Assembly: GCF_020923435.1 (NCBI RefSeq)
Contig: NZ_CP087263.1
Location: forward strand, 4,235,970 to 4,299,969
DNA length: 64,000 nt
DNA from: Brevibacillus humidisoli
GTDB taxonomy: Bacteria > Bacillota > Bacilli > Brevibacillales > Brevibacillaceae
Direction: 5' to 3'
In this document: piece after piece, positions 1-64,000 of the stretch
Layout of the letters: each line of letters opens with the position of its first letter
Position numbering within the stretch: position 1 is the first letter of the stretch
Notes under the pieces: model-generated
Seen by the model: the letters and a program-made list of their open reading frames with translations, nothing else
Told to the model about the DNA's origin: nothing
Databases searched by the model: none
Position numbers and translations under genes: made by a program

Positions 1-774
1 CTCGCACCAGTGAAGGGCTTGTTGATTGAGATCCTGTAAATCAACGAAGCGTTTGCCAGGAAGGAAGTTGTTTTTTACGTATTGAACGCCTCGTTCCACT
101 TTGCCCTTTGTTTCGGGGCGTCGAACTTTGCATACTTTTGGAACAAGCCCAATCGCCGCAGCAAAGTCGGCAAAAAGTGGATGCCAGCGGGGTTTTCGAT
201 CATCTCCCATGCCCAGTACGACTGTTTTCATCTGATCGGTCAGCATCACTTTGGGGATACCCCCAAAATATTCGAATGCGTGGATCAGGCAACGCAGAAA
301 GCTGTAAATGTCACAACGCTTGGTAAACTCGATATAGGTGGCACGAGAGTACCCCAATACCATGACAAATACCGGAACTTTCCGGACGTTACCGTCCTGA
401 TCTACATAATCACACAGTCCCCAGTCAACCTGGGCGTATTCACCTGGTTTCGTCTCATAACGAAGAACAGCGGGAACTTGTTTGGGAGGACGGAAGTCCT
501 TCACATAGTCTTTCAGGATGGTGCGCCCTCCGGTGTATCCCTTTTCTTGTAGAAGCTCGAATAAAACCTCACAGTTATAGATACCTTCTTGAAGCCGTTG
601 CTGCAGGAACGGTTTAAAAGGATCAAGCTTGGAACCACGAGGTTTACGGGTTCCTTTTTCGGGGGTGAATTCACCCCGGAGATATCGGCGAACGGTATTT
701 CGAGAATGCCCCGTCAGACGGGCAATTTCACGAATACTCTTGCCTTCTGCTCTCATGGTATGTAACGATATCAC
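1..774 (-). CDS. istA: IS21-family transposase IstA (left copy), truncated by window edge
   Basis: The minus strand is open from 774 to the window edge (258 codons, no stop). It encodes an IS21-type DDE transposase, which cuts and joins the element ends together with IstB. An N-terminal helix-turn-helix (REIARLTGHSRNTVRRYL) is followed by a catalytic-core start around QVDWGLCDY (first Asp), then MLTDQMKT (second Asp) and a KGKVERG motif (Glu). I chose the GTG at 774 because AAGGAG lies 7 nt upstream; an in-frame ATG at 792 has no such site. The 3' part and the partner istB lie beyond position 1. Sequence and orientation differ from the complete IS21 at 2887-5306, so this is a second, distinct element. 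Confidence 0.9.
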   Translation of the reverse strand, partial: MISLHTMRAEGKSIREIARLTGHSRNTVRRYLRGEFTPEKGTRKPRGSKLDPFKPFLQQRLQEGIYNCEVLFELLQEKGYTGGRTILKDYVKDFRPPKQVPAVLRYETKPGEYAQVDWGLCDYVDQDGNVRKVPVFVMVLGYSRATYIEFTKRCDIYSFLRCLIHAFEYFGGIPKVMLTDQMKTVVLGMGDDRKPRWHPLFADFAAAIGLVPKVCKVRRPETKGKVERGVQYVKNNFLPGKRFVDLQDLNQQALHWCE

Positions 775-904
775 TATCCCACTCCTTAGCATGTGTCTCC
801 CTCCGATCATTAACTTGGCCGTTAATACCGAAGGGGATATATTCGCTAAGGGTGGGTCATTTTCATTCCGGCGAAACTGGGTCAATTATATCCCGGCGGT
901 GACA
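775..904 (-). mobile_element. Terminal end of the left IS21-family element
   Basis: On the minus strand the segment starts TGTCACC at 904. It then carries two imperfect copies of a roughly 24-bp unit, each with GCCGG followed by TGACCCA. Repeated units next to the tip, and a tip beginning TGT, are typical of IS21-family ends. The istA start follows at 774. I place the outer boundary at 904. The other end is outside the window, so neither the inverted repeat pair nor a target duplication can be verified. Confidence 0.6.
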
Positions 905-1149
905 CCTCAACGCTTACCTGCCGACAAAACCGTTAAAAACCACAGTCAGAAACGACTGAAAACCGTTAAAAATCACCTCCAATTTTTTTATTCGATTTAC
1001 CATCCTAACGAAAAACCAGTGCAGACCAGCGTATCAGCGACTGCGGAAGAGGGAAGAAGGAAAAACCGTGAAATCATTCCCGCCGTTATAATGAGAATAG
1101 TGACCGATGCGTAAAAAACTCTGTCCGAGCTAAAATCTCTGAACATGCC

Positions 1150-1201
1150 AAAAAATAAAGGCAACCCGTAAGCAGTCTCTCTCGAACTGCTACAGGTTGC
1201 C
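1150..1201 (-). terminator. Intrinsic terminator of the candidate RNA
   Basis: Inverted repeat 1160-1201 (GGCAACC with AGCAGT pairing to ACTGCT with GGTTGCC). On the minus strand it is followed by TTTATTTTTTGG. The T-rich side is only on the minus strand, so it ends leftward transcription. Confidence 0.8.
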
Positions 1202-1680
1202 TATGCGAATGAATCTCTTAAAAATACGATACCCCTCAAAGGAAAAATAACTAGGTGCGGTTGAGCAACTCTAGCTAAATGCCGATAAAATGGATCAAAC
1301 TGCGCCAGACCGACTTATGGTCGCTTGTGATACCGATAGGTCGGAAAAAACCGCAATCTTGAACCCTCAAAACCAGTAGAGGGTGCGACTCCATATCAAG
1401 ACGGCGAGGACAGGCGCATCACGCCAACTGCACATCAAACTCAGACCAATAACGAGTGAGCCGAAAAACGAAAAGGAGGGGAGCAGAACAGGTGCGAGTG
1501 GCGGGAAAAGTCCAATAAGGAAAAGATTCCCTCATTGGACTCATCGCTCTGCTGACCTCATCTAACCGATCTTAATAAGCAATGTCGTCTCTGAACTTTT
1601 CTCATGTCCAATCTGATCAAACGTCTGGTACTTAATGTATTCGTTATCTCATTTCATGTCCTCAAATTATTTAATCTCAC
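1150..1680 (-). ncRNA. Candidate structured non-coding RNA (unrecognised family)
   Basis: No convincing ORF exists here on the minus strand, yet the segment is bounded by a promoter-like sequence (1686-1715) and a strong intrinsic terminator (1150-1201). That predicts a transcript of about 530 nt. Inside are nested inverted repeats. A composite arm pairs 1482-1487 with 1548-1553, 1494-1497 with 1544-1547, 1509-1516 with 1534-1541 and 1519-1522 with 1527-1530. Further hairpins pair 1310-1314 with 1340-1344 (extended by two inner 3-bp blocks), 1363-1368 with 1379-1384 and 1413-1416 with 1422-1425. I do not recognise it as tmRNA, RNase P, SRP, 6S, a group I or II intron core, or a tracrRNA. It could also be a long structured 3' UTR of the Dam-like gene. 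It is inferred, not demonstrated. Confidence 0.5.
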
Positions 1681-1685
1681 TGCAT

Positions 1686-1715
1686 ATTATAAAAAATATG
1701 CCCAGAACAACTCAA
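1686..1715 (-). promoter_or_regulatory. Sigma-A-like promoter driving the candidate RNA
   Basis: Minus-strand TTGAGT (1715-1710), an 18-nt spacer and a perfect TATAAT (1691-1686). It points away from the Dam-like gene and into the structured segment, with a predicted start near 1679. Confidence 0.55.
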
Positions 1716-1753
1716 TAAGCACAAAGCACATATCGGTGGTTTTTGGTGGTTTT

Positions 1754-1812
1754 GATGGTTTTACAGCTAGTCCATAGGTATTAGAAGCCACTCCATCGGT
1801 TTTAGAGCCAGT
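1754..1812. repeat. Three degenerate ~20-bp direct repeats
   Basis: Units at about 1754-1771, 1772-1792 and 1793-1812 share a GGT(T/A)TTA core followed by a G-C-rich GCC/AGC and end ACT/AGT. They lie between the stop of the Dam-like gene and the promoter at 1686-1715, where an operator would be expected. The function is unknown. Confidence 0.6.
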
Positions 1813-1818
1813 GAACCG

Positions 1819-2769
1819 CTAGACAGAACCATAATCAAACCAGCTGACCTGATCCTCTAAACTGGCAGGGATATCGAAGTTAATCCAGAGATATTCCTCA
1901 TTATAACGCCCGACTGATGCCGAACTGGAGACATAGAGTCTTCGCAAATACAACTTTCGCCATCCCGCCTCAACCAGTCGATCATAGATGAAACTATTGT
2001 AACCGCTGAGGGCAACTTTAGCCTGAATCCCCATTAACCTATCAACCAGCCGCTCATGATCTGCCATCGTCCAAGAGCGATCTCCATAGTGCTTATTTAT
2101 TATCGTACAATCCGGTGCATAAGGTGGATCAATATATGCAAAAGCCGAGCTACCCTCGGCAATCAAATCAAGCAATTCTATGACATCGCCATTAATAACC
2201 TGAACATCAGCTAATATCGGGTAGAAACGATCTAACTCCCTTACCCGTTTAAAATAACTTCGAAGCCGCCGCTTGTCTGACAACCTTGAAGAATCAAAAG
2301 TACTGGTCATGTCCGCCGCGCGTGACTGCATACACTGGATAAAGGTGAAAGCTGCTGATTCGACTCCTCCCAATCGATAGGAATGTCCCATCGAAATCAT
2401 ACGTGTCTCATATTCCAGCGCATGCCTCGCCCGAAGAAACACATCCTCACCGACTCCCAAATCCTCAAGCAACGCCATTAATTCATACACATCAGGTTTC
2501 ATACCCAAACAAGCGAAAAGATTACACAAGCCGAGATGGATCTCAGAGTAAACTCGATGCTTGAAAAGACTAACTGGCAAGTTTAAAAGCGTTCTCGCAC
2601 CACCACCGCAGGTTTCATAAAACGAATCCAAACTATATGTACGAGCGGCGTACTCTATTACCGCGATGATTTGTTCACACAAGGCGAATTTCCCGCCAAT
2701 ATAAGAAATAACCGAGCGAGGATGCCCGACGTCATACTTTATGGCATTTTCTCGTTTAGCTACGCTCAT
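1819..2769 (-). CDS. Orphan DNA adenine N6-methyltransferase, D12/Dam class
   Basis: 316 residues. SYIGGK at 22-27 matches the AdoMet-binding/motif X region of the D12 class. YETCGGG at 51-57 is motif I-like, and AYIDPPY (DPPY at 214-217) is catalytic motif IV of N6-adenine methyltransferases. It should transfer a methyl group from AdoMet to adenine N6 in duplex DNA. No cognate nuclease lies beside it, so it looks like an orphan or an element-borne methylase. The ATG at 2769 is preceded by AGGGGG at a good distance. Before the IS21 insertion it lay 16 nt after the stop of the gene now broken at 2786/5307, so the two were probably one transcript. Insertion has separated it from that upstream promoter. 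Recognition sequence unknown. Confidence 0.88.
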   Translation of the reverse strand: MSVAKRENAIKYDVGHPRSVISYIGGKFALCEQIIAVIEYAARTYSLDSFYETCGGGARTLLNLPVSLFKHRVYSEIHLGLCNLFACLGMKPDVYELMALLEDLGVGEDVFLRARHALEYETRMISMGHSYRLGGVESAAFTFIQCMQSRAADMTSTFDSSRLSDKRRLRSYFKRVRELDRFYPILADVQVINGDVIELLDLIAEGSSAFAYIDPPYAPDCTIINKHYGDRSWTMADHERLVDRLMGIQAKVALSGYNSFIYDRLVEAGWRKLYLRRLYVSSSASVGRYNEEYLWINFDIPASLEDQVSWFDYGSV

Positions 2770-2785
2770 AGAATCCCCCTAGAGC

Positions 2786-2886
2786 CTAAACTTTCCCCAG
2801 ATCATCTATTTTGAAGATATAGAACCGCTTAACCTCTTTGGAGCTAATGTTGGGCTTTATGGGCTCCTGTAAGCGAGCCTGATTAC
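2786..2886 (-). pseudogene. 3' fragment of the gene split by IS21
   Basis: Reading the minus strand from the target duplication (2886) downward gives an open frame of about 33 codons. It starts NQARLQEPIKPNI, ends FKIDDLGKV and stops at TAG (2788-2786), 16 nt before the ATG of the methyltransferase. It joins in frame to the 5' part at 5307-5943 when the IS and one copy of the 9-bp repeat are removed. The restored protein has 242 residues. The last residues (GLLLK to KRFYIFKID) loosely recall the winged-helix tails of DUF927-type helicase-like proteins, but that is only an impression. Confidence 0.8.
2878..2886. repeat. Target-site duplication, left copy
   Basis: CCTGATTAC, directly abutting the left tip of the IS21 element. 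The identical copy is at 5307-5315. Nine bases is slightly longer than the 4-8 bp usually quoted for the family. Confidence 0.88.
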
Positions 2887-3017
2887 TGTTTATGGCATGA
2901 TTTAAATGTACTAAATGGCAGCTAATTTATGCTCATATTAAAAAGAGCCACTTGCAACATCTATTAAAAAACATACACTCCCCGTTGGGCATAACGTTCA
3001 TGGGAGGTATATAGGAG

Positions 3018-4529
3018 ATGTTAGCAATGGCTGAAGTCAATTATATCAGACATGAAACAAACACAAAAGGTCGCTCCTACTCTTCTGTTGCAAGACAGAT
3101 GAATATGGATCGCAGGACAATCAAGAAGTATTCGGAGATGGAGGATTTCAATCAGGAGGTGAAGTCTGTACAGACAAGGAAAGCCAATGTAATGGATCCG
3201 GTTAAACCAATCGTTGATCAATGGCTACTTGAAGATATGGGGAAGAAAAAGAAGTTCAGAAGAACCGCAAAGCGAATCTATACTCTTCTCGTTTCGGAAC
3301 ATGGATTCCAAGGCTCTGACCGTACGATTCGTGCCTATGTGGCGAAAAGGAAAGCCGCCTTATTGGACGAGAGCAATGACACTGCCTTACCGTTAGAGGC
3401 GAAGGCCGGCACAGCACAGGTAGATTTTGGGGAAGCTCCTTTTAAGCACAGGGGAAAAGAGGTCATCTTGCCCTTCCTCGTCCTCTCATTCCCTTACAGC
3501 AATTCATTCCTGTTTCAAGTGTTCCCTTCCCAAAACCGGGAGTGTTTTCTACAAGGACTGACGAACATGTTCGCCTTTCTAGAAGGCGTGCCGCATACGA
3601 TCCGTTTCGATAACCTGTCACCTGCGGTGAAGAAAGTGCTGCCAAACGGGGAACGGCAAGTAACAGAGGAATTCGCTCGTTTTGTTGCCCATTATGGCTT
3701 CCAATATGAATTCTGCAATCCGGGAAGCGGAAACGAGAAAGGGCACGTGGAAGCAATGGTCAAATACATACGAAACAACTATCTGTTGCCGGAAATCCAC
3801 TATGAAGACCTGTCGGTCTTGAATGAGAAGACCCTGAATTGGAGCCTGGGGGATCGGAAACGTTGCCACTATGAAAAGGATACCCTGATTGCCGAACTAT
3901 ATTTGGAAGACAAGGAGCGCTTCCTCCAACTGCCCGGTAAAGCGTACGAATGCGTTCGGTTCGAGCAGGTCAAAGCGGATAAATACGGAATCGTCCGTAT
4001 TGACCAAAAGCAATATTCCACTTCGCCACGCTTTGCGGGACAAGCGGTATTGGCGAAGATCTCATTTGATACGATCTCGCTTCTGAACGAGGAAAATGAA
4101 GTGATCGTACGCCACCCCAGATTATATGGGGAGACAAAGAAGTCGATGGACTGGCAACCTTATCTGACCTTGATGGCAAAGAGGCCAACCGCTTTGAAAT
4201 ACAGCTCATTCTACGATCAATTGCCGGAGGAATGGAAAGCCTTTTTCGGTGAATGTACAGTCGAGGAGAAACGGAATGCTCTCCAACTTTTATCCGTCAT
4301 ATTAAAGGAACAGGATTTCGACATATCTCTACAAGCCCTACGGATTGCATCCGAACATGGACATCCTACCACGGAATCCATCAAGCACGTCTATTATCAG
4401 CTTGTGAATGGACGAGGCATTCGAGAAACACTGTCGCTTCCGCCTTCAGTGCCATCAACTAGAAATTCAAGCAGAGGCCTCTCTCATTATGATCGGTTGA
4501 TGATTATGCCAGGAGGTGAGCAGCGGTGA
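3018..4529 (+). CDS. istA: IS21-family transposase IstA
   Basis: 503 residues, full length for IstA. An N-terminal helix-turn-helix (SSVARQMNMDRRTIKKY, about 22-38) leads to an integrase-like core. AQVDFGEAPF gives Asp136, IRFDNLSP gives Asp198, and NEKGHVEAMV gives the catalytic Glu (E245). The C-terminal half is the usual basic Mu-like region. The ATG at 3018 follows AGGAG; a second ATG three codons on is an alternative. Its stop overlaps the istB GTG (4526-4529), so the two are translationally coupled. It catalyses strand transfer of the element at 2887-5306. Confidence 0.95.
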   Translation: MLAMAEVNYIRHETNTKGRSYSSVARQMNMDRRTIKKYSEMEDFNQEVKSVQTRKANVMDPVKPIVDQWLLEDMGKKKKFRRTAKRIYTLLVSEHGFQGSDRTIRAYVAKRKAALLDESNDTALPLEAKAGTAQVDFGEAPFKHRGKEVILPFLVLSFPYSNSFLFQVFPSQNRECFLQGLTNMFAFLEGVPHTIRFDNLSPAVKKVLPNGERQVTEEFARFVAHYGFQYEFCNPGSGNEKGHVEAMVKYIRNNYLLPEIHYEDLSVLNEKTLNWSLGDRKRCHYEKDTLIAELYLEDKERFLQLPGKAYECVRFEQVKADKYGIVRIDQKQYSTSPRFAGQAVLAKISFDTISLLNEENEVIVRHPRLYGETKKSMDWQPYLTLMAKRPTALKYSSFYDQLPEEWKAFFGECTVEEKRNALQLLSVILKEQDFDISLQALRIASEHGHPTTESIKHVYYQLVNGRGIRETLSLPPSVPSTRNSSRGLSHYDRLMIMPGGEQR

Positions 4530-5242
4530 GAAGCCTCATTGAAGAGCATGCCAAGCGTTTGAAATTAAGTTGGATACGGGAGAATTATCACGCGGTGGAA
4601 GCTGAAACACATGAAGAATTTCTGCTCTGCTTATTCGAAAGGGAAATACAGCAACGAGAGGAACGGAAGCTCAATCTCCTTCTCAGTCAATCCTGTTTGC
4701 CGGATATATCTGGCAAGCAGCTAGAATGGCACGGTATTCATATGAATGGAAACATTACAAAGGAAGAAATCTTGCAAGGCAGGTTCATAGAGAGAAAAGA
4801 GAATTTAATCCTATATGGAGGCGTCGGGGTCGGGAAAACGCTTATGGCAGCCTTGGCAGGCTGGAACTGCATCCAAAAAAGCCAAAAACGGGTGCGCTTC
4901 TATACAGTCGCTCAACTCGTGAACAGCCTGTTAGAGGTTAACGAGAAGGGAACTCTTGGTAGGCTGTTTAAACAAATAGAGAGCCTGGATCTATTAATTC
5001 TTGATGAATTAGGCTATGTACCCCTTCACAAGCAAGGAGCAGAGTTACTGTTTCAAGTGATCAATCTGTGTTATGAAAAGCGTAGTGTCATCATAACCAA
5101 CTTACAGTTCGGCCAATGGAATCACGTTTTTGGCGATCCAATACTGACGGAAGCATTCATTGATCGTCTCATTCACTATTCGCATTTGATTGTTTTTAAT
5201 CGTGATAGTTTTCGTCATAAGGATTCACTGATGAATCGATGA
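4526..5242 (+). CDS. istB: IS21-family AAA+ ATPase IstB
   Basis: 238 residues. The Walker A motif is GGVGVGKT (98-105) and the Walker B motif is LLILDELGY (from 156), with the DnaC/DnaA-like AAA+ fold expected for IstB. IstB selects target DNA and activates IstA. GTG start at 4526 with AGGAGG about 9 nt upstream, overlapping the istA stop. The stop is followed by about 60 bp of terminal repeats up to the element tip at 5306. Confidence 0.95.
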   Translation: MRSLIEEHAKRLKLSWIRENYHAVEAETHEEFLLCLFEREIQQREERKLNLLLSQSCLPDISGKQLEWHGIHMNGNITKEEILQGRFIERKENLILYGGVGVGKTLMAALAGWNCIQKSQKRVRFYTVAQLVNSLLEVNEKGTLGRLFKQIESLDLLILDELGYVPLHKQGAELLFQVINLCYEKRSVIITNLQFGQWNHVFGDPILTEAFIDRLIHYSHLIVFNRDSFRHKDSLMNR

Positions 5243-5943
5243 TACCCTGGTTGGCAAGTGTGCATTTTTAATTGCCAAGCGGTACATTTTCTACTTGCCA
5301 AATACACCTGATTACTTCGCTTTAAAAGAAGCCCCTGCTCCAGCCACCCCCGAGCGATCTCCTTAAAACGAGCATCCCTGGTACCACCATCCAGATCAAG
5401 TATCTCTAACAAAGCCTCTGTAGTGATTCCAACGGCATTCTCTCCATACTTTTCTGCATATTGTTCGGAATCAAGAATAACCCCCGAACTAACACCATTT
5501 TTATACGCATCCGATGAGACTGTCGGGAAAGCATCAGGTTCGGACAAAACTGCATCAGCAACCAAGCTGAACAACTCCAAACTCTCATCTGCACCAGCAG
5601 AGCCTTCCATCTCCGACAGCAAGTTTGGCACTCTCCTGAAAATACCGTTTATTTTAAGGTACTTCACATAATCGATAGTTTGATGTAGCTCCACCTTCTC
5701 CATACTCCCAAAAACATTCAGATCTCTGAGAAATTCATCGAACCTATCCCTCAAATCGATGACCAAGAAACACTTCGATGCATGACCCTCTAACTTCGTG
5801 GTAAACTTCACTGCATACGTATTCTCCGTATATGCCGGATGTTTCCCGTATAATAATTCAACCTCCCACAAAGCCTCAACCGGATTCGCCATTTCGCTGA
5901 CCTGTTCAGCTATATTCTTCCGCTCCTTTACCAACTGTAACAC
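5215..5943 (-). pseudogene. 5' part of unknown gene, disrupted by IS21 insertion
   Basis: GTG start at 5943 with GAGGAG upstream. Residues 1-212 are native. From 5306 on the frame runs into IS21 sequence and adds 30 foreign residues (VYLASRKCTAW...ESL) before stopping at 5215. Joining 5307 to 2877 restores a 242-residue protein, coincidentally the same length as the fusion. I do not recognise the family. It is acidic, with no membrane segment, and contains EVELLYGKHPAYTENTYAVK and a C-terminal RFKEIARGWLEQGLLLK stretch that resembles a winged helix. It sat directly upstream of the Dam-like gene, which suggests a shared role. Whether the 30-residue tail swap leaves any function is unknown. Confidence 0.75.
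5307..5315. repeat. Target-site duplication, right copy
   Basis: CCTGATTAC, directly abutting the right tip of the IS21 element. It is identical to 2878-2886. Confidence 0.88.
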
Positions 5944-6428
5944 AGAGACCGCTCCTCTCTTTTAAAAAAGTACTCCTCAAGGGAAGTTGACATATTGTGA
6001 CAATCTCTAAGACCATTCTATCAAAAAGCAGGTGATCTGAACATCCTGACAACAAACACTCCAGAGTAAAGAAAAACGACTCAACAATTCTGAGCCGTCC
6101 ATCTTACCAACTAAGTATAGACCTATAAAGTCAATATTAAATTCGAATAAATCCGTCAAAAAACATCCTGAAAATAAAGCAAAACTGGAGGGGTAAAGTA
6201 CCAACTGTAACGGATCAACTCCATGAAAATATGATAAACTGCCGTAAACACGACGATTTTTGAGTGAAAGGAATATCCGAAGAAGAAATATACTAACGGA
6301 AGGACAATAAGTCGGAGTTTACAACAAATACTTTTACATATAATGCTATTTTATGTATTATTAACCTATGGTGGGTGTAAAATTCGCTAACATGGTAGTG
6401 CAGAAGGAAAAGTTATTAAATAATAAAT
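5944..6428. other. Gene-free stretch upstream of the split gene
   Basis: AT-rich. It should hold the promoter of the minus-strand split gene and methyltransferase pair, but I could not fix a confident -35/-10 pair. The only open frames are short, lack ribosome binding sites and look like chance. An imperfect hairpin (ACG.CTCA/TGAG.CGT) sits near 6085-6110. Confidence 0.4.
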
Positions 6429-6477
6429 GTGAGAGATAGGGCTATTTCCTACGAGTGAACTTAGCCCTATCTCTCAC
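6429..6477 (-). terminator. Long perfect hairpin after vsr
   Basis: A 16-bp perfect stem (6429-6444 with 6462-6477, beginning GTGAGAGATAGGGCTA). On the minus strand it is followed by an A/T-rich run (ATTTATTATTTAATAAC). It lies 35 nt after the vsr stop and is the likely terminator of the restriction-modification operon. Confidence 0.65.
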
Positions 6478-6511
6478 TGGTGCCTCGGAACATATAATCT
6501 TCAAAACTTAT

Positions 6512-6925
6512 TTATAATTCGAGAAACCTTAGGAGTCGTGACATAGTTTCGTGCAGGTTTTTCTTTTTTAACTCGCACTCCCATATTCGCACGACAGTCC
6601 AGCCACGCGCTTCAAATCTATCTGTGATTTTTTTGTCATGCAAAATGTTACGTTCACGCTTCTTATCCCAATAATCAGCATTTTCTTTTGGGCGTGTATT
6701 ACGACAATTGTGACCGTGCCAAAAGCAACCATCAACAAAAATTGCAACCCGTTTTTTAAGGAACACAAAATCGGGATGCCCCTTTACAGGGTAGTTGCGG
6801 CGCCATCCTGTAATTCCATATTCCGTAAACAAGTTAATCAAACGTAGCTCTGTTGATTTGTTGCCTTTCGACCTCACCCTTTGCATCACAGAAGAGCGAG
6901 TCTCCTTGTCATACACATCTGCCAT
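6512..6925 (-). CDS. vsr: Very short patch repair endonuclease Vsr
   Basis: 137 residues, normal length for Vsr. It nicks next to T:G mismatches that arise when 5-methylcytosine deaminates. Expected residues are present: Glu26 (KSTELRL), the active-site Asp52 (KGHPDFVF), FVDGCFWHGHNC (63-74, with Trp69, His70 and His72) and Asp97 (NILHDKK). It fits its neighbours, because two 5-methylcytosine methyltransferases are encoded upstream in the same run. The ATG at 6925 has GAGGAG 9 nt upstream, placed over the stop of the preceding gene (6-nt gap), so it is co-translated with it. Confidence 0.95.
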   Translation of the reverse strand: MADVYDKETRSSVMQRVRSKGNKSTELRLINLFTEYGITGWRRNYPVKGHPDFVFLKKRVAIFVDGCFWHGHNCRNTRPKENADYWDKKRERNILHDKKITDRFEARGWTVVRIWECELKKKNLHETMSRLLRFLEL

Positions 6926-6931
6926 AGCCGG

Positions 6932-9900
6932 TCACTCCTCTTGGGCTCCACCTGCAGAAGGTATTAAAAGTGGATATTCGCCCTCAATGACATCATGCAT
7001 GACTACATCAATTTCCCCGACTAAAGAGATATATTCTACCAACTTATTGATTAAGTTTAGCAAATCGATAACATCATCGCGTGAAAAGACACAATGGGTA
7101 AAGTCGTATGAATTGAACTTCATCCAGACATTTTTAATGATATCATAACCTGCGATATTGATGCGTTGAACATCAAGAGGACATGGAATCTCTATTTTTA
7201 TTGTTCCGTCGGAAAGTATGAGAGTCTCGTGCTCTTCGTCAAAGGGCTGATCGATAAGCTTCAACTTGAAACCTTCTGGAATCTCTGCTTGGATAGCTGC
7301 AACATCAAAGCCCATACGGTTTGCGGGGATGTAGTCTCGCTTTTCAAGTTCTGCCACTCTTCGTCCAAGCGAACTTATGTGACGGAATACATCCGCATTA
7401 TTTACAATCGGAATGCGCGGCCGCATATCAGCGCGATTTACGGTAAACAAAGCACCTTCGAATTCGTCTAAATATACCTGCGAACAAAGAACAGCAAACG
7501 TATAGAACACCACTTCTGTCGCGACAACATCAGTTGGGACTTCTAATAATTGAGATAAGGTAGCGCACAGGTCAGCATGAATATTGTTGCCGATAACTCT
7601 ATTCCGAGTGCCTTTCACAGGATACTGATTAAGATAAATGTAAGAGTTGCCTCTTCGGCATAAATCATTATCAGGATAATACCAACAAAAAGAAGCAAAT
7701 TGCTTAAGCATATCTTTTTGGTCCTTAGGCGAATGAGAAAGCGCAAATCCGATAGTTCCCTCGGCATTGAACGCCGCGCTGATTTCTGGGCGTCTTCGTG
7801 TTCCACCGCCCCCAACTCGGCTAAATCGGTGTAATAGATCCTGCCAGAGAAATGCCTTCATGGGCAAAAATGGTCTGAATGCATAATCGACAATGTTGGT
7901 ATCAAGTAAAGTGTCAACGGCTCGCACATTACCGTAAGAAGCCAATTGCTCGGCAAAGAAATTTGTCTCCACAACTTTTGGTGGTTTGTCTTGATTTGCC
8001 ATCCATTCTTCCGCAGCGGATTCCCTTAGTTGCATAATTTCCTTGCTACGCCGCTTAAGCATAGGTGCTTTCATATGCGTGAAGATACTCGTTGGAGCCA
8101 ATTTTATACCAGAACAATATTGCTGAAAAATCGCGATCTCATCTGCTTCGCTACTCACAGGCCAATATGATGAATAAAGCTCTTGATTAAAAGGTATCGA
8201 TGGACAGAGGCCATAGTTAGCCTCGTCGATATCATGTTCCGTAAACATCTCGATCATATTTTCAGCACTCTGCTTAAGTATTTCTGTTTTTTCTGCTTTT
8301 GCACTGCGGGAGAGATCGAAATACATATATTTGGTCATTCCAACGGCTTCTCCATAACGGCGTGTTGCAAAAAGTATAGCCCGCCCTTGTTGGGTATTAA
8401 ACAAGCTGTCGGATCGAATACCGGCTCTTGCGTCGGCATCTACCGATACGAGCCACACACTGGAAAAGTGTTCAACAATGTACTTTCTTGCAAACTTGTA
8501 TGAATCGGCTTCGAGAAAACTGGATGGCACGATCAACGCCAAAAAGGAATGATTCTGAGACGCTTCTAGTTTTTCACAAGCCCAACGCAAGAATTGTAAG
8601 TACGGATTGTTAATTTGTTTTTGAGTATTCTGGCGAATACGACGGTTTTGAACAGGTGGTCTAAAATCATCCATGAGATCCAGGATTACCGAAAAATCAT
8701 CACCTGCGTTAATCTTCGATGAATCTGAAGATGGAGGATTTCCAATAACAAGAGTTATCGGTCTTGAAGCAATTTCATAAGCTCTATTTAACTCATATCC
8801 CTCGACCGTATGGGTATTTGCAGGAATGCCAAAAAGATAGTTGCTTAGTGTGTTTGCTAATAACAATTCATTCTGGGAACGCGCTTCATTAATCTCTGTG
8901 TTAAGCATTGCCATTCGATAATTAGCAAGCATATATGGGGCGGGTAATATTTCAATACCACATAACAAGTACGCCCCTCTTTGTACATCGTTTCTTCTTA
9001 TGCTTTCGAGAAACGATCCCGTTCCGCAACATGGGTCAATAATTGTGTTCCCGTCTGAAAAGATACTGTTTCCATCAAAAGTGCGCCTTGCGATAATTTC
9101 AGTTAATCTAACTATAAAATCAGCTAACTCGATGGGAGTATAAAAAGCACCATAATCGAAACGCGAACGAGCATCAAATTTAGATAAAAAGAGTTCAAAC
9201 AGTTTATGATAATCAGGATGCTGCCGCTGTTGCTCGGTCATGTGAACGAACGATAAGAAACTTATACACTCATCAGTCCATGTGTGTATAAAACTACTTT
9301 CGTTACCAGGACTGTTTAAATAATGAATAATAGTAAGAAACGGACGAAGGGCTTGTCCTTCGACAATTTCTCGCGACAGGTACTCCCTAATTTTTCTTTC
9401 CTTTTCTACTGCAGAATCAGCATCAGTACATTCAACCCGATGTGCAAATAAAATCGTAAACATTATAACTTGCGCTGCAAAATCTGCGAACACACGGTCT
9501 TCACGCATATTCTGATCGTTATGGTTATATACCAGTTCTTTCAATTCGTCTAATAAAACGATTGCGTTTCTCTCTTCATCATCCATTGCCTCGTCTAACG
9601 GGATGGCAGAATAACGAAGTATTTCATCAGACAGATTGCGCGTTCTGAGCGCTACTTGCTCTACCAATGTCCCTTCGTCGTAATATTGAGGCGACGGATC
9701 AGAAAAGAATCTATGCATCATGTGCTCAAACTGTGGATTTGGAGTAAGGCGAGACCAATCGGGCCGATTCATTAGTGCTTTATCAATCAACGAAACGACT
9801 TGTGGTTTCTTTCCATCAGTAAATGAGTAAACAAAGTCTATACCATCAGTGATTATAAGCTTGTGTCCCAAGGAAAGATAACGATTAAATTGCTCTTCAT

Positions 9901-10198
9901 ACGGAGTAATATCAAAAGAGTTCTGGCTCAAGCCTTTGGCTTCAATATAACCGTATACACCCAAAGTATTCCTGTCATGCATACGCCAATCAGGTCTACC
10001 CATACGAGCTTGATTTTTTGGTTCGAGTACGACAACGATATTCGGGTTACCGTTAAGCTCGACAGCCAGCTCTCTAAACATAGTATCCAAAGGAGGTCTG
10101 AAGGAAAGCTCCGCAGTGTGTTGATTACCTGCCAGAGCGTCTCGGTATTCCTGCTGAAGGCTTGTTAAATATTTTCTAATGATTGCCTGATAGGACAA
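6932..10198 (-). CDS. Large restriction-modification protein: PD-(D/E)XK-like nuclease plus N6-methyltransferase domain
   Basis: 1088 residues. The N-terminus has a PD-(D/E)XK-like pattern: RPDW (Asp70) then YIEAKG (Glu86, Lys88). A helical linker is followed by the N6-methyltransferase core: YGAFYTP (349-355), motif I DPCCGTGSF (388-396) and motif IV LVIGNPPSS (NPPS 487-490). The remaining 550 residues would hold target recognition. The architecture is that of single-chain type IIG/ISP-like enzymes without a helicase. Motif IV has Ser where the family normally has Tyr/Phe/Trp, so methyl transfer may be weak or absent. The start appears to be a TTG at 10198, overlapping the upstream methyltransferase by 23 nt; its ribosome binding site is weak. 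It is probably the endonuclease of a system protected by the two cytosine methyltransferases. Confidence 0.8.
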   Translation of the reverse strand: MSYQAIIRKYLTSLQQEYRDALAGNQHTAELSFRPPLDTMFRELAVELNGNPNIVVVLEPKNQARMGRPDWRMHDRNTLGVYGYIEAKGLSQNSFDITPYEEQFNRYLSLGHKLIITDGIDFVYSFTDGKKPQVVSLIDKALMNRPDWSRLTPNPQFEHMMHRFFSDPSPQYYDEGTLVEQVALRTRNLSDEILRYSAIPLDEAMDDEERNAIVLLDELKELVYNHNDQNMREDRVFADFAAQVIMFTILFAHRVECTDADSAVEKERKIREYLSREIVEGQALRPFLTIIHYLNSPGNESSFIHTWTDECISFLSFVHMTEQQRQHPDYHKLFELFLSKFDARSRFDYGAFYTPIELADFIVRLTEIIARRTFDGNSIFSDGNTIIDPCCGTGSFLESIRRNDVQRGAYLLCGIEILPAPYMLANYRMAMLNTEINEARSQNELLLANTLSNYLFGIPANTHTVEGYELNRAYEIASRPITLVIGNPPSSDSSKINAGDDFSVILDLMDDFRPPVQNRRIRQNTQKQINNPYLQFLRWACEKLEASQNHSFLALIVPSSFLEADSYKFARKYIVEHFSSVWLVSVDADARAGIRSDSLFNTQQGRAILFATRRYGEAVGMTKYMYFDLSRSAKAEKTEILKQSAENMIEMFTEHDIDEANYGLCPSIPFNQELYSSYWPVSSEADEIAIFQQYCSGIKLAPTSIFTHMKAPMLKRRSKEIMQLRESAAEEWMANQDKPPKVVETNFFAEQLASYGNVRAVDTLLDTNIVDYAFRPFLPMKAFLWQDLLHRFSRVGGGGTRRRPEISAAFNAEGTIGFALSHSPKDQKDMLKQFASFCWYYPDNDLCRRGNSYIYLNQYPVKGTRNRVIGNNIHADLCATLSQLLEVPTDVVATEVVFYTFAVLCSQVYLDEFEGALFTVNRADMRPRIPIVNNADVFRHISSLGRRVAELEKRDYIPANRMGFDVAAIQAEIPEGFKLKLIDQPFDEEHETLILSDGTIKIEIPCPLDVQRINIAGYDIIKNVWMKFNSYDFTHCVFSRDDVIDLLNLINKLVEYISLVGEIDVVMHDVIEGEYPLLIPSAGGAQEE

Positions 10199-11252
10199 AA
10201 TCTTTCACTTCTTTTCTAAGGTAATATTCGATTATGCTCTCACCAATAATTTTCCCCAGTTTCGGAGGGACGGCGTTTCCTATCTGTCGAGCAACTTCAA
10301 CTTTTGAACCCGAGAACACAAAGTCGAGTGGAAAAGTTTGCAATAATGCTCCTTCGCAAAGCGATATGCTCCTCAATTGTTCAGGGTGGCCAAACATTCC
10401 ACGTGTGAAACTATCAAAACGTGCTGTAATAGTAGGTGCTACATCATCCCACGACATTCTACCGTATACATTGCGATGACCAATAATTGCGCTATCTATC
10501 TTATGACAATCTGCCAGTAACTCAACGGGGAGATGGTCGCGCCCCTGACCTTGTTTCAACGCCATAAGCCGTTTAATATTTTTATCGGACAGCCGATCTC
10601 TTCTGTGAAGAGGGTACTCCGGATGTGAGGTTCCGTCCTCTGGAGGCTCCGGTAGGAACTCTATTGTTTCGCGTACTGTTTGGCGTTCGCCCGTCGGTTT
10701 TGGAAAAGTATATTCAGAGCCTATATCCTTTCTTTCTCCGACCAAAATAATGCGCTTCCTGCGTTGCGGAATACCATAGTCTTCTGCATTTATAAGTTGC
10801 TTATGTACAACATAGCCAATAGCCTCCATGTTGCTTATCAAATCAAAAAGGATCGTTTTACCACGTTTGCCTTGTATGCCTGATACATTCTCCATTACGA
10901 AGAACATCGGTCGAACCTCGTCTATAAGGCTTCCGTATTGAAGAACAAGATCATTTCTGCTGTCAACATCTTCACCGATACGCTGTACTGAAAACCCTTG
11001 ACAAGGCGGCCCACCGGCAAGAAGGAATAGTTCCCCTTGTTTTAACCCAATATCATTAAGTAGCCGTCCTCCAAGCATATTTCTAATGTCTTCACACAAA
11101 GCAGGATGTGAAAAGTACTTTTTATTGTTATTGATTGTCTCAATACATTTCGGATCAATGTCAAAACTAAGTAACACTTCAAGTCCAGCCTCTTGAAGAC
11201 CTAACGATAAACCTCCCGCGCCTGAAAAGCTATCAACACAAGTTAACCGCAT
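10176..11252 (-). CDS. DNA (cytosine-5) methyltransferase 2
   Basis: 358 residues from the ATG at 11252, chosen because AGGAGG lies 7 nt upstream; the longer frame to 11291 lacks such a site. Classic C5-methyltransferase motifs in order: I (DSFSGAGGLSLGL, 7-19), IV (GPPCQGFS, catalytic Cys84), VI (ENVSG, 121-125), VIII (QRRKRI), and X (QIGNAVPPKL). It overlaps the end of the upstream methyltransferase by 20 nt and the start of the nuclease gene by 23 nt, showing tight coupling. It is clearly diverged from its neighbour at 11233-12555, so the two probably methylate different strands or sequences. Confidence 0.95.
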   Translation of the reverse strand: MRLTCVDSFSGAGGLSLGLQEAGLEVLLSFDIDPKCIETINNNKKYFSHPALCEDIRNMLGGRLLNDIGLKQGELFLLAGGPPCQGFSVQRIGEDVDSRNDLVLQYGSLIDEVRPMFFVMENVSGIQGKRGKTILFDLISNMEAIGYVVHKQLINAEDYGIPQRRKRIILVGERKDIGSEYTFPKPTGERQTVRETIEFLPEPPEDGTSHPEYPLHRRDRLSDKNIKRLMALKQGQGRDHLPVELLADCHKIDSAIIGHRNVYGRMSWDDVAPTITARFDSFTRGMFGHPEQLRSISLCEGALLQTFPLDFVFSGSKVEVARQIGNAVPPKLGKIIGESIIEYYLRKEVKDFVLSGNH

Positions 11253-12555
11253 TTTTGAACCTCCTTGTGCTTTTAATGCCTGCGATAACACTTGAGTATG
11301 AATTGCTCACCGGCAAGTCTACAGCTTGAATACCCGCACTTAATTGTGCTTCCGATGGTTCGCAAGAAAGAAGTTCTATTAATACGCTTGACGCAATACC
11401 GCATGACAATAGGGGTGGTACGGCTTCTCCAATTTGACGGTAAATGTCATCAAATTTTCCTTCAAATGCAAATCCATCAGGGAAACTCTGTAAACGCGCA
11501 GCCTCTCTTGCAGTAAGTCCTCTATCTTGTACAGGATGCGTAAATCGTCCACTCGCAGGATTCCGGGCGTAATGTGTTATTGTAATAGAAGGTTTGTCCC
11601 AACTAAGTCTTCCATAAACATCTGAAAAGCCATTAACCCGAGTCAAGCACTCGGGGCCAACTCCTTCAGGTAATTTACCGCCGTCATGAGGGACTTGTCT
11701 AATTACTTCGAGAGTACTTGGCTTGTGAGCCACCGCTTTATGCATCCAATCTTCAGTTGAAGCCTCACCCGCGGCAAGTGGACTTAAAGAACCAATAGCA
11801 TCTCTAACAGTTCTATATTTATCCGGTGTATAGACACCTTCTGGTAACAGGAACTCCTTTTTCATACCAATAATAACCGAGCGAAAGCGTTCCTGTGGCA
11901 CTCCAAACTCGGCGGCATTATAAATGTGTTGCTTTACTATATAACCTGCATTGAAAAAAGCTGTCCTAGCTTTACTGAAATATTTCCAATACTTATTAGA
12001 TAAAAATTCAGGGACATTCTCCATGATGAAGACAGTAGGATTCACTTCTGAAACGATACGAGAAAATGCTATCACAAGGTTGTTTCTTTCATCATCTTCT
12101 TCATCCCATCGTTTTTTCCTATGAGAGGAAAATCCTTGACAAGGAGCACAGCCAATCAGGACTGTTGGGAGTTTCGAGTCAAAATTGATGCTCTCCAGAA
12201 AACTCTTAATGCTCTCCCTATCTTGGGATATCTTTAAGATATCATTATTTAACAATGGAGTCCCAAAGTTTTTACTATATGTAGCCGCAGATATAGAATT
12301 AATATCGCATCCTCCTAGGAAACGAAAAACTGGGAAGATGCGATTTATTGCGGCAAAGCCAAGAGAGGTTCCTCCCGCACCACTAAAGAAGTCAAGCACT
12401 TGAATAGGGTTACCGGCTGTCTCTCCAATATTCAACGGCTCAAACGAAAGCAACGCATTTTCGGATGCGGTGAATAAAGCAGACTTGTATTCTCTGTAAT
12501 CATTAATACCAATAGCGTTAGTAGTCACACTTTCAAGTAACTCTTGTAATTTCAT
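11233..12555 (-). CDS. DNA (cytosine-5) methyltransferase 1
   Basis: 440 residues. C5-methyltransferase motifs: I (LDFFSGAGGTSLGF from 54), IV (GCAPCQGFSS, catalytic Cys139), VI (MENVPEF, 178-184), VIII (PQERFRSV), IX (LTAREAARLQSFPD), X (QIGEAVPPLL). About 50 extra N-terminal residues precede motif I. The ATG at 12555 has GAGGTG upstream. It heads the methyltransferase part of the operon, 56 nt after the HTH gene. Two tandem C5 enzymes are common where the recognition site is asymmetric. The target is not predictable from sequence alone. Confidence 0.95.
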   Translation of the reverse strand: MKLQELLESVTTNAIGINDYREYKSALFTASENALLSFEPLNIGETAGNPIQVLDFFSGAGGTSLGFAAINRIFPVFRFLGGCDINSISAATYSKNFGTPLLNNDILKISQDRESIKSFLESINFDSKLPTVLIGCAPCQGFSSHRKKRWDEEDDERNNLVIAFSRIVSEVNPTVFIMENVPEFLSNKYWKYFSKARTAFFNAGYIVKQHIYNAAEFGVPQERFRSVIIGMKKEFLLPEGVYTPDKYRTVRDAIGSLSPLAAGEASTEDWMHKAVAHKPSTLEVIRQVPHDGGKLPEGVGPECLTRVNGFSDVYGRLSWDKPSITITHYARNPASGRFTHPVQDRGLTAREAARLQSFPDGFAFEGKFDDIYRQIGEAVPPLLSCGIASSVLIELLSCEPSEAQLSAGIQAVDLPVSNSYSSVIAGIKSTRRFKNAVNLC

Positions 12556-12611
12556 TCTTTCACCTCAAAAACTCAATTATTCATGATGTAAAGTATACAT
12601 AATCAAGACAA

Positions 12612-12800
12612 TTAGTCCAAAGCACTTTTACCGCTCTTTACCCATTCGTCTATTTCAGACAGCTTGAATTTCCACAACTTGCCGATCTTGCAAGCAGGAA
12701 TTGACTGTTTCTTTATCCAGTTACGCACAGTATCCTTGTTGACTCCAAGATACTCTGCCACTTCTTCGAGGCTTGACCATCTTTCATTAGTACTATCCAT
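12612..12800 (-). CDS. Small helix-turn-helix DNA-binding protein (excisionase/MerR-type fold)
   Basis: 62 residues, nearly all one winged-helix domain: WSSLEEVAEYLGVNKDTVRNWIKK is the helix-turn-helix, followed by IPACKIGKLWKFKLSEIDEWV (wing and last helix). This is the HTH_17/excisionase-like fold. The ATG at 12800 has GAAGGAG upstream. Its position as first gene of the restriction-modification operon suggests that it controls expression of the methyltransferase and nuclease genes. That role is inferred from position only. It could instead be a leftover excisionase of a mobile element. Confidence 0.8.
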   Translation of the reverse strand: MDSTNERWSSLEEVAEYLGVNKDTVRNWIKKQSIPACKIGKLWKFKLSEIDEWVKSGKSALD

Positions 12801-12839
12801 TCTAAGGCTCCTTCAGATCGAAGAATATAGTTTCTATTT

Positions 12840-12868
12840 ATTATATAAGATACCAAGTAGAATTGTAA
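12840..12868 (-). promoter_or_regulatory. Probable promoter of the restriction-modification operon
   Basis: Minus-strand TATAAT (12845-12840), 17 nt after a poor -35 TTACAA (12868-12863), 40 nt upstream of the HTH start. The weak -35 would suit a regulated promoter. Confidence 0.45.
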
Positions 12869-13129
12869 TTGTTTTGCCTAAAATAAAATGCATTGATCTG
12901 TTTTAATATGATTTGATATGAAAGAGTATGTGTGGCTGCACTTAAATAGAAATAACCCGCTCTTGTGAACGGGTTCAGTAAGGGGACAAAAGATTTGAAC
13001 TCATCAAAAATTGAGCAAAATTACACGTCCAAGTTATTCTTATAGCGACATCAATTATTACACACTCCGCATGCACCATATGGTTACAAAAAATCAAGGG
13101 CATTCTTTAACTCATATGGAACAAAGATA
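12869..13129. other. Intergenic region between DUF262 gene and HTH gene
   Basis: Holds a 6-bp hairpin (12954-12959 with 12970-12975, AACCCG/CGGGTT). On the minus strand it is followed by ATTTCTATTT, so it may terminate the DUF262 gene that stops at 13130. The rest is AT-rich with no supported gene. Confidence 0.45.
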
Positions 13130-14821
13130 TCACCCTAACAACTCACGTATCTTTTCTGCAAGCATTGTTTTTCTTGCCTCATAAAACTCTTCGAAGTCTT
13201 CAATTTCAAGTGAAAATTCTTGCGGAATCATAGCCTGTTTACAAAATTCTACTTTTTGTTCATCGTTCATATCATTGTAATAATCAACGAGTCGCATATC
13301 ATTTTTACTGCCATTACTTCTACCTTCAAGCAGATGTAGATTAGGTAGACGATTACGCATACCACGCCATCTTCGCCAATCTTCTACAGAAACAGAAAAA
13401 GGTTTGCTTTCGTTGAATCTGTTATCCGGATGAAGATGATCTTGTTCATATTTAAAGTTTTTATTTGTCCAATCAAGATTCAAGTAGTATAAAACCTCTC
13501 CGGCAACTCTGCTGCCTTTTTCGGAGTTGAGTACATCTTCAATTTTACCATCTGTGACTCTCAAATCATTCATCTGGTCAAGCATTTCAATTGTAATTTC
13601 ATAGTCAAAACTATTAATGTTACTCTTCATCTGTTGTAGCTTACTTGTAGTACCTGATTGGAAATAAGTAAAGAATATCGCCCTAAGTAAATAAGCTCGA
13701 ACACCCTTGATGTTTTTATCGTAATCAGGATTATAGTAAATATAATAGATAATCGGCAACAGCACGTTCCAACTACTTGAGAAACGGCTTACATCAATTT
13801 TCATTTTTATCAGTAGACTTTCCAAATTTGTCAGTGCTTTCTTGAAACCACTCCAATCATTTTTTAAGTCCTCTGCAATTTTTTTGTTAATAGTGGATTT
13901 TACAACATCACCATACAGCATCAAAGCCGAACGGATAATAAAGTCCGTACCGAATCCTGCATACGAGTCAACGAGAATTTTCCCAAACTCCGTTTTTGCA
14001 CTTGGCCAGTATGCCTCAAGAATTGACATCGTTATTTCGGATTTTCGCAGTGCTTTACCGCCACTATTAAATCTTACAAACATCTCAAGAGCATCATCTT
14101 GTTTCATGTCTGTAATCTCTGTATATCTAACGAGTTTTTCGACAAAAATCTTTTTATACAACTTCAGCAGAATGTTTCTTGCGTAATCCTTGCTATCTGC
14201 CGGAACATTCACGATGGCATCTTCAATTGCTTTTTCTCTTGTGGTTTCATCTTGGAATTTCTTATCAAGGATGTTTTTTATCTCAAACTGGGTTGGGCTC
14301 AATCTTCCAACCTTTTCACTAAACTTAATATCGAATTTTTTACTGTTATATTCTTCTTCATCGACAGATATCTTATTCTTGTTCAGTTCTATAAGTAATT
14401 TGGTTACAATCTTATCCCCGGTCTTTTTTCTGGCGTAATTCGGTCGTATGTATGCTTCCCCGAACAACGACAAATACAGTGATGTTAGCCTTTGCTGTCC
14501 ATCCAATACCGCTGTATCGGTATTCTTAACATTTATGCTTGTCAACTCATAATTAACGCTGTCAGCCTGTTTTCTGCTATCAAAAGTAACCTCTAACAAA
14601 AATCCGCAAAAGTAGGTATCCCATGTCACATTGGAGTCATCAACGTGCCAGAATAGAAATGTCGCAATAGGATAATCCAGCAAAATGGAATCCCATAGTT
14701 TTTCAATTTGCTCCATACCCCATACAAATTGTCTTTGAAACGCAGGCATTACATATTTTTCGTCTTTGATGTTTTGTAAAGCCTCGTATATTGTTATGCT
14801 GTTATCTATTAATTTGCTCAT
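13130..14821 (-). CDS. DUF262/HNH protein, GmrSD-like (putative type IV restriction)
   Basis: 563 residues. N-terminal DUF262 (ParB-like nucleotide-binding) signature: MPAFQRQFVW (25-34) and DGQQRLTSLYL (107-117). The C-terminus has a DUF1524-type HNH nuclease signature: YEQDHLHPDNRF (about 458-469), then NRLPNLHLLEG and SKNDM. This domain order is that of fused GmrS-GmrD enzymes, which cut DNA with modified bases, although many DUF262 proteins have untested targets. The ATG at 14821 is the only reasonable start. It stands alone, 330 bp upstream of the restriction-modification operon, in the same orientation. It is a plausible anti-phage gene of the island; specificity unknown. Confidence 0.85.
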   Translation of the reverse strand: MSKLIDNSITIYEALQNIKDEKYVMPAFQRQFVWGMEQIEKLWDSILLDYPIATFLFWHVDDSNVTWDTYFCGFLLEVTFDSRKQADSVNYELTSINVKNTDTAVLDGQQRLTSLYLSLFGEAYIRPNYARKKTGDKIVTKLLIELNKNKISVDEEEYNSKKFDIKFSEKVGRLSPTQFEIKNILDKKFQDETTREKAIEDAIVNVPADSKDYARNILLKLYKKIFVEKLVRYTEITDMKQDDALEMFVRFNSGGKALRKSEITMSILEAYWPSAKTEFGKILVDSYAGFGTDFIIRSALMLYGDVVKSTINKKIAEDLKNDWSGFKKALTNLESLLIKMKIDVSRFSSSWNVLLPIIYYIYYNPDYDKNIKGVRAYLLRAIFFTYFQSGTTSKLQQMKSNINSFDYEITIEMLDQMNDLRVTDGKIEDVLNSEKGSRVAGEVLYYLNLDWTNKNFKYEQDHLHPDNRFNESKPFSVSVEDWRRWRGMRNRLPNLHLLEGRSNGSKNDMRLVDYYNDMNDEQKVEFCKQAMIPQEFSLEIEDFEEFYEARKTMLAEKIRELLG

Positions 14822-15193
14822 TCTCGTACCTCACAATCCCTAATTCAAAGACTCGATTTGTATTTCATGAGTGTATCTTCAACATTTGCCAAACTTCATT
14901 TATGAGTAATTTATATCGAATCACCAAATCATAGTTCGACAATTTTTCTCAATTTCCTTCTATTTCCTTAATATCTTTCACTTTTGCCTCTACAGTATCC
15001 GCGCATATGGAAAGCCCAAGCACTGACTCCACTTAGGCGCTGTCAGTTTCATTGAAAGGTAAATGCGGCTGCTCCAAAAGTGCTACACTCTTACGAGCGA
15101 CACACAGCACTCCACATGTGTTGCATTTTTAAGCCCCGATTTGGAGACTTAGCATCGAAGCGTCCACCTTTAGCTCAACCCTCTGCTTTACCA
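14822..15193. other. Junction between core rlmH and the defence island
   Basis: 372 bp without a supported gene. The left half is AT-rich like the island; from about 15000 it becomes more mixed. It should contain the junction between rlmH and the island and the promoter of the DUF262 gene. I saw no recombinase gene and no second copy of the rlmH 3' end inside the window. Confidence 0.4.
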
Positions 15194-15673
15194 CTACCGA
15201 TGATACGGTTCCCCCCGACTAATCCTAAACCCCCGATACACCTGCTCCAACAAAACCAACCGCATCAACTGATGCGGAAACGTCATCTTCGAAAACGACA
15301 GCGCCGCATTGGCCCGCTGCAGCACCTCCTCCGACAGCCCCAGCGAACCCCCGATCACAAATGCAATCTGACTTTTCCCCTGCAACGCCAGTCTATCCAG
15401 CTCGCTAGACAACTTCTCCGACGACCACATCTGGCCCTCGATGGCGAGGGCGATCACGTATTGATCCGGTTTGATCTGGGCGAGGATGCGCTCGCCTTCT
15501 TTTTGCTTGATCTGCTCCATTTCGGTTGGACTTAGATTCTCCGGCGCCTTTTCGTCCGCTACCTCGACGATCTGCAGTTTGCAGTAGGCAGAGAGCCGCT
15601 TGCTATACTCGCTGATTCCTTCTTTCAGATACTTTTCCTTCAGCTTCCCGACAGCGATAATCGCGATCTGCAC
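15194..15673 (-). CDS. rlmH: 23S rRNA (pseudouridine-1915-N3)-methyltransferase RlmH
   Basis: 159 residues, full family length with the conserved end ISRGEPYHR. This SPOUT-fold enzyme methylates pseudouridine 1915 of 23S rRNA in the 70S ribosome. The AdoMet knot is visible as [13 protein letters not shown], and [24 protein letters not shown] is the diagnostic C-terminal block. GTG start at 15673 with AAGGAG 9 nt upstream. It follows the CxxH/CxxC gene by 3 nt. Its 3' end is the insertion site of SCC elements in staphylococci, and here a defence island starts directly after it. Confidence 0.97.
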
Positions 15674-15676
15674 CAG

Positions 15677-15919
15677 CTACATCTCCTTCACACGCAGCAG
15701 GACGACCCGTCCTTCCGCTCCGCAGACCATGCACGTTTTCTCCAGATCGAGATTTTCTACCTGTTCGATCGGGTATGTATCAGGTGCCACTTCGTATTGG
15801 TCCACATAATCATCCAGTTCCCGCTCCACATGTTCGGCACAGCTCACTCTTACCGGGTACCCATCTTCTATCGTCATCTCTTTTCCTTGAATCACAACTG
15901 TTTTTTCTGTCGTCTCCAT
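15677..15919 (-). CDS. Small CxxH/CxxC protein, probable metal-binding
   Basis: 80 residues. It has SCAEHVE (Cys-x-x-His) in the middle and TCMVCGAEG (Cys-x-x-Cys) near the end, a likely Zn site. This is the small CxxH/CxxC family found next to rlmH in Bacillales. Its function is unknown. ATG at 15919 with a purine-rich site (AAAGGAAGGG) upstream. It lies 3 nt from rlmH and is translationally linked. Confidence 0.85.
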   Translation of the reverse strand: METTEKTVVIQGKEMTIEDGYPVRVSCAEHVERELDDYVDQYEVAPDTYPIEQVENLDLEKTCMVCGAEGRVVLLRVKEM

Positions 15920-15967
15920 TTATGAACCCTTCCTTTCCAATCTAGTACGCAATTCGACCGTGATCAA

Positions 15968-16042
15968 TTGTTCATTCGTTCTTTTATTCATTATTCATTA
16001 TTCATTGTTCATTCGTTCATTGTTCATTGTTCATTGTTCATT
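15968..16042. repeat. Simple ATTC/ATTGTTC tandem repeat
   Basis: Runs of ATTCATT, ATTGTTC and ATTCGTTC heptamer-like units form a low-complexity tract in the gap between the CxxH/CxxC and DUF2306 genes. Such tracts are prone to slippage. Confidence 0.7.
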
Positions 16043-16144
16043 CTGTTCCCTGTTTCCATTATTCTACCCTTTGCGGGCCGCTGCATGTGCGGTGAACCCT
16101 GCACTCACACGCGATACTGCCCTCATACCGGATGTTCTCCCCGA

Positions 16145-16654
16145 CTACTGCTGCGTGCAGTTGCTATTTGTACCGCTCCGCTTACCATACTTCCTGCCCA
16201 TCATAAAAATCAGCGGTGTCCCAACAATCGTCGGCAAAAACCAGACCAGCAGCACCGGCAGATCGCTGACCAACGGGATGTCCCCATGATTAACCACCAG
16301 CATCCCGGTCACCACTCCGATATAAGACCCCAACATCCCGCCGATGTGCTTGCCCATCCAGTTGCGCCAGCCACGCTTGCGGGCCAGGTATCCGATCAGC
16401 GCCAGTCCATATGAGAAGATCGCGATATAAAACAGATAGGCGCTCTCCGACCAATTGGCGATCGCCATCACCACCGATGAGAGAAACACCCCGACGTAGG
16501 CAGCGTGATAGATTTCGCCGGTGATCGTGTGCAGCCCCTTTCGCTTTGCGGCAAAGGCGGCTGCCAGCCCGGTCAGCAGGCAGATGGTTCCGGACAAGAT
16601 ATGAATCCATAAAGTAAGTTCCAGAAGTTCAAACATCGCCAGAAGTTCAAACAT
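16145..16654 (-). CDS. DUF2306-type multipass membrane protein
   Basis: 169 residues with about five hydrophobic segments: ILSGTICLLTGLAAAFA, VFLSSVVMAIANW, LFYIAIFSYGLALIGYLA, MLGSYIGVVTGMLVV, and VLLVWFLPTIVGTPLIFM. Conserved His residues lie at the first helix (WIHILSG) and in HTITGEIYH, as in DUF2306. Function unknown; quinol or heme binding has been suggested for such His patterns but cannot be shown here. The ATG at 16654 is chosen because GAAGGAG sits 8-9 nt upstream; the longer frame to 16699 has no such site. The first 17 bp are tandemly duplicated (MFELLA/MFELLE), giving two possible ATGs. Confidence 0.75.
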   Translation of the reverse strand: MFELLAMFELLELTLWIHILSGTICLLTGLAAAFAAKRKGLHTITGEIYHAAYVGVFLSSVVMAIANWSESAYLFYIAIFSYGLALIGYLARKRGWRNWMGKHIGGMLGSYIGVVTGMLVVNHGDIPLVSDLPVLLVWFLPTIVGTPLIFMMGRKYGKRSGTNSNCTQQ

Positions 16655-16761
16655 CGATGTATCTCCTTCCCCCGCAAGCACAGGTTGCCGTCCCTTCATT
16701 CTACCCGACTTGCCGCGTAAAAGAAAAGATAGCCCCTACGTACCTCTGTCATAACGACAAA

Positions 16762-16794
16762 CCCCCATGTCTCATCAATTGGGAGACATAGGGG
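16762..16794 (-). terminator. Hairpin, likely bioY terminator
   Basis: CCCC-ATGTCTC pairs with GAGACAT-A-GGGG. On the minus strand it is followed by GTTTGTCGTT. It lies downstream of bioY and upstream of the DUF2306 gene. Confidence 0.6.
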
Positions 16795-16900
16795 TGCACA
16801 AGATCGTGTTTTCTGGCATTCTCATCATTATCACATAACGACCCGAATGGTACGCCGTTTCAGTCTAGCAGCAAATCCTCTCGTATAGACGGGGATAGGC

Positions 16901-17041
16901 GGAGAGTAGCTCTTTCCCGGAAGGAGCGACAGTAGCTCTTTTCTGGAAGAAGCGACTCTTGCCAACCAGCCTGGCGCAGCGGACAGTCCCACTTCCTGGC
17001 AGGTTGGCTTTGGTGCGACTGGAGGAAAAGAGCTACTCTCC
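16901..17041. repeat. Intergenic palindromic repeat cluster (three copies)
   Basis: Two direct copies of a 25-30 bp element, AGTAGCTCTTT..CCGGAAGGAGCGAC (16901-16930) and a variant (16931-16955), plus an inverted copy (17015-17041). The outer arms GGAGAGTAGCTCTTT and AAAGAGCTACTCTCC are perfect inverted repeats. Another copy is at 28151-28175 and a degenerate one near 39787-39810. Confidence 0.75.
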
Positions 17042-17078
17042 CCGGCGCCGCTTCCCTTTTGTCTGCAGCCCGGAACGG

Positions 17079-17645
17079 CTACGCCGCTTTTTGTGGACTC
17101 ACCAACAATTGGGCTTGCACCAACCGGTTCCGCACAATGATGCCGATCCAACTGGCCAGAAACGCCTTGATCAGTCCCACGACGATAAACGGAGTGACGC
17201 CGGCAGCCATCGCCTCGGCCCACGTCATATCCAGCACATACTTCAACTGCACCGCTCCAAACGCGAGGGTAATCACCATCCCAACCGTGTTGGCAATCAT
17301 CGCCATCGCGATGGTATACCGAGTCCGCTCCAGGATCAGCCCGGTCACATAAGCCGTAACAATAAATCCAATAATATATCCTCCGGTCGGACCGATCAGG
17401 ATGTGCGGACCTCCTTTTGCTTCAGCGAATACAGGCGCACCGATTGCCCCCAGCAAGGCGTAGCAAATCATCGCCAGTGCTCCGTAACGGCTGCCGATGA
17501 TCGTCGCCGTCAAGCCAACCGCCAGTGTCTGGCCGCTGATGGGAACGATGGGAAGCGGGATTTCCACTTGTGCCAATACAGCCGTAATCGCCGTAAACAT
17601 GGCGCATAGAATCAACATGCGCAAACGCGTATTTCTCGTTTCCAT
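17079..17645 (-). CDS. bioY: Biotin transporter BioY (S component of ECF transporter)
   Basis: 188 residues, about six membrane segments, normal length. Family landmarks: VEIPLPIVPISGQTLAV near the N-terminus, AKGGPHILIGPTGGYIIGF in the middle, and GVTPFIVVGLIKAFLA near the end. BioY binds biotin in the membrane and can work with an energising EcfAT module encoded elsewhere. The ATG at 17645 has AGGAGG upstream. A perfect BirA operator lies 17-52 bp upstream, so it is repressed by biotin-loaded BirA. It is monocistronic, with a terminator-like hairpin at 16762-16794. Confidence 0.95.
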   Translation of the reverse strand: METRNTRLRMLILCAMFTAITAVLAQVEIPLPIVPISGQTLAVGLTATIIGSRYGALAMICYALLGAIGAPVFAEAKGGPHILIGPTGGYIIGFIVTAYVTGLILERTRYTIAMAMIANTVGMVITLAFGAVQLKYVLDMTWAEAMAAGVTPFIVVGLIKAFLASWIGIIVRNRLVQAQLLVSPQKAA

Positions 17646-17661
17646 CCACGAACCACCTCCT

Positions 17662-17697
17662 ATATGTTAACTCTACACAATATAAAAGTTAACATAT
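17662..17697 (-). promoter_or_regulatory. BirA operator of bioY
   Basis: Perfect 10-bp arms ATATGTTAAC-N16-GTTAACATAT, the canonical BirA box layout, placed across the expected bioY promoter. The spacer carries TATATT-like -10 material on the minus strand. Confidence 0.93.
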
Positions 17698-17875
17698 ATT
17701 CGGATGGTTTAAAAGATAAAAATGAGAAGAGACCGCGTCCTGAGCATTCATTTGCAAGCCAAACACTAGCTACTCAAAAGATAATGAAACGTCTGTCTAC
17801 GTAATAGGCGATCTACATCATCCTCGCTGGAGCCCGGTGAAGCACCGACACCCGAAAGAGCTTGCAAAAGGAAAA

Positions 17876-17903
17876 GAGGCGCGATGATCTCCTGTCGCGC
17901 CTC
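17876..17903 (-). terminator. Intrinsic terminator, probably of htrA
   Basis: A 9-bp G/C-rich stem, GAGGCGCGA with TCGCGCCTC. On the minus strand it is followed by TTTTCCTTTTGC. Confidence 0.7.
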
Positions 17904-17960
17904 CTGTGAGAAGAACCTTAGGTTAGGAAAAAAGCGTGGGAACCGCCACACACGACCTCA

Positions 17961-18027
17961 TCTGAGCGAATCTGACCGTATCTTAGCCGATCTGACCGCA
18001 CCTTAGCCAATCTGACCGCATCTGACG
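17961..18027. repeat. 20-bp tandem repeat, about 2.5-3 copies
   Basis: Units TCTGACCGTATCTTAGCCGA (17971-17990) and TCTGACCGCACCTTAGCCAA (17991-18010), then a partial third (18011-18027). A half unit precedes them. They lie in the htrA 3' region, with no open frame of note. Confidence 0.75.
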
Positions 18028-18059
18028 ATTCCATAGGCTGTTCCATCCATCTCCTCATC

Positions 18060-18089
18060 TTCAGGTGCGGCGATCAAACCGCACCTGAA
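18060..18089 (-). terminator. Strong hairpin after htrA
   Basis: An 11-bp stem, TTCAGGTGCGG with CCGCACCTGAA, 31 bp after the htrA stop. It lacks a T-run, so it may protect the mRNA 3' end rather than terminate; the T-tailed hairpin at 17876-17903 follows. Confidence 0.5.
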
Positions 18090-18120
18090 CAGTGCCGTAC
18101 ATGACGTCAAGGAAACGCCC

Positions 18121-19365
18121 TTACTGCCCTTGCTCACCCAACGTCACCGTAGCCGTCTTCAGGAAGCCGTCCCGATAGTACGACACTTCTACCTGTTGTC
18201 CGGCTGTTTTCTCCAAAGTCAGGTACTTGCGCAGTTGCGCACCGCTAGTGATCTCTTGATCATCCAACTTGACGATCACGTCGTACTGACGCAGTCCGGC
18301 TTTTGCCGCTGGCGTAAATTCTTCGATCTGCCAGATCAGCACGCCTGCTTTGACCTCATCCGGCAGGTGCAGCTCCTGCTTCCAAGCGTAACGCGGTATC
18401 GTGGTTAGATCACGCGGTACGATTCCCAGATAGCCACGCTTTAGTTTTCCGTCTTCCACTAACTGCTTGGTGATTTTCTTCACGTCGTTGATCGGAATCG
18501 CAAAGCCGAGTCCCTCTACATCCTCTCGGGCGATCTTGAGCGTATTGATACCGATCACCTGTCCCTGGATGTTGAGCAAAGCCCCACCGCTGTTGCCGGG
18601 GTTGATCGCGGCGTCGGTCTGGATCACGTCCAGTTCCCAATCTGTTTCGCCGTCGCTGTTGAGATCGACCGGCATGGAGCGGTCGACGCCGCTGACGATC
18701 CCCTGGGTCACCGTGCGGGAAAACTCCAGTCCCAGCGGATTGCCGATGGCGATAGCGGGCTCGCCTACTTTCAGCGTATCAGAGTTGCCCAATTCAGCTA
18801 CGGTCGTCACGGCAGAGCCGTCAATCTCCAGTACGGCCATATCCGTGTAGGGATCTGCACCGAGTATTTTTGCTTCTACCTTATCTCCGTTGGGCAGGGA
18901 GACTTCCACTCGCTCAGCCCCATCAATCACATGGTAGTTGGTCACGATGTGTGCCTTGCCGTTTTTCTTTTCATAGATGACGCCCGATCCCTGACCGCCT
19001 TCTACCGTTCCGGTCTGCTGGGTCCAGAAGTTGGTTACCCGCCGGATGTTGATCACACCGACAATCGCCTCTTCTACTCTCTCTACTGCCTCCACGGTAG
19101 CGGATTCGACGCTGAGAGAGACAGGCTGAACGACGGTATTGGCTGTGTTGGCGGCGGTAACAGCATCCCCCTCGTCCTTGGCAAAGGCCAGATTAGGTTG
19201 GATCATCGAGATATAGCCAGCCTTGGACAGCGTCGGCAGCATCAACAGAACAACCAGCCCGCCAATCACCGCGGAAGTGATCGAGGTGAGAATCAGCCGA
19301 CCGATGCCACTATCACGACGTTTTTTTCGCTGCACCTGATACATGTCATCATCGTAAAAACCCAT
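18121..19365 (-). CDS. htrA: Membrane-anchored serine protease HtrA (S1C family)
   Basis: 414 residues. A cytoplasmic N-terminus is followed by one membrane anchor (about 21-45), then a trypsin-like domain with the catalytic triad His145 (NYHVIDG), Asp175 (YTDMAVL) and Ser259 (GNSGGALL). One C-terminal PDZ domain begins around RGYLGIVPRDL. It degrades misfolded exported proteins at the outer face of the membrane. This is the yycK/htrC-type copy that follows walJ in Bacillales; here a small plus-strand gene sits between them. The ATG at 19365 has GAAGGAG upstream. Confidence 0.95.
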   Translation of the reverse strand: MGFYDDDMYQVQRKKRRDSGIGRLILTSITSAVIGGLVVLLMLPTLSKAGYISMIQPNLAFAKDEGDAVTAANTANTVVQPVSLSVESATVEAVERVEEAIVGVINIRRVTNFWTQQTGTVEGGQGSGVIYEKKNGKAHIVTNYHVIDGAERVEVSLPNGDKVEAKILGADPYTDMAVLEIDGSAVTTVAELGNSDTLKVGEPAIAIGNPLGLEFSRTVTQGIVSGVDRSMPVDLNSDGETDWELDVIQTDAAINPGNSGGALLNIQGQVIGINTLKIAREDVEGLGFAIPINDVKKITKQLVEDGKLKRGYLGIVPRDLTTIPRYAWKQELHLPDEVKAGVLIWQIEEFTPAAKAGLRQYDVIVKLDDQEITSGAQLRKYLTLEKTAGQQVEVSYYRDGFLKTATVTLGEQGQ

Positions 19366-19623
19366 GCTTTCTCTCTCCTTCCTCTTGTATTACTAGGGTA
19401 ACAGCTTTTTGCCCCATCTATACGATTTGTCAACTATAGTATACAAAATCGTTTTGGCAAAGTGGCGTGAGAAATATGGAAAGGTTGTGGAATGGGCTGC
19501 GCGACACGATATTTGTTAAGCATATTTGCCGGTCTGGGCGGATAAGCTGGTAGTAGATTCTCAGTCTCTACTTTACCGGATGAAAGATCCGACTACTGAC
19601 CACATAGGAAAGGATTGATAGAA

Positions 19624-19911
19624 ATGAAACGCTACTCCCCGCTGCAAGAGATCAATCTGGCCGCCAAGCTGGCTGACCTGCGTGATGCCGACTACCACAA
19701 TACACTGCTTCTGGATGCCCTGATTGAACTCCTGATCGAAAAAAACGTGCTTTCGCACGAAGAACTGCATGCGAAAGCACGTCACCTGGATCAACAGACG
19801 GTTGTGGACGGGCGCGTGCTACCGAGCAGCCATCCTCAATCCGATTCTACCAAACGACCGAATCGACCGCCAGAGGACAGTGTGTCCCCTACACCTCCTC
19901 CATTCTCGTAG
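19624..19911 (+). CDS. Small unknown protein, helical with Pro-rich tail
   Basis: 95 residues from the ATG at 19624, chosen because AAAGGA lies 9 nt upstream; a TTG at 19615 would shorten the spacing to nothing. Residues 1-55 are predicted helical (LAAKLADLRDADYHNTLLLDALIELLIEKNVLSHEEL). The tail is rich in Pro and Ser (PNRPPEDSVSPTPPPFS). I do not recognise a family. It is the only plus-strand gene in this stretch, divergent from htrA, and its last 23 bp overlap the 3' end of walJ tail to tail. Confidence 0.65.
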   Translation: MKRYSPLQEINLAAKLADLRDADYHNTLLLDALIELLIEKNVLSHEELHAKARHLDQQTVVDGRVLPSSHPQSDSTKRPNRPPEDSVSPTPPPFS

Positions 19912-20677
19912 GCCGGTGCGGGTATGTCTCCCGCAGATGGACGTCGTCACCGACGCGCAGCCCTCTTTCCTCCAAAACATCCTTTACGGTTAGCTGGGCA
20001 AGGTCCATCAGGTTGTTCTCCTTGCTCAGGTGAGCCAGGTAGACGCGTTCTGAGCGCCCGCCGAGCAGATCACAGAGCGCCTCACCGGCCGCCTCGTTGG
20101 AGAGGTGGCCGACGTCACTGAGAATGCGCCGCTTGACGCTCCAGGGATACTGCGACATGCGCAGCATCTCCACGTCGTGATTGGCCTCAAAGATATAAGC
20201 ATCGGCGCCGCGGAGCGTCTCTTTGATCCGATCGCTGACATAGCCGAGATCCGTGGCCACACTCAACTTTTTGCTGCCATGGTAAAAGCAGAATCCCATC
20301 GGTTCGGCCGCATCGTGGGAGATCCCGAACGACTGCACCGTGAGATCGGCAAACTCCCGCATCTCGCCCACTTCAAACGGCTGACGCTGTTTCTCGCTGA
20401 TGCGGCCGATCTGTCCGTCCATCGCCTGCCAGGTCTTTTCGTTGGCATAGATGGGAATCTCATAGCGGCGTGCCATCACGCCAATCCCCTTGATATGGTC
20501 GACGTGTTCATGGGTGACCAGAATGGCCTGTAGATCCCCCGGATGGACCCCAATCTCTTTGAGAGCCGCTTCCGCCTGTTTTCCTGTGATGCCGACATCG
20601 ATCAGCAACGACATCCGATCGGTGCCGATGTAGATCGCGTTTCCTGTACTTCCGCTGGCCAATATACTAAATCGCAA
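19889..20677 (-). CDS. walJ: Metallo-beta-lactamase-fold exonuclease WalJ (YycJ)
   Basis: 262 residues. The metal-binding motif THEHVDH is at about 55-61, with later ligands GISHDA and ATDLGY. The opening MRFSILASGSTGNAIYI is typical of YycJ/WalJ. It is the last gene of the walRKHIJ cluster. Family members are DNA-end exonucleases linked to mismatch repair and to coordination of division with replication. The ATG at 20677 lies 39 nt after walI. Confidence 0.93.
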   Translation of the reverse strand: MRFSILASGSTGNAIYIGTDRMSLLIDVGITGKQAEAALKEIGVHPGDLQAILVTHEHVDHIKGIGVMARRYEIPIYANEKTWQAMDGQIGRISEKQRQPFEVGEMREFADLTVQSFGISHDAAEPMGFCFYHGSKKLSVATDLGYVSDRIKETLRGADAYIFEANHDVEMLRMSQYPWSVKRRILSDVGHLSNEAAGEALCDLLGGRSERVYLAHLSKENNLMDLAQLTVKDVLEERGLRVGDDVHLRETYPHRPTRMEEV

Positions 20678-20716
20678 ACTGCATCCCCTACTTCCTCTCT
20701 ATCCTTCGCTAGCTCT

Positions 20717-21502
20717 TCAGTTGGAGGCACGGTCGTCCAGCGGCCGCTCCACTGCACCCGTAAAAGCGTTGACGTAATCGATCTTGCCATCGTGTATGAT
20801 CCGCCAGATCGGGGCCAACACCTGAATATCGGCATCGTATTCATGCCCATAGTAGCCCATCGTCACATCCTCGATGGTCTCCCCGTTTCGGATGAGCTGT
20901 TTTTCCAGCAAAGACCGCAGCGCTGTATAGGCCGAGATGACCTGCCGGCCGCTGCCATGATTGCGTATGCGCAGATAAGATTGCTGATAACCGATGACTG
21001 ACTCCCTCTGGACAAACAACTCCAGCGGGGCCACAAAGATGGGCAGACCCTCATACTGCTGCCAGTACCTGAGCAGACCCCGCTCCGTGTAATACTTGTC
21101 CGGTTGGTACTGATCGGCGTACATCACCCGCTTCTGCAGCTCGCGCAAAAGCTCGGCGGCGTTTGTGGAGTCATTCAGTTGGATCGGCTGATCAAACCGG
21201 GCGGTAATCAGCGAGTCACTGATCGTGATGTGCTGATCCGTCGGCAGCGGGTGTTTGCCGAACGAGTCGGTACTGAGATACTCTACGTGAACGTACTGCA
21301 TCTGCCGTACCTCTTCGGGAATCTCCACTTTCAGCGCGATGTTGCGTTGGTCTAGCAGCAGCTCGATGTCACCCGCTCCCTTTTGAACCTGCTGCACATC
21401 GCTCCACTGCTGGGTTCGCGACGCATACACCTGATAGCCGAGGAACAGGTCGAGCAGCAGAAAAGCCCCGATCAGGATCGATTTTGCCCTACTCCAGTCC
21501 AC
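20717..21502 (-). CDS. walI: WalRK regulatory membrane protein WalI (YycI)
   Basis: 261 residues from a GTG at 21502. The encoded start, MDWSRAKSILIGAFLLLDLFLG, is exactly the family form, and AAGGGAG lies upstream. The longer frame to 21538 is rejected. One N-terminal membrane helix (about 8-25) and a large extracytoplasmic domain. With WalH it restrains the kinase WalK through contacts between membrane helices. It overlaps the end of walH by 14 nt. Confidence 0.92.
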   Translation of the reverse strand: MDWSRAKSILIGAFLLLDLFLGYQVYASRTQQWSDVQQVQKGAGDIELLLDQRNIALKVEIPEEVRQMQYVHVEYLSTDSFGKHPLPTDQHITISDSLITARFDQPIQLNDSTNAAELLRELQKRVMYADQYQPDKYYTERGLLRYWQQYEGLPIFVAPLELFVQRESVIGYQQSYLRIRNHGSGRQVISAYTALRSLLEKQLIRNGETIEDVTMGYYGHEYDADIQVLAPIWRIIHDGKIDYVNAFTGAVERPLDDRASN

Positions 21503-22865
21503 TCTGACCGCTCCCTTCTGTCTGCTGTGACCGCGCATCGATCAATACCTTTTCACCGGTTATGTTCTCCAGTACCCAGACCGGTGTCAGCTCGATGTAG
21601 CCGACATAGAGGTTCGGCCGGTACGCCAGGTAAGCGTGGTGGACAAGGCTCAGGTCTACCTCGTGCTCTCTGGCATAGGCAAACAACTCCGGCCCGGACA
21701 TTACAGCAAACTCCTCAAAATCAATGTACATGTCGTAATCAAGGAGCGTCCGTTTCAGGGAAATCACCTGTCCCTCATCAGAGGTAACCGTCAGCGCCTC
21801 CGGGCTTCCTCCCTCGTCGGAGACCAGAGGATACGCTCCCATGTACTGGCGGAAGGTGATCACGTCCCCCTCACCCGGCCGCTCATGGATCTGTTCCAGA
21901 TAGTACGGATCTGTCCAGCCCAGATGCTGGTTGATAAAGCCGACGGCACTGTGCAGCTTCTCGGCCGGCGTCAATTCCCCTCGTCGCTCCGGCAAGGCCG
22001 GATCGGTGAAGGTGAACATCGGCTGTTCCTGACGGAGCTGAATCGAGCGGCTGCCGTCCGTGTAGATGATCGTCCCATCCCGCTCCATGATTCTGCGCAC
22101 AAGGGTGGGATCGAGGAAAAAGGCGTCCGTCAGCGCCTGTTCCGTAATCGGCAGATAGTTGTAGCGGTATTTCCTCATCACGCTGCTCTCTTTGGGCAGG
22201 TAAAAAATGCGCCAGTAGGTACGAAGTTGCGGGGCTTCGTACATCTCGGCCTCCATCACCTTGAGGAACTGTTCGGGAAGGTTGTTGCCCAGCTTCAGAT
22301 AAGAGTCGCGCAAATCTTTGGGACTCACCACAGTTCGAGCCCGCACCACCTCTTTTTCCTCAGTGGAGATAAACAGCGCATAGACGATATCTTCGCTCTC
22401 CTCCAGATAGAGCCAGAGACGATCAATCTCGGTCACGTCCCGGCTCATCTCCCCGCGAAACGTAAACAACTCCTGCACCACCGAAATCGGGATGCTGGCA
22501 CGGTAGCGAATCTCCATTCCCACATGGTCCTGCATCAGCTCCCGCCATTTGCTTGCGGGAAAGACATACTGGTGAAAATCGTAAAAGTACCACTTATCCA
22601 TCTGGCTGGTCACCATCGTGTACTGAGGATCGACCGGGCTAGCCTTGGTATGCCGGTTTTGCCCGTAGTGAAGCACGATTTCTTCCGGTCGGATCAATTC
22701 ATCCAGCTCCCGGGTAATGCCGATCGGTTCCGGTTCCACGTAGGTGACAGGCGCGATCATCTCAAACTGTGGTTGGTTGTTCCACAGCAGGGCGGTCAAG
22801 ACAAAACTGAGCAGCACCAGCAGGTTGAGGACGACGGACTTGATCCGTTCCTTGTATCGCCTCAT
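21489..22865 (-). CDS. walH: WalRK regulatory membrane protein WalH (YycH)
   Basis: 458 residues from the ATG at 22865, whose A overlaps the walK stop (ATGA) and which has AAGGAGGG upstream. The longer frame to 22898 is not needed. One N-terminal membrane helix (SVVLNLLVLLSFVLTALLW) and a large extracellular region typical of YycH. It acts with WalI as a negative regulator of WalK. Translation is coupled to walK on one side and walI on the other. Confidence 0.93.
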   Translation of the reverse strand: MRRYKERIKSVVLNLLVLLSFVLTALLWNNQPQFEMIAPVTYVEPEPIGITRELDELIRPEEIVLHYGQNRHTKASPVDPQYTMVTSQMDKWYFYDFHQYVFPASKWRELMQDHVGMEIRYRASIPISVVQELFTFRGEMSRDVTEIDRLWLYLEESEDIVYALFISTEEKEVVRARTVVSPKDLRDSYLKLGNNLPEQFLKVMEAEMYEAPQLRTYWRIFYLPKESSVMRKYRYNYLPITEQALTDAFFLDPTLVRRIMERDGTIIYTDGSRSIQLRQEQPMFTFTDPALPERRGELTPAEKLHSAVGFINQHLGWTDPYYLEQIHERPGEGDVITFRQYMGAYPLVSDEGGSPEALTVTSDEGQVISLKRTLLDYDMYIDFEEFAVMSGPELFAYAREHEVDLSLVHHAYLAYRPNLYVGYIELTPVWVLENITGEKVLIDARSQQTEGSGQSGLE

Positions 22866-24700
22866 GCCCCTCCCTCCTTGTCCGCAAACGGCACCCAAAA
22901 CGTAACAGTGGTTCCCCGATTCAGTTCGCTGGTAATCGAGATGTCCGCACCGTGCGCCTGAACCAGTTCGCGAGCGATCGACAGTCCTAGTCCGGTACCG
23001 CCCTGGCTGCGCGAACGCGCCTTGTCTACCCGATAAAACCGTTCAAAGATACGCCTCAGATCCCGCTTCGGAATGCCAATCCCGGTATCGGTGACAGAGA
23101 CGTAGACCCGCCGCTGCCGATGATCTACCTCTACCTGCAGAGTGACGGAGCCACCCGTGGGGGTATATTTGATGGCATTGGACAGCAGGTTGTCCAGCAC
23201 CTGACTCATCGCATCCTGATCGGCGTATACGTGCGGCAGCTCTTCGTCTCTCATCTTGATAGAAAAGTCGATTCCCTGCTGTTCACTGTGCATGGAAAAA
23301 CGGTCTACGGCATAACGGATTAACTCCGCAGGCGAGACAGCTCTCAAGTGCAGCCGCACACCTTGTGAGTCAAAGCGGGAGAGCTGCAGCAGATCGTTGA
23401 CCAACCGTGTCATCCGATCAGTTTCCGTCAGCGTCACCTGCAGGAACCGGCCGGATAGCTCGGGATCTTCCGCCGCTCCATCCAGCAGTGCTTCCACATA
23501 GCTGCGGATCGTGGTCAACGGCGTGCGCAGCTCGTGCGACACATTGGCCACGAACTCCCGTCGCTGCTGATCCAACCGGGCCTGCTCCGTGACATCCTGC
23601 AGCACGGCGATAATCCCGCCTTTTTTCCCGCTGTCTTGTTGAAGAGGGGAAAAGGCTACGCGCAGCATCAGTACTTCCCGATTGGGTGTCATGATCTCCA
23701 TGGTGAGTGGTTCACTCTGCCCCAGCAAAGGCAGCTCCTCCTCAGGAGGGAGTCGGAGCACATCGTAGAGCGTCTTTCTGGCCGACATGACCTCCACGGC
23801 ACGTACCTGCATCATCTCTTCCGCCGAACGATTCATCAGGATGATCCGTCCATCGCGATGGGCAGCGATCACACCATCGCTCATATTGGCCAAAATCTGC
23901 GACAGTTTTTCCCGCTCCTCCTCCTGCTGCAGGATCGCGTCCTTCAGTCGCGTGGTCATGTAGTTAAACGCCATTCCCAGCTGACCGATTTCATCACCGC
24001 TATAGATGCGTACGGCCCGATTAAAATCGCCATCCGCCACTGCGGTTGCCTGCAATGTCATCTCTTTGACCGGCTTTGTAATCGTCCGGGCCAATACGAC
24101 GCCGAGCGCTGCCGTCATCAACAAGGCGATCCCGGTTCCGGTAGCCAAGATGCTCGTAATCTTGCGAATCGTCTCATATGTTGGTTCCATCGACACGACC
24201 ATGTACACAGCCCCAAAAACAATGTTGCCCCGCTTGACGGGAACCGCCAACACCTTTACCCGGTCTCCGGTAAAAGGGTCGATTCGCAGTCCTTCGTTGC
24301 GGGTCCCCATCAAGGCGATCGTCACTTCGTTTTGTGAGGTGCGCTGACCGACAATAGCCTGCTCCGATTCCGTCGTACTGACGATCGTCCCGTTTTGGTC
24401 GATCACTTGCACCTGGGCTCCGTTAAGTGCCACCATGTTGTAAATGAGGTTGTCAATGTCACTTTTGATCATCTGCGGTGTTGTTTCTTTTTTTTCTTGC
24501 GATGGGTCTAGGTGTTTTTCCAACGCGACAGCCAGCATCGTGGCCTGTGCGTTCAGCGTCTCGGAAAAGTTATTGATGTAATACGTCTCTACTTCCCTGG
24601 CAAAATAGGCACCGATAAACTGCATAGCGAGCAGAATCAGCAGGATGTACATGACGACGATCTTCCACTGAATCGTCTTGAACAGGCGAAACCGCCACAT
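22862..24700 (-). CDS. walK: Sensor histidine kinase WalK (YycG)
   Basis: 612 residues. TM1 at about 13-32, an extracytoplasmic Cache-like domain (33-182), TM2 at about 184-206, HAMP (207-260), a PAS domain (about 265-370), and a HisKA domain with H389 in VSHELRTPLTT. The ATPase domain has DNLLSNAIKYTP, DTGIGIP and GTGLGLSI. It senses the state of the wall or lipid II and phosphorylates WalR. The start overlaps the walR stop by one base (TAATG). Confidence 0.97.
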   Translation of the reverse strand: MWRFRLFKTIQWKIVVMYILLILLAMQFIGAYFAREVETYYINNFSETLNAQATMLAVALEKHLDPSQEKKETTPQMIKSDIDNLIYNMVALNGAQVQVIDQNGTIVSTTESEQAIVGQRTSQNEVTIALMGTRNEGLRIDPFTGDRVKVLAVPVKRGNIVFGAVYMVVSMEPTYETIRKITSILATGTGIALLMTAALGVVLARTITKPVKEMTLQATAVADGDFNRAVRIYSGDEIGQLGMAFNYMTTRLKDAILQQEEEREKLSQILANMSDGVIAAHRDGRIILMNRSAEEMMQVRAVEVMSARKTLYDVLRLPPEEELPLLGQSEPLTMEIMTPNREVLMLRVAFSPLQQDSGKKGGIIAVLQDVTEQARLDQQRREFVANVSHELRTPLTTIRSYVEALLDGAAEDPELSGRFLQVTLTETDRMTRLVNDLLQLSRFDSQGVRLHLRAVSPAELIRYAVDRFSMHSEQQGIDFSIKMRDEELPHVYADQDAMSQVLDNLLSNAIKYTPTGGSVTLQVEVDHRQRRVYVSVTDTGIGIPKRDLRRIFERFYRVDKARSRSQGGTGLGLSIARELVQAHGADISITSELNRGTTVTFWVPFADKEGGA

Positions 24701-25404
24701 TACGGTTGCCCTCCCGCTGCAGGATTGCGAAAGACGTACCCCAATCCGCGGCGTGTGATAATATACTTGGGCTGGCTCGGGTCGTCTTCTACTTTTTCCC
24801 GCAGTCGGCGTATGGTTACGTCAACCGTCCGCACGTCGCCAAAATAGTCAAACCCCCAGACGGCCTGCAGCAGTCCTTCACGGGTCAGTACCTGTCCCTG
24901 GTGGCGCACCATGTAGACCAGCAGTTCAAACTCACGATGGGTTAAATCGAGTGTTTCATCCGCTTTCACGACCGTATAGGAGGTAAGGTCAATCTCCAAT
25001 TCGTGGATGCGGAGAAAACGAGTATCCGTCTCGTTTGCCTTTGGCTGCTGTCGACGCAGTTGGGCCTTGATGCGGGCCACCAGTTCACGAGCACTAAACG
25101 GCTTTGTAACATAATCATCGGCCCCTAGTTCCAGGCCGACAACTTTATCCAGCTCAGAATCTTTGGCCGTCAGCATAATGATCGGCATATCATGGGTCTG
25201 CCGAACGGTACGGCACACATCCATGCCATCACGTCTCGGCAGCATCACATCTAACAGAATCAGATCCGGCTTCTCGTGGTCCACCAGCAGGAGTGCTTCC
25301 TCTCCGTCGTAGGCGCAAACCACTTGGTAGCCTTCCTTTTCCAGCGTAAACTTCAGGATATCTGCAATCGGTTTTTCATCATCTACGACCAGGAGTTTGG
25401 CCAT
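24700..25404 (-). CDS. walR: Response regulator WalR (YycF)
   Basis: 234 residues from the ATG at 25404 (AAGGGG 8 nt upstream; the GTG at 25413 is too close to that site). Receiver domain with acidic pocket VDDE (8-10) and phospho-acceptor Asp52 (LILLDVMLP), then an OmpR/PhoB winged helix ([15 protein letters not shown] to [13 protein letters not shown]). It is the essential regulator of cell-wall hydrolases in Bacillales. First gene of walRKHIJ. Confidence 0.97.
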
Positions 25405-25480
25405 CGCACTCACCCCTTCTATCCTCTCTATTGGATTCCACTCACGGTGGGCGTTTTCCTGCCTCCGAGAGAGCAGACCA

Positions 25481-25523
25481 CAAATAGGAAAAGACCGTGC
25501 CTGACGGTTCAGGACGGTCTTTG
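25481..25523 (-). terminator. Intrinsic terminator of the M23 peptidase gene
   Basis: AAGACCGT (25491-25498) pairs with ACGGTCTT (25514-25521). The minus-strand tail is TTTTCCTATTT. It isolates the peptidase gene from walR. Confidence 0.75.
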
Positions 25524-25609
25524 CTTCTAACGTTTCGTTCTAACATTTCGTAATGCTGGTTCGTAATGCTGGTTCGATTGCTGGTTCAATGTGGCGGTCG
25601 GTCCACGAA

Positions 25610-27136
25610 TCAGCGTCCGAGGTAGCGCAGCGGATTTTGCGCGCTGCCGTTCTTGCGTACCTCAAAATGGAGGTGAACACCTGTGGAGTTTCCTGTCGAA
25701 CCCATGACACCGATCACTTTTCCTTTGGACACGACCTGGCCCACTTTGACGCTGATCGATCTCATATGGCCGTACAACGTCTGATAGCCGTTGCCATGGT
25801 CAATGATGACGGCATTGCCGTAGCCGCCGTTCCATCCGGCGCTGACGACACGACCGTTGTCCGCAGCCCGAATCGAACCGGATCCGGCGATGTCAATCCC
25901 TTGATGCATGCGCCCCCAGCGCATTCCAAAACCGCTGCTGATGTAGCCTTTGGCCGGCCACGAGAAACGGCCTGTCCCACGTGAAGGAATAACCTTGGTG
26001 CCGCGTTCCACGATTTTGGGAACCGGTTCGGATAGAATTTCCTGCTCTAGCACCTCACGTGCCACTTCCTGCCCGTTTTCCTTGATCACTTGGTAGCGTA
26101 CCCGCTTCTTGCCTTCCTGCCCTTCCTGGATCACTTTCGTGTCACCCTGGGGCATTTGGTCATTATTGCGCGTCTGCACCGTATAGTCAATCACTTCTTC
26201 GCGCTCCAGCTCTTCGACAACTTGTACGGTAACCAGCGGCTTGATCGCTGTCACATTGATCTTTTGTCCCAACTGGAGAACGGTATCCTCGGTGATACCC
26301 GGGTTGTTTGCGTATATGTCTTTGGAGGTGATGCCGTACTTCTCGGCGATGCAGGTGATGCAGTCGCCTTCTTGTACCGTATGTATAACATCCTTAAACG
26401 TTCCTTTGGAGAGCAGTTCTTCCAGCTTGTCCACTGACAAGATTTGTGCGGCGGGAACCGAATCTGTCTCAGTGGTTACCTGCTCTTTGAAACGGACTTC
26501 CTTGATCGAAGCGTCCGCTCCTGTCACCCCTGCTGAAGCGGGCGTTGCCTCAATGGAGGCTGCTTGCACAGTCTGCTTTTTCTCTTCTGCAGCAGGTGGT
26601 TTCACATACTTTTCCTTTAGATGGTTAAACACCGTTTTCGCGTCTTCAGGGCTGGCAGCGTACCCAACCAGTTTGCCGTCAACAACGATCTTGACCGCTT
26701 CCACCTTGATGTCGGCGATCTGCGACAAGGCTGTCAGGGCCGCTTCGTTGTCATACTCGCCTTTATAGATGCGCTCTTCTTTATAGGTGATATAATCCGA
26801 CATCTTTAGCGTGAGGCCGTGATGCTTGCTTGATTCCTCTCGCAGCTTGTCCTCCGTCCACTTCTCGATGACCTCAGGGCTGTTGACTACACCGATTTCT
26901 TTCCCATTTACGTAAACATGGTAGATGGAGATGATATTGGACTCGTAGTAATAATCAGCGTATGCTGCACCTGACATCCCTACTGTGGCAGCAATTGCAA
27001 CGGTAGCCGTCTGTTTCTTGTGTGCTTGTATGTATGTACGTATTTGAATGACAATGTTCTTCACCTGGTGCCCTATATGGCGAAAAAAAGGGCTTACTCG
27101 CCGCTGCAGCCAGGCCTTCCACTTGGCAAAATCCAT
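25610..27136 (-). CDS. LysM-G5-M23 cell-wall metallopeptidase
   Basis: 508 residues. An N-terminal membrane segment (TATVAIAATVGMSGAAYADY, about 43-62), an unknown region, a LysM domain (VQEGDCITCIAEKYGITSKDI to GQKINVT), then a G5 domain (VQVVEELEREEVIDYTVQTR to GTKVIPS). The C-terminal M23 peptidase has the Zn ligands HQGIDIAG and HLHFEVRKNG. It should cut peptidoglycan cross-bridges at the outer surface. Its position directly upstream of walRK suggests a WalR target, but I found no clear WalR box. CAGGAGGG precedes the ATG. Confidence 0.9.
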   Translation of the reverse strand: MDFAKWKAWLQRRVSPFFRHIGHQVKNIVIQIRTYIQAHKKQTATVAIAATVGMSGAAYADYYYESNIISIYHVYVNGKEIGVVNSPEVIEKWTEDKLREESSKHHGLTLKMSDYITYKEERIYKGEYDNEAALTALSQIADIKVEAVKIVVDGKLVGYAASPEDAKTVFNHLKEKYVKPPAAEEKKQTVQAASIEATPASAGVTGADASIKEVRFKEQVTTETDSVPAAQILSVDKLEELLSKGTFKDVIHTVQEGDCITCIAEKYGITSKDIYANNPGITEDTVLQLGQKINVTAIKPLVTVQVVEELEREEVIDYTVQTRNNDQMPQGDTKVIQEGQEGKKRVRYQVIKENGQEVAREVLEQEILSEPVPKIVERGTKVIPSRGTGRFSWPAKGYISSGFGMRWGRMHQGIDIAGSGSIRAADNGRVVSAGWNGGYGNAVIIDHGNGYQTLYGHMRSISVKVGQVVSKGKVIGVMGSTGNSTGVHLHFEVRKNGSAQNPLRYLGR

Positions 27137-27388
27137 CGATCGTCCCTCCTGAAAGCCTGTGACTCTACAAAACTAGGACTATTCGAATATTCTAACTATT
27201 CATTACTCGTCCTTTTTTCCTGATTACTGGTGCTGTGATCGCAACGAATTGCCTATAAAAACCAACTATATCGACTTTACCATAAAAAAGACTAGTTCAT
27301 CAAGTGTAAAATGCCGTCGAATAGAATCGCCCGGCTCGAATCATACTACTTTTATGGATTTTTTTGTTAGCTTAGGAGGGGTCTTTAC

Positions 27389-27760
27389 ATGAGTGAACGT
27401 AACATCCTGGCCGGTTTCCGCAGCGTAGACGAAGCGGAACGGGCAGCGGAACAGCTTCGCAAAGCGGGCTTTCAGACGGTTCAGGTGGAAACGATTGATC
27501 GATATCCAGGCGAAGACGTGCAGCAAGTGATCAATCCGATCAGCGGACAAATCCCCAGTCTGGGAGCCCTGACATTGGGAGCCGACTTTCCCAGCGGAAG
27601 AGATGCCAGCGTGATGGCTGCCGCCGACCCCAGTGCGAGCGGTATGTCTGACGGCGATCAGGACAGCGGCGGAGCCAATATTCTGCTCACTGCCGTCGTA
27701 CCGGAGCAGCGCGGAGATGAAGCCGTTCAGCTCATCCGATCGCTTGGCGGTGAGGTGTGA
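27389..27760 (+). CDS. Small YflT-like (general stress 17M-type) protein
   Basis: 123 residues. The N-terminal ERNILAGFRSVDEAERAAEQLRKAGFQTVQVETIDR resembles the ferredoxin-like half-domain of YflT/17M stress proteins. A Gly/Asp/Ser-rich linker leads to NILLTAVVPEQRGDEAVQLIRSLGGEV, a second copy of that half fold. No catalytic motif. ATG at 27389 with GGAGGGG upstream, and a strong terminator follows the stop at once. Function unknown; the stress link is by resemblance only. Confidence 0.7.
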   Translation: MSERNILAGFRSVDEAERAAEQLRKAGFQTVQVETIDRYPGEDVQQVINPISGQIPSLGALTLGADFPSGRDASVMAAADPSASGMSDGDQDSGGANILLTAVVPEQRGDEAVQLIRSLGGEV

Positions 27761-27792
27761 GGCCCCCTCGATTATGAGGGGGCCTTCCTCTT
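27761..27792 (+). terminator. Intrinsic terminator
   Basis: GGCCCCCTC-GATTAT-GAGGGGGCC followed by TTCCTCTTTT, directly after the stop at 27760. Confidence 0.92.
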
Positions 27793-27837
27793 TTCCTCTG
27801 CTCTCTTACCCACCACTTCTACCGCTGCTCCCTTGCC

Positions 27838-28050
27838 TTAGCCGTTTTGCACTTCAACCATTGACGTAACATCTCGCAGGGACAGTCGGCGAAACGTGGT
27901 TTTTTCCTCATCTGCTTGTTTAAAACGAGTAATAAAACAAACATAGCCCTTGCTGACGTGGGACATGGTGCCGTTGATAACCAGGCCATTGAACATTTTT
28001 ACTTCCACTCTCTTGCCCACCAGTTTCAACGCTTTTTGATCAAATCCCAT
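27838..28050 (-). CDS. Small unknown protein with Sm-like beta-barrel pattern
   Basis: 70 residues from the ATG at 28050, which has GAGGTG 6 nt upstream; the GTG at 28059 is inside that site. LVGKRVEVKMFNGLVINGTMSHVSKGYVCFITRF reads like the beta1-beta3 strands of an Sm/SH3-type barrel (G-rich turn, hydrophobic alternation). The tail RRLSLRDVTSMVEVQ could be strands 4-5. No known family recognised. Monocistronic; RNA or nucleic-acid binding is only a guess from the fold pattern. Confidence 0.6.
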   Translation of the reverse strand: MGFDQKALKLVGKRVEVKMFNGLVINGTMSHVSKGYVCFITRFKQADEEKTTFRRLSLRDVTSMVEVQNG

Positions 28051-28150
28051 CGCAAACACCTCGATTTCGTTAAGTATGGGATACCATATGCCCAGAAGAT
28101 CACAGGTGGTGCGTGTCCGTTCTGATTTTTTTTGAAACCCGACTAAAGTT

Positions 28151-28175
28151 GCTCCTTCCGGAAAAGAGCTACTCT
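28151..28175. repeat. Copy of the palindromic intergenic repeat
   Basis: GCTCCTTCCGG(A)AAAGAGCTACT matches the complement of the elements at 16901-17041, with its TTCCGGAA centre. It lies next to the purA terminator. Confidence 0.7.
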
Positions 28176-28177
28176 AA

Positions 28178-28219
28178 GAAAAAAGCAGGCTATGCTATGG
28201 TCTGCAGCCTGCTTTTTTG
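28178..28219 (-). terminator. Intrinsic terminator of purA (bidirectional)
   Basis: AAAAAAGCAGGCT pairs with AGCCTGCTTTTTT; both strands carry a T-run. Confidence 0.9.
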
Positions 28220-28239
28220 TGATCGTTCTTTTTGTGCAT

Positions 28240-29547
<1,308 letters not shown>

Positions 29548-29568
29548 TTAGTCAAAACGACCAATCTA

Positions 29569-29597
29569 AGTGTACTAAACCATACATACAGTGTCAA
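29569..29597 (-). promoter_or_regulatory. purA promoter
   Basis: Minus-strand TTGACA (29597-29592), a 17-nt spacer and TACACT (29574-29569), 40 bp upstream of the start codon. Confidence 0.85.
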
Positions 29598-29600
29598 ACA

Positions 29601-29644
29601 AAAACCGAACAATAATATAATATAAATGTAATTCGTTCGGTTAT
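29601..29644 (-). promoter_or_regulatory. PurR PurBox pair upstream of purA
   Basis: Inverted CCGAAC (29605-29610) and GTTCGG (29635-29640), each with the A/T-rich flanks of a PurBox (AAAACCGAACAAT and its partner) and 24 nt between the cores. This is the arrangement bound by B. subtilis PurR, just upstream of the -35. Confidence 0.82.
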
Positions 29645-29679
29645 GACAGAAACAATCGTCCACTCTGACACGATGTGCC

Positions 29680-29751
29680 GCTGCTCTTGATCATTGTGCT
29701 GATCATCACGCTACAGCTGCTCATCATACTGCAACTCATCATCATGCTGCA
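29680..29751. repeat. Four degenerate 18-bp tandem repeats
   Basis: Units starting at 29680, 29698, 29716 and 29734 share (G)CTG(A/C)TCATCA..(C)TGCA. In one plus-strand frame they encode a hexapeptide repeat of the LLII-LQ type within a 65-codon ORF (29675-29872), in another an Ala/His-rich repeat. Neither frame has a ribosome binding site, so I list the DNA repeat only. Confidence 0.65.
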
Positions 29752-29950
29752 GCAGGTTATCAGTGCAATCACCTACCACCCTCTCTGTCTCTATCCCTAC
29801 GCAGCATGTGTTAAGCGAACGCTAGGTATGGAACTGCGTATCACTGCTATCCGTGCGAAAGAATTCCGTTGAGAGAGCGTAGGCACGCGGCATGAAGCTG
29901 CCCGGAACCCCGCAAATCCCGAATGTTTTGGGATGGGTTCATCTCGCTTC

Positions 29951-30003
29951 ATCATGAAAAAAGCGTGCAGACCCTTAGCCTTTCGGCGCCTTGTCTGCAC
30001 GCT
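29951..30003 (-). terminator. Intrinsic terminator of dnaC
   Basis: AGCGTGCAGAC pairs with GTCTGCACGCT. The minus-strand tail is TTTTTTCATG. It lies 28 bp after the dnaC stop. Confidence 0.85.
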
Positions 30004-30030
30004 GAAGTACCGATGCTATTACAGGCTTCT

Positions 30031-31380
30031 CTATCCCGCCAACTCACGATGCTGTCGATCCAGGCTGACAAATTTGTTGTATTCTTTCAAGAAAGCCAAC
30101 TCAACTGTTCCGGTAGGGCCATTCCGCTGTTTGGCAATGATGACCTCAACCGTATTATTGCTCTCCGACTCACGGTTGTAATAATCATCGCGATATAAAA
30201 AGGCGACAATGTCCGCATCCTGCTCAATCGACCCCGACTCACGAATGTCGGACATCATAGGTCGTTTGTCCTGCCGCTGTTCGACGGAACGGCTGAGCTG
30301 GGACAGTGCGATCACCGGGACGTTGAGCTCACGGGCGATCCCTTTCAGCGTTCGAGAGATCTCCGATACTTCTTGCTGCCGGTTTTCGCCACGCCCGCGA
30401 CCATGGATCAACTGCAGATAATCGATCAGAATCATGCCTAACCCTCGCTCCGCCTGCAGGCGTCGACATTTGGCACGAATGTCCTGCACCGTGATACCCG
30501 GTGTATCGTCGATGTAGATGGGGGCTTTCCCCAATGTCCCGATCGCCATCGTCAGCTTCTGCCAATCGTCTTCTTCCAGCCAGCCTGTCCGCATCTTTTG
30601 CGCATCAATATTGCCTTCCGCGCAGAGCATCCGCTGCACCAACTGGGAAGCTGCCATCTCCAGTGAAAAGATCGCCACAGATTCCCCTGCACGAGCGGCA
30701 ACATTTTGAGCCACATTGAGCGCAAAAGCCGTCTTACCGACGGATGGACGAGCCGCGAGAATGATCAGGTCGGATCGCTGGAATCCGGAAGTCATCTTGT
30801 CTAGATCGGGATAACCGGAGGGAATACCGGTTACCTCTCCCCGCCGCTGACTGAGAAACTCGATCCGCTCATAGGTTTCCATCAAAACATCACGGATCGG
30901 GATAAAGCCTCCGCTGTTGCGATTTTGCGATAACTCGAGAATATAACGTTCTGCGTCAGCGATGATTTCTCCAACGTCGTCTTCGCGTGTATAGCCGTCG
31001 TTGGCAATCTGCGTCGCGGTGCGAATCAGACGGCGCAGCAACGCTTTTTCTTCGACGATTCGCGCATAGTATTCGACATTGGCTGCCGTCGGCACTGCAC
31101 TGGCCAGATTGGTCAGATAGGTGACTCCGCCTACCTCATCCAGGACCTTCTGATCCTGCAGTTCGGCGGTTACGGTGACCAGGTCGACCGGTTCCCCTTT
31201 TTCGTAGAGATCCAGCATGGTCTGAAAGATTCGCTGATGAGCCGATTTATAAAAATCCTGTGGCCCGAGAATTTCCAACGCCGTGTGCAGAGCTTCCTTT
31301 GACAAGAACACGGCACCTAACACAGATTGTTCGGCCTCAGTATTTTGCGGCGGTACTCGGTCCAAGAACAGGTCGCTCAC
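30031..31380 (-). CDS. dnaC: Replicative DNA helicase (DnaB family)
   Basis: 449 residues from the GTG at 31380 (product starts MSDLFLDRVPPQNTEAEQSVLGA as in Bacillus DnaC; GAGGGG upstream). N-terminal DnaB domain (about 10-150), then a RecA-like motor with Walker A ARPSVGKTAFALN, Walker B MILIDYLQLIHG, and the C-terminal arginine-finger/DnaB block SDIRESGSIEQDADIVAFLYR. It unwinds DNA ahead of the replisome, loaded at oriC by DnaA, DnaB, DnaD and DnaI. Called dnaC in Bacillus, dnaB elsewhere. It lies 37 nt downstream of rplI. Confidence 0.97.
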   Translation of the reverse strand: MSDLFLDRVPPQNTEAEQSVLGAVFLSKEALHTALEILGPQDFYKSAHQRIFQTMLDLYEKGEPVDLVTVTAELQDQKVLDEVGGVTYLTNLASAVPTAANVEYYARIVEEKALLRRLIRTATQIANDGYTREDDVGEIIADAERYILELSQNRNSGGFIPIRDVLMETYERIEFLSQRRGEVTGIPSGYPDLDKMTSGFQRSDLIILAARPSVGKTAFALNVAQNVAARAGESVAIFSLEMAASQLVQRMLCAEGNIDAQKMRTGWLEEDDWQKLTMAIGTLGKAPIYIDDTPGITVQDIRAKCRRLQAERGLGMILIDYLQLIHGRGRGENRQQEVSEISRTLKGIARELNVPVIALSQLSRSVEQRQDKRPMMSDIRESGSIEQDADIVAFLYRDDYYNRESESNNTVEVIIAKQRNGPTGTVELAFLKEYNKFVSLDRQHRELAG

Positions 31381-31417
31381 GTCACACCCCTCACTCACTG
31401 CCTCATAAATATTCGGT

Positions 31418-31861
31418 CTATTCTTCCACTACGTGTACTTTGAGCGTGGCCGTCACTTCATTGTGCAGCTTTGCTTTGATCTGAGTCACGCCAAGTGCCC
31501 GGATCGGTTCCATCTCCAGCTTGCGCTTGTCGATCTGCACACCGTGCTGCTGCTCCAGCGCCTGTGCCACTTGCTTGCTGGACACAGCGCCAAACAGGCG
31601 CCCGCCTTCTCCAGCCTTGCCCGTCAGCTTAACCGTGAGTTGTTCCAGCTTTTTGGCGAGCTCCTGCGCATCCTGCTTCTCCTGCTCCTTGCGCCGCTCC
31701 TCGCTTTTCTGCTGCTTCTCCAGCGTTTTCAAGTTGCCTTCGGTCGCTTCCTTCACGAGTCCTTTCGGCAGCAAAAAGTTGCGTACATATCCTTCTGACA
31801 AGTCCTTTACTTCTCCCTTTTTGCCTTGTCCTTTCACGTCTTTGAGGAATATCACTTTCAT
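31418..31861 (-). CDS. rplI: 50S ribosomal protein L9
   Basis: 147 residues. N-terminal RNA-binding domain [36 protein letters not shown] is diagnostic, followed by the long connecting helix (about 40-75) and the C-terminal domain ([14 protein letters not shown]). ATG at 31861. Between gdpP and dnaC, its usual place. Confidence 0.98.
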
Positions 31862-31959
31862 CCGTCATTCCTCCTTCTGAAATTTATGGCTTATCCTACA
31901 TCCACCAGGCCCACTTTATTGGTGCCGATCGTGGGCGGCAGATGTGGTGCACTAGGGGT

Positions 31960-32061
31960 CTTATGTGTTTTGGTTGATTGTTTTGTGTTTTGGGTGCTTC
32001 AGGTGTATTGCGTATTTGGGTTGTTTTACGTGTTTCAGTTGTTTTAGCTGTTTCAGTTGTT
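31960..32061 (-). repeat. Low-complexity tandem repeat between gdpP and rplI
   Basis: On the minus strand AAAACAACTGAAACAGCT-type 18-bp units repeat with decay toward rplI. They are open in the frame KTTETAKTTETRKTTQ, part of a 63-codon ORF (31896-32087) that starts inside the gdpP 3' end without a good ribosome binding site. It may be a decayed coding repeat or just slippage. Confidence 0.55.
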
Positions 32062-34005
32062 TTATGATGCCGCTTCTTCCAGTACATCTTTTAGCTGCGA
32101 TACAGCATCGTCAATGGTGATGTCGGCAATCTGCGTGGCAGCACCCGTCAAGTGGCCGCCACCGCCCATTTGTTCCATAATCGACTGTACATTGATATCG
32201 CCAAGCGAACGGGCACTGATCATCACAGCTCCATCACCCCGTTTTGCTACGACAAACGCGGCGTGAATCCCTGATAGGGTGAGAAGCAGTTCCGCGGCTT
32301 GAGCCACTTCCACCTGGGTGTACGCTTCGTCCGGATTGCCAATGGCGATCGCCATCTTCTCCCGAAAAATTTCGGTGTTCATCACGATCCTTGCACGGCG
32401 TACGAATTGATCCAGATCTTCTTTTAAGAACCGCTGCACAGAAGAGGTATCCGCTCCGTTCCGGCGGAGGAAGGAGGCCGCTTCAAAGGTGCGGGAGCCG
32501 GTCCGAAAGGCAAAGCTTTTCGTATCAACCACAATGCCCGCCAGAAGAGCGGTAGCAATCAGATTTTCGATCTGAATCCGGTCACTTTGGTACTGCAGAA
32601 GCTCTGTGACCAATTCGGCCGTCGACGAGGCATACGGTTCCAGGTAAATCAGTACCGGATCGTTGACAAAATCCTCGGCACGTCGGTGGTGATCGATCAC
32701 CATGATGCGGCTGGTTTCCTGCAGGAGACGCGGCTCAATCACCAGTGCCGGACGATGTGTGTCAACGACGACCAATAGTGTGCGGTTGGTGACAAGGTCA
32801 AGCGATTCCTCTGGTGTCACAAACGCTTGGGCCACTTCCTCATTGGCATACACTTCCTGCATGAGCCGCTCAATAGCCGGTGTCACTTCATCCAATACGA
32901 TATAAGCCGGTTTATCATGCAACCGGACAGCCTTCCAAACGCCCAGCGATGCGCCAATCGAATCCATATCCGGATTTTTGTGGCCCATCACGATCACGTG
33001 ATCCGCTTCGTGAATCAAATCGCGCAGTGCGTGGGCAATCACCCTGGCACGCACACGTGTTCGCTTTTCTACGGCGTTTGACTTTCCGCCGTAGAACGTC
33101 AGCTTATTGCCTACTTTCATCGCCGCCTGATCGCCGCCGCGCCCCAGTGCGATATCGAGGCTGGACTGGGCAATCTGGCCGAGCTGGACAAAGGAAGAGC
33201 CCCCGGCTGCTACCCCGATACTTAGGGTTATCGGAATCTTGTTGTCTGCGGTCATTTCCCGTACGACGTCGAGGATATCAAAACGCCCTTCCTCTATTTT
33301 GCTGAGCGTTTCACGATCCATCACGGCGAGAAACTTGTCGGCTCCCGTACGACGCAAGTAGATCTCATGCTTTTGTGCCCACTCGTTGATGACACCAGCA
33401 ACGCTGGTCGACAGCTGTGTACGGCTTTGGTCGTCCATCACCTGACCTACTTCATCCAAGTTGTCGATATGGATGATGGCCACCGCAGGTTTCTCGCGAT
33501 TGTAACGGCTTTGCAGCTCTTTGTATTCGGTTATCTCTGTAAAGTAAAGCAAGCGTTCTTCCGGACGGACAAGAACCTCAAACACTTTTCCATCGTGAAT
33601 CAGCTCTACCTGTTCCTGTTCCGGCTCCCACTTGAGTTCCGGAAATACTTCAGAAAGTGTCTTGCCGATTAGAACTTCTTCCCCTGTCATGGTTTGCATG
33701 TACGGATTTGTCCACTCAATTGCTTTCTCTTCGTTGTAGAGGACAATCCCGATCGGCAGTTCCTGAATGACGCCTTCCCCTGCCTTTTTTACACGGTGAG
33801 AGATGGTCGCCAAATACATCCGCAGGTCACGCTGAAATCCCTTTTCCAGATAGAGCGAAAAAAGGACCAGACCAATCACGCAGACAATGCCGATAGCCCC
33901 GTATATCCAGTGGTACATTGTCAGGATCGTCAACAGCAACAGACAGAAGCTGAGCGCTAAAACCATATGCAGCCCGTACCAACGCTTTAAAAGGAACTTG
34001 GGCAT
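32062..34005 (-). CDS. gdpP: Cyclic-di-AMP phosphodiesterase GdpP
   Basis: 647 residues. Two N-terminal membrane helices (about 10-50), a PAS domain (around IQELPIGIVLYNEEKAIEW), a degenerate GGDEF domain (IHIDNLDEV; signature lost), then DHH with GHKNPDMDSIG and VIDHHRR and a DHHA1 tail ending GGGGHLTGAATQI. It hydrolyses c-di-AMP to pApA and sets K+ and wall homeostasis. The ATG at 34005 has GAGGAG upstream, 15 nt after yybS. Confidence 0.96.
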   Translation of the reverse strand: MPKFLLKRWYGLHMVLALSFCLLLLTILTMYHWIYGAIGIVCVIGLVLFSLYLEKGFQRDLRMYLATISHRVKKAGEGVIQELPIGIVLYNEEKAIEWTNPYMQTMTGEEVLIGKTLSEVFPELKWEPEQEQVELIHDGKVFEVLVRPEERLLYFTEITEYKELQSRYNREKPAVAIIHIDNLDEVGQVMDDQSRTQLSTSVAGVINEWAQKHEIYLRRTGADKFLAVMDRETLSKIEEGRFDILDVVREMTADNKIPITLSIGVAAGGSSFVQLGQIAQSSLDIALGRGGDQAAMKVGNKLTFYGGKSNAVEKRTRVRARVIAHALRDLIHEADHVIVMGHKNPDMDSIGASLGVWKAVRLHDKPAYIVLDEVTPAIERLMQEVYANEEVAQAFVTPEESLDLVTNRTLLVVVDTHRPALVIEPRLLQETSRIMVIDHHRRAEDFVNDPVLIYLEPYASSTAELVTELLQYQSDRIQIENLIATALLAGIVVDTKSFAFRTGSRTFEAASFLRRNGADTSSVQRFLKEDLDQFVRRARIVMNTEIFREKMAIAIGNPDEAYTQVEVAQAAELLLTLSGIHAAFVVAKRGDGAVMISARSLGDINVQSIMEQMGGGGHLTGAATQIADITIDDAVSQLKDVLEEAAS

Positions 34006-34020
34006 ATCCTCAGCTCCTCA

Positions 34021-34959
34021 TTACTTTCTTGTTTCCAGTCTTTTGCGTAAACCTACACCCAGGTCAAAAATCCCTATTAAGCTAAGTATATTAGTTAGAA
34101 GCGGAAAAATAAATAGAGATACGATAAGCACCGGAGTAACCCATTTCCAGTTCTTTAAGGAAAGAAACAGCAGGCAAAAGCTTAAACCCTGTATGGCGAA
34201 AACCACATCAAGCATCACTTTTACATTGAGAATCGCGTCTCCCCAATACGTATCTTCCATCGCTCCGCGGAAAAACAGCAGCAGGAGTAGGGACAGAAAG
34301 TAATAGTACAAAAGAGAACGCGGAAAACTCCATTCCCGAAACGGCTTTAACGCCGGCAGCGGCCTGGCCAACCGTTTGGAAACAACTCGTGCCAGCCAGT
34401 GATTGATGATGCTCATCATAAAGCTTGCCATGACAAAAAGAAAAGGAAGTAAAGACAGGATCAAAGCAACCTGCAGTTGAATCTCCTGTTTCCACTGTTC
34501 TTCCGTCATGCCAGGTGGCAGAGGAAACGGCAGCTCTCCATTGATCAAACGTTCACTTGCTTGCCGCAGCTCCGTGGTGATGTCGATCCCCATAACAAAT
34601 GTAGAGATGGCTAGGGATACGACTGTTGAAACCAAAAAAGCGCCTGCTCCACCGACGACGGCCGCAAATGCCGTACCCCGCTTCTTGTACAGGATACCCA
34701 TCGTCGTACCAGCCAATCCCATGAAAAAGGCTGACAGGATGCCGCCAAGTCCTGCCAAGATCAACCCAAGGATGGCAAAAGTCCCGACAATCAGCAGCAT
34801 ATCACGGATAGACCGCCGCACAGCCAGCAAGATAAAGGGGACAGGAACCACCGTTAGGGCAATCCCACTGATAAATGTATATGTACCCAAAAAAAGCAAA
34901 ACAGCAGAAATCCCCAGCATTAAAGCGTTCTCAGCAAGCTGCCTCGTTCGGTTGGGCAT
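34021..34959 (-). CDS. yybS: DUF2232 membrane protein YybS
   Basis: 312 residues from the ATG at 34959 (GGGAGGAG upstream, product MPNRTRQLAENALMLGISAVL). The longer frame to 35085 would cross the terminator after rpsR and is rejected. About eight hydrophobic segments and no known catalytic motif; DUF2232/YybS family. It sits between rpsR and gdpP as in other Bacillales. The transport-like fold resembles ECF S components, but the substrate is unknown. Confidence 0.85.
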   Translation of the reverse strand: MPNRTRQLAENALMLGISAVLLFLGTYTFISGIALTVVPVPFILLAVRRSIRDMLLIVGTFAILGLILAGLGGILSAFFMGLAGTTMGILYKKRGTAFAAVVGGAGAFLVSTVVSLAISTFVMGIDITTELRQASERLINGELPFPLPPGMTEEQWKQEIQLQVALILSLLPFLFVMASFMMSIINHWLARVVSKRLARPLPALKPFREWSFPRSLLYYYFLSLLLLLFFRGAMEDTYWGDAILNVKVMLDVVFAIQGLSFCLLFLSLKNWKWVTPVLIVSLFIFPLLTNILSLIGIFDLGVGLRKRLETRK

Positions 34960-34997
34960 AGGAGCGATACTCCTCCCTTGCAGGATTTCAAAACGTA

Positions 34998-35033
34998 GGA
35001 AAAAAGAGGGCAGCGTACTGTGCCCCCCTCTTC
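34998..35033 (-). terminator. Terminator of the rpsF-ssb-rpsR operon
   Basis: Minus strand GAGGGGGGCA with TGCCCTC followed by TTTTTTCC. Confidence 0.85.
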
Positions 35034-35044
35034 TCTCGTATTCA

Positions 35045-35275
35045 TTATTCAGTCGTATAAGGCAACAGAGCCATTTGACGAGCACGTTTGATCGCGACTG
35101 TCAGCATACGCTGATATCTGGCCGATGTGCCGGTAACGCGGCGTGGCAGGATCTTACCACGTTCGCTAATGAACTTCTTCAAGAGATCGGTATCTTTATA
35201 GTCGATCTTCGTGATTTTGTTCACGGTGAAGTAGCAAACTTTACGACGCTTGTTAGGGCGTCCTTTGCGTGCCAT
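35045..35275 (-). CDS. rpsR: 30S ribosomal protein S18
   Basis: 76 residues, typical: [40 protein letters not shown]. It binds 16S rRNA together with S6. The N-terminus has a single Cys and no Zn-type CxxC set. Third gene of rpsF-ssb-rpsR, followed by a terminator. Confidence 0.98.
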
Positions 35276-35338
35276 CTCAGTCCCTCCTTTATTCAGGAAT
35301 GTGAAAGGTTCATAACGTGAGACGAATGGTCAGCTTCA

Positions 35339-35800
35339 TCAGAACGGCAGGTCGTCATCCGATATGTTGATCGGTTTGCCTGCATCAGCGAAGGGGTCGT
35401 CGAAGGAACCTTGATCATTCCGTTTGCCAGTCGATTTGGATTCGCCGAAAGCCGGATCGTATCCGCTTCCTTCTCCACCGGACCGGCCCCCCAGGAATTG
35501 GACGTTCTCCGCAACTACTTCCGTCACATACACTTTGCGGCCTTCCTTGTTGTCATATGATCTCGTCTGCAATCTGCCTTCAACAGCAGCTTGTCTGCCC
35601 TTTCGCAAATAATTGGCACAAAGATCAGCCAACTGACGCCAAGCGACGACATTGATGAAGTCCGCCTCTCTCTCCCCCGTTTGATTGGTAAACGGACGAT
35701 TGATGGCAAGTGTAAATGTGGTGACGGCTACGCCGCTCGGAGTGTACCGCAATTCTGGATCTCTGGTTAGATTACCAATCAGAATGACTCGATTCAACAA
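35339..35800 (-). CDS. ssb: Single-stranded DNA-binding protein SSB
   Basis: 153 residues. OB fold ([23 protein letters not shown] to FLGGR, about 1-107), a disordered Gly/Ser/Asp-rich linker, and the acidic tip ISDDDLPF that recruits repair and replication proteins. TTG start (35800, or 35797) with GAGGGG upstream. Between rpsF and rpsR. Confidence 0.97.
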
Positions 35801-35824
35801 GGTTTACCCCTCCCCGTGACGACT

Positions 35825-36112
35825 CTACTCGTCTTCTTTTACGAAGAGGAAGCGAATGACGTCGTCACTGATTTTCATCAGACGCTCAGCTTCCGCCACA
35901 GCGTCCGGATTTGCTTTAAAGTTCATCAACACGTAATAACCATCACGGAACTTCTTGATTTCATACGCAAGACGACGTTTTCCCAACTCTTGAAGATTGG
36001 TGATTTCTCCGCCGTAGTTCGTCACGATCTCGCTGTAGCGAGCTACGTTCGCTTTCACTTTCTCTTCTTCAAGGTCTGGACGCAATACGTACATCACTTC
36101 GTATTGGCGCAT
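35825..36112 (-). CDS. rpsF: 30S ribosomal protein S6
   Basis: 95 residues: [42 protein letters not shown]. Partner of S18 on 16S rRNA. The ATG at 36112 has AAAGGAGGTG upstream. First gene of its operon. Confidence 0.98.
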
Positions 36113-36211
36113 CCTTGTTCACCTCCTTTTGGACTATACGGCCCTGTTCGGGCAAGGAGCGAGTGCCTCATGGTAACGCATATCTAGCATGCACCCAATA
36201 AATACTCGCAT
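36113..36211 (-). promoter_or_regulatory. Possible S6:S18 autoregulatory leader
   Basis: The roughly 100-nt leader between the rpsF promoter and start carries GCCC-GAACA-GGGC followed at once by CCG, close to the ribosome binding site. S6:S18 leader elements present a CCG next to a hairpin. I infer the family from place and this motif only. Confidence 0.4.
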
Positions 36212-36217
36212 TTTTGC

Positions 36218-36246
36218 ATTATATCAAATTGAAAAACATGAGGCAA
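36218..36246 (-). promoter_or_regulatory. rpsF operon promoter
   Basis: Minus-strand TTGCCT (36246-36241), a 17-nt spacer and TATAAT (36223-36218). Confidence 0.75.
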
Positions 36247-36256
36247 GATAACCTTT

Positions 36257-37354
36257 TTACACATTGAACCGGAAATGCATGACATCGCCATCCCGCACCA
36301 CGTAGTCTTTTCCTTCCAGCCGGTATCTGCCCCGCTCACGGGCTGCGCTGACCGATCCGGCTTCGATGAGGTCGTCGTACGCCACCACCTCCGCACGGAT
36401 AAATCCCCGCTCAAAATCAGTGTGGATGACGGCTGCTGCCTGTGGTGCCTTCGTCCCTTCGCGAATCGTCCAGGCGCGAACTTCCTGCACCCCGGCCGTA
36501 AAGTAGGTGATCAAACCAAGCAGTTGGTAGGCGGCGCGAATCAGCCGGTCCAGCCCTGACTCCTGCAGCCCCAGCTCTGCCAGGAACATCTGCTTGTCCT
36601 CGCCCTCCAGCTCAGCGATTTCCGCCTCCACCTTGGCACTGATCACGACGACTTCCGCCCCTTCTTCGGCCGCATGGCTGCGAACCGTCTGTACATACGG
36701 ATTGTCGTCGGCCGTCAGCACGCCGTCTTCTGCTACGTTGCAGACGTAGAGCATCGGCTTGATCGTCAGCAGATGCAGGTCGCGCACCAGCTTCGCCTCT
36801 TCTTCATCAAGCGAAACGCTGCGCGCCGGTTGTCCCTGCTCAAATGCATCCTTCAACCGCTGCAGCACATCCAACTCCTGCTTGGCTTCCTTTTCCCCCG
36901 CTTTTACTCTGCGGCCAAGCCGTTCTATGCGCCGCTCTACAGACTCCAGATCGGCAAAAATCAACTCCAGCATGATCGTTTCGATGTCGCTCAAGGGATC
37001 TACCTTGCCCGCCACGTGGGTGATGTTTTCATCCTCAAAACAGCGCACCACGTGAGCAATCGCGTCTACCTCCCGGATGTGGGACAAAAACTGGTTGCCC
37101 AGCCCCTCTCCTTTGCTTGCCCCCTTAACCAGACCGGCAATATCGACAAACTCGAATGCGGTTGGCACGATTTTATTGGGAACCACAATCTCTGCCAGTT
37201 TGTTCAGGCGCGGATCGGGCACTTCCACAATCCCTACGTTAGGATCAATCGTACAAAACGGATAGTTGGCGGATTCCGCCCCAGCCTGCGTAATCGCGTT
37301 AAACAGCGTCGACTTGCCGACATTAGGCAGGCCTACAATCCCACAAGATCGCAT
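36257..37354 (-). CDS. ychF: Redox/stress-linked Obg-like ATPase YchF
   Basis: 365 residues from the ATG at 37354 (AAGGAG upstream; the GTG at 37366 abuts it). P-loop [15 protein letters not shown] at the N-terminus; [17 protein letters not shown] is switch II. A TGS domain ends the protein ([16 protein letters not shown] to [15 protein letters not shown]). YchF/OLA1 prefers ATP over GTP and associates with ribosomes. Stands alone upstream of the S6 operon. Confidence 0.97.
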
Positions 37355-37451
37355 AAATCGGTACACTCCTTATCCTTGTCGCTATTTTGGATAATACCGA
37401 TAGTTAAAGGGGATTGCAAGAAAAAGAGAGATGCTACGAAAAAGCGACCAA

Positions 37452-39371
37452 TCACTTCTCGTTCAGCAGTCGTTCCAGTTCAGCCAACTTCTGCTCAAAT
37501 ACGACCATCGCCTGTTTGATCGGGGCTGCCGTCGACATATCGACACCGGAGGCACGAAGGATCTGCAGTGGAGGGACTGAACTGCCTGCGGAGAGCAGAT
37601 GATCAAGCACCCGATTAACGGCTGGCTTTCCTTCCCTGGTGATCGTTTCAGCCAGGGCAACCGAAGCGGCAAAACTAGTGGCGTACTGGTACACGTAGAA
37701 GTTCCGGTAAAAATGGGGAATTCTCGCCCACTCCATGGCAATCTCGCTGTCGGAGACGACGTGCGGGCCGTAGTATTTTTTATTCAGATCGTGGTACATC
37801 CTCTTCATTGCATCTGCCGTTAAGGATTCTCCTGCCTGATCCTTTTCATGGATCATCTTTTCAAACTCTGCAAACTGCGTCTGCCGGAACAATGTGGTGC
37901 GAAAGCTCTCCAAAAACTGATCCAGCAATCGAATTTTTTCCTGTTTGGTTGCAGCTCGCTTGTACCTGCTTTCAAAGAGCAGTATTTCGTTGAGAGTAGA
38001 TGCTACCTCTGCCGTAAAGATCGGATAGTCAGCGTAGAGGTACGGCTGGTTTTGGTTCGTGTAATACGATTGCATCGCGTGTCCTAGCTCATGTGCCAGT
38101 GTGGACACATCGTCACTGGTTCCCATATAGTTGAGAAACACGTAGGGATGGGTGTCATAAGAGCCCAAGTGGTACGCGCCGGATCGCTTGCCGGCAGAGG
38201 GATAAACATCAATCCAGCGGCTGACAAACCCTTTGTTCAACGCGTCGACGTATTTTCTCCCCAGCGGCGCTACCCCCTGCAGCACCATCTCTTTAGCCTG
38301 CTCGTAGGGAATGTACGGTTCATCTGTCATGCTGAGAGGGGCATACACATCGTACATATGCATTTCCTTTACCCCAAGGCTTCGTTTTTTCAGTTCCATG
38401 TAGCGATGAAGCAGAGGCAGATGTTCGTTTACCGTTTCAAGCAGTTGCTCATATACCTCGATTGGTATCTCGTTGCTCTTTAGACTAGCCTCCAATGCTG
38501 TACGGTAGTTGTGGACAGTGGCATACAGATTGTTCGCTTCCACTTCTCCGGAGAGAGTCTCGGCAAACGTATTCTGATACGTAGCTAGCGTCTGATAGTA
38601 AGCAGTGAAAGCAGATTTTCGTAGCTGGCGGTCAGGACTCTGCAGATATACAGGGAAGCTGACATTGGTAAGGGGCCGCTGCCGCCCCTCTTCATCGACA
38701 ACCTTGGGCATGGGGATTTCCGTCATGAACGCCGAGTATACCTTTTCGGGAATGAGGGCCATCTGTACCGTTTTGGCTAGCAGTTGTTCCTTTTCTGTCG
38801 GCAGGCTGTGCTGCTCCGTTTGCAGGATCTGCTGTAGGAAGCGTCGATAGGGAGCCACCTCTTGTGCTGCCATCAGGCGCGTTATCTGCTCTGTGGGAAT
38901 GGAGAGGATCTCCGGACCGAGCCATGCTGTTTTTGCCAAAACAAGCGCATTTAGCTTGTCTGCCTGATCAAACAATGCCTGCCGCTCCGGATTGGTCGTA
39001 TCCACGTCCAACCCCAGTTTGGCGTAGACGTACAGTTTTTGGAACAGCCGGCTGATCGCCGTAGTATCCTCTAATGCAGAGGCTAACGCAGCAGGAGAAT
39101 CGGCAAGCGTTCCCTGATGCCGGTCAAACGAATTGATCTGTTTTTCCAGCTTTCGCTTGTCAGCCACCCACGCCTTTTGGTCAGGGTAGATATGCTGAAG
39201 ATTCCACTTGTACTTCTCAGGGATCTCCTCCCTGCTGTTGTATTGAGGCATTTCCTGTTTTCCGGTCTCGGCAACTGACAGACCGGGTATGAACATATCG
39301 CTCAAGCCAGACGACACGATTAACGAGATCGCTATCACAATCGCCATCCCAATGGTAAACCTTGTTCGCAA
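37452..39371 (-). CDS. M3-family oligoendopeptidase F with N-terminal export/anchor segment
   Basis: About 639 residues from a TTG at 39371 (GAGGGAGG upstream). The Zn-peptidase motif HELGHAMQSYY (HExxH) and the PepF order are clear: REEIPEKYKWNLQHIYPD at the start, YAKLGLDVDTTNPERQAL, and AEVASTLNEILLFE after the active site. Ordinary PepF is cytosolic; here the first 30 residues (RTRFTIGMAIVIAISLIVSSGLSDMF) form a signal peptide or anchor, so the enzyme probably works outside the membrane on short peptides. The longer frame to 39479 is disfavoured. A cluster of DnaA boxes lies just upstream. Confidence 0.9.
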   Translation of the reverse strand: MRTRFTIGMAIVIAISLIVSSGLSDMFIPGLSVAETGKQEMPQYNSREEIPEKYKWNLQHIYPDQKAWVADKRKLEKQINSFDRHQGTLADSPAALASALEDTTAISRLFQKLYVYAKLGLDVDTTNPERQALFDQADKLNALVLAKTAWLGPEILSIPTEQITRLMAAQEVAPYRRFLQQILQTEQHSLPTEKEQLLAKTVQMALIPEKVYSAFMTEIPMPKVVDEEGRQRPLTNVSFPVYLQSPDRQLRKSAFTAYYQTLATYQNTFAETLSGEVEANNLYATVHNYRTALEASLKSNEIPIEVYEQLLETVNEHLPLLHRYMELKKRSLGVKEMHMYDVYAPLSMTDEPYIPYEQAKEMVLQGVAPLGRKYVDALNKGFVSRWIDVYPSAGKRSGAYHLGSYDTHPYVFLNYMGTSDDVSTLAHELGHAMQSYYTNQNQPYLYADYPIFTAEVASTLNEILLFESRYKRAATKQEKIRLLDQFLESFRTTLFRQTQFAEFEKMIHEKDQAGESLTADAMKRMYHDLNKKYYGPHVVSDSEIAMEWARIPHFYRNFYVYQYATSFAASVALAETITREGKPAVNRVLDHLLSAGSSVPPLQILRASGVDMSTAAPIKQAMVVFEQKLAELERLLNEK

Positions 39372-39414
39372 ATCGCTCCCTCCCTCGTCATGACACAGGT
39401 GTCTCCCATAGTTC

Positions 39415-39574
39415 TGTGGACAATATTGTGGAGAACTTGTTCCGGTCTGTTCACATCCCGAATCCAATATCCACAACATAGCCGCAAACCTTTATTTTTA
39501 TCCACATTTTTTGTGGATAACGTGTGCATAACTCTATATTTCCTCCTCAATCGTCCCTCGTTTGCTGTGGACAA
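39415..39574. promoter_or_regulatory. Secondary DnaA-box cluster
   Basis: Three consensus TTATNCACA sites within 34 bp: 39498-39506 (plus), 39512-39520 (minus) and 39523-39531 (minus). Three one-mismatch sites lie around them: 39415-39423, 39467-39475 and 39566-39574. The first two consensus sites form a near-perfect hairpin. They lie in the gap between the pepF-like gene and the YjcZ-like gene, about 19.5 kb from dnaA. Confidence 0.75.
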
Positions 39575-39667
39575 TGATATTTCTCCCGATTTTGGACGTT
39601 TGCCCATACCGCTCTGACCCATGATACATAGCATAGTTAGTGAACCTAGGAGAGGAGGTGTTCATTC

Positions 39668-39757
39668 GTGGGTCTGTTTAACGGCGATTTTGACGATTTT
39701 GCGATTGTGCTGGTGCTGTTCATTCTCCTCGTGATCGTTGGTGCTTCTGAAGACTAA
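39668..39757 (+). CDS. YjcZ-family sporulation-type miniprotein (29 aa)
   Basis: GTG start at 39668 with GAGGAGG upstream and TAA at 39755. The product ends FAIVLVLFILLVIVGASED, the diagnostic hydrophobic helix of the tiny YjcZ/SscA-like membrane proteins made in sporulating Bacillales. Their typical Gly/Tyr-rich start is replaced by GLFNGDFDD. Role in spore assembly is by family resemblance. Confidence 0.85.
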   Translation: MGLFNGDFDDFAIVLVLFILLVIVGASED

Positions 39758-39786
39758 TCCTCACTACAGATCGTCAGGTTTCTTCA

Positions 39787-39810
39787 ACCGGGAAGAAGCC
39801 GACTCTCCCC
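39787..39810. repeat. Degenerate copy of the palindromic repeat
   Basis: CCGGGAAGAAGCCGACTCTC resembles the second copy at 16931 and the sequence after it (TGGAAGAAGCGACTCT). Confidence 0.4.
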
Positions 39811-39866
39811 CACGGGAAAGCAGAACGTAACCGCGCAAACCCCTCTGCGCTTGTTGCGTTCCCCCC

Positions 39867-39910
39867 ACAAAAAAAGGATGCGACCCACAAATGGCGCATC
39901 CTCTTCTTTT
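39867..39910. terminator. Bidirectional terminator
   Basis: GGATGCG (39876-39882) pairs with CGCATCC (39895-39901). A T-run follows on the plus strand and AAAAAAA precedes it, serving the minus strand. It ends both the YjcZ-like gene and the DUF951/mscS run. Confidence 0.85.
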
Positions 39911-40020
39911 TTTCTTTCGTCTTTGCTGTTGTTTCATCTTTTCTTTTGTCTTAACGCATTCATTTTTTCTTCAACGGGTTGTTTCCTTGACTCTGACATC
40001 CGTGCTTCCTCTCTGGAAGA

Positions 40021-40236
40021 CTATTGCTCCGGTTGGTCACTCTGTTGGGCAGACTGAAGTACTTTTTTCATCTTTTTCTCGAACTCCAGTCGGGGCAGCA
40101 TGACGCTGTGCTGACATCCCGTACATTTGATCCGGATGTCCATCCCCATACGAATCACTTTCCAAGCATTTGTTCCACAGGGATGCTGCTTTTTCATTTG
40201 CACAATGTCACCTAATCCAAATTGTTTCCTTTCCAT
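40021..40236 (-). CDS. DUF951 family protein (YyzM-like)
   Basis: 71 residues. QFGLGDIVQMKKQHPCGTNAWKVIRMGMDIRIKCTGCQHSVMLPR carries the DUF951 pattern, with HPCG and CTGC Cys residues that could bind a metal. The tail is charged. Function unknown. It follows mscS by 10 bp on the same strand, as in many Firmicutes. Confidence 0.9.
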   Translation of the reverse strand: MERKQFGLGDIVQMKKQHPCGTNAWKVIRMGMDIRIKCTGCQHSVMLPRLEFEKKMKKVLQSAQQSDQPEQ

Positions 40237-40246
40237 TTCCCTTCCC

Positions 40247-41131
40247 TCACCCTTGTGAACTTTGACTTCCCGGCTGCATGTAAACCATTTTTGGATAGGG
40301 GATTTCGATTCCTCGTGCTTCGAACTCTTCCTTAATCATGGCGCGCAGTTTCCGAGCAATCGCAAAATGTGTTGTTGGTTTACACTCAGCGGTTACACGA
40401 ATAATCACATCGGAAGCACCAAATGCTTGGACACCCAGCACTTCCGGTTGATTCACGATGTCCTCGTTCTCTTCTTCTGCCCGCTTGGCCACTTCAGCTA
40501 AGACTTGCTGCACACGCTCAAGGTCTTCTTCATAAGCGACTGATACATCGACGACGGCAATCGAGTTTTGCACGGAAAAGTTGGTGACTTGATTAATACT
40601 GCCGTTGGGGAAGATGTGTATTTCGCCGGTCCAACTCTTGATCTTGGTAATTCTGAGGCCAATCTCCTGCACAGTACCGGTCAGCTGGTTAATCGTGACC
40701 AGATCACCTACTGCGAACTGGTCTTCAAAAATGATGAAAAATCCGGTAATCACATCTCGAACCAGACTCTGCGCCCCAAACCCGACGGCAAGTCCTAGTA
40801 CACCGGCGCTAACCAGGATCGGCTGCAAATCGAAGTGCAGCTCCTTTAGTACCAATAAGATGGCTACGAAGTAGATGGTATACTGCGCAGCATTGTTGGC
40901 CAGAACGCGGAGGGTATCGACACGCCGCTGTTGTAACTTCAGCTTGCTCCCCTCACGCTGCTGAAATATCCGGTTGACCGCCGCCTTCACGATCGCAACT
41001 GCTATCCATGCAGCGATGATGATGATCACGATCCTGAGCAGAGCCGTACCGATGGTCAACCATAGGTCTGGATCGGTCAAGTAGTCCATTGCCTTATCAA
41101 ACATGGATATGAAGATATTACTTCCCTCCAC
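40247..41131 (-). CDS. mscS: Small-conductance mechanosensitive channel, MscS family
   Basis: 294 residues. Three membrane helices (about 25-45, 73-90, 92-115); the pore-lining helix is VSAGVLGLAVGFGAQSLVRDVITGFF. The cytoplasmic beta domain starts FEDQFAVGDLVTINQLTGTVQEIGLR. It releases solutes upon osmotic downshock. GTG start at 41131 shares one base with the stop of the DUF3343 gene (TAGTG); GAGGAG upstream. Confidence 0.95.
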   Translation of the reverse strand: MEGSNIFISMFDKAMDYLTDPDLWLTIGTALLRIVIIIIAAWIAVAIVKAAVNRIFQQREGSKLKLQQRRVDTLRVLANNAAQYTIYFVAILLVLKELHFDLQPILVSAGVLGLAVGFGAQSLVRDVITGFFIIFEDQFAVGDLVTINQLTGTVQEIGLRITKIKSWTGEIHIFPNGSINQVTNFSVQNSIAVVDVSVAYEEDLERVQQVLAEVAKRAEEENEDIVNQPEVLGVQAFGASDVIIRVTAECKPTTHFAIARKLRAMIKEEFEARGIEIPYPKMVYMQPGSQSSQG

Positions 41132-41409
41132 TAGGGTTCACTCCTCTGTCCACTCTCGTCAATTTGTATGTACAACCCGCTAAACAGGCGAAAGTATCCT
41201 CTAATTTCTACCTGCTCACTACGAATAATCTCTCTGGCTTGCCCATATTGTGCAAAAGGAAATTCGATGGAAAGAGCACATCCTGCAGTAATCTCTTTTG
41301 GAGTTGGCCTGGTGTCAATCTCAATATCTGCGTACTCCAGCAGCATCTCGGCCCGCAGCGCCTGCTGCGTAGAGTCAAATGCAATCAACACCGTATCGCC
41401 TGCTTCCAC
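41131..41409 (-). CDS. DUF3343 protein (putative sulfur/selenium carrier-like)
   Basis: 92 residues from the GTG at 41409, supported by GGGGGAG upstream; the longer frame to 41439 is not. AFDSTQQALRAEMLLEYADIEIDTRPTPKEITAGCALSIEFPF matches the DUF3343 layout with one Cys in the loop (AGCALSI), where family members are proposed to hand on S or Se. A cysteine-desulfurase-like gene 2 kb away supports a sulfur-transfer link. Coupled to mscS. Confidence 0.8.
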   Translation of the reverse strand: MEAGDTVLIAFDSTQQALRAEMLLEYADIEIDTRPTPKEITAGCALSIEFPFAQYGQAREIIRSEQVEIRGYFRLFSGLYIQIDESGQRSEP

Positions 41410-41690
41410 GGATCCACTCCCCCTTTCCACTGCAAACACAATCCATCATCCGCAAAAGATCTCTCCACCCACGCTGACTGGTTCCACGTGACATGAAAGT
41501 GTTACGTGACCGTCCAGCGATGCCCAGCGGTGTTTCGAAACCTCTACAGATACAGGCTTCTTTCTAAGCTGTTGGCAGATGAAAGTTTATCATATTGTAC
41601 CGCTTTCCCCTTTTTATTGCCAGTTCATCGGCTATCCTTCCATTTTCTCTATCTGCCGTCCTTCCTTTCCTCCGTTGCTGACGTGCACAG

Positions 41691-41717
41691 GTATAAGAAA
41701 TCTCGTACGGACATATA
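41691..41717 (+). promoter_or_regulatory. Possible forespore sigma (F/G) promoter of yyaC
   Basis: GTATA (41691-41695), a 16-nt spacer and CATATA (41712-41717), about 35 bp before the yyaC start. It matches the loose F/G-type consensus. Confidence 0.45.
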
Positions 41718-41751
41718 CTGTGAATACTTTATTCCTTTTTCGGAGGTATCT

Positions 41752-42390
41752 ATGAATCAATTAGACGACCACCCTGGCTTTTCGTCTCCTCCCTTTAAGG
41801 TTGAGTATCGGGATGATTCAGCTGTCCAACAGCTATCTCGTCAATTGACACGTCGGCTGCGGCTAAAAGCTGATCAGCAAGATGTCGTCATCATCTGCAT
41901 CGGTACAGATCGTTCAACCGGAGATTCACTCGGTCCGCTCGTCGGCAGTAAATTGCAAGCTTATTATCCAAAACATTTTCACGTTTATGGCACTTTGGAA
42001 GAACCCGTGCATGCTGTAAACCTGCAGGAAAAGTTGGAGATGATCGAACAACGGCATCCTGATCGAGTAACGATCGCGATTGATGCCTGCCTCGGTCAGT
42101 ACACCAATGTCGGCTCGATTAACGTAGCAGACGGCCCACTCAAGCCAGGAGCAGGCGTAAAAAAGGAACTTCCCGCAGTCGGCTCGTTTCATATCACGGG
42201 CATCGTCAATGTAGGTGGGTTTATGGAGTACTTTGTGCTGCAAAACACCCGGCTTTTTGTTGTGATGCAGATGTCTGAAGTGATCGCTAAGGCATTATTT
42301 CTCACTTCAATCATCTGTGGGAAGGACCATTCGGGCAATCCCGATGCCATCGCCCCGGAACTGCCCGCAAATCAGAAACAAAGCTATTAG
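41752..42390 (+). CDS. yyaC: Spore protease YyaC (GPR-fold)
   Basis: 212 residues from the ATG at 41752, with CGGAGG upstream. The frame is open another 82 codons, but those are not protein-like. VVIICIGTDRSTGDSLGPLVGSKL and IAIDACLGQYTNVGSINVADGPLKPGAGVKKELPAVG are the YyaC signature, with the two Asp residues of the GPR/hydrogenase-maturation protease fold. Made during sporulation; the substrate is not established. It is one of the few plus-strand genes here. Confidence 0.93.
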   Translation: MNQLDDHPGFSSPPFKVEYRDDSAVQQLSRQLTRRLRLKADQQDVVIICIGTDRSTGDSLGPLVGSKLQAYYPKHFHVYGTLEEPVHAVNLQEKLEMIEQRHPDRVTIAIDACLGQYTNVGSINVADGPLKPGAGVKKELPAVGSFHITGIVNVGGFMEYFVLQNTRLFVVMQMSEVIAKALFLTSIICGKDHSGNPDAIAPELPANQKQSY

Positions 42391-42454
42391 AAGAAGCTGC
42401 CTATCTGTGTGCTGCTGCCTCGTCAGGAACCATCGCAATTGACCATTAAGCCTC

Positions 42455-43174
42455 TTAGAACGAAACCCAGTCTGTCAATAACCTCACGAAAGGTACGCCG
42501 GCAGCAGCAATGAAAATAGCGGGCAGCATATTGGCCACATTGATTTTGCGCAACTCCAGGATATTCAACCCGATCGCGACGATCAGAAGGCCACCGGTGG
42601 CTGTCACTTCTACCAACATGGAGTCAAGCATCTCTTGCCCCAACAAGGCATAGATTTGCGTCGACAGCAAGGCTATCGCTCCTTGGTAGAGAAAGACAGG
42701 AATCGCCGAGAAAGCTACTCCGATCCCCAGTGTGGAGGTGAAAATAATAGCGGAAAATCCGTCAAGCATCGCTTTTGTGTACAAAATGTCGTGGTTTCCT
42801 CGCAGTCCGCTGTCCAGCGATCCCAGAACCGCCATCGCTCCGATGCAATAAACTAGCGTAGCTGTAACAAAACCGGTGGCAATTCTGCCTTCCTTGTTCC
42901 CTTTCCCGATGATTTGTTCCAGCCATCGTCCCGCCTGTTGCAGACGATACTCGATTCGCATCGCTTCCCCCACTACCGCACCGATCACCAGGCTGGCAAT
43001 CACCAGCAGAATGTTTTCTGTCTGAAAACTCATTTGCAGCCCTAACAAAATGACGGCCAGTCCAATGCCCTGCATCACCGTTTGGCGAGTCCCTTCCGGT
43101 ATGCCTGACAAAAACCGCCCGATTAACGAACCAATCAGGATTGCTGCTGCATTCACGACGGTACCCGTCAACAT
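42455..43174 (-). CDS. DUF554 membrane protein (YdfK/YqgA-like)
   Basis: 239 residues from the ATG at 43174 (GGGGGA 8 nt upstream, product MLTGTVVNAAAILIGSLIG). The longer frame to 43204 lacks a site. About seven membrane segments with two similar halves, GTVVNAAAILIGSLIGR and the TGFVTATLVYCIGAMAVLGSLDSGL block; that second block is characteristic of DUF554. Function unknown, possibly a transporter. Confidence 0.9.
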   Translation of the reverse strand: MLTGTVVNAAAILIGSLIGRFLSGIPEGTRQTVMQGIGLAVILLGLQMSFQTENILLVIASLVIGAVVGEAMRIEYRLQQAGRWLEQIIGKGNKEGRIATGFVTATLVYCIGAMAVLGSLDSGLRGNHDILYTKAMLDGFSAIIFTSTLGIGVAFSAIPVFLYQGAIALLSTQIYALLGQEMLDSMLVEVTATGGLLIVAIGLNILELRKINVANMLPAIFIAAAGVPFVRLLTDWVSF

Positions 43175-43509
43175 CGTTCCATTCCCCCAAAATTGCTGGA
43201 TCATCCTGAGCGAAATTCCTATTTCGTTTTATCGCTCAACCTGCCGCTGCGGACGCCATACATTGGCAAAGGCTGACGAGTGATGGCCAGAGCCGCAGCT
43301 CTTTCGGCAACTGCAACCGCAACTGGACAGGCCCTTGCACCCGTACCTTTCTAGCTCTGGCGGACGAAGGATCTTCCCTTTTGTGATCACAACGAAGTCG
43401 TATAGAAGTACGAATCAACTGTGTAAACTTGTACGAAAACATTTAAGATAACATCTGCTTTCTCTTCATCTCTTGCTTCTTTGCTTCTCTATTGTGACGA
43501 AACGTGCCT
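43175..43509. other. Gap between DUF554 and cysteine-desulfurase-like gene
   Basis: 335 bp. It should contain the DUF554 promoter. The open frame at 43236-43442 (minus) has no ribosome binding site and no protein-like composition. No repeat or clear hairpin with a T-run seen. Confidence 0.4.
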
Positions 43510-44667
43510 CTAGGAATGAAACGCTGCAGCAATCTCTCTCATCGCCTTGACAAACTGCTCTACGTCCTGTTCCGTATTAAACACCCCAAAACTAACGCGT
43601 ACCGCCCCCTGGTTGATCGTTCCGGCTGTTTCATGACCCAGTGGTGTACAGTGATACCCTGCTCTGGTAGCAATGCCGTACTGCTGATCCAAGATAAATG
43701 AAACTTCCGAGGCGTCAGCACCGCTTACATTACAGGCAACCACACCGACTCTCTCAACAGACAAATCAGGCCCATACACTTCAACACCCGGAATCTCTTG
43801 CAGCAGTTGAAGTGTCTTTTTGGCAAGCCCCCAATCATGGCGTTGGATATTCTCTACTCCTTTTTCCATGACAAACTCGACACCTGCCAGCAAGCCGGCC
43901 AATCCAACCGTATTTACTGTTCCTGATTCAAAGCGGTCAGGTCTGGTCGTAGGTTGATCAACAGCTTCAGATTGACTGCCCGTCCCACCATGAATCAACG
44001 GATCAAGTTCGATCTCAGCTCTTACGTACAATCCCCCTGTTCCCTGTGGACCGTACAAACCTTTGTGTCCAGGGAAGGCCAGCATATCAATTCCCATCGT
44101 TTCCACATTGATCGGCAATATTCCAGCAGTTTGGGAAACATCAACGAGGAAAGCAATTCCATTTGCACGCGCTACGGCTCCTATCTCAGCGATCGGCAGG
44201 ATCAATCCTGTTAGATTGGATGCGTGGCTTGTTACAATCAGCTTCGTATCAGGGCGAATCGCTTTGGCGAAATCCTCCGCGTAAAAAAGCTGATCCTCAC
44301 GCGGCTGTACGTAGCTGATCTCAACCTGCTTTTCCCGGCGCAGATACTCCAACGGTCTGCGTACTGAGTTGTGTTCGATAGAGGAAGTGATCACATGATC
44401 ACCCGCTTTAAGAAATCCTTTGATGGCTTGATTTAAGGCTTGCGTAGCATTCAAGTAAAAAAAGAGGTCATTCGGGTTCTTGATCCCAAACAACCGTGAA
44501 ACCTGCATGCGTGTCCGAAACAGTGTTTTGCTCGCTTTCATCGCTAGGGCATGGCCGCCTCTGCCGGGGTTTGCAGCATACTGATCAATCACTTCGGCCA
44601 TCATTTCTTTGACTCGGGGAGGCTTCGGCCAGGTTGTGGCGGCATTATCCAGATAAATCACCTGCAT
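43510..44667 (-). CDS. Cysteine-desulfurase-like class V aminotransferase
   Basis: 385 residues. PLP enzyme: opening IYLDNAATTWPKP, SIEHNSVRRPL, DVSQTAGILPINVE (Asp binding the PLP ring), and Schiff-base Lys in FPGHKGLYGPQGTGG. C-terminal SFGVFNTEQDVEQFV. It belongs to the group separate from NifS/SufS often found near DUF3343 and selenium genes. It would remove S (or Se) from cysteine (or selenocysteine). The ATG at 44667 has AAAGGAGGG. It lies 21 nt downstream of spo0J. Confidence 0.9.
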   Translation of the reverse strand: MQVIYLDNAATTWPKPPRVKEMMAEVIDQYAANPGRGGHALAMKASKTLFRTRMQVSRLFGIKNPNDLFFYLNATQALNQAIKGFLKAGDHVITSSIEHNSVRRPLEYLRREKQVEISYVQPREDQLFYAEDFAKAIRPDTKLIVTSHASNLTGLILPIAEIGAVARANGIAFLVDVSQTAGILPINVETMGIDMLAFPGHKGLYGPQGTGGLYVRAEIELDPLIHGGTGSQSEAVDQPTTRPDRFESGTVNTVGLAGLLAGVEFVMEKGVENIQRHDWGLAKKTLQLLQEIPGVEVYGPDLSVERVGVVACNVSGADASEVSFILDQQYGIATRAGYHCTPLGHETAGTINQGAVRVSFGVFNTEQDVEQFVKAMREIAAAFHS

Positions 44668-44688
44668 GTTTTTCCCTCCTTTTCTCTC

Positions 44689-45534
44689 TCAACTTTCAAG
44701 AAGTTCCAATATGCGCTCCAAGTCATCGTTGGAGTAAAATTCTATCTCAATCTTCCCTTTTCTCGCCCCGGTTCTAATCTGCACCAATGTGCCAAAACGA
44801 GAGCGGAGCCGTTCTTCCATCTGATGTATCATAGGTTCTTTTTTGACTGGCTTTTTCCCTTTTCCTTTTGTTTCACGTGAAACACTCAACTCTTTAACGA
44901 TCTCTTCCAGTTGACGTACACTTAACTCCTGCTTGATCACATCATTGGCTAACTGCCATTGCAGATCATGATTTTCGACAGGGAGAATCGCTCTGGCATG
45001 CCCCATCGAGAGTGCAGAAGTGGATACCAGTTTGCGGATTCGTTCCGGCAAATGGAGCAAACGGAGCATATTGGCTACATGTGGGCGGCTCTTGCCCACT
45101 TTTTGTGCCAATTCATCCTGCGTATAGGAGCAGTGATCAATTAGCTTTTGATAGGCCTCCGCCTCTTCGATCGGATTGAGATTCTCTCGCTGCAGATTCT
45201 CGATCAAGGCGATTTCCATTAACTGCTGATCGCTATACGTTTTAATCACGACAGGCACAGTTGCCAGGCCGGCCTCTTTGGCAGCACGCAGTCTGCGTTC
45301 CCCTGCCACCAGTTCATAACCCTTTATGCTTTTGCGAACGATCAAGGGTTGAATAATCCCATGCTCTTTAATCGACTCGGCTAGTTCCTGAAGTGCTTCC
45401 GGATCGAATTCCTTACGGGGTTGGTAGGGGTTGGGGCGAATTTCCGCCACTGCTACTTCCGTAACCTGGTCCCCCTCTTCCAGAATATTGGGTGGAATTA
45501 ATGCACTTAATCCTTTGCCCAATCGTTTGCTCAT
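44689..45534 (-). CDS. spo0J: Chromosome partitioning CTPase Spo0J (ParB)
   Basis: 281 residues. ParB N-domain with the CTP-binding boxes NPYQPRK and GYELVAGERRLRAAKEAGL and [51 protein letters not shown]. It loads on parS, slides as a clamp and recruits SMC. The gene itself contains a perfect parS (44869-44884). Its ATG overlaps the soj stop by 4 bp. Confidence 0.97.
   Translation of the reverse strand: MSKRLGKGLSALIPPNILEEGDQVTEVAVAEIRPNPYQPRKEFDPEALQELAESIKEHGIIQPLIVRKSIKGYELVAGERRLRAAKEAGLATVPVVIKTYSDQQLMEIALIENLQRENLNPIEEAEAYQKLIDHCSYTQDELAQKVGKSRPHVANMLRLLHLPERIRKLVSTSALSMGHARAILPVENHDLQWQLANDVIKQELSVRQLEEIVKELSVSRETKGKGKKPVKKEPMIHQMEERLRSRFGTLVQIRTGARKGKIEIEFYSNDDLERILELLES
44869..44884. 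promoter_or_regulatory. parS site inside spo0J
   Basis: Perfect palindrome TGTTTCACGTGAAACA, the consensus binding site of Spo0J/ParB. Confidence 0.97.
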
Positions 45535-46289
45535 ATCCCGACCACTTCCTTTGCCAAATCGGTATACACTTCTGCTCCTCTGGAACGGGGATCATAACTG
45601 ATGATCGCTTGTCCATGGGAAGGTGCCTCACTTAATCTCACATTACGCGGGATAATGGTGCGGTACACTTTTTCCTGGAAGTATTTCTTTACCTCCTCAA
45701 TTACTTGTATTCCCAGATTTGTTCGCGCATCCAACATGGTTAGCAGGACACCCTCAATAGCCAGCGAAGAGTTGAGGTGTTTTTGTACCAGCCGAATCGT
45801 ATTTAATAATTGACTTAACCCTTCCAAAGCATAGAATTCACACTGAATCGGGATGAGTACGGAATCTGATGCGGTGAGGGAGTTGACGGTTAAAATGCCC
45901 AGTGATGGAGGACAATCAATAATCACGTAGTCAAATTTATCCTTGATCACTTCCAACGCTTTCTTCAGCCTGACCTCTCGAGACAGTGTAGGCACTAGCT
46001 CAATTTCTGCTCCGGCCAGTTGGATGGTTGCAGGAATAATGTTCAACCCTTCTACCCCGGTAGGCAAAGTAGTTTCCAAGGGATTGATATCATTGATCAA
46101 AACATCGTAAATACAGTAGCGGACATCTGCTTTATTTACGCCAATTCCGCTCGTTGCGTTTCCCTGCGGATCAATATCGACAAGCAGTACTTTTTTTCCC
46201 AGAGAAGCAAGGCACGCACTTAGATTAACTGCTGTTGTCGTCTTGCCTACGCCACCTTTCTGATTTGCAACCGCAATAACTTTCCCCAA
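45531..46289 (-). CDS. soj: Chromosome partitioning ATPase Soj (ParA)
   Basis: 252 residues from a TTG at 46289, giving MGKVIAVANQKGGVGKTTT as in Bacillus Soj; GAGGTG lies 6 nt upstream. The frame to 46343 is possible but lacks a clear site. Deviant Walker A KGGVGKTT, Walker B YVIIDCPPSLG. Soj moves origins with Spo0J and also modulates DnaA at oriC. Confidence 0.96.
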   Translation of the reverse strand: MGKVIAVANQKGGVGKTTTAVNLSACLASLGKKVLLVDIDPQGNATSGIGVNKADVRYCIYDVLINDINPLETTLPTGVEGLNIIPATIQLAGAEIELVPTLSREVRLKKALEVIKDKFDYVIIDCPPSLGILTVNSLTASDSVLIPIQCEFYALEGLSQLLNTIRLVQKHLNSSLAIEGVLLTMLDARTNLGIQVIEEVKKYFQEKVYRTIIPRNVRLSEAPSHGQAIISYDPRSRGAEVYTDLAKEVVGI

Positions 46290-46421
46290 CTTCTCCACCT
46301 CGTTTACAAAATCTGCCCCACCTATCAGGATGCGTATCAACACCCGGCTCTATTTTACATCAATCATATCCGAAAAAGTAGCATGATACTCTGCCATCAG
46401 CGCACCGTACAGATTACCCCG

Positions 46422-46453
46422 GAAGAAAAAGAAATGCGGCGGAGTTCGCCGCA
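46422..46453 (-). terminator. Probable terminator of noc
   Basis: TGCGGCG-GAGTT-CGCCGCA. The minus-strand tail is TTTCTTTTTCTTCC. It is 108 bp after the noc stop. Confidence 0.7.
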
Positions 46454-46560
46454 GCAGGGAGTACCCTCATACAGGCACAAATGAGCAGCTCCCTATATAC
46501 ATACCATATCTCTTTTGCAGCCGATCAATGGGTAAATGGAACCGAATGTCCGTCTCAGGA

Positions 46561-47406
46561 TCAGGTTTCTTTCCGCTTCGGTATCCGGATGGTAAACTGA
46601 TAGTACTCCTCATGATCCTCTTCATCGGTTTCCACAGCCAAACCTGTCTTCAGGACCATATCAATCGATTGCCGAAACGTATTGATCGCAATGCGCGCAT
46701 CACGGGAAAATGCTTTGAGGCGCGGCTTCCGCTCTTTCTGTTCCGGTTGATCTTTGGACTCCAACAGCTGCTTGACCCGTTGTTCCGTCTGCTTTACGTT
46801 CCAGTCTCGTTCCAGTATATCTTGCAGTGTGCGCAACTGCAGTTCTCCATCTTTCAACGGGATCAGAGCTCGTGCGTGGCGCTCCGTAATAGCGCGGCTT
46901 GCCAACGCGTCTTGAATCGGCTGTGGCAGATTCAGCAGGCGCAATTTGTTGGCGACCGTAGATTGCCCCTTGCCCAGTCGCTGTGCCAGACTCTCCTGTG
47001 TCAGATTGTGCAGTTCGATCAATTTCTGGTAAGCCAATGCCTCTTCGATTGCCGTCAAGCCTTCCCGCTGCAGGTTCTCAATGAGTGCAATCGAAGCTGT
47101 TTGCGTATCGTTAAATTCTTTTATAATCGCAGGGATACGCTCCATGCCCAACTTTTTCGTTGCCCGCCACCTGCGTTCCCCGGCGATCAGTTCGAATCGA
47201 TTGTCGCGAATGCGTACCACGATAGGCTGGATCAAGCCGTGTGTCCGAATCGTCTGACACAACTCTTCCAACTTTTCATCGTCAAAGATCGTTCGAGGTT
47301 GATAGGGATTAGGCACTATCTCATCAACAGGTATTTGTCGTATTTCTTCGTTCTCCGCCTTATCCGAAAAACCGAACAAGCGAGAAAACTGATCTTTCAC
47401 GGCCAT
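46561..47406 (-). CDS. noc: Nucleoid occlusion protein Noc
   Basis: 281 residues. ParB-like domain ([40 protein letters not shown]) and HTH ([25 protein letters not shown]). The N-terminal [13 protein letters not shown] is an amphipathic helix like the membrane-targeting helix of Noc, which separates it from Spo0J. It stops Z-ring assembly over the chromosome. Located upstream of soj and spo0J as in B. subtilis. Confidence 0.95.
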
Positions 47407-47728
47407 ACCAAATCCCCCACTTCTAAACGTTCCATCTGAAAGAAATTATTCTGCATTTGACGATTAATTCCTTCTCTTAAAATGTGTCGGTAAACAATCA
47501 CCGTTGATAAAGTGCAATCGATATATGAAGTATGAACTTGAGAAACTTGTATTCTTTTACGACTTTTTCTTATGTGCTTTCAATGGAAAGTGAAGAACTC
47601 GATCTATCCGCCTCCAGCAATCGAAAGAAAGCTCGTTCTGCCTACGCCTCATCTCATCTGAAAACCCCTACTGCTCTCCATTACCCGTCAACGAGAAAAC
47701 AAGCCCGGTTGGCGTACAGCTGAACAAT

Positions 47729-47744
47729 TGTTTCACGTGAAACA
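47729..47744. promoter_or_regulatory. parS site between noc and mgtC-like gene
   Basis: Second perfect TGTTTCACGTGAAACA, 16 bp from the end of the MgtC-like gene. The rest of the 47407-47760 gap holds the noc promoter region and no supported gene. Confidence 0.97.
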
Positions 47745-47760
47745 TCCGTCTTCGTTTGCT

Positions 47761-48306
47761 TCACGATCCACCTGGCTGCTGTTTCTTTTTCTGACCTTCT
47801 TCTTTGGCCACATCCCCTTCCTCATCCTCATCATCTATGTAAAAGGAAAAAAACCGAGGGAACAGACGGTGAAAGTCAAGTGTCAAGTATGCGAAGAAGG
47901 CTGCGATGATCGCTGTTACATACATCCCTGCACTAAACAACAAACCGATCGCCGATGCCACCCACATCCCTGCAGCTGTGGTCAACCCTTTCACTTCTCC
48001 ATTATACTTCAAGATAGCGCCCGCTCCCAGAAAACCCATTCCGGTGACTACTTGAGCTGCCACCCGCCCCGGATCATTGTTTACACCAGTTGAAGAAAAG
48101 CCATAGATCGAAGCAAGCCCAAATAAACAGGATCCAAAGCAAACCAAACTATAAGTCCGAAATCCGGCAGCCTTTTGACGGTGTACATCCCGATAAAACC
48201 ATTCTCGTTCCAGTCCCATAATAGCCCCAGCGATAAAAGCGAGGGTTAGTCGCAGCAAGATCGTCGGCAATTCCGGCGGAAAAAAGGTCTCAAATAATGA
48301 GTTCAT
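47761..48306 (-). CDS. MgtC/SapB-family membrane protein
   Basis: 181 residues from the ATG at 48306 (GAGAGGGG upstream; TTG at 48336 disfavoured). Five hydrophobic segments. RLTLAFIAGAIMGLEREW and KAAGFRTYSLVCFGSCLFGLASI, then GMGFLGAGAILK and GLTTAAGMWVASAIGL, are the MgtC core. The tail is acidic then basic (DDEDEEGD to GQKKKQQ). Family members act in Mg2+ limitation and membrane potential control. It interrupts the usual noc-rsmG spacing. Confidence 0.92.
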   Translation of the reverse strand: MNSLFETFFPPELPTILLRLTLAFIAGAIMGLEREWFYRDVHRQKAAGFRTYSLVCFGSCLFGLASIYGFSSTGVNNDPGRVAAQVVTGMGFLGAGAILKYNGEVKGLTTAAGMWVASAIGLLFSAGMYVTAIIAAFFAYLTLDFHRLFPRFFSFYIDDEDEEGDVAKEEGQKKKQQPGGS

Positions 48307-48720
48307 GTGGTCTCTACCCCTCTCAAGTAACTCCAAAAGAGTGTATCAGTTAGACCGTAGACAAGGGAAAAGCATGGATCAGAGCATCCCATTTGCTTCT
48401 GCTCACTTCGTTGCCAACTTCCGATAAGCGTAATGGTGGCCCACTCCGCCTGCACAAAGCAACGAGTGCTAAGGCATCTTTCTACAATTGGCTGCGCCTG
48501 AAAGCCACTACTTTGTACAGACTTTGCTTGACTGGCTCGAAAAAAAACCATTCCGCTGCAAGGGGACACTCTCCTGCCATAACCTGGTTTTGTCTACACA
48601 CTGTATCAGTATCTATATGCCGTTAAAACCTGCTTCCTGCTTAAAAATGGGAAGAAACTCTTCTATGAATATTGTTTTCGGGAGATACAATTTCCTTAGG
48701 CATACCCTGTCTCATCTGGT
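48307..48720. other. Gene-free gap between rsmG and MgtC-like gene
   Basis: 414 bp. Frames at 48303-48569 (minus) and 48488-49042 (plus) look like noise: no ribosome binding site, wrong residue mix. Should contain the MgtC-like promoter and the rsmG 3' end; I see no T-tailed hairpin. Confidence 0.4.
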
Positions 48721-49437
48721 TCAGCAGAGGGGCTTTTTTGCAGGAATTCCCGCCTTTCGCGGATATGTTTTGGCAGTAGACGCCACTTTTTCTATGATGA
48801 TGATATTCCGCTCTCCTGCATCGTCTGGAAGCTCAAACGATTCTACCTTGACCGTTTTGCCGCCAAGTGTCTTGATTGCCTTTTTTGCCTCATTCATTTC
48901 AAGCGACACATTGGCCCCTTTCATCGCCAAAAAATGTCCGTCTACCCGTACAAAGGGCAAACAGTATTCTGCGAGGATGTTCAACCGGGCCACCGCACGT
49001 CCTGTCACTAGATCAAACGACTCACGCAGTTGCGGGTTTTGACCGGCATCCTCAGCACGGGCGTGAACCATTGTCACTCCGTCCAAACCTAGTTCTTTTG
49101 CCAAATGTTCCAAAAATCCGATTCGCTTTTGCAGGGAATCGACGATCGTGACACGCAAATGCGGAAAACAGATTTTCAGCGGCAGACTGGGAAACCCTGC
49201 TCCAGCCCCGATGTCTGCCACTGTCGTAACGTTCGCAAATGAGAAATAAAAAGCAGCTGTGATGGAATCGTAAAAGTGTTTCAGGTACACCTCATCCTCA
49301 GCCGTGATCGCTGTCAAGTTCATCCTCTCGTTCCACTCGACAAGTAGACGGTAGTACGTGTTGAACTGTTCCAATTGAGACGGTGCAAGCGAGATTCCTT
49401 GTTCAGCTAGTCGTGGCGCAAATTGTTCTTTTCCCAT
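48721..49437 (-). CDS. rsmG: 16S rRNA (guanine-527-N7)-methyltransferase RsmG
   Basis: 238 residues from the ATG at 49437 (AAGGAG 7 nt upstream; the ATG at 49440 is equally possible, the frame to 49506 is not). AdoMet loop ADIGAGAGFPSLPLKI, then VDSLQKRIGFLEHL, RAEDAGQ and TGRAVARL are the RsmG motifs. Conserved end YPRKAGIPAKKPL. It lies 28 nt downstream of mnmG. Confidence 0.97.
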   Translation of the reverse strand: MGKEQFAPRLAEQGISLAPSQLEQFNTYYRLLVEWNERMNLTAITAEDEVYLKHFYDSITAAFYFSFANVTTVADIGAGAGFPSLPLKICFPHLRVTIVDSLQKRIGFLEHLAKELGLDGVTMVHARAEDAGQNPQLRESFDLVTGRAVARLNILAEYCLPFVRVDGHFLAMKGANVSLEMNEAKKAIKTLGGKTVKVESFELPDDAGERNIIIIEKVASTAKTYPRKAGIPAKKPLC

Positions 49438-49465
49438 CATGCCTCTCCTTGTGCCTCTTGCCTGA

Positions 49466-51367
49466 TTACTCAGCTTTGCTGGCAACAACGCGGTTATAGT
49501 GTTCAAGGTAGATCATCAACACCGAGATATCAGCCGGATTGACGCCTGAGATCCGCGATGCCTGACCGATGTTCAGCGGTCTGATCTGATTCATCTTTTC
49601 GCGTGCTTCCTTGGACATGCCGCTGATCTCATTGTAGTCGATGTCCTCCGGGATTTGTTTCTCTTCCACTTTCCTCATTTTCTCCACTTGCTGCAGGGAT
49701 TTGCGAATATATCCATCGTATTTGATCTGGATTTCCACTTGTTCTGCTACCTCTTCCGGTATCTCTGTCGGTGGTGGAGAGATGCGCTGGATATGCTGAT
49801 AGGTCATCTCTGGACGACGAAGCAGTTGGGCAAGTTCGATCACTTCGGTCAATTCCGGTGTTCCCGCCTCCCGCAACACTTCCTGTACCAGCGGGTTGTC
49901 AGGTCGAACGCGAATGTTTAAGATCCGTTCTTTTTCCTGCTGGATCATCTCCCGCTTGCGAGCAAAACGAGCATACCGTTCTTCACTAATCAAACCGATC
50001 TCATATCCGATATCGGTTAACCGAAGATCAGCATTATCGTGACGCAACAGCAGACGGTACTCCGCCCGTGAGGTGAGCAGTCGATACGGTTCATTGGTTC
50101 CCTTGGTAACCAAATCATCGATTAATACTCCGATGTATGCCTGCTCGCGTCCCAAAATAACCGCTGGTTTCCCCTGCACCTTGCGTGCAGCATTGATTCC
50201 GGCCATCAAGCCCTGACCAGCGGCTTCTTCATATCCAGATGTTCCGTTGATCTGGCCAGCCGTAAACAGCCCTTCGATCCGCTTTGTTTCCAGTGATGGC
50301 CATAGCTGTGTCGGAACGATCGCATCGTACTCGATCGCGTAACCCGGCCGCATCATCTCTACCTGTCCCATCCCACTCATCGTGCGCAGCATCGATAGCT
50401 GGACGTCTTCCGGAAGGCTAGTGGAGAGCCCTTGCACGTACATTTCTTCTGTCTCCCGCCCTTCCGGCTCCAAAAATACCTGGTGACGTGGCTTGTCGCT
50501 AAATCGAACCACTTTGTCTTCAATCGAAGGACAATAGCGCGGCCCCGTCCCCTCGATAATACCGGAATACATCGGGGCACGATGCAGATTGCTGTTAATC
50601 ATTTCATGAGTCTGCTCATTGGTGTAGGTCAGCCAACAGGGTAGCTGATCCATGATAAACTGCGTCGTCTCGTAGGAAAAGGCGCGAGGGACGGGATCGC
50701 CCGGCTGGATCTCCATCTGGGAAAAATCAACGGTGCTTTTGTGAACGCGTGGCGGTGTTCCCGTCTTGAAGCGAACCATCTCAAACCCAAGTTCCATCAG
50801 GTGATGAGCCAATCGTACCGAAGGCCGCATATTGTTTGGGCCACTCTCATACTGCAAATCACCAAGAATAATTTTTCCGCGCAGATAGGTACCGGTGGTC
50901 AAGACCACCGCTTTTGCCTGATAACGAGCACCGGTCTGCGTAATGACTCCTTCGCAAATCCCGTTATTCACAATCAATTCCTCTACCATCGCCTGGCGCA
51001 TGATGAGATTGGGGGTATGCTCAATCGTCTGCTTCATCGTCTGGGAATATGCGTGCTTGTCAGCCTGGGCCCGCAGCGCGTGAACGGCCGGCCCCTTGCC
51101 GGTATTGAGCATGCGCATCTGAATATGGGTCTTGTCCGTATTCCGACCCATTTCCCCGCCCAGCGCGTCAATCTCACGAACGACGTGACCCTTGGCCGGT
51201 CCACCAACCGAGGGGTTGCAGGGCATGTACGCAACCGCATCCAGGTTAATGGTTAACAGGAGCGTACTGCAGCCCATCCGCGCCGCTGCCAGTGCCGATT
51301 CGCAGCCGGCGTGTCCGGCGCCAATCACAATCACGTCGAACGAACCAGCATCATATGTTGATTTCAT
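49466..51367 (-). CDS. mnmG: tRNA uridine 5-carboxymethylaminomethyl modification enzyme MnmG (GidA)
   Basis: 633 residues, full length. FAD fold [19 protein letters not shown], then [21 protein letters not shown] with the catalytic Cys loop (MPCNPS), and [21 protein letters not shown]. Together with MnmE it builds cmnm5U at the tRNA wobble position. The ATG at 51367 has AGGAGGG. It lies 11 nt after mnmE. Confidence 0.98.
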
Positions 51368-51378
51368 TGTTTTCCCTC

Positions 51379-52755
51379 CTATTTTCCCAGACAGAACTGG
51401 GAAAAGATCTGGTCTATCAAATCCTCCCCTACACTTTCACCGATCACTTCGCCTAACAGCTCCCACGCACGTTTGATGTCGATCTGAATCATATCGATCG
51501 GCATCCGATCTTCAATTCCGGCGATCGCATCGTCGATCGCCCGGCGTGCTTCCCGCAAAAGGTGAATATGACGGGCATTGCTCACGTAAGTATAGTCGTC
51601 TTGCTGCACGACACCGCTAAAGAACAAGCGGGCAATCGCTTCCTCCAACTGTTCGATACCCGTTTGATCCTTCACAGAGGTCAAGATGATCGGCTGCTCT
51701 GCAAAGCGCTGTTTTACTTCCTCCATCTCCAAACGCTGCGGCAGATCGGTTTTGTTGACGATCACGATGACCGGTAACCCTTGAACCGCCTCAAACAGCT
51801 GGTAGTCGTCTTTCTGCAACGGTTCATTATAGTTCAGCACCAACAGGACCAGATCAGCCTGCTGCAGAATCTTCCTCGACTTGTCTACGCCGATGCGCTC
51901 CACGATATCTTCTGTTTCCCGGATGCCGGCCGTATCGACCAATCGCAGCGGCACACCGCGGACATTGACGTATTCCTCGATCACATCTCGCGTCGTCCCG
52001 GCGATTTCAGTAACAATTGCTTTTTCCTCTTGGACGAGGCTATTGAGCAGGGACGACTTTCCTACATTGGGACGTCCGACGATTGCCGTCGATAGCCCCT
52101 CCCGCAAAATCTTGCCCTGCTGTGCAGTGCCCAACAGACGATCGATATCCGTCTTCACCTCTTCACACTTGGTAAGCAGCAGATTTTGCGTAAACTCTTC
52201 CACATCATGTTCCGGGTAATCCAGCGTTACCTCGATATGCGCCATCGCCGACAGCAGATTCTGCCGCAAGGACTGAATCAGTGTGGAGAGTTTCCCCTCT
52301 ACCTGCGAGAGTGCCACCTTCATCGCCCGATCTGTTTTAGACCGGATCAAATCAATGACGGCTTCAGCCTGCGCCAAGTCGATCCGTCCATTTAAAAAGG
52401 CGCGTTTTGTAAACTCTCCTGGTTCAGCCAAGCGGGCACCGGCTTCCAGCAGCAGATCCAGTACCCGTTGAACAGAGACAAACCCACCGTGGCAGTTTAC
52501 CTCCACCACATCCTCTCGAGTAAACGTACGCGGTGCCCTCATCACAGAGACCAGCACTTCCTCTACCAGCTCTCCGCTCTTCGGATCAACCAGCCTGCCG
52601 TAGTGTATGGTGTGTGTATCCACAGTGGATAACAATTCTTTTCCTTGGTATACCTTATCCACAATCGCGATCGAATCAGGACCGCTCACCCGGATGATGG
52701 CGATTCCGCCTTCTCCCATTGGCGTCGCGACTGCGGCAATCGTGTCCATTTCCAA
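51379..52755 (-). CDS. mnmE: tRNA modification GTPase MnmE (TrmE)
   Basis: 458 residues. N-terminal folate-binding domain ([22 protein letters not shown]), helical domain, inserted G domain with [20 protein letters not shown] and NKTD, and the C-terminal FCLGK Cys-Gly-Lys. TTG start at 52755 with GAGGTG 8 nt upstream; an ATG at 52749 is less well spaced. First gene of mnmE-mnmG-rsmG. Confidence 0.97.
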
Positions 52756-52836
52756 TTGAATGTCACCTCAAATACTCCATTTGGAGTAATCCTCTAACTA
52801 TCTAGCATAACACACTGCCATTTGAAATAACAGGTA

Positions 52837-52867
52837 AATAGAAAAGCAACCTCTCAAAGCAGGTTGC
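52837..52867 (-). terminator. Orphan terminator upstream of mnmE
   Basis: GCAACCT (52846-52852) pairs with AGGTTGC (52861-52867). The minus-strand tail is TTTTCTATTTA. No minus-strand gene precedes it for 1.2 kb. The rest of 52756-53099 holds one consensus DnaA box (52878-52886) and the upstream region of the plus-strand gene. Confidence 0.55.
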
Positions 52868-53099
52868 CGCCATGCACTTATTCACAGTATGTTCCTGAGA
52901 TCGCCAAAAAAACCGACTTATCCACTAATCCACATGTGCAAGCGCCTTAGGAGAAAAGATTCTCCCCTATACGGGATTGTACCGTTCTGTCGGAATTTGA
53001 TACTCTGTTGGTATTGTCGTTCATCTTGGTCGTTCTTGTTCCTTTTCTACCCTCAACCTAGTGGACGTTAGTCATTTTCAATAAAGAGAGGCGAACTAG

Positions 53100-53660
53100 A
53101 TGGATTTACCGAGCAGCAAACAGCTAAAAAAACCACTGCTGCTGATTGTTATGATTTCGCTGCTTCTCCTGCTTGTCTTTCTCGGCTTGTGGATGTTCTT
53201 AAACAGTCAGCTTGGCGAATCGATTGATGAAGAAACGGCACGGGCTGTCTATCTGCAATCCAATCAGTTGATCCGCGATATTTTTGACAAGGATAGCAGA
53301 GATACTTATGAAATGTACATCTCTTCGCCTGTTCAAGAACAAGACAAGAATCGATACCACTGGAACCATACGGTCAAAGAGATCCGCAACGTTCAATTGG
53401 TCCGCATCCTCCCCTACGAACAACAAGAGGAAATCTACAAAGCCAAAAGCTTGTCCGGAGATTCCCCCGAGTTGATCCGGTATGGAACAAAACTGAGGCT
53501 GGAAGTACAGGTCAATGGCACAACAGAGAAAACAGATGCGGAAATCGAATGGATCAAAGAAGATGGACAGCTTCGCTTATACCTGTTGAAGATGCCCGTA
53601 TCATTTGTCCCAATCGTCGGTCCAGTGAAGACCGTATACGGTATTGATAACGAATTGTGA
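53100..53660 (+). CDS. Membrane-anchored protein of unknown function
   Basis: 186 residues. One N-terminal membrane helix (PLLLIVMISLLLLLVFLGLWMFL) and about 150 extracytoplasmic residues that look like two beta-rich halves (KEIRNVQLVRILPYEQQEEIY; RYGTKLRLEVQVNGTTEKTDAEIEWI). No Cys, no known motif. AAAGAGAGG lies upstream of the ATG. It is followed by another small membrane gene and then a terminator, so they form a two-gene plus-strand operon between mnmE and jag. No family recognised. Confidence 0.75.
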   Translation: MDLPSSKQLKKPLLLIVMISLLLLLVFLGLWMFLNSQLGESIDEETARAVYLQSNQLIRDIFDKDSRDTYEMYISSPVQEQDKNRYHWNHTVKEIRNVQLVRILPYEQQEEIYKAKSLSGDSPELIRYGTKLRLEVQVNGTTEKTDAEIEWIKEDGQLRLYLLKMPVSFVPIVGPVKTVYGIDNEL

Positions 53661-53713
53661 TCCCGAAGATCATGTAAACAATGGCCACGGTAACAAAAAG
53701 GGAGGTCTATACC

Positions 53714-53950
53714 ATGGACACACTGTTTGAACTGGTATCTCTAACTGCTATCGTACTGTTCCTCTTATTCCTGGCATCGAAAACGAAAGAAACCCAGCAG
53801 CGTAACCTAGATGCAATGCAGAGAGCAAATGAACTGCGGTCCGAGCAGGTTGAACTGCTGAAAGAAATAAAGGAACGACAAGAACAAGGATTGGCACAAC
53901 AGGAACGGATCCTGGAACACGTAAAGGCGCTAAAAAACAGCAACCGATGA
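53714..53950 (+). CDS. Small membrane protein with coiled coil
   Basis: 78 residues from the ATG at 53714, which has GGGAGG upstream; the frame to 53681 does not. One membrane helix (LFELVSLTAIVLFLLFLA) then a charged coiled coil (KETQQRNLDAMQRANELRSEQVELLKEIKERQ to LEHVKAL). Function unknown; probably co-transcribed with the upstream gene. Confidence 0.7.
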   Translation: MDTLFELVSLTAIVLFLLFLASKTKETQQRNLDAMQRANELRSEQVELLKEIKERQEQGLAQQERILEHVKALKNSNR

Positions 53951-53997
53951 GTTGGTGACCTAATTATGTAAATGGTTGCCCGTTAGGTAAAACAGAA

Positions 53998-54050
53998 GCG
54001 GCAGCTTGTCGCGCACCCCGAATAACCGACAAGCCTGCCGCTTATTTATT
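53998..54050. terminator. Strong bidirectional terminator
   Basis: GCGGCAG.CTTGTCG pairs with CGACAAG.CTGCCGC (53998-54041). The plus tail is TTATTTATTT. It separates the convergent plus-strand pair and the chemoreceptor remnant. Confidence 0.85.
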
Positions 54051-54087
54051 TGAGTCTCCATTGCCAATCCACTATGAACCCTGTCCC

Positions 54088-56087
54088 TTAACCCCGCTTT
54101 TCCAGCGTAAACATCGACACCGATTCCTGCAGCTCCTCAGCCATTTTGGACAGCGTACTGGTCGCTGCAAGGAACTCTTCCATGGAAGCATTCTGTTCTT
54201 CCGCTGCCGCTGCCACCACTTGCGAGTTGGCTGCTGACTGTTCAGATACCCCGGACACTTCTTCCATCGATTGAACCATAATCTCTGTTTGCGCGTGTAC
54301 GTTGCGGACGATGGACGAAACTCCCTCCGCTTGGGTAGACAGTGTTTCCGTTGCGCTGACGATCTCCGCAAACACTCTCCCCGAACTGTTCACCTTCTCG
54401 ATGCCGTCATCAAGGACTGTCGTACCGTCCGTCATCGCTTCCACCGCCCTCGCCGTATCCAATTGGATCTCCCGAATCAGGTCGCCAATCTGGCTGGCGG
54501 CTTCATTGGACTGTTCTGCCAGTTTTCTCACCTCGTCAGCCACGACGGCAAATCCGCGTCCCTGTTCTCCCGCTCTGGCTGCTTCAATGGCTGCGTTTAA
54601 TGCGAGCAGGTTGGTCTGACTGGAGATGGTGGTTATCAGCGTGATAATCTGTTCAATTTCTTTTGACTTTGTTCCTAAAACATGAACCACACCTGCGGAT
54701 GTGCCGATCTTTTCCTGTATCAAACTCATCTGTTCCACTGCCTGTTTTACCACCTGATGTCCTCTCGTTGCCTTGTCCATAACGACAGCAGACGATTCGG
54801 AAACAGACTGCACATGATGAGAAACCTGATCCATCCCGTTGGAAATCTCCGCAGTAGCATGCTGGGCAGCACGTACGCTGGACACCTGTTTTTCAGAACC
54901 TACTGCCACTTCCTGGATAGAACGCGTGATTTGCTCCGTCGCTTTGCCTGTCTCATCGGCACCAGCAGCCAATTGCTCCGCTGTAGAGGCGACCAGGTGT
55001 GAATTCAGCATCACTTTCCCCAGTATGGAGCGCAGTTGTTCGGTCATCGTAGTAAAGTTTCTGGCCATTTGCCCAAACTCGTCCGCCGACTGGTCATCAA
55101 TCGTCTTGGTAAAGTCGCCTTGGGCCAAAGCCGCAGAGTGTTCGTTGATCTTGCCGATCTGCCGGGTCAGATAACGACTGTATAGATGAATCACCACGAC
55201 AACCACCGCGACACCGATCACACAGATAACCAACAGTTTGTATAAAAGAGACTGAACCGGCGCGAACAATTCCGTTTCAGGAATCGTGAGCAGTAATACC
55301 CAGTCAAGGTCGTCAATCTTTTGAAAGTAGACTCTATGCTGCCCTAGTTCGTCTTCAAAAGCAGTCTGTCCACTATCCTGCTGAAAGACAATCTCACTCA
55401 TCGCAGCCAACGATTGATTCTCTTCGTCTGCCAGTTTTCGCTTCATGATTTTTTCGGCATTAGGGGTAGCCAGGTAGTTTCCTTTGGAATCGAGCAGCAC
55501 TGCCCACCCCTTGTCACCTACCCGAATCTCTGCAATCATCTGCTGAATGGTGCTGAGATCAATATCGCCTGTCGCCACGCCGAGGAATTGCTTGTTCGGA
55601 TCAAATATGGGCACAGCGGCTGTCGTCATGGTGACGTCAAGTCTTTCATCGTAATAAGGATCCGTATAGCCAATGCCATTGGAAGCATTCTTTCCGATCT
55701 GGTACCATTCCCAACTGGGGTAATTGTATGCCGGATCGCTGTAATCCTCTGTTGCACTGATGGCATCTTTATCTCTGTAAGCATAGGTGGAAAAGTATTT
55801 GATCTCTGGTTGATAGGCGTACGGTTCGAAAAATACGCCCATGCCAAACGTGTCATCATTCACGGTTAAACTGTTTTTCAGGATCGCTTGATAATCGGAC
55901 AGGCTGAATTCTGCAGCATGTGGCCTCCACGGCTCGAGCGACCGATTCCACCACCCTGGTGTGAGCGGTCAACTTCGTCTGAATTCCCTGAATCGTCTGA
56001 CCTAATTGGACCGTCATTTTCTGATCGATTTCCTTACTTAGCAGGGAATACGAATAGTAATACGCAAAAGAGATCGACCTATCCCAT
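54088..56087 (-). pseudogene. Methyl-accepting chemotaxis protein, frameshifted and 5'-truncated
   Basis: The long frame (54088-55863) holds the C-terminal half of a dCache sensor (VPIFDPNKQFLGVATGDIDLS), a membrane helix (LLYKLLVICVIGVAVVVVVI), HAMP, and an MA signalling domain with NLLALNAAIEAARAGEQGRGFAVVADEVRKLAEQS. The start of the dCache domain (LLSKEIDQKMTVQLGQTIQGIQTKL) is in another frame upstream. Deleting one base of GGCC near 55922 restores EAHAAEFSLSDYQAILKN and joins them. Upstream of YYYSYSLLSKEID no normal start or first membrane helix is present, and a terminator lies there instead. Thus it probably lost its 5' end as well. A single sequencing error could explain the shift but not the missing start. 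Confidence 0.8.
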
Positions 56088-56125
56088 AATACAAAAAGAA
56101 AATAGCCTGTCCATACAAGGCTATT
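56088..56125 (-). terminator. Second terminator downstream of jag
   Basis: AATAGCC (56101-56107) pairs with GGCTATT (56119-56125). The minus-strand tail is TTCTTTTTGTATT. It sits where the chemoreceptor start should be. Confidence 0.7.
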
Positions 56126-56169
56126 CCCGCTGCCCGCTCTCTTTAACGAACCCTCGTGTAAAGTTAACA

Positions 56170-56199
56170 TAGAAAAAGAAGCCATTTCAGGCTTCTTTT
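56170..56199 (-). terminator. Terminator overlapping the end of jag
   Basis: AAAAGAAGCC pairs with GGCTTCTTTT, and the loop contains the jag stop codon. The minus-strand tail is TTCTTTTTC. Confidence 0.85.
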
Positions 56200-56810
56200 G
56201 GTGCAACCACGATATATCGGTGGGGTTCGGCCCCTTCGCTAAATGTCACAACATCATTGCGATTTTGCAAAAACGAGTGAATCACTTTCCGCTCTGCCGC
56301 CGACATTGGTTCCAGTCGTACATTTCGTCTCGTCTGCACCACTTTTCTAGCAATCCGCTCAGCTAGATTTTCCAGCGCTTCTTTTCGCCTGCTGCGGTAG
56401 TTTTCAGCATCCAAAACGATCCGGACGTGCTGCTCTTTCTGTCGGTTTCCGACGATGTTCACCAAGTACTGAAGGGCGTCGAGCGTCTGTCCGCGGCGGC
56501 CGATGATCATTCCCAAGTTGTCGCCGACAATGTCGAACAAGACAACTTCAGTCTGTTGATGAACGTCAATCCGAGCATTCACGTTCATCTTCTGCAAGAC
56601 CTCTGTCAGGAACTCCTTCCCTGCCTCAACGGGATCATGCCGATACTCCACTTCCACCTTCGCTTCCCGCGTACCGATCAACCCAAACAATCCCTTGCTT
56701 GGCTCCTCCAGTACGCGAATCGATACCTTGCTGCGCGGCACAGCTAACTCTTGCAGCGCCTTCTCGACGGCATCATCGATCGTTTTTGCCGTGGCCACCA
56801 CCTTTTTCAC
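56187..56810 (-). CDS. jag: RNA-binding protein Jag (KhpB/SpoIIIJ-associated)
   Basis: 207 residues. Jag_N domain (MKKVVATAKTIDDAVEKALQEL, GLFGLIG), KH domain (VGDNLGMIIGRRGQTLDALQYLVN) and R3H domain (NYRSRRKEALENLAERIA to MSAAERKVIHSFL). It binds RNA, often with KhpA, and affects wall growth. Its ATG overlaps the yidC stop by 4 bp. Confidence 0.96.
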   Translation of the reverse strand: MKKVVATAKTIDDAVEKALQELAVPRSKVSIRVLEEPSKGLFGLIGTREAKVEVEYRHDPVEAGKEFLTEVLQKMNVNARIDVHQQTEVVLFDIVGDNLGMIIGRRGQTLDALQYLVNIVGNRQKEQHVRIVLDAENYRSRRKEALENLAERIARKVVQTRRNVRLEPMSAAERKVIHSFLQNRNDVVTFSEGAEPHRYIVVAPKEA

Positions 56811-57565
56811 TTAGCGGTTCCCCCTTTAGGACTTGACTGCGTATTTTTGTCCCGGTAAAGGAAATACGTTTGAACAATCGTGAACAGGTTGCCGTACACC
56901 CAGTACAGCGAAAGTGCAGACGGCAGGGTGACAGCAATCGCCAGAATCATAATCGGCATCAACACGTACATCATCTGCATCTGCGGGTTGTTCTGCATGA
57001 CCGCACCCATCACTTTTGACTGCAGATACGTAGTGATCGCCGCCAATATCGGCAGTATGTAGTAAGGATCAGGCTGACCGAGTGCCATCCAGAGGAAGTT
57101 GTGGTCTTTGATCTCCGGCGCCCGGATAATCGCGTGATAAAAGGCAATCAAAATCGGCATCTGGACCAGCAGCGGCAGACAACCAGCCAGCGGGTTGATG
57201 TTGTGTTTTTGGAACAACATCATCGTCTCCTGCTGTGCCTTTTGAGGATCGTTCTTGTATTTCTCGCGGATCTTCTGCATCTCTGGCTGCAACTCCTGCA
57301 TTTTCTTGGAGCTCTTAATTTGTTTGATCATCAGCGGAAGAACGATCAGCCGGATGATGATGGTAGCAACCAAAATCCCCAAGCCGTAGTTGTCACCGAG
57401 CAATAGAGAGGACTCCCGGATCAGCCAATACAGCGGCCAGACGAAGAATTGATCCCAAAAACCTTCCGATTCCTCACTGATCGGGGGTGGATTTGTCACA
57501 TTACACCCGGACAGGAGCAGCATCAGCCCCCCCAATATGACAAGGCTGAGAATCCGTTTATTCAA
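56807..57565 (-). CDS. yidC: Membrane protein insertase YidC (SpoIIIJ), lipoprotein
   Basis: 252 residues from a TTG at 57565 (AGGAGG 8 nt upstream); the frame to 57670 adds a non-membrane stretch and is rejected. Signal with lipobox LLLSGC, then five helices: QFFVWPLYWLIRE, YGLGILVATIIIRLIVLPLMIKQIKSS (with the conserved Arg in the groove), INPLAGCLPLLVQMPILIAFY and ALSLYWVYGNLFTIVQTY. It inserts and folds membrane proteins with or without SecYEG; SpoIIIJ is needed for spore formation. Confidence 0.97.
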   Translation of the reverse strand: MNKRILSLVILGGLMLLLSGCNVTNPPPISEESEGFWDQFFVWPLYWLIRESSLLLGDNYGLGILVATIIIRLIVLPLMIKQIKSSKKMQELQPEMQKIREKYKNDPQKAQQETMMLFQKHNINPLAGCLPLLVQMPILIAFYHAIIRAPEIKDHNFLWMALGQPDPYYILPILAAITTYLQSKVMGAVMQNNPQMQMMYVLMPIMILAIAVTLPSALSLYWVYGNLFTIVQTYFLYRDKNTQSSPKGGTAK

Positions 57566-57605
57566 AGGAATATGCCTCCTTTTGTGCGATATCAATATTC
57601 TCGTG

Positions 57606-57830
57606 TTACTTCTTGTATTTTTCGGGAACCGGATCAACACCGCCCGGATGAAAAGGATGACATTTGACAATGCGCACGACAGCTAATCTGCCACCCCGCC
57701 ATACGCCATGTTTTTGAATCGCTTCCAAGGCATAATGAGAACAGGTTGGCGCAAATCGACACGATGGCGGTTTTAATGGGGAGATAAACAACTGATAACC
57801 CCGAATAAGCCACATCACCAGTCTACGCAT
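57606..57830 (-). CDS. yidD: Membrane protein insertion efficiency factor YidD
   Basis: 74 residues: [33 protein letters not shown] and [17 protein letters not shown] are fully conserved YidD blocks with three Cys. It helps YidC at the membrane. ATG at 57830, 6 nt after the rnpA stop. Confidence 0.97.
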
Positions 57831-57836
57831 CTCTCT

Positions 57837-58199
57837 CTACCTTTTTTCCTTATGTAAAGAACGCATGATCACTTTCGCCCGCTTCAGTGCATGAACGAGT
57901 GATCTGCGCAGTTCGTCATACGCTAAACTCTCCGTCCCCTGACGAGCAATGATGACCAGATCGTACTCATCAACAATCTGCTGTTCCAGGCTGGCGATCG
58001 CCTCACGAATGTAGCGCTTGACTCGGTTTCGCGTAACGGCGTTGCCTATTTTTTTACTGACCGATATGCCGACGCGGAAATCGGCTTGTCCCTCTTTCGG
58101 CAGCGTGTACACGACGAATTGCCGATTTGCCGAAGAGGTTCCCTTCTGAAACACAACCTGGAACTCCTCGTTTTTCTTGAGCCGATGGGAGCGATGCAA
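57837..58199 (-). CDS. rnpA: Ribonuclease P protein component
   Basis: 120 residues from a TTG at 58199 (AGGGG 9 nt upstream; the TTG at 58208 abuts that site). HRLKKNEEFQVVFQKGTS, then the RNR-type motif GNAVTRNRVKRYIREAIASL that contacts RNase P RNA. It helps the ribozyme cut pre-tRNA leaders. Located between rpmH and yidD as usual. Confidence 0.96.
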   Translation of the reverse strand: MHRSHRLKKNEEFQVVFQKGTSSANRQFVVYTLPKEGQADFRVGISVSKKIGNAVTRNRVKRYIREAIASLEQQIVDEYDLVIIARQGTESLAYDELRRSLVHALKRAKVIMRSLHKEKR

Positions 58200-58312
58200 G
58201 ACGAACAACCCCTAACAAAAACATTATAGTAAAAAAAGGGAACGGCATCCACCCAGTATGCCCAGTTTACGCCTCTTTTTTCCTATGTACCGGGGGCGAA
58301 CAATCCTACTTA

Positions 58313-58344
58313 TAGAAAAAAAAGGCCACCGATTCTGTGGCCTA
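58313..58344 (-). terminator. Attenuating terminator between rpmH and rnpA
   Basis: GGCCAC-AGAATCG-GTGGCC on the minus strand, followed by TTTTTTTTC. The stem starts at the rpmH stop codon. Confidence 0.85.
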
Positions 58345-58476
58345 GGCGGATAATACCTTTCTTCCTTTACGACGACGGGCCGCTAAGACCTTACGACCGT
58401 TCTTTGTGCTCATACGCTTACGGAACCCGTGGTCTTTTTTCCGCTTACGAGTATTTGGATTAAACGTTGGTTTCAT
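58342..58476 (-). CDS. rpmH: 50S ribosomal protein L34
   Basis: 44 residues: [20 protein letters not shown] to [10 protein letters not shown], the standard L34. It is too short for many gene callers. ATG at 58476 with GGAGGTG upstream. Driven by the strong promoter at 58577-58605. Confidence 0.98.
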
Positions 58477-58576
58477 TTCCTGTACACCTCCGTCCTACAG
58501 ACAATCATGGAGCCTTTCTACTAATTAGGAAGCATCGATAAAATGATTCTGCTTCACACGATAGGCATTCTTTCGC

Positions 58577-58605
58577 ATTATAAAAAGGATTGGCCAAAAA
58601 GTCAA
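58577..58605 (-). promoter_or_regulatory. rpmH promoter
   Basis: Minus-strand TTGACT (58605-58600), a 17-nt spacer and TATAAT (58582-58577). Near consensus. Confidence 0.88.
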
Positions 58606-58662
58606 GAGAACCGCTTTCCAACCAACCGAACAAATTATCCCCAACCAATTATTTCCCGCGCC

Positions 58663-58999
58663 TGTGGATAAGGGAAATTATTCACAATCCACATTTCGAC
58701 AAGCTTATCGACAATTTGTACACAAAATCTAGGGGTGTGTATGAGTGGTTTACACAAGTGGTTGTGTTTGTGGATAAGTAGGAAAAAACCATTGATATCA
58801 CTCATTTTATTTGATATGATGTTTGTGTTTTGAAGCGTGAACAAGTGATACGACACATCTATTTTTCCACAGTCTGTGGATAATTTTGTGGACAGATATT
58901 GCATCTTGTGTATGGATTATTCACATGGTTGCGAATAAATGTCTTATTTTTTTCACTTTTTGCGCCGATATCATACTTGTATGCCTTAGCTTATCCACA
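58663..58999. other. oriC, upstream DnaA-box region (rpmH-dnaA)
   Basis: Six perfect TTATNCACA boxes: 58663-58671 (minus), 58678-58686 (plus), 58769-58777 (minus), 58875-58883 (minus), 58917-58925 (plus) and 58991-58999 (plus), with several one-mismatch sites between. They cover both the dnaA promoter and the leader, so DnaA both starts replication and represses its own gene here. Confidence 0.92.
58792..58820 (+). promoter_or_regulatory. dnaA promoter
   Basis: TTGATA (58792-58797), a 17-nt spacer and TATGAT (58815-58820). A DnaA box ends 14 bp upstream of the -35. Confidence 0.85.
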
Positions 59000-59062
59000 G
59001 CTCCTGTTGATCTACGGATCACGTTGATGGGACTATACGACACTTGAGAGGAGGGATCCTTG

Positions 59063-60421
59063 GTGGACTCCGCCGTTAGCGAACTTTGGCGAAAAGTGCT
59101 GGCAAAGATCGAAAAAACACTTAGCAAACCCAGCTTTGATACTTGGCTAAAGGCGACTAAGGCGACCACACTGGAGGAAGATGCACTGATCGTGTCTGCG
59201 CCCAATGAATTCGCACGCGACTGGCTTGAATCCCGGTACTCGCCTCTGATCACTGATACACTTTATGAGACGACCGGCATCAATATGAAAGTAAAGTTTG
59301 TCGTTCCCCAAGATCCCGACTTAGGACTGACGGACGAGATTCCGGCTCCCAACCCGAAGACGCCTGTTCAGCCATCGGTTGGAGACGACCAGCCACCAAG
59401 CATCCTAAACCCGAAGTACACATTCGATACGTTTGTCATCGGCTCCGGCAACCGCTTCGCCCATGCAGCATCGCTGGCTGTCGCGGAGGCACCGGCCAAA
59501 GCGTATAACCCACTGTTCATTTACGGTGGTGTAGGACTTGGCAAAACCCACTTGATGCACGCAATCGGTCATTATGTGTTGGAACACAATCCATCGGCCA
59601 AGGTGGTTTACCTTTCCTCCGAAAAATTCACGAATGAGTTTATCAACTCGATTCGCGACAATAAAACGGTCGATTTTCGCAACAAATACCGCAGTGTTGA
59701 CGTTTTATTAATTGACGACATCCAGTTTTTGGCGGGTAAGGAACAGACCCAAGAGGAATTTTTTCATACTTTTAATGCCTTGCACGAAGAGAGCAAGCAG
59801 ATTGTGATTTCTTCCGATCGGCCTCCCAAAGAGATCCCGACTTTGGAAGATCGCCTGCGTTCGCGGTTTGAGTGGGGATTGATCACCGACATTCAGCCGC
59901 CGGATCTGGAGACCCGAATCGCCATTTTGCGCAAGAAGGCAAAAGCAGAAAATCTGGATATTCCCAACGAAGTGATGATTTACATCGCCAATCAAATCGA
60001 TACGAACATCCGTGAACTGGAAGGTGCGCTCATTCGCGTAGTCGCTTATTCTTCCCTGATAAACCGCGATATCGATGCGAACCTGGCGGCGGAGGCATTG
60101 AAGGATATCATTCCTTCCTCTCGTCCCCGCGTCATCACGATTATGGACATTCAACGTGCAGTGGGAGAAGAATTTAGTCTCAAACTGGAAGATTTTAAAG
60201 CGAAGAAGCGGACCAAATCTGTCGCCTACCCGCGGCAGATCGCGATGTATCTCTCCCGCGAGCTAACGGATGCTTCTCTGCCCAAGATCGGTGACGAATT
60301 CGGCGGCAGAGACCACACAACCGTCATCCACGCCCACGAAAAAATCTCCAAGGCTCTGCTGACAGATCCGCAGCTGCAAGTAACCGTTCAGTCGCTGATT
60401 GAAAAATTGAAAAGCAACTAA
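59063..60421 (+). CDS. dnaA: Chromosomal replication initiator DnaA
   Basis: 452 residues from the GTG at 59063 (product [17 protein letters not shown] upstream); a TTG at 59060 is the alternative. Domain I (1-85), variable linker, AAA+ core with Walker [10 protein letters not shown] and Walker [13 protein letters not shown], and the DnaA signature [15 protein letters not shown] for box recognition. It melts oriC and loads the helicase. Flanked on both sides by its own binding sites. Confidence 0.98.
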
Positions 60422-60498
60422 CCTGTGAACAACCGGAGAAAGCCTGTACACAACTTACTCACATGTGTATAGGCTCTCTTTGTCCAGCTTGACCATGG

Positions 60499-60573
60499 AT
60501 ATCCACATATTCACAGCAACTATTACTACTTCTGTCTTTTTTAAAAAATAAATTATATATAAGATTACCTAAT
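60499..60573. other. oriC unwinding element: DnaA boxes, DnaA-trio and AT-rich DUE
   Basis: Two near-consensus boxes (ATATCCACA 60499-60507; ATATTCACA 60507-60515), then ACTATTACTACTTCT (60519-60533). Its complement reads 3'-GAT AAT GAT GAA, a DnaA-trio. A 35-bp A/T run (60536-60573) follows. This is the order box-trio-DUE known from B. subtilis incC. Confidence 0.8.
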
Positions 60574-60651
60574 TTACATGTAATGCCGATTACATACCCG
60601 TTATGCCACTTGACCAATGTAGACATCCTTCTTGTACTGGGGGTAAACAAC

Positions 60652-61791
60652 ATGCATATTACCGTTCAACGAGAAAAGCTCTCGACTGCCGTATCTCATG
60701 TAATGAAAGCTGTATCGACCAGGACGACGATGCCGATCCTGACAGGGATCAAGGTAAAGGCGGACGAGGAAGGCCTTACCTTAACAGCCAGTGATTCCGA
60801 TATCTCGATCGAAGTCCATATTCCTGTAGAAGAGGCAGACGAGTGGGGAGTTACCGTTCATCAACCGGGAAGTGTTGTCCTGACAGCACGTATCTTCGGT
60901 GAGATTGTCCGGAAACTTCCGCATGAAGAGATTCAACTGGAAGCGGATGAGCGATTGATGGTAACGATCCGTTCCGGGCAATCGGAGTTCACGATCAATG
61001 GGATGAATGCCGATGAGTTTCCCCAGTTAATGCAGCTTGAGGAAGAAAAGGTGCTCAGCATCCCTAGTGATTTGCTGAAGACGCTGATCAAACAAACCGT
61101 GTTTGCTGTTTCCACTTCGGAGATGAGACCGATTCTTACCGGGATCATGTGGTCGCTGGAGCAAGGACAGCTTACGTTTGTTTCGACAGACAGCCACCGC
61201 TTAGCCAGCAGAAAGGCAGCGGTCGAATGTTCTCCTGATCTTCACTTTCATAATGTTGTGGTACCGGGTAAAAGCTGCAACGAATTGGTTAAAATTTTAG
61301 ATGACAACCAAGATCCGGTCGATATCGTAGTCGGCGACAACCAGATCATGGTCAGAGCCAACCACATTCTGTTCTACTCTCGGCTGTTGGAGGGAGCTTA
61401 TCCCGATACCTCGAGGATTATTCCTCAAGGCAGCAAAACCGAGTTGGTGGTCAATTCCAAGGATTTCCTGCATTCGATCGAACGGGCTTCCCTGTTAAGC
61501 CGGGAAGGCAAATCAAATGTAGTCCGCCTTTCCACTATGGATGGAGAATCGATTGAAATCTCCTCAAACGCTCCGGAGATCGGAAAAGTGGTCGAACTGG
61601 TTCGGCCCCAGTCACTTAGCGGGGAAGAACTGAAGATTTCGTTCAATGCGAAGTACATGATCGATGCTCTTCGCTCCATGGAGAACGCGGAGATCAAAGT
61701 TAGCTTTACCGGGTCGATGAGTCCTTTCGTGTTGAAGCCGACCGAGCATGACTGGATCTTGCACTTAATCCTGCCAGTGCGCACGTATTGA
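60652..61791 (+). CDS. dnaN: DNA polymerase III sliding clamp, beta subunit
   Basis: 379 residues from the ATG at 60652 (GGGGG 8 nt upstream; MHITVQREKLSTAVSHVMKAVSTR); the frame to 60583 would run into oriC. Three clamp domains; TGIKVKADEEGLTLTASDSDISIE, FTINGMNADEFPQL and the C-terminal MSPFVLKPTEHDWILHLILPVRTY. It holds the polymerase on DNA. Confidence 0.98.
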   Translation: MHITVQREKLSTAVSHVMKAVSTRTTMPILTGIKVKADEEGLTLTASDSDISIEVHIPVEEADEWGVTVHQPGSVVLTARIFGEIVRKLPHEEIQLEADERLMVTIRSGQSEFTINGMNADEFPQLMQLEEEKVLSIPSDLLKTLIKQTVFAVSTSEMRPILTGIMWSLEQGQLTFVSTDSHRLASRKAAVECSPDLHFHNVVVPGKSCNELVKILDDNQDPVDIVVGDNQIMVRANHILFYSRLLEGAYPDTSRIIPQGSKTELVVNSKDFLHSIERASLLSREGKSNVVRLSTMDGESIEISSNAPEIGKVVELVRPQSLSGEELKISFNAKYMIDALRSMENAEIKVSFTGSMSPFVLKPTEHDWILHLILPVRTY

Positions 61792-61810
61792 TGCGCGGAA
61801 GGGAGTACTG

Positions 61811-62026
61811 ATGAACATCGTTTCGATCCGAACCGACTACATTACACTGGGCCAGTTTCTGAAGTTGGCCGGTGTGATCGATACCGGGGGTATGGCCAAG
61901 GCGTTCCTGGAGGAAGTGCCGATTCAAGTAAACGGTGTAGCGGACAATCGGCGGGGACGAAAGCTTTACCCGGAAGATCGTGTGGAGATCGAAGGTTTCG
62001 GCACGTATCAAGTCACCCGCGAGTGA
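61811..62026 (+). CDS. rlbA: S4-domain RNA-binding protein RlbA (YaaA)
   Basis: 71 residues. [52 protein letters not shown] is one S4 RNA-binding domain, the small YaaA/RlbA family that lies between dnaN and recF in Bacilli. Ribosome-related RNA binding is proposed. ATG at 61811, 19 nt after dnaN. Confidence 0.95.
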
Positions 62027-62039
62027 GAGGGGAGCTGCC

Positions 62040-63158
62040 TTGTTTTTACGGGATTTGTCGTTGACCAACTATCGCAACTACGAGTCACTGTCGCTGTCAT
62101 TTGATCAACCGATCAACTTGTTTGTCGGCAATAATGCGCAAGGAAAGACAAATGTTCTGGAGTCGATCTACGTCTTGGCATTGGCGAAGTCACACCGGAC
62201 CTCCAAAGATAAGGAATTGATCGCCTGGGAGGCGGAATATGCGACAATCCGTAGCGAAGTAAAACGACGCTACGGATCTGTTCGTTTAGAGATCCAGTTG
62301 ACGACGAAAGGGAAAAAGGCAAAGATCAATGGCCTGGAACAGCGGAAATTGAGTGAGTATATTGGTGCAATCAATGCTGTCATGTTTGCCCCTGAGGATC
62401 TGGCGATTGTAAAAGGGGCACCGGCGCAGCGCCGCCGATTTCTCGATATGGAAATCGGGCAGGTCTCACCCACGTATCTGTACTACCTGACTAACTTCAA
62501 CAAAGTCCTCGCCCAACGAAACCAGTTGCTCAAAGACCTGGCCATGAAAAAAAGCGATTCCAGAGAGATGATTGAGATTTGGAATACCCAATTGGCCGAT
62601 TTAGCGGTAAAATTATTACAAAAGCGGTTTGAGTTTTTGCGCAAGCTGGAGACGTGGGCCAACAGCATCCACACAGGGATTACCGATGGGAGAGAGAATC
62701 TCACCCTGCACTACGAGAACACGTCACCAGTAGTGGAAGGGATGGACCACACGGAGGGATGTGAGGCGATTCTTGCCTCTCTGGAAGAAATCTTCGAGCG
62801 GGAAAAAATGCGTGGAAGCACCTTGATCGGTCCGCACCGTGACGATTTCTCCTTGCGCATTAACGGTGTAGATGTGCAGGCGTTTGGCTCTCAGGGACAG
62901 CAGCGGACCACCGCCCTGTCGCTAAAACTGGCTGAGATCGAGTTGATCAAAGAAGAGGTGGGAGAGTATCCGATTCTCCTGCTCGATGACGTATTGTCTG
63001 AATTGGATGAACATCGACAAACGCTGCTTCTGGAAACGATTCAGGAGAAAGTGCAGACGTTTGTCACCAGCACGGGAGTGGAAGGCTTAAAGCATCAGGT
63101 GCTGCAGCAGGCGGATCGCTATTACGTTCAGGCAGGCACGATCCTCACGGAAAGGTAA
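62040..63158 (+). CDS. recF: DNA replication and repair protein RecF
   Basis: 372 residues from a TTG at 62040, giving [25 protein letters not shown] lies upstream and the longer frame overlaps rlbA. SMC-like ATPase: Walker [15 protein letters not shown], signature [18 protein letters not shown], Walker [18 protein letters not shown]. It loads RecA at gaps with RecO and RecR. Confidence 0.97.
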
Positions 63159-63169
63159 GGTGATAGAGT

Positions 63170-63463
63170 ATGTTTTTGCACATCGGTGGAGATACAGTGG
63201 TCAGCATCAAGGATGTGATCTCGATTGTCGATCATCAATCGGTGAAAACCTCAAAAATCACAAAAAAGTTCCTTGAGGATGACCGAAAAACTAAAAGACT
63301 TGTCGATACTAATCAAGAAGAGACCAAATCGTACGTGATTACCAAGGACGCCATTTATTGTTCCCCGATTTCTTCCCTTACCTTAAAACGACGCGCACAG
63401 TACGTAAACAGTTTGGATCCATTCCCAGCTGAGCAGACTGATTTCGAGGAGTTGACAGAGTAG
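63170..63463 (+). CDS. remB: Extracellular matrix regulator RemB-like (DUF370, YaaB)
   Basis: 97 residues. [34 protein letters not shown] and [23 protein letters not shown] match the YaaB/RemB DUF370 group between recF and gyrB. In B. subtilis RemB affects biofilm matrix genes. Its stop shares one base with the gyrB GTG (TAGTG). Confidence 0.93.
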
Positions 63464-64000
63464 TGGAACAGCTTACGGCAAAAGATCAGAACTACGACGC
63501 GAGTCAAATACAGGTACTGGAAGGGTTGGAGGCTGTCCGGAAACGACCCGGAATGTACATCGGCTCTACCAGCAGCCGTGGGCTGCACCACCTGGTGTGG
63601 GAAATCGTCGATAACGCCATCGACGAGGCATTGGCTGGCTACTGTGACGAGATTCATGTCTACATTCGTCCCGACAATACGGTCACCGTGACAGACAATG
63701 GTCGCGGGATTCCCACAGGTATTCATGACAAGACGGGTAAATCAACGGTTGAAACCGTATTGACCGTGCTTCACGCCGGAGGAAAGTTTGGCGGCGGAGG
63801 CTATAAAGTGTCCGGCGGCTTGCACGGCGTAGGCAGTTCCGTGGTGAACGCTTTGTCCGAGTGGTTGGAAGTGGAAGTGAAGCAGAACGGCAATGTCTAT
63901 TTTATGCGCTTCAACCACGGTGTTCCGGAAGCGGATCTGAAAGTGGTAGGGGAGACAGAGGAAACGGGAACGATCGTTTCCTTTAAGCCTGACCCTGGGA
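63463..64000 (+). CDS. gyrB: DNA gyrase subunit B, partial at window edge
   Basis: GTG at 63463, GAGGAG 11 nt upstream. 179 codons are in the window: [21 protein letters not shown], then the GHKL ATPase landmarks [42 protein letters not shown] and the ATP lid [23 protein letters not shown]. It supplies ATP-driven negative supercoiling with GyrA, which should follow outside. Confidence 0.98.

Follow-up and report, generated by a model that had tools for sequence, protein, structure and literature searches.

A hairpin-rich spacer behind a D12 methyltransferase gene in Brevibacillus humidisoli as probable transcription punctuation

Positions 1150-1715 of a 64,000-nt window of the Brevibacillus humidisoli genome (the whole stretch of DNA analysed here, to which all coordinates refer unless marked otherwise) are best read as the trailer and transcription punctuation that follow the operon of F3 and the methyltransferase in an SCC-like island, a reading that we put slightly above even odds (roughly 0.55). 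The earlier note on this DNA had proposed a new structured RNA with its own promoter and terminator; because no related copy of such an RNA was found, we take the stretch to be probably ordinary punctuation. Polymerase leaving the methyltransferase gene, or starting at 1715-1686, would be stopped at the terminator at 1203-1148, ahead of the island's next operon, which would since have been cut away by IS21; the product, if any, would be a 3′ trailer or a short by-product without conserved function. The arrangement resembles bacterial operon terminators and 3′ trailers in having a strong hairpin with a T-rich tail 3′ of a gene on the same strand; unlike usual operon 3′ trailers, the spacer adds a promoter-like site and a second, composite hairpin in between. 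A lineage-specific RNA on either strand is less likely; no homologue was found with which covariation could be compared. We regard the case as a cautionary one, in that a spacer with promoter, hairpins and terminator is not thereby an RNA gene when homologues are lacking, and consider the by-product of the analysis, the F3-D12 gene pair, weightier than the spacer feature itself.

Promoter-like site, hairpins and terminator of the spacer

Table 1. Features of the spacer and its surroundings in the window.
Feature	Positions	Strand	Evidence or remarks
Second IS21-family element, start of istA (istA 1-885)	1..904	minus	terminus at about 904 by eye; runs off the window
Noncoding spacer	905..1818	no strand	from D12 methyltransferase stop to left IS21 terminus
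Intrinsic terminator	about 1148..1203	minus	strong stem, then TTATTTTTT; z -5.67 (fold of 1146-1210); strict hairpin scan
Best-folding core: outer stem, inner stem, two hairpins	1253..1438	plus	z -3.57 plus, -0.83 minus
Hairpin A, composite, four-block	1474..1566	minus	z -5.93 minus, -2.73 plus
Sigma-70 promoter-like site, TTGAGT-N18-TATAAT	1686..1715	minus	10/12 matches
AAAACC-rich motif	1736..1815	minus	immediately 3′ of methyltransferase stop
D12-class N6-adenine DNA methyltransferase	1819..2769	minus	Pfam MethyltransfD12, E 2.9e-7
F3, C-terminal piece, far side of IS21 insertion	2792..2887	minus	tblastn with L010 F3: 78% over 32 aa, E 6.6e-15
IS21-family istA + istB, inserted in F3	3018..5242	plus	
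F3, first part of partner gene	5215..5943	minus	no known domain; IS21-cut, frame ends in IS21 letters
RlmH-type gene	15194-15673		Pfam SPOUT_MTase, E 6.6e-63

The stretch lies, as the earlier note had placed it, between the methyltransferase and an IS21 element, with a split gene nearby that is cut by another IS21 (Table 1). Its description as about 530 nt without an ORF holds for long frames, and frames of up to 60 aa are present: the longest wholly within 1150-1715 lie at 1383-1565 on the plus strand (60 aa) and at 1419-1544 on the minus strand (41 aa), and its ends are crossed by a plus-strand frame at 1604-1777 (57 aa) and a minus-strand frame at 997-1164 (55 aa). A Pfam scan of three of these four small ORFs returned nothing at cut-off, with a weak match of one small spacer ORF to DUF6684 (E 0.13).

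The promoter-like site, the four-block composite arm (hairpin A) and the T-tailed terminator of the proposal are all present on the minus strand. The terminator is an intrinsic one by test, a stable stem being followed by a T-rich tract, and about 320 nt separate it from hairpin A, which sits 255-347 nt 3′ of the methyltransferase stop and has a weak T tail (TTTTCCC, after the inner stem). The promoter-like site lies about 105 nt 3′ of the same stop. Sites with at least 10/12 matches number 18 on both strands of the 64 kb as against 9, 7, 11, 9 and 14 in five shuffles; the site alone is within chance level, and the terminator and hairpin A are beyond it. Folded as a whole, the 544-nt region has a z of -3.65 on the minus strand. 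Its middle 270 nt (1211-1480) have a z of just -0.63 on this strand, with 49 of 200 shuffles folding equally well, and -2.60 on the plus strand; accordingly, the minus-strand excess of the whole region comes from the two end hairpins, and the claim of an RNA folded over some 530 nt is not confirmed on the strand for which it was made.

The earlier proposal amounts to a separate minus-strand RNA, noncoding and about 530 nt long, that starts at 1715-1686 and ends with the terminator at 1148; it would act in trans for the island. We consider it unlikely: a promoter-like site and a terminator that face the same way and enclose no long ORF, together with the z of the whole region, speak for it, but the middle has no fold of its own on that strand, a promoter match of such quality is about as frequent in shuffles, no homologue was found, and no counterpart was detectable in the 14 further loci that carry this gene pair (see below). 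Punctuation, by comparison, is favoured by end hairpins that go far beyond their shuffles and a minus-strand middle that does not. Several features argue against punctuation too: the hairpins are separated from the methyltransferase by a good promoter-like site, two strong hairpins (that of A with its poor T tail) exceed what one operon end needs, and the plus-strand z of the core is something that trailer DNA could dispense with.

That core (1253-1438) has a minimum-free-energy structure near-identical to its centroid. Since its limits were picked after the fold had been seen, and since z < -3.5 is reached by 1.4% of 426 regularly spaced 180-nt window-strands of the 64 kb, its plus-strand z is suggestive only. 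As single-stranded DNA it gave no strong sign (z -1.92 and -1.71). In scans of the plus strand, 844-3254 was free of promoter-like sites and 540-2859 of terminator-like ones; the first promoter-like site met upstream is at 815-843, within IS21. A structured plus-strand RNA exerting antisense control over the minus-strand transcript, in the manner of plasmid counter-transcripts, has the better plus-strand fold of the core and its near-identical centroid in its favour; we nevertheless think it improbable, in view of the missing plus-strand signals, the post hoc limits with their background of about 1.4% of placements reaching z -3.5, and the lack of a homologue. The repR gene of pIP501 is an example of an antisense-controlled plasmid leader. 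The spacer is like it in having a candidate structured RNA opposite a minus-strand transcript with a terminator; unlike it, the spacer has no recognised replication gene, no nearby plus-strand promoter-like site and no antiterminator pairing. The more specific idea that a new RNA of about 1253-1438, placed between the two minus-strand hairpins, is a lineage-specific counter-transcript silencing the island's next operon is likewise a long shot.

Next to the methyltransferase stop, 27 nt of the AAAACC-rich motif match the L010 locus at the equivalent place; the repeat count of the motif is no higher than in shuffles. An inverted repeat (925-943/1736-1754) was considered as an invertible switch and set aside, its arms being just 84% complementary.

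Searches for relatives and the spacers of related loci

The covariance search against Rfam that had been proposed gave no match at gathering score over the whole 64 kb (Rfam 15), in agreement with the earlier remark that no known RNA family fits; a lenient scan of 900-3000 yielded snoZ103 (E 2.2) and DicF (E 4.6), both far under their cut-offs. No known RNA family turned up in the spacer in any of the Rfam scans, one of which took in seven of the related loci. By blastn, the stretch was confined to its own genome within the genus (three genomes, the two others lacking it) and had no match among plasmids and phages. Across 398 genomes of the class, matches beyond its own genome were short and near chance level: with two candidates scored per genome, 60 of the 398 (own included) matched at a per-genome E of 0.1, about 40 being expected, and the best foreign match was 28 nt long (E 2.1e-4).

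We further built a covariance model, R1, on the single sequence of the plus-strand core. It recovered itself and one match at E 1.4 in 16 sources, nothing in the 14 other methyltransferase loci, and nothing better than E 0.3 in four loci searched without filters. Among 149 genomes it retrieved itself, G038 (E 0.0066) and G073 (E 0.29); the G038 match falls inside a 277-aa ORF carrying LSGGEQQRVALARAL, which we take to be an ABC-ATPase signature, and we read it as chance for that reason. Two exact patterns were absent from the viral contigs searched. With no homologue by blastn, Rfam, one-sequence covariance model or exact pattern, the suggestion of a new RNA family finds no backing in these searches.

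We then compared the spacer with those of the other methyltransferase loci (15 loci from whole-genome searches, the window included; the other 14 are L010-L014 and L049-L057). When both strands of the spacer were compared by blastn with the 1.6 kb 3′ of the methyltransferase in the 14 loci, L010 alone matched, at E 0.005 over 27 nt and at E 0.21 over 14 nt; another blastn against the related loci gave matches of 27 and 14 nt in L010 and one of 21 nt in L013, at E 0.015 to 0.65. The earlier note had also offered the RNA as one component of a two-component system, the methyltransferase and the split gene being the rest; with no counterpart detected in 14 of 14 other loci that carry the pair, beyond these 27 and 14 nt in L010, this reading is not supported.

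A strict scan of the first 350 nt 3′ of the methyltransferase stop found terminators in 7/15 loci, as compared to 9/90 shuffles and 3/15 on the opposite strand; the window's own match in this range is unconvincing, being part of the hairpin A loop, which leaves six of the 14 others. (An initial scan, with 12/15 loci against 45/60 shuffles, had no power and was not used.) In L010, the nearest locus by methyltransferase identity, the terminator lies about 220-290 nt 3′ of the stop. In the two alignable pairs, L012/L014 and L055/L056, 44 window-strand tests of the consensus fold gave z < -3 four times, each time at a place that overlaps the hairpin 3′ of the methyltransferase. The conserved folds of these pairs and the terminators of the six loci are in favour of punctuation, as are the F3-D12 pair in all 15 loci and the position of the L010 terminator when set beside that of hairpin A; against it stand the eight of 14 other loci in which the strict scan found no terminator within 350 nt. 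Promoter-like sites of 10/12 within 700 nt occur in three of the 14 other loci, and L010 is without one.

Single-sequence sliding folds of 12 spacers gave scattered values of z < -3 on both strands. A purine-rich block on the opposite strand is common to eight relatives; we rejected it as a homologous antisense RNA, as an alignment of the eight sequences yields no consensus pair, and its likeness by eye to window 1300-1345 was not upheld by R1. Iteron-like repeats exceeded the shuffle maximum only in L052 and L053 among the 12 spacers tested, the window and L010 staying within it. The L053 spacer (9320 onwards) has eight ATTTGTAAA-like words at a spacing of about 21 bp, with two runs of three, against a shuffle maximum of 4; these are possible iterons.

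A gene occupies the place of the spacer in L010 (193 aa) and in L052 (family F7), the latter with a weak HNH_3 match (E 4.5e-5, slightly under cut-off) and the former recognisable as HNH by eye only, without a family match. In both loci F4, F9 and a small and a large serine recombinase come after the F3-methyltransferase pair on the same strand. The minus-strand transcript might on this pattern be the leader of such a next operon (the gene at the HNH place, F4, F9 and the recombinases), which in the window would have been cut by IS21, with the terminator at 1148 as its attenuator. This is a doubtful alternative, because neither terminator arm shows a preference for the leader (shuffled leaders paired as well in 158 and 55 of 200 cases) and neither L010 nor L052 has a counterpart. 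A decayed protein gene, such as the one found at this place in L010 and L052, is very improbable, tblastn of the ORFs of the 15 related stretches against the spacer giving nothing below E 0.002 (the best being 0.002) and the tested small frames having no Pfam match at cut-off.

The F3-methyltransferase pair and the island around it

The methyltransferase loci were gathered from overlapping genome sets with different thresholds: 3/39 order genomes (E 1e-10), 6/398 class genomes (1e-20), 1/15 (1e-20), 1/6 and 2/59 (1e-30) and 7/392 (1e-40). The resulting 15 loci, which leave out weaker matches and distant plasmid and phage records, span seven families of the class, that of the window counted, and their methyltransferases, whose alignment includes DPPY, are 33-57% identical to that of the window (highest L010, 57%, and L049, 56%). 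By tblastn the methyltransferase also matched 94 plasmid and 17 phage records, all at less than 60% identity; a locus search recovered none from the single protein and one locus from the alignment, and the alignment had no match in viral contigs.

F3 stands directly upstream of the methyltransferase on the same strand in 15/15 loci (a count that includes the IS21-interrupted F3 of the window, a short F3 in L011 and a methyltransferase interrupted by N in L014), which makes the two a real gene pair. The view that the methyltransferase and the split gene belong together is supported. The description of the methyltransferase as an orphan fails in that this partner is present in every locus, and applies to the window insofar as F3 is there broken. 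Judged by these comparisons, the pair is conserved across the family, its partner being disrupted by IS21 in the window. Tested F3 members had no match in Pfam, PADLOC, PHROGs or NCBIfam; an F3 profile touched pentatricopeptide repeats (E as low as 3.2e-7, no stretch passing by itself) and, over 40 positions, a 'pathogenicity island protein' of the PDB (E 0.0029), and in a phylum sample F3 was found in 1/159 genomes, namely its own. Present in seven families and mostly close to serine recombinases, the F3-D12 pair may form a modification or defence module of an unknown kind.

The element-linked setting suspected in the earlier note is borne out by CcrB-like recombinases, the RlmH-type gene, which we presume to be rlmH, and the IS21 copies. 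The genes to the left of the window include one for a CcrB-like recombinase of 555 aa, a second, cut CcrB-like one, those for a D5_N/DUF5906 protein and a small serine recombinase, and F9 with its C-terminal part only; the CcrB-like matches (E 1.1e-129 for L015 2259-3926 and 1.2e-36 for the cut copy at L015 15174) are both under the NCBIfam equivalog cut-off. A degenerate copy of the last 18 bases of the RlmH-type gene (15/18) is found at window coordinate -12919, which is moderate evidence, as another match of 14/18 occurs in the scan. An SCC-like island of about 28 kb is possible between the end of the RlmH-type gene and this repeat, and the surroundings as a whole look like such an island at the RlmH-type gene, broken by IS21 and decaying. 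From the gene order we infer that part of the following operon was removed by IS21 copies and that one segment was inverted. Elsewhere, F9 was found in four of 378 genomes, G175 being the new one; L012 starts with a tmRNA end, and L014 holds an RlmH-type gene.

Among known systems, SCC-type islands come close to this one; in Bacillota, islands that carry large serine recombinases are described at rlmH and at ssrA (PMC10061031). The present one is like the SCC-type islands described there in its RlmH-type gene, CcrB-like recombinases, degenerate end repeat and, in L012, the tmRNA end; as far as that description goes, it is unlike them in its cargo of F3, D12 methyltransferase, F4 and F9, and in that its recombinases are under equivalog cut-offs, its end repeat is weak and it is broken by IS21.

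Several further observations concern the same surroundings. L014 has a second, divergent RlmH-like gene (4531-4932; SPOUT_MTase, E 2.4e-24) beside the first, and L012 an RlmH-like fragment under cut-off (250-465; E 5.7e-5). In L015 12873-15845, two different IS21 elements flank an F9 fragment, a small recombinase and the cut CcrB-like gene, whose order is inverted relative to L010 and L052. The D5_N/DUF5906 gene and a CcrB-like gene stand immediately outside the putative ~28-kb island, as in tandem islands. Within the window, a near-perfect inverted repeat (GAGATAGGGCTA...TAGCCCTATCTC, by eye) occupies 6429-6478 between a Vsr gene and F3, and the 180-nt window at 6301 has a z of -6.0 on the minus strand (the minimum of the sample) and -4.5 on the plus strand. 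Positions 6512-14821 make up a defence cluster near the RlmH-type gene, with a Vsr endonuclease, a restriction-methyltransferase resembling type ISP/IIG, two type II cytosine methyltransferases and a protein that matches PADLOC HEC-05.
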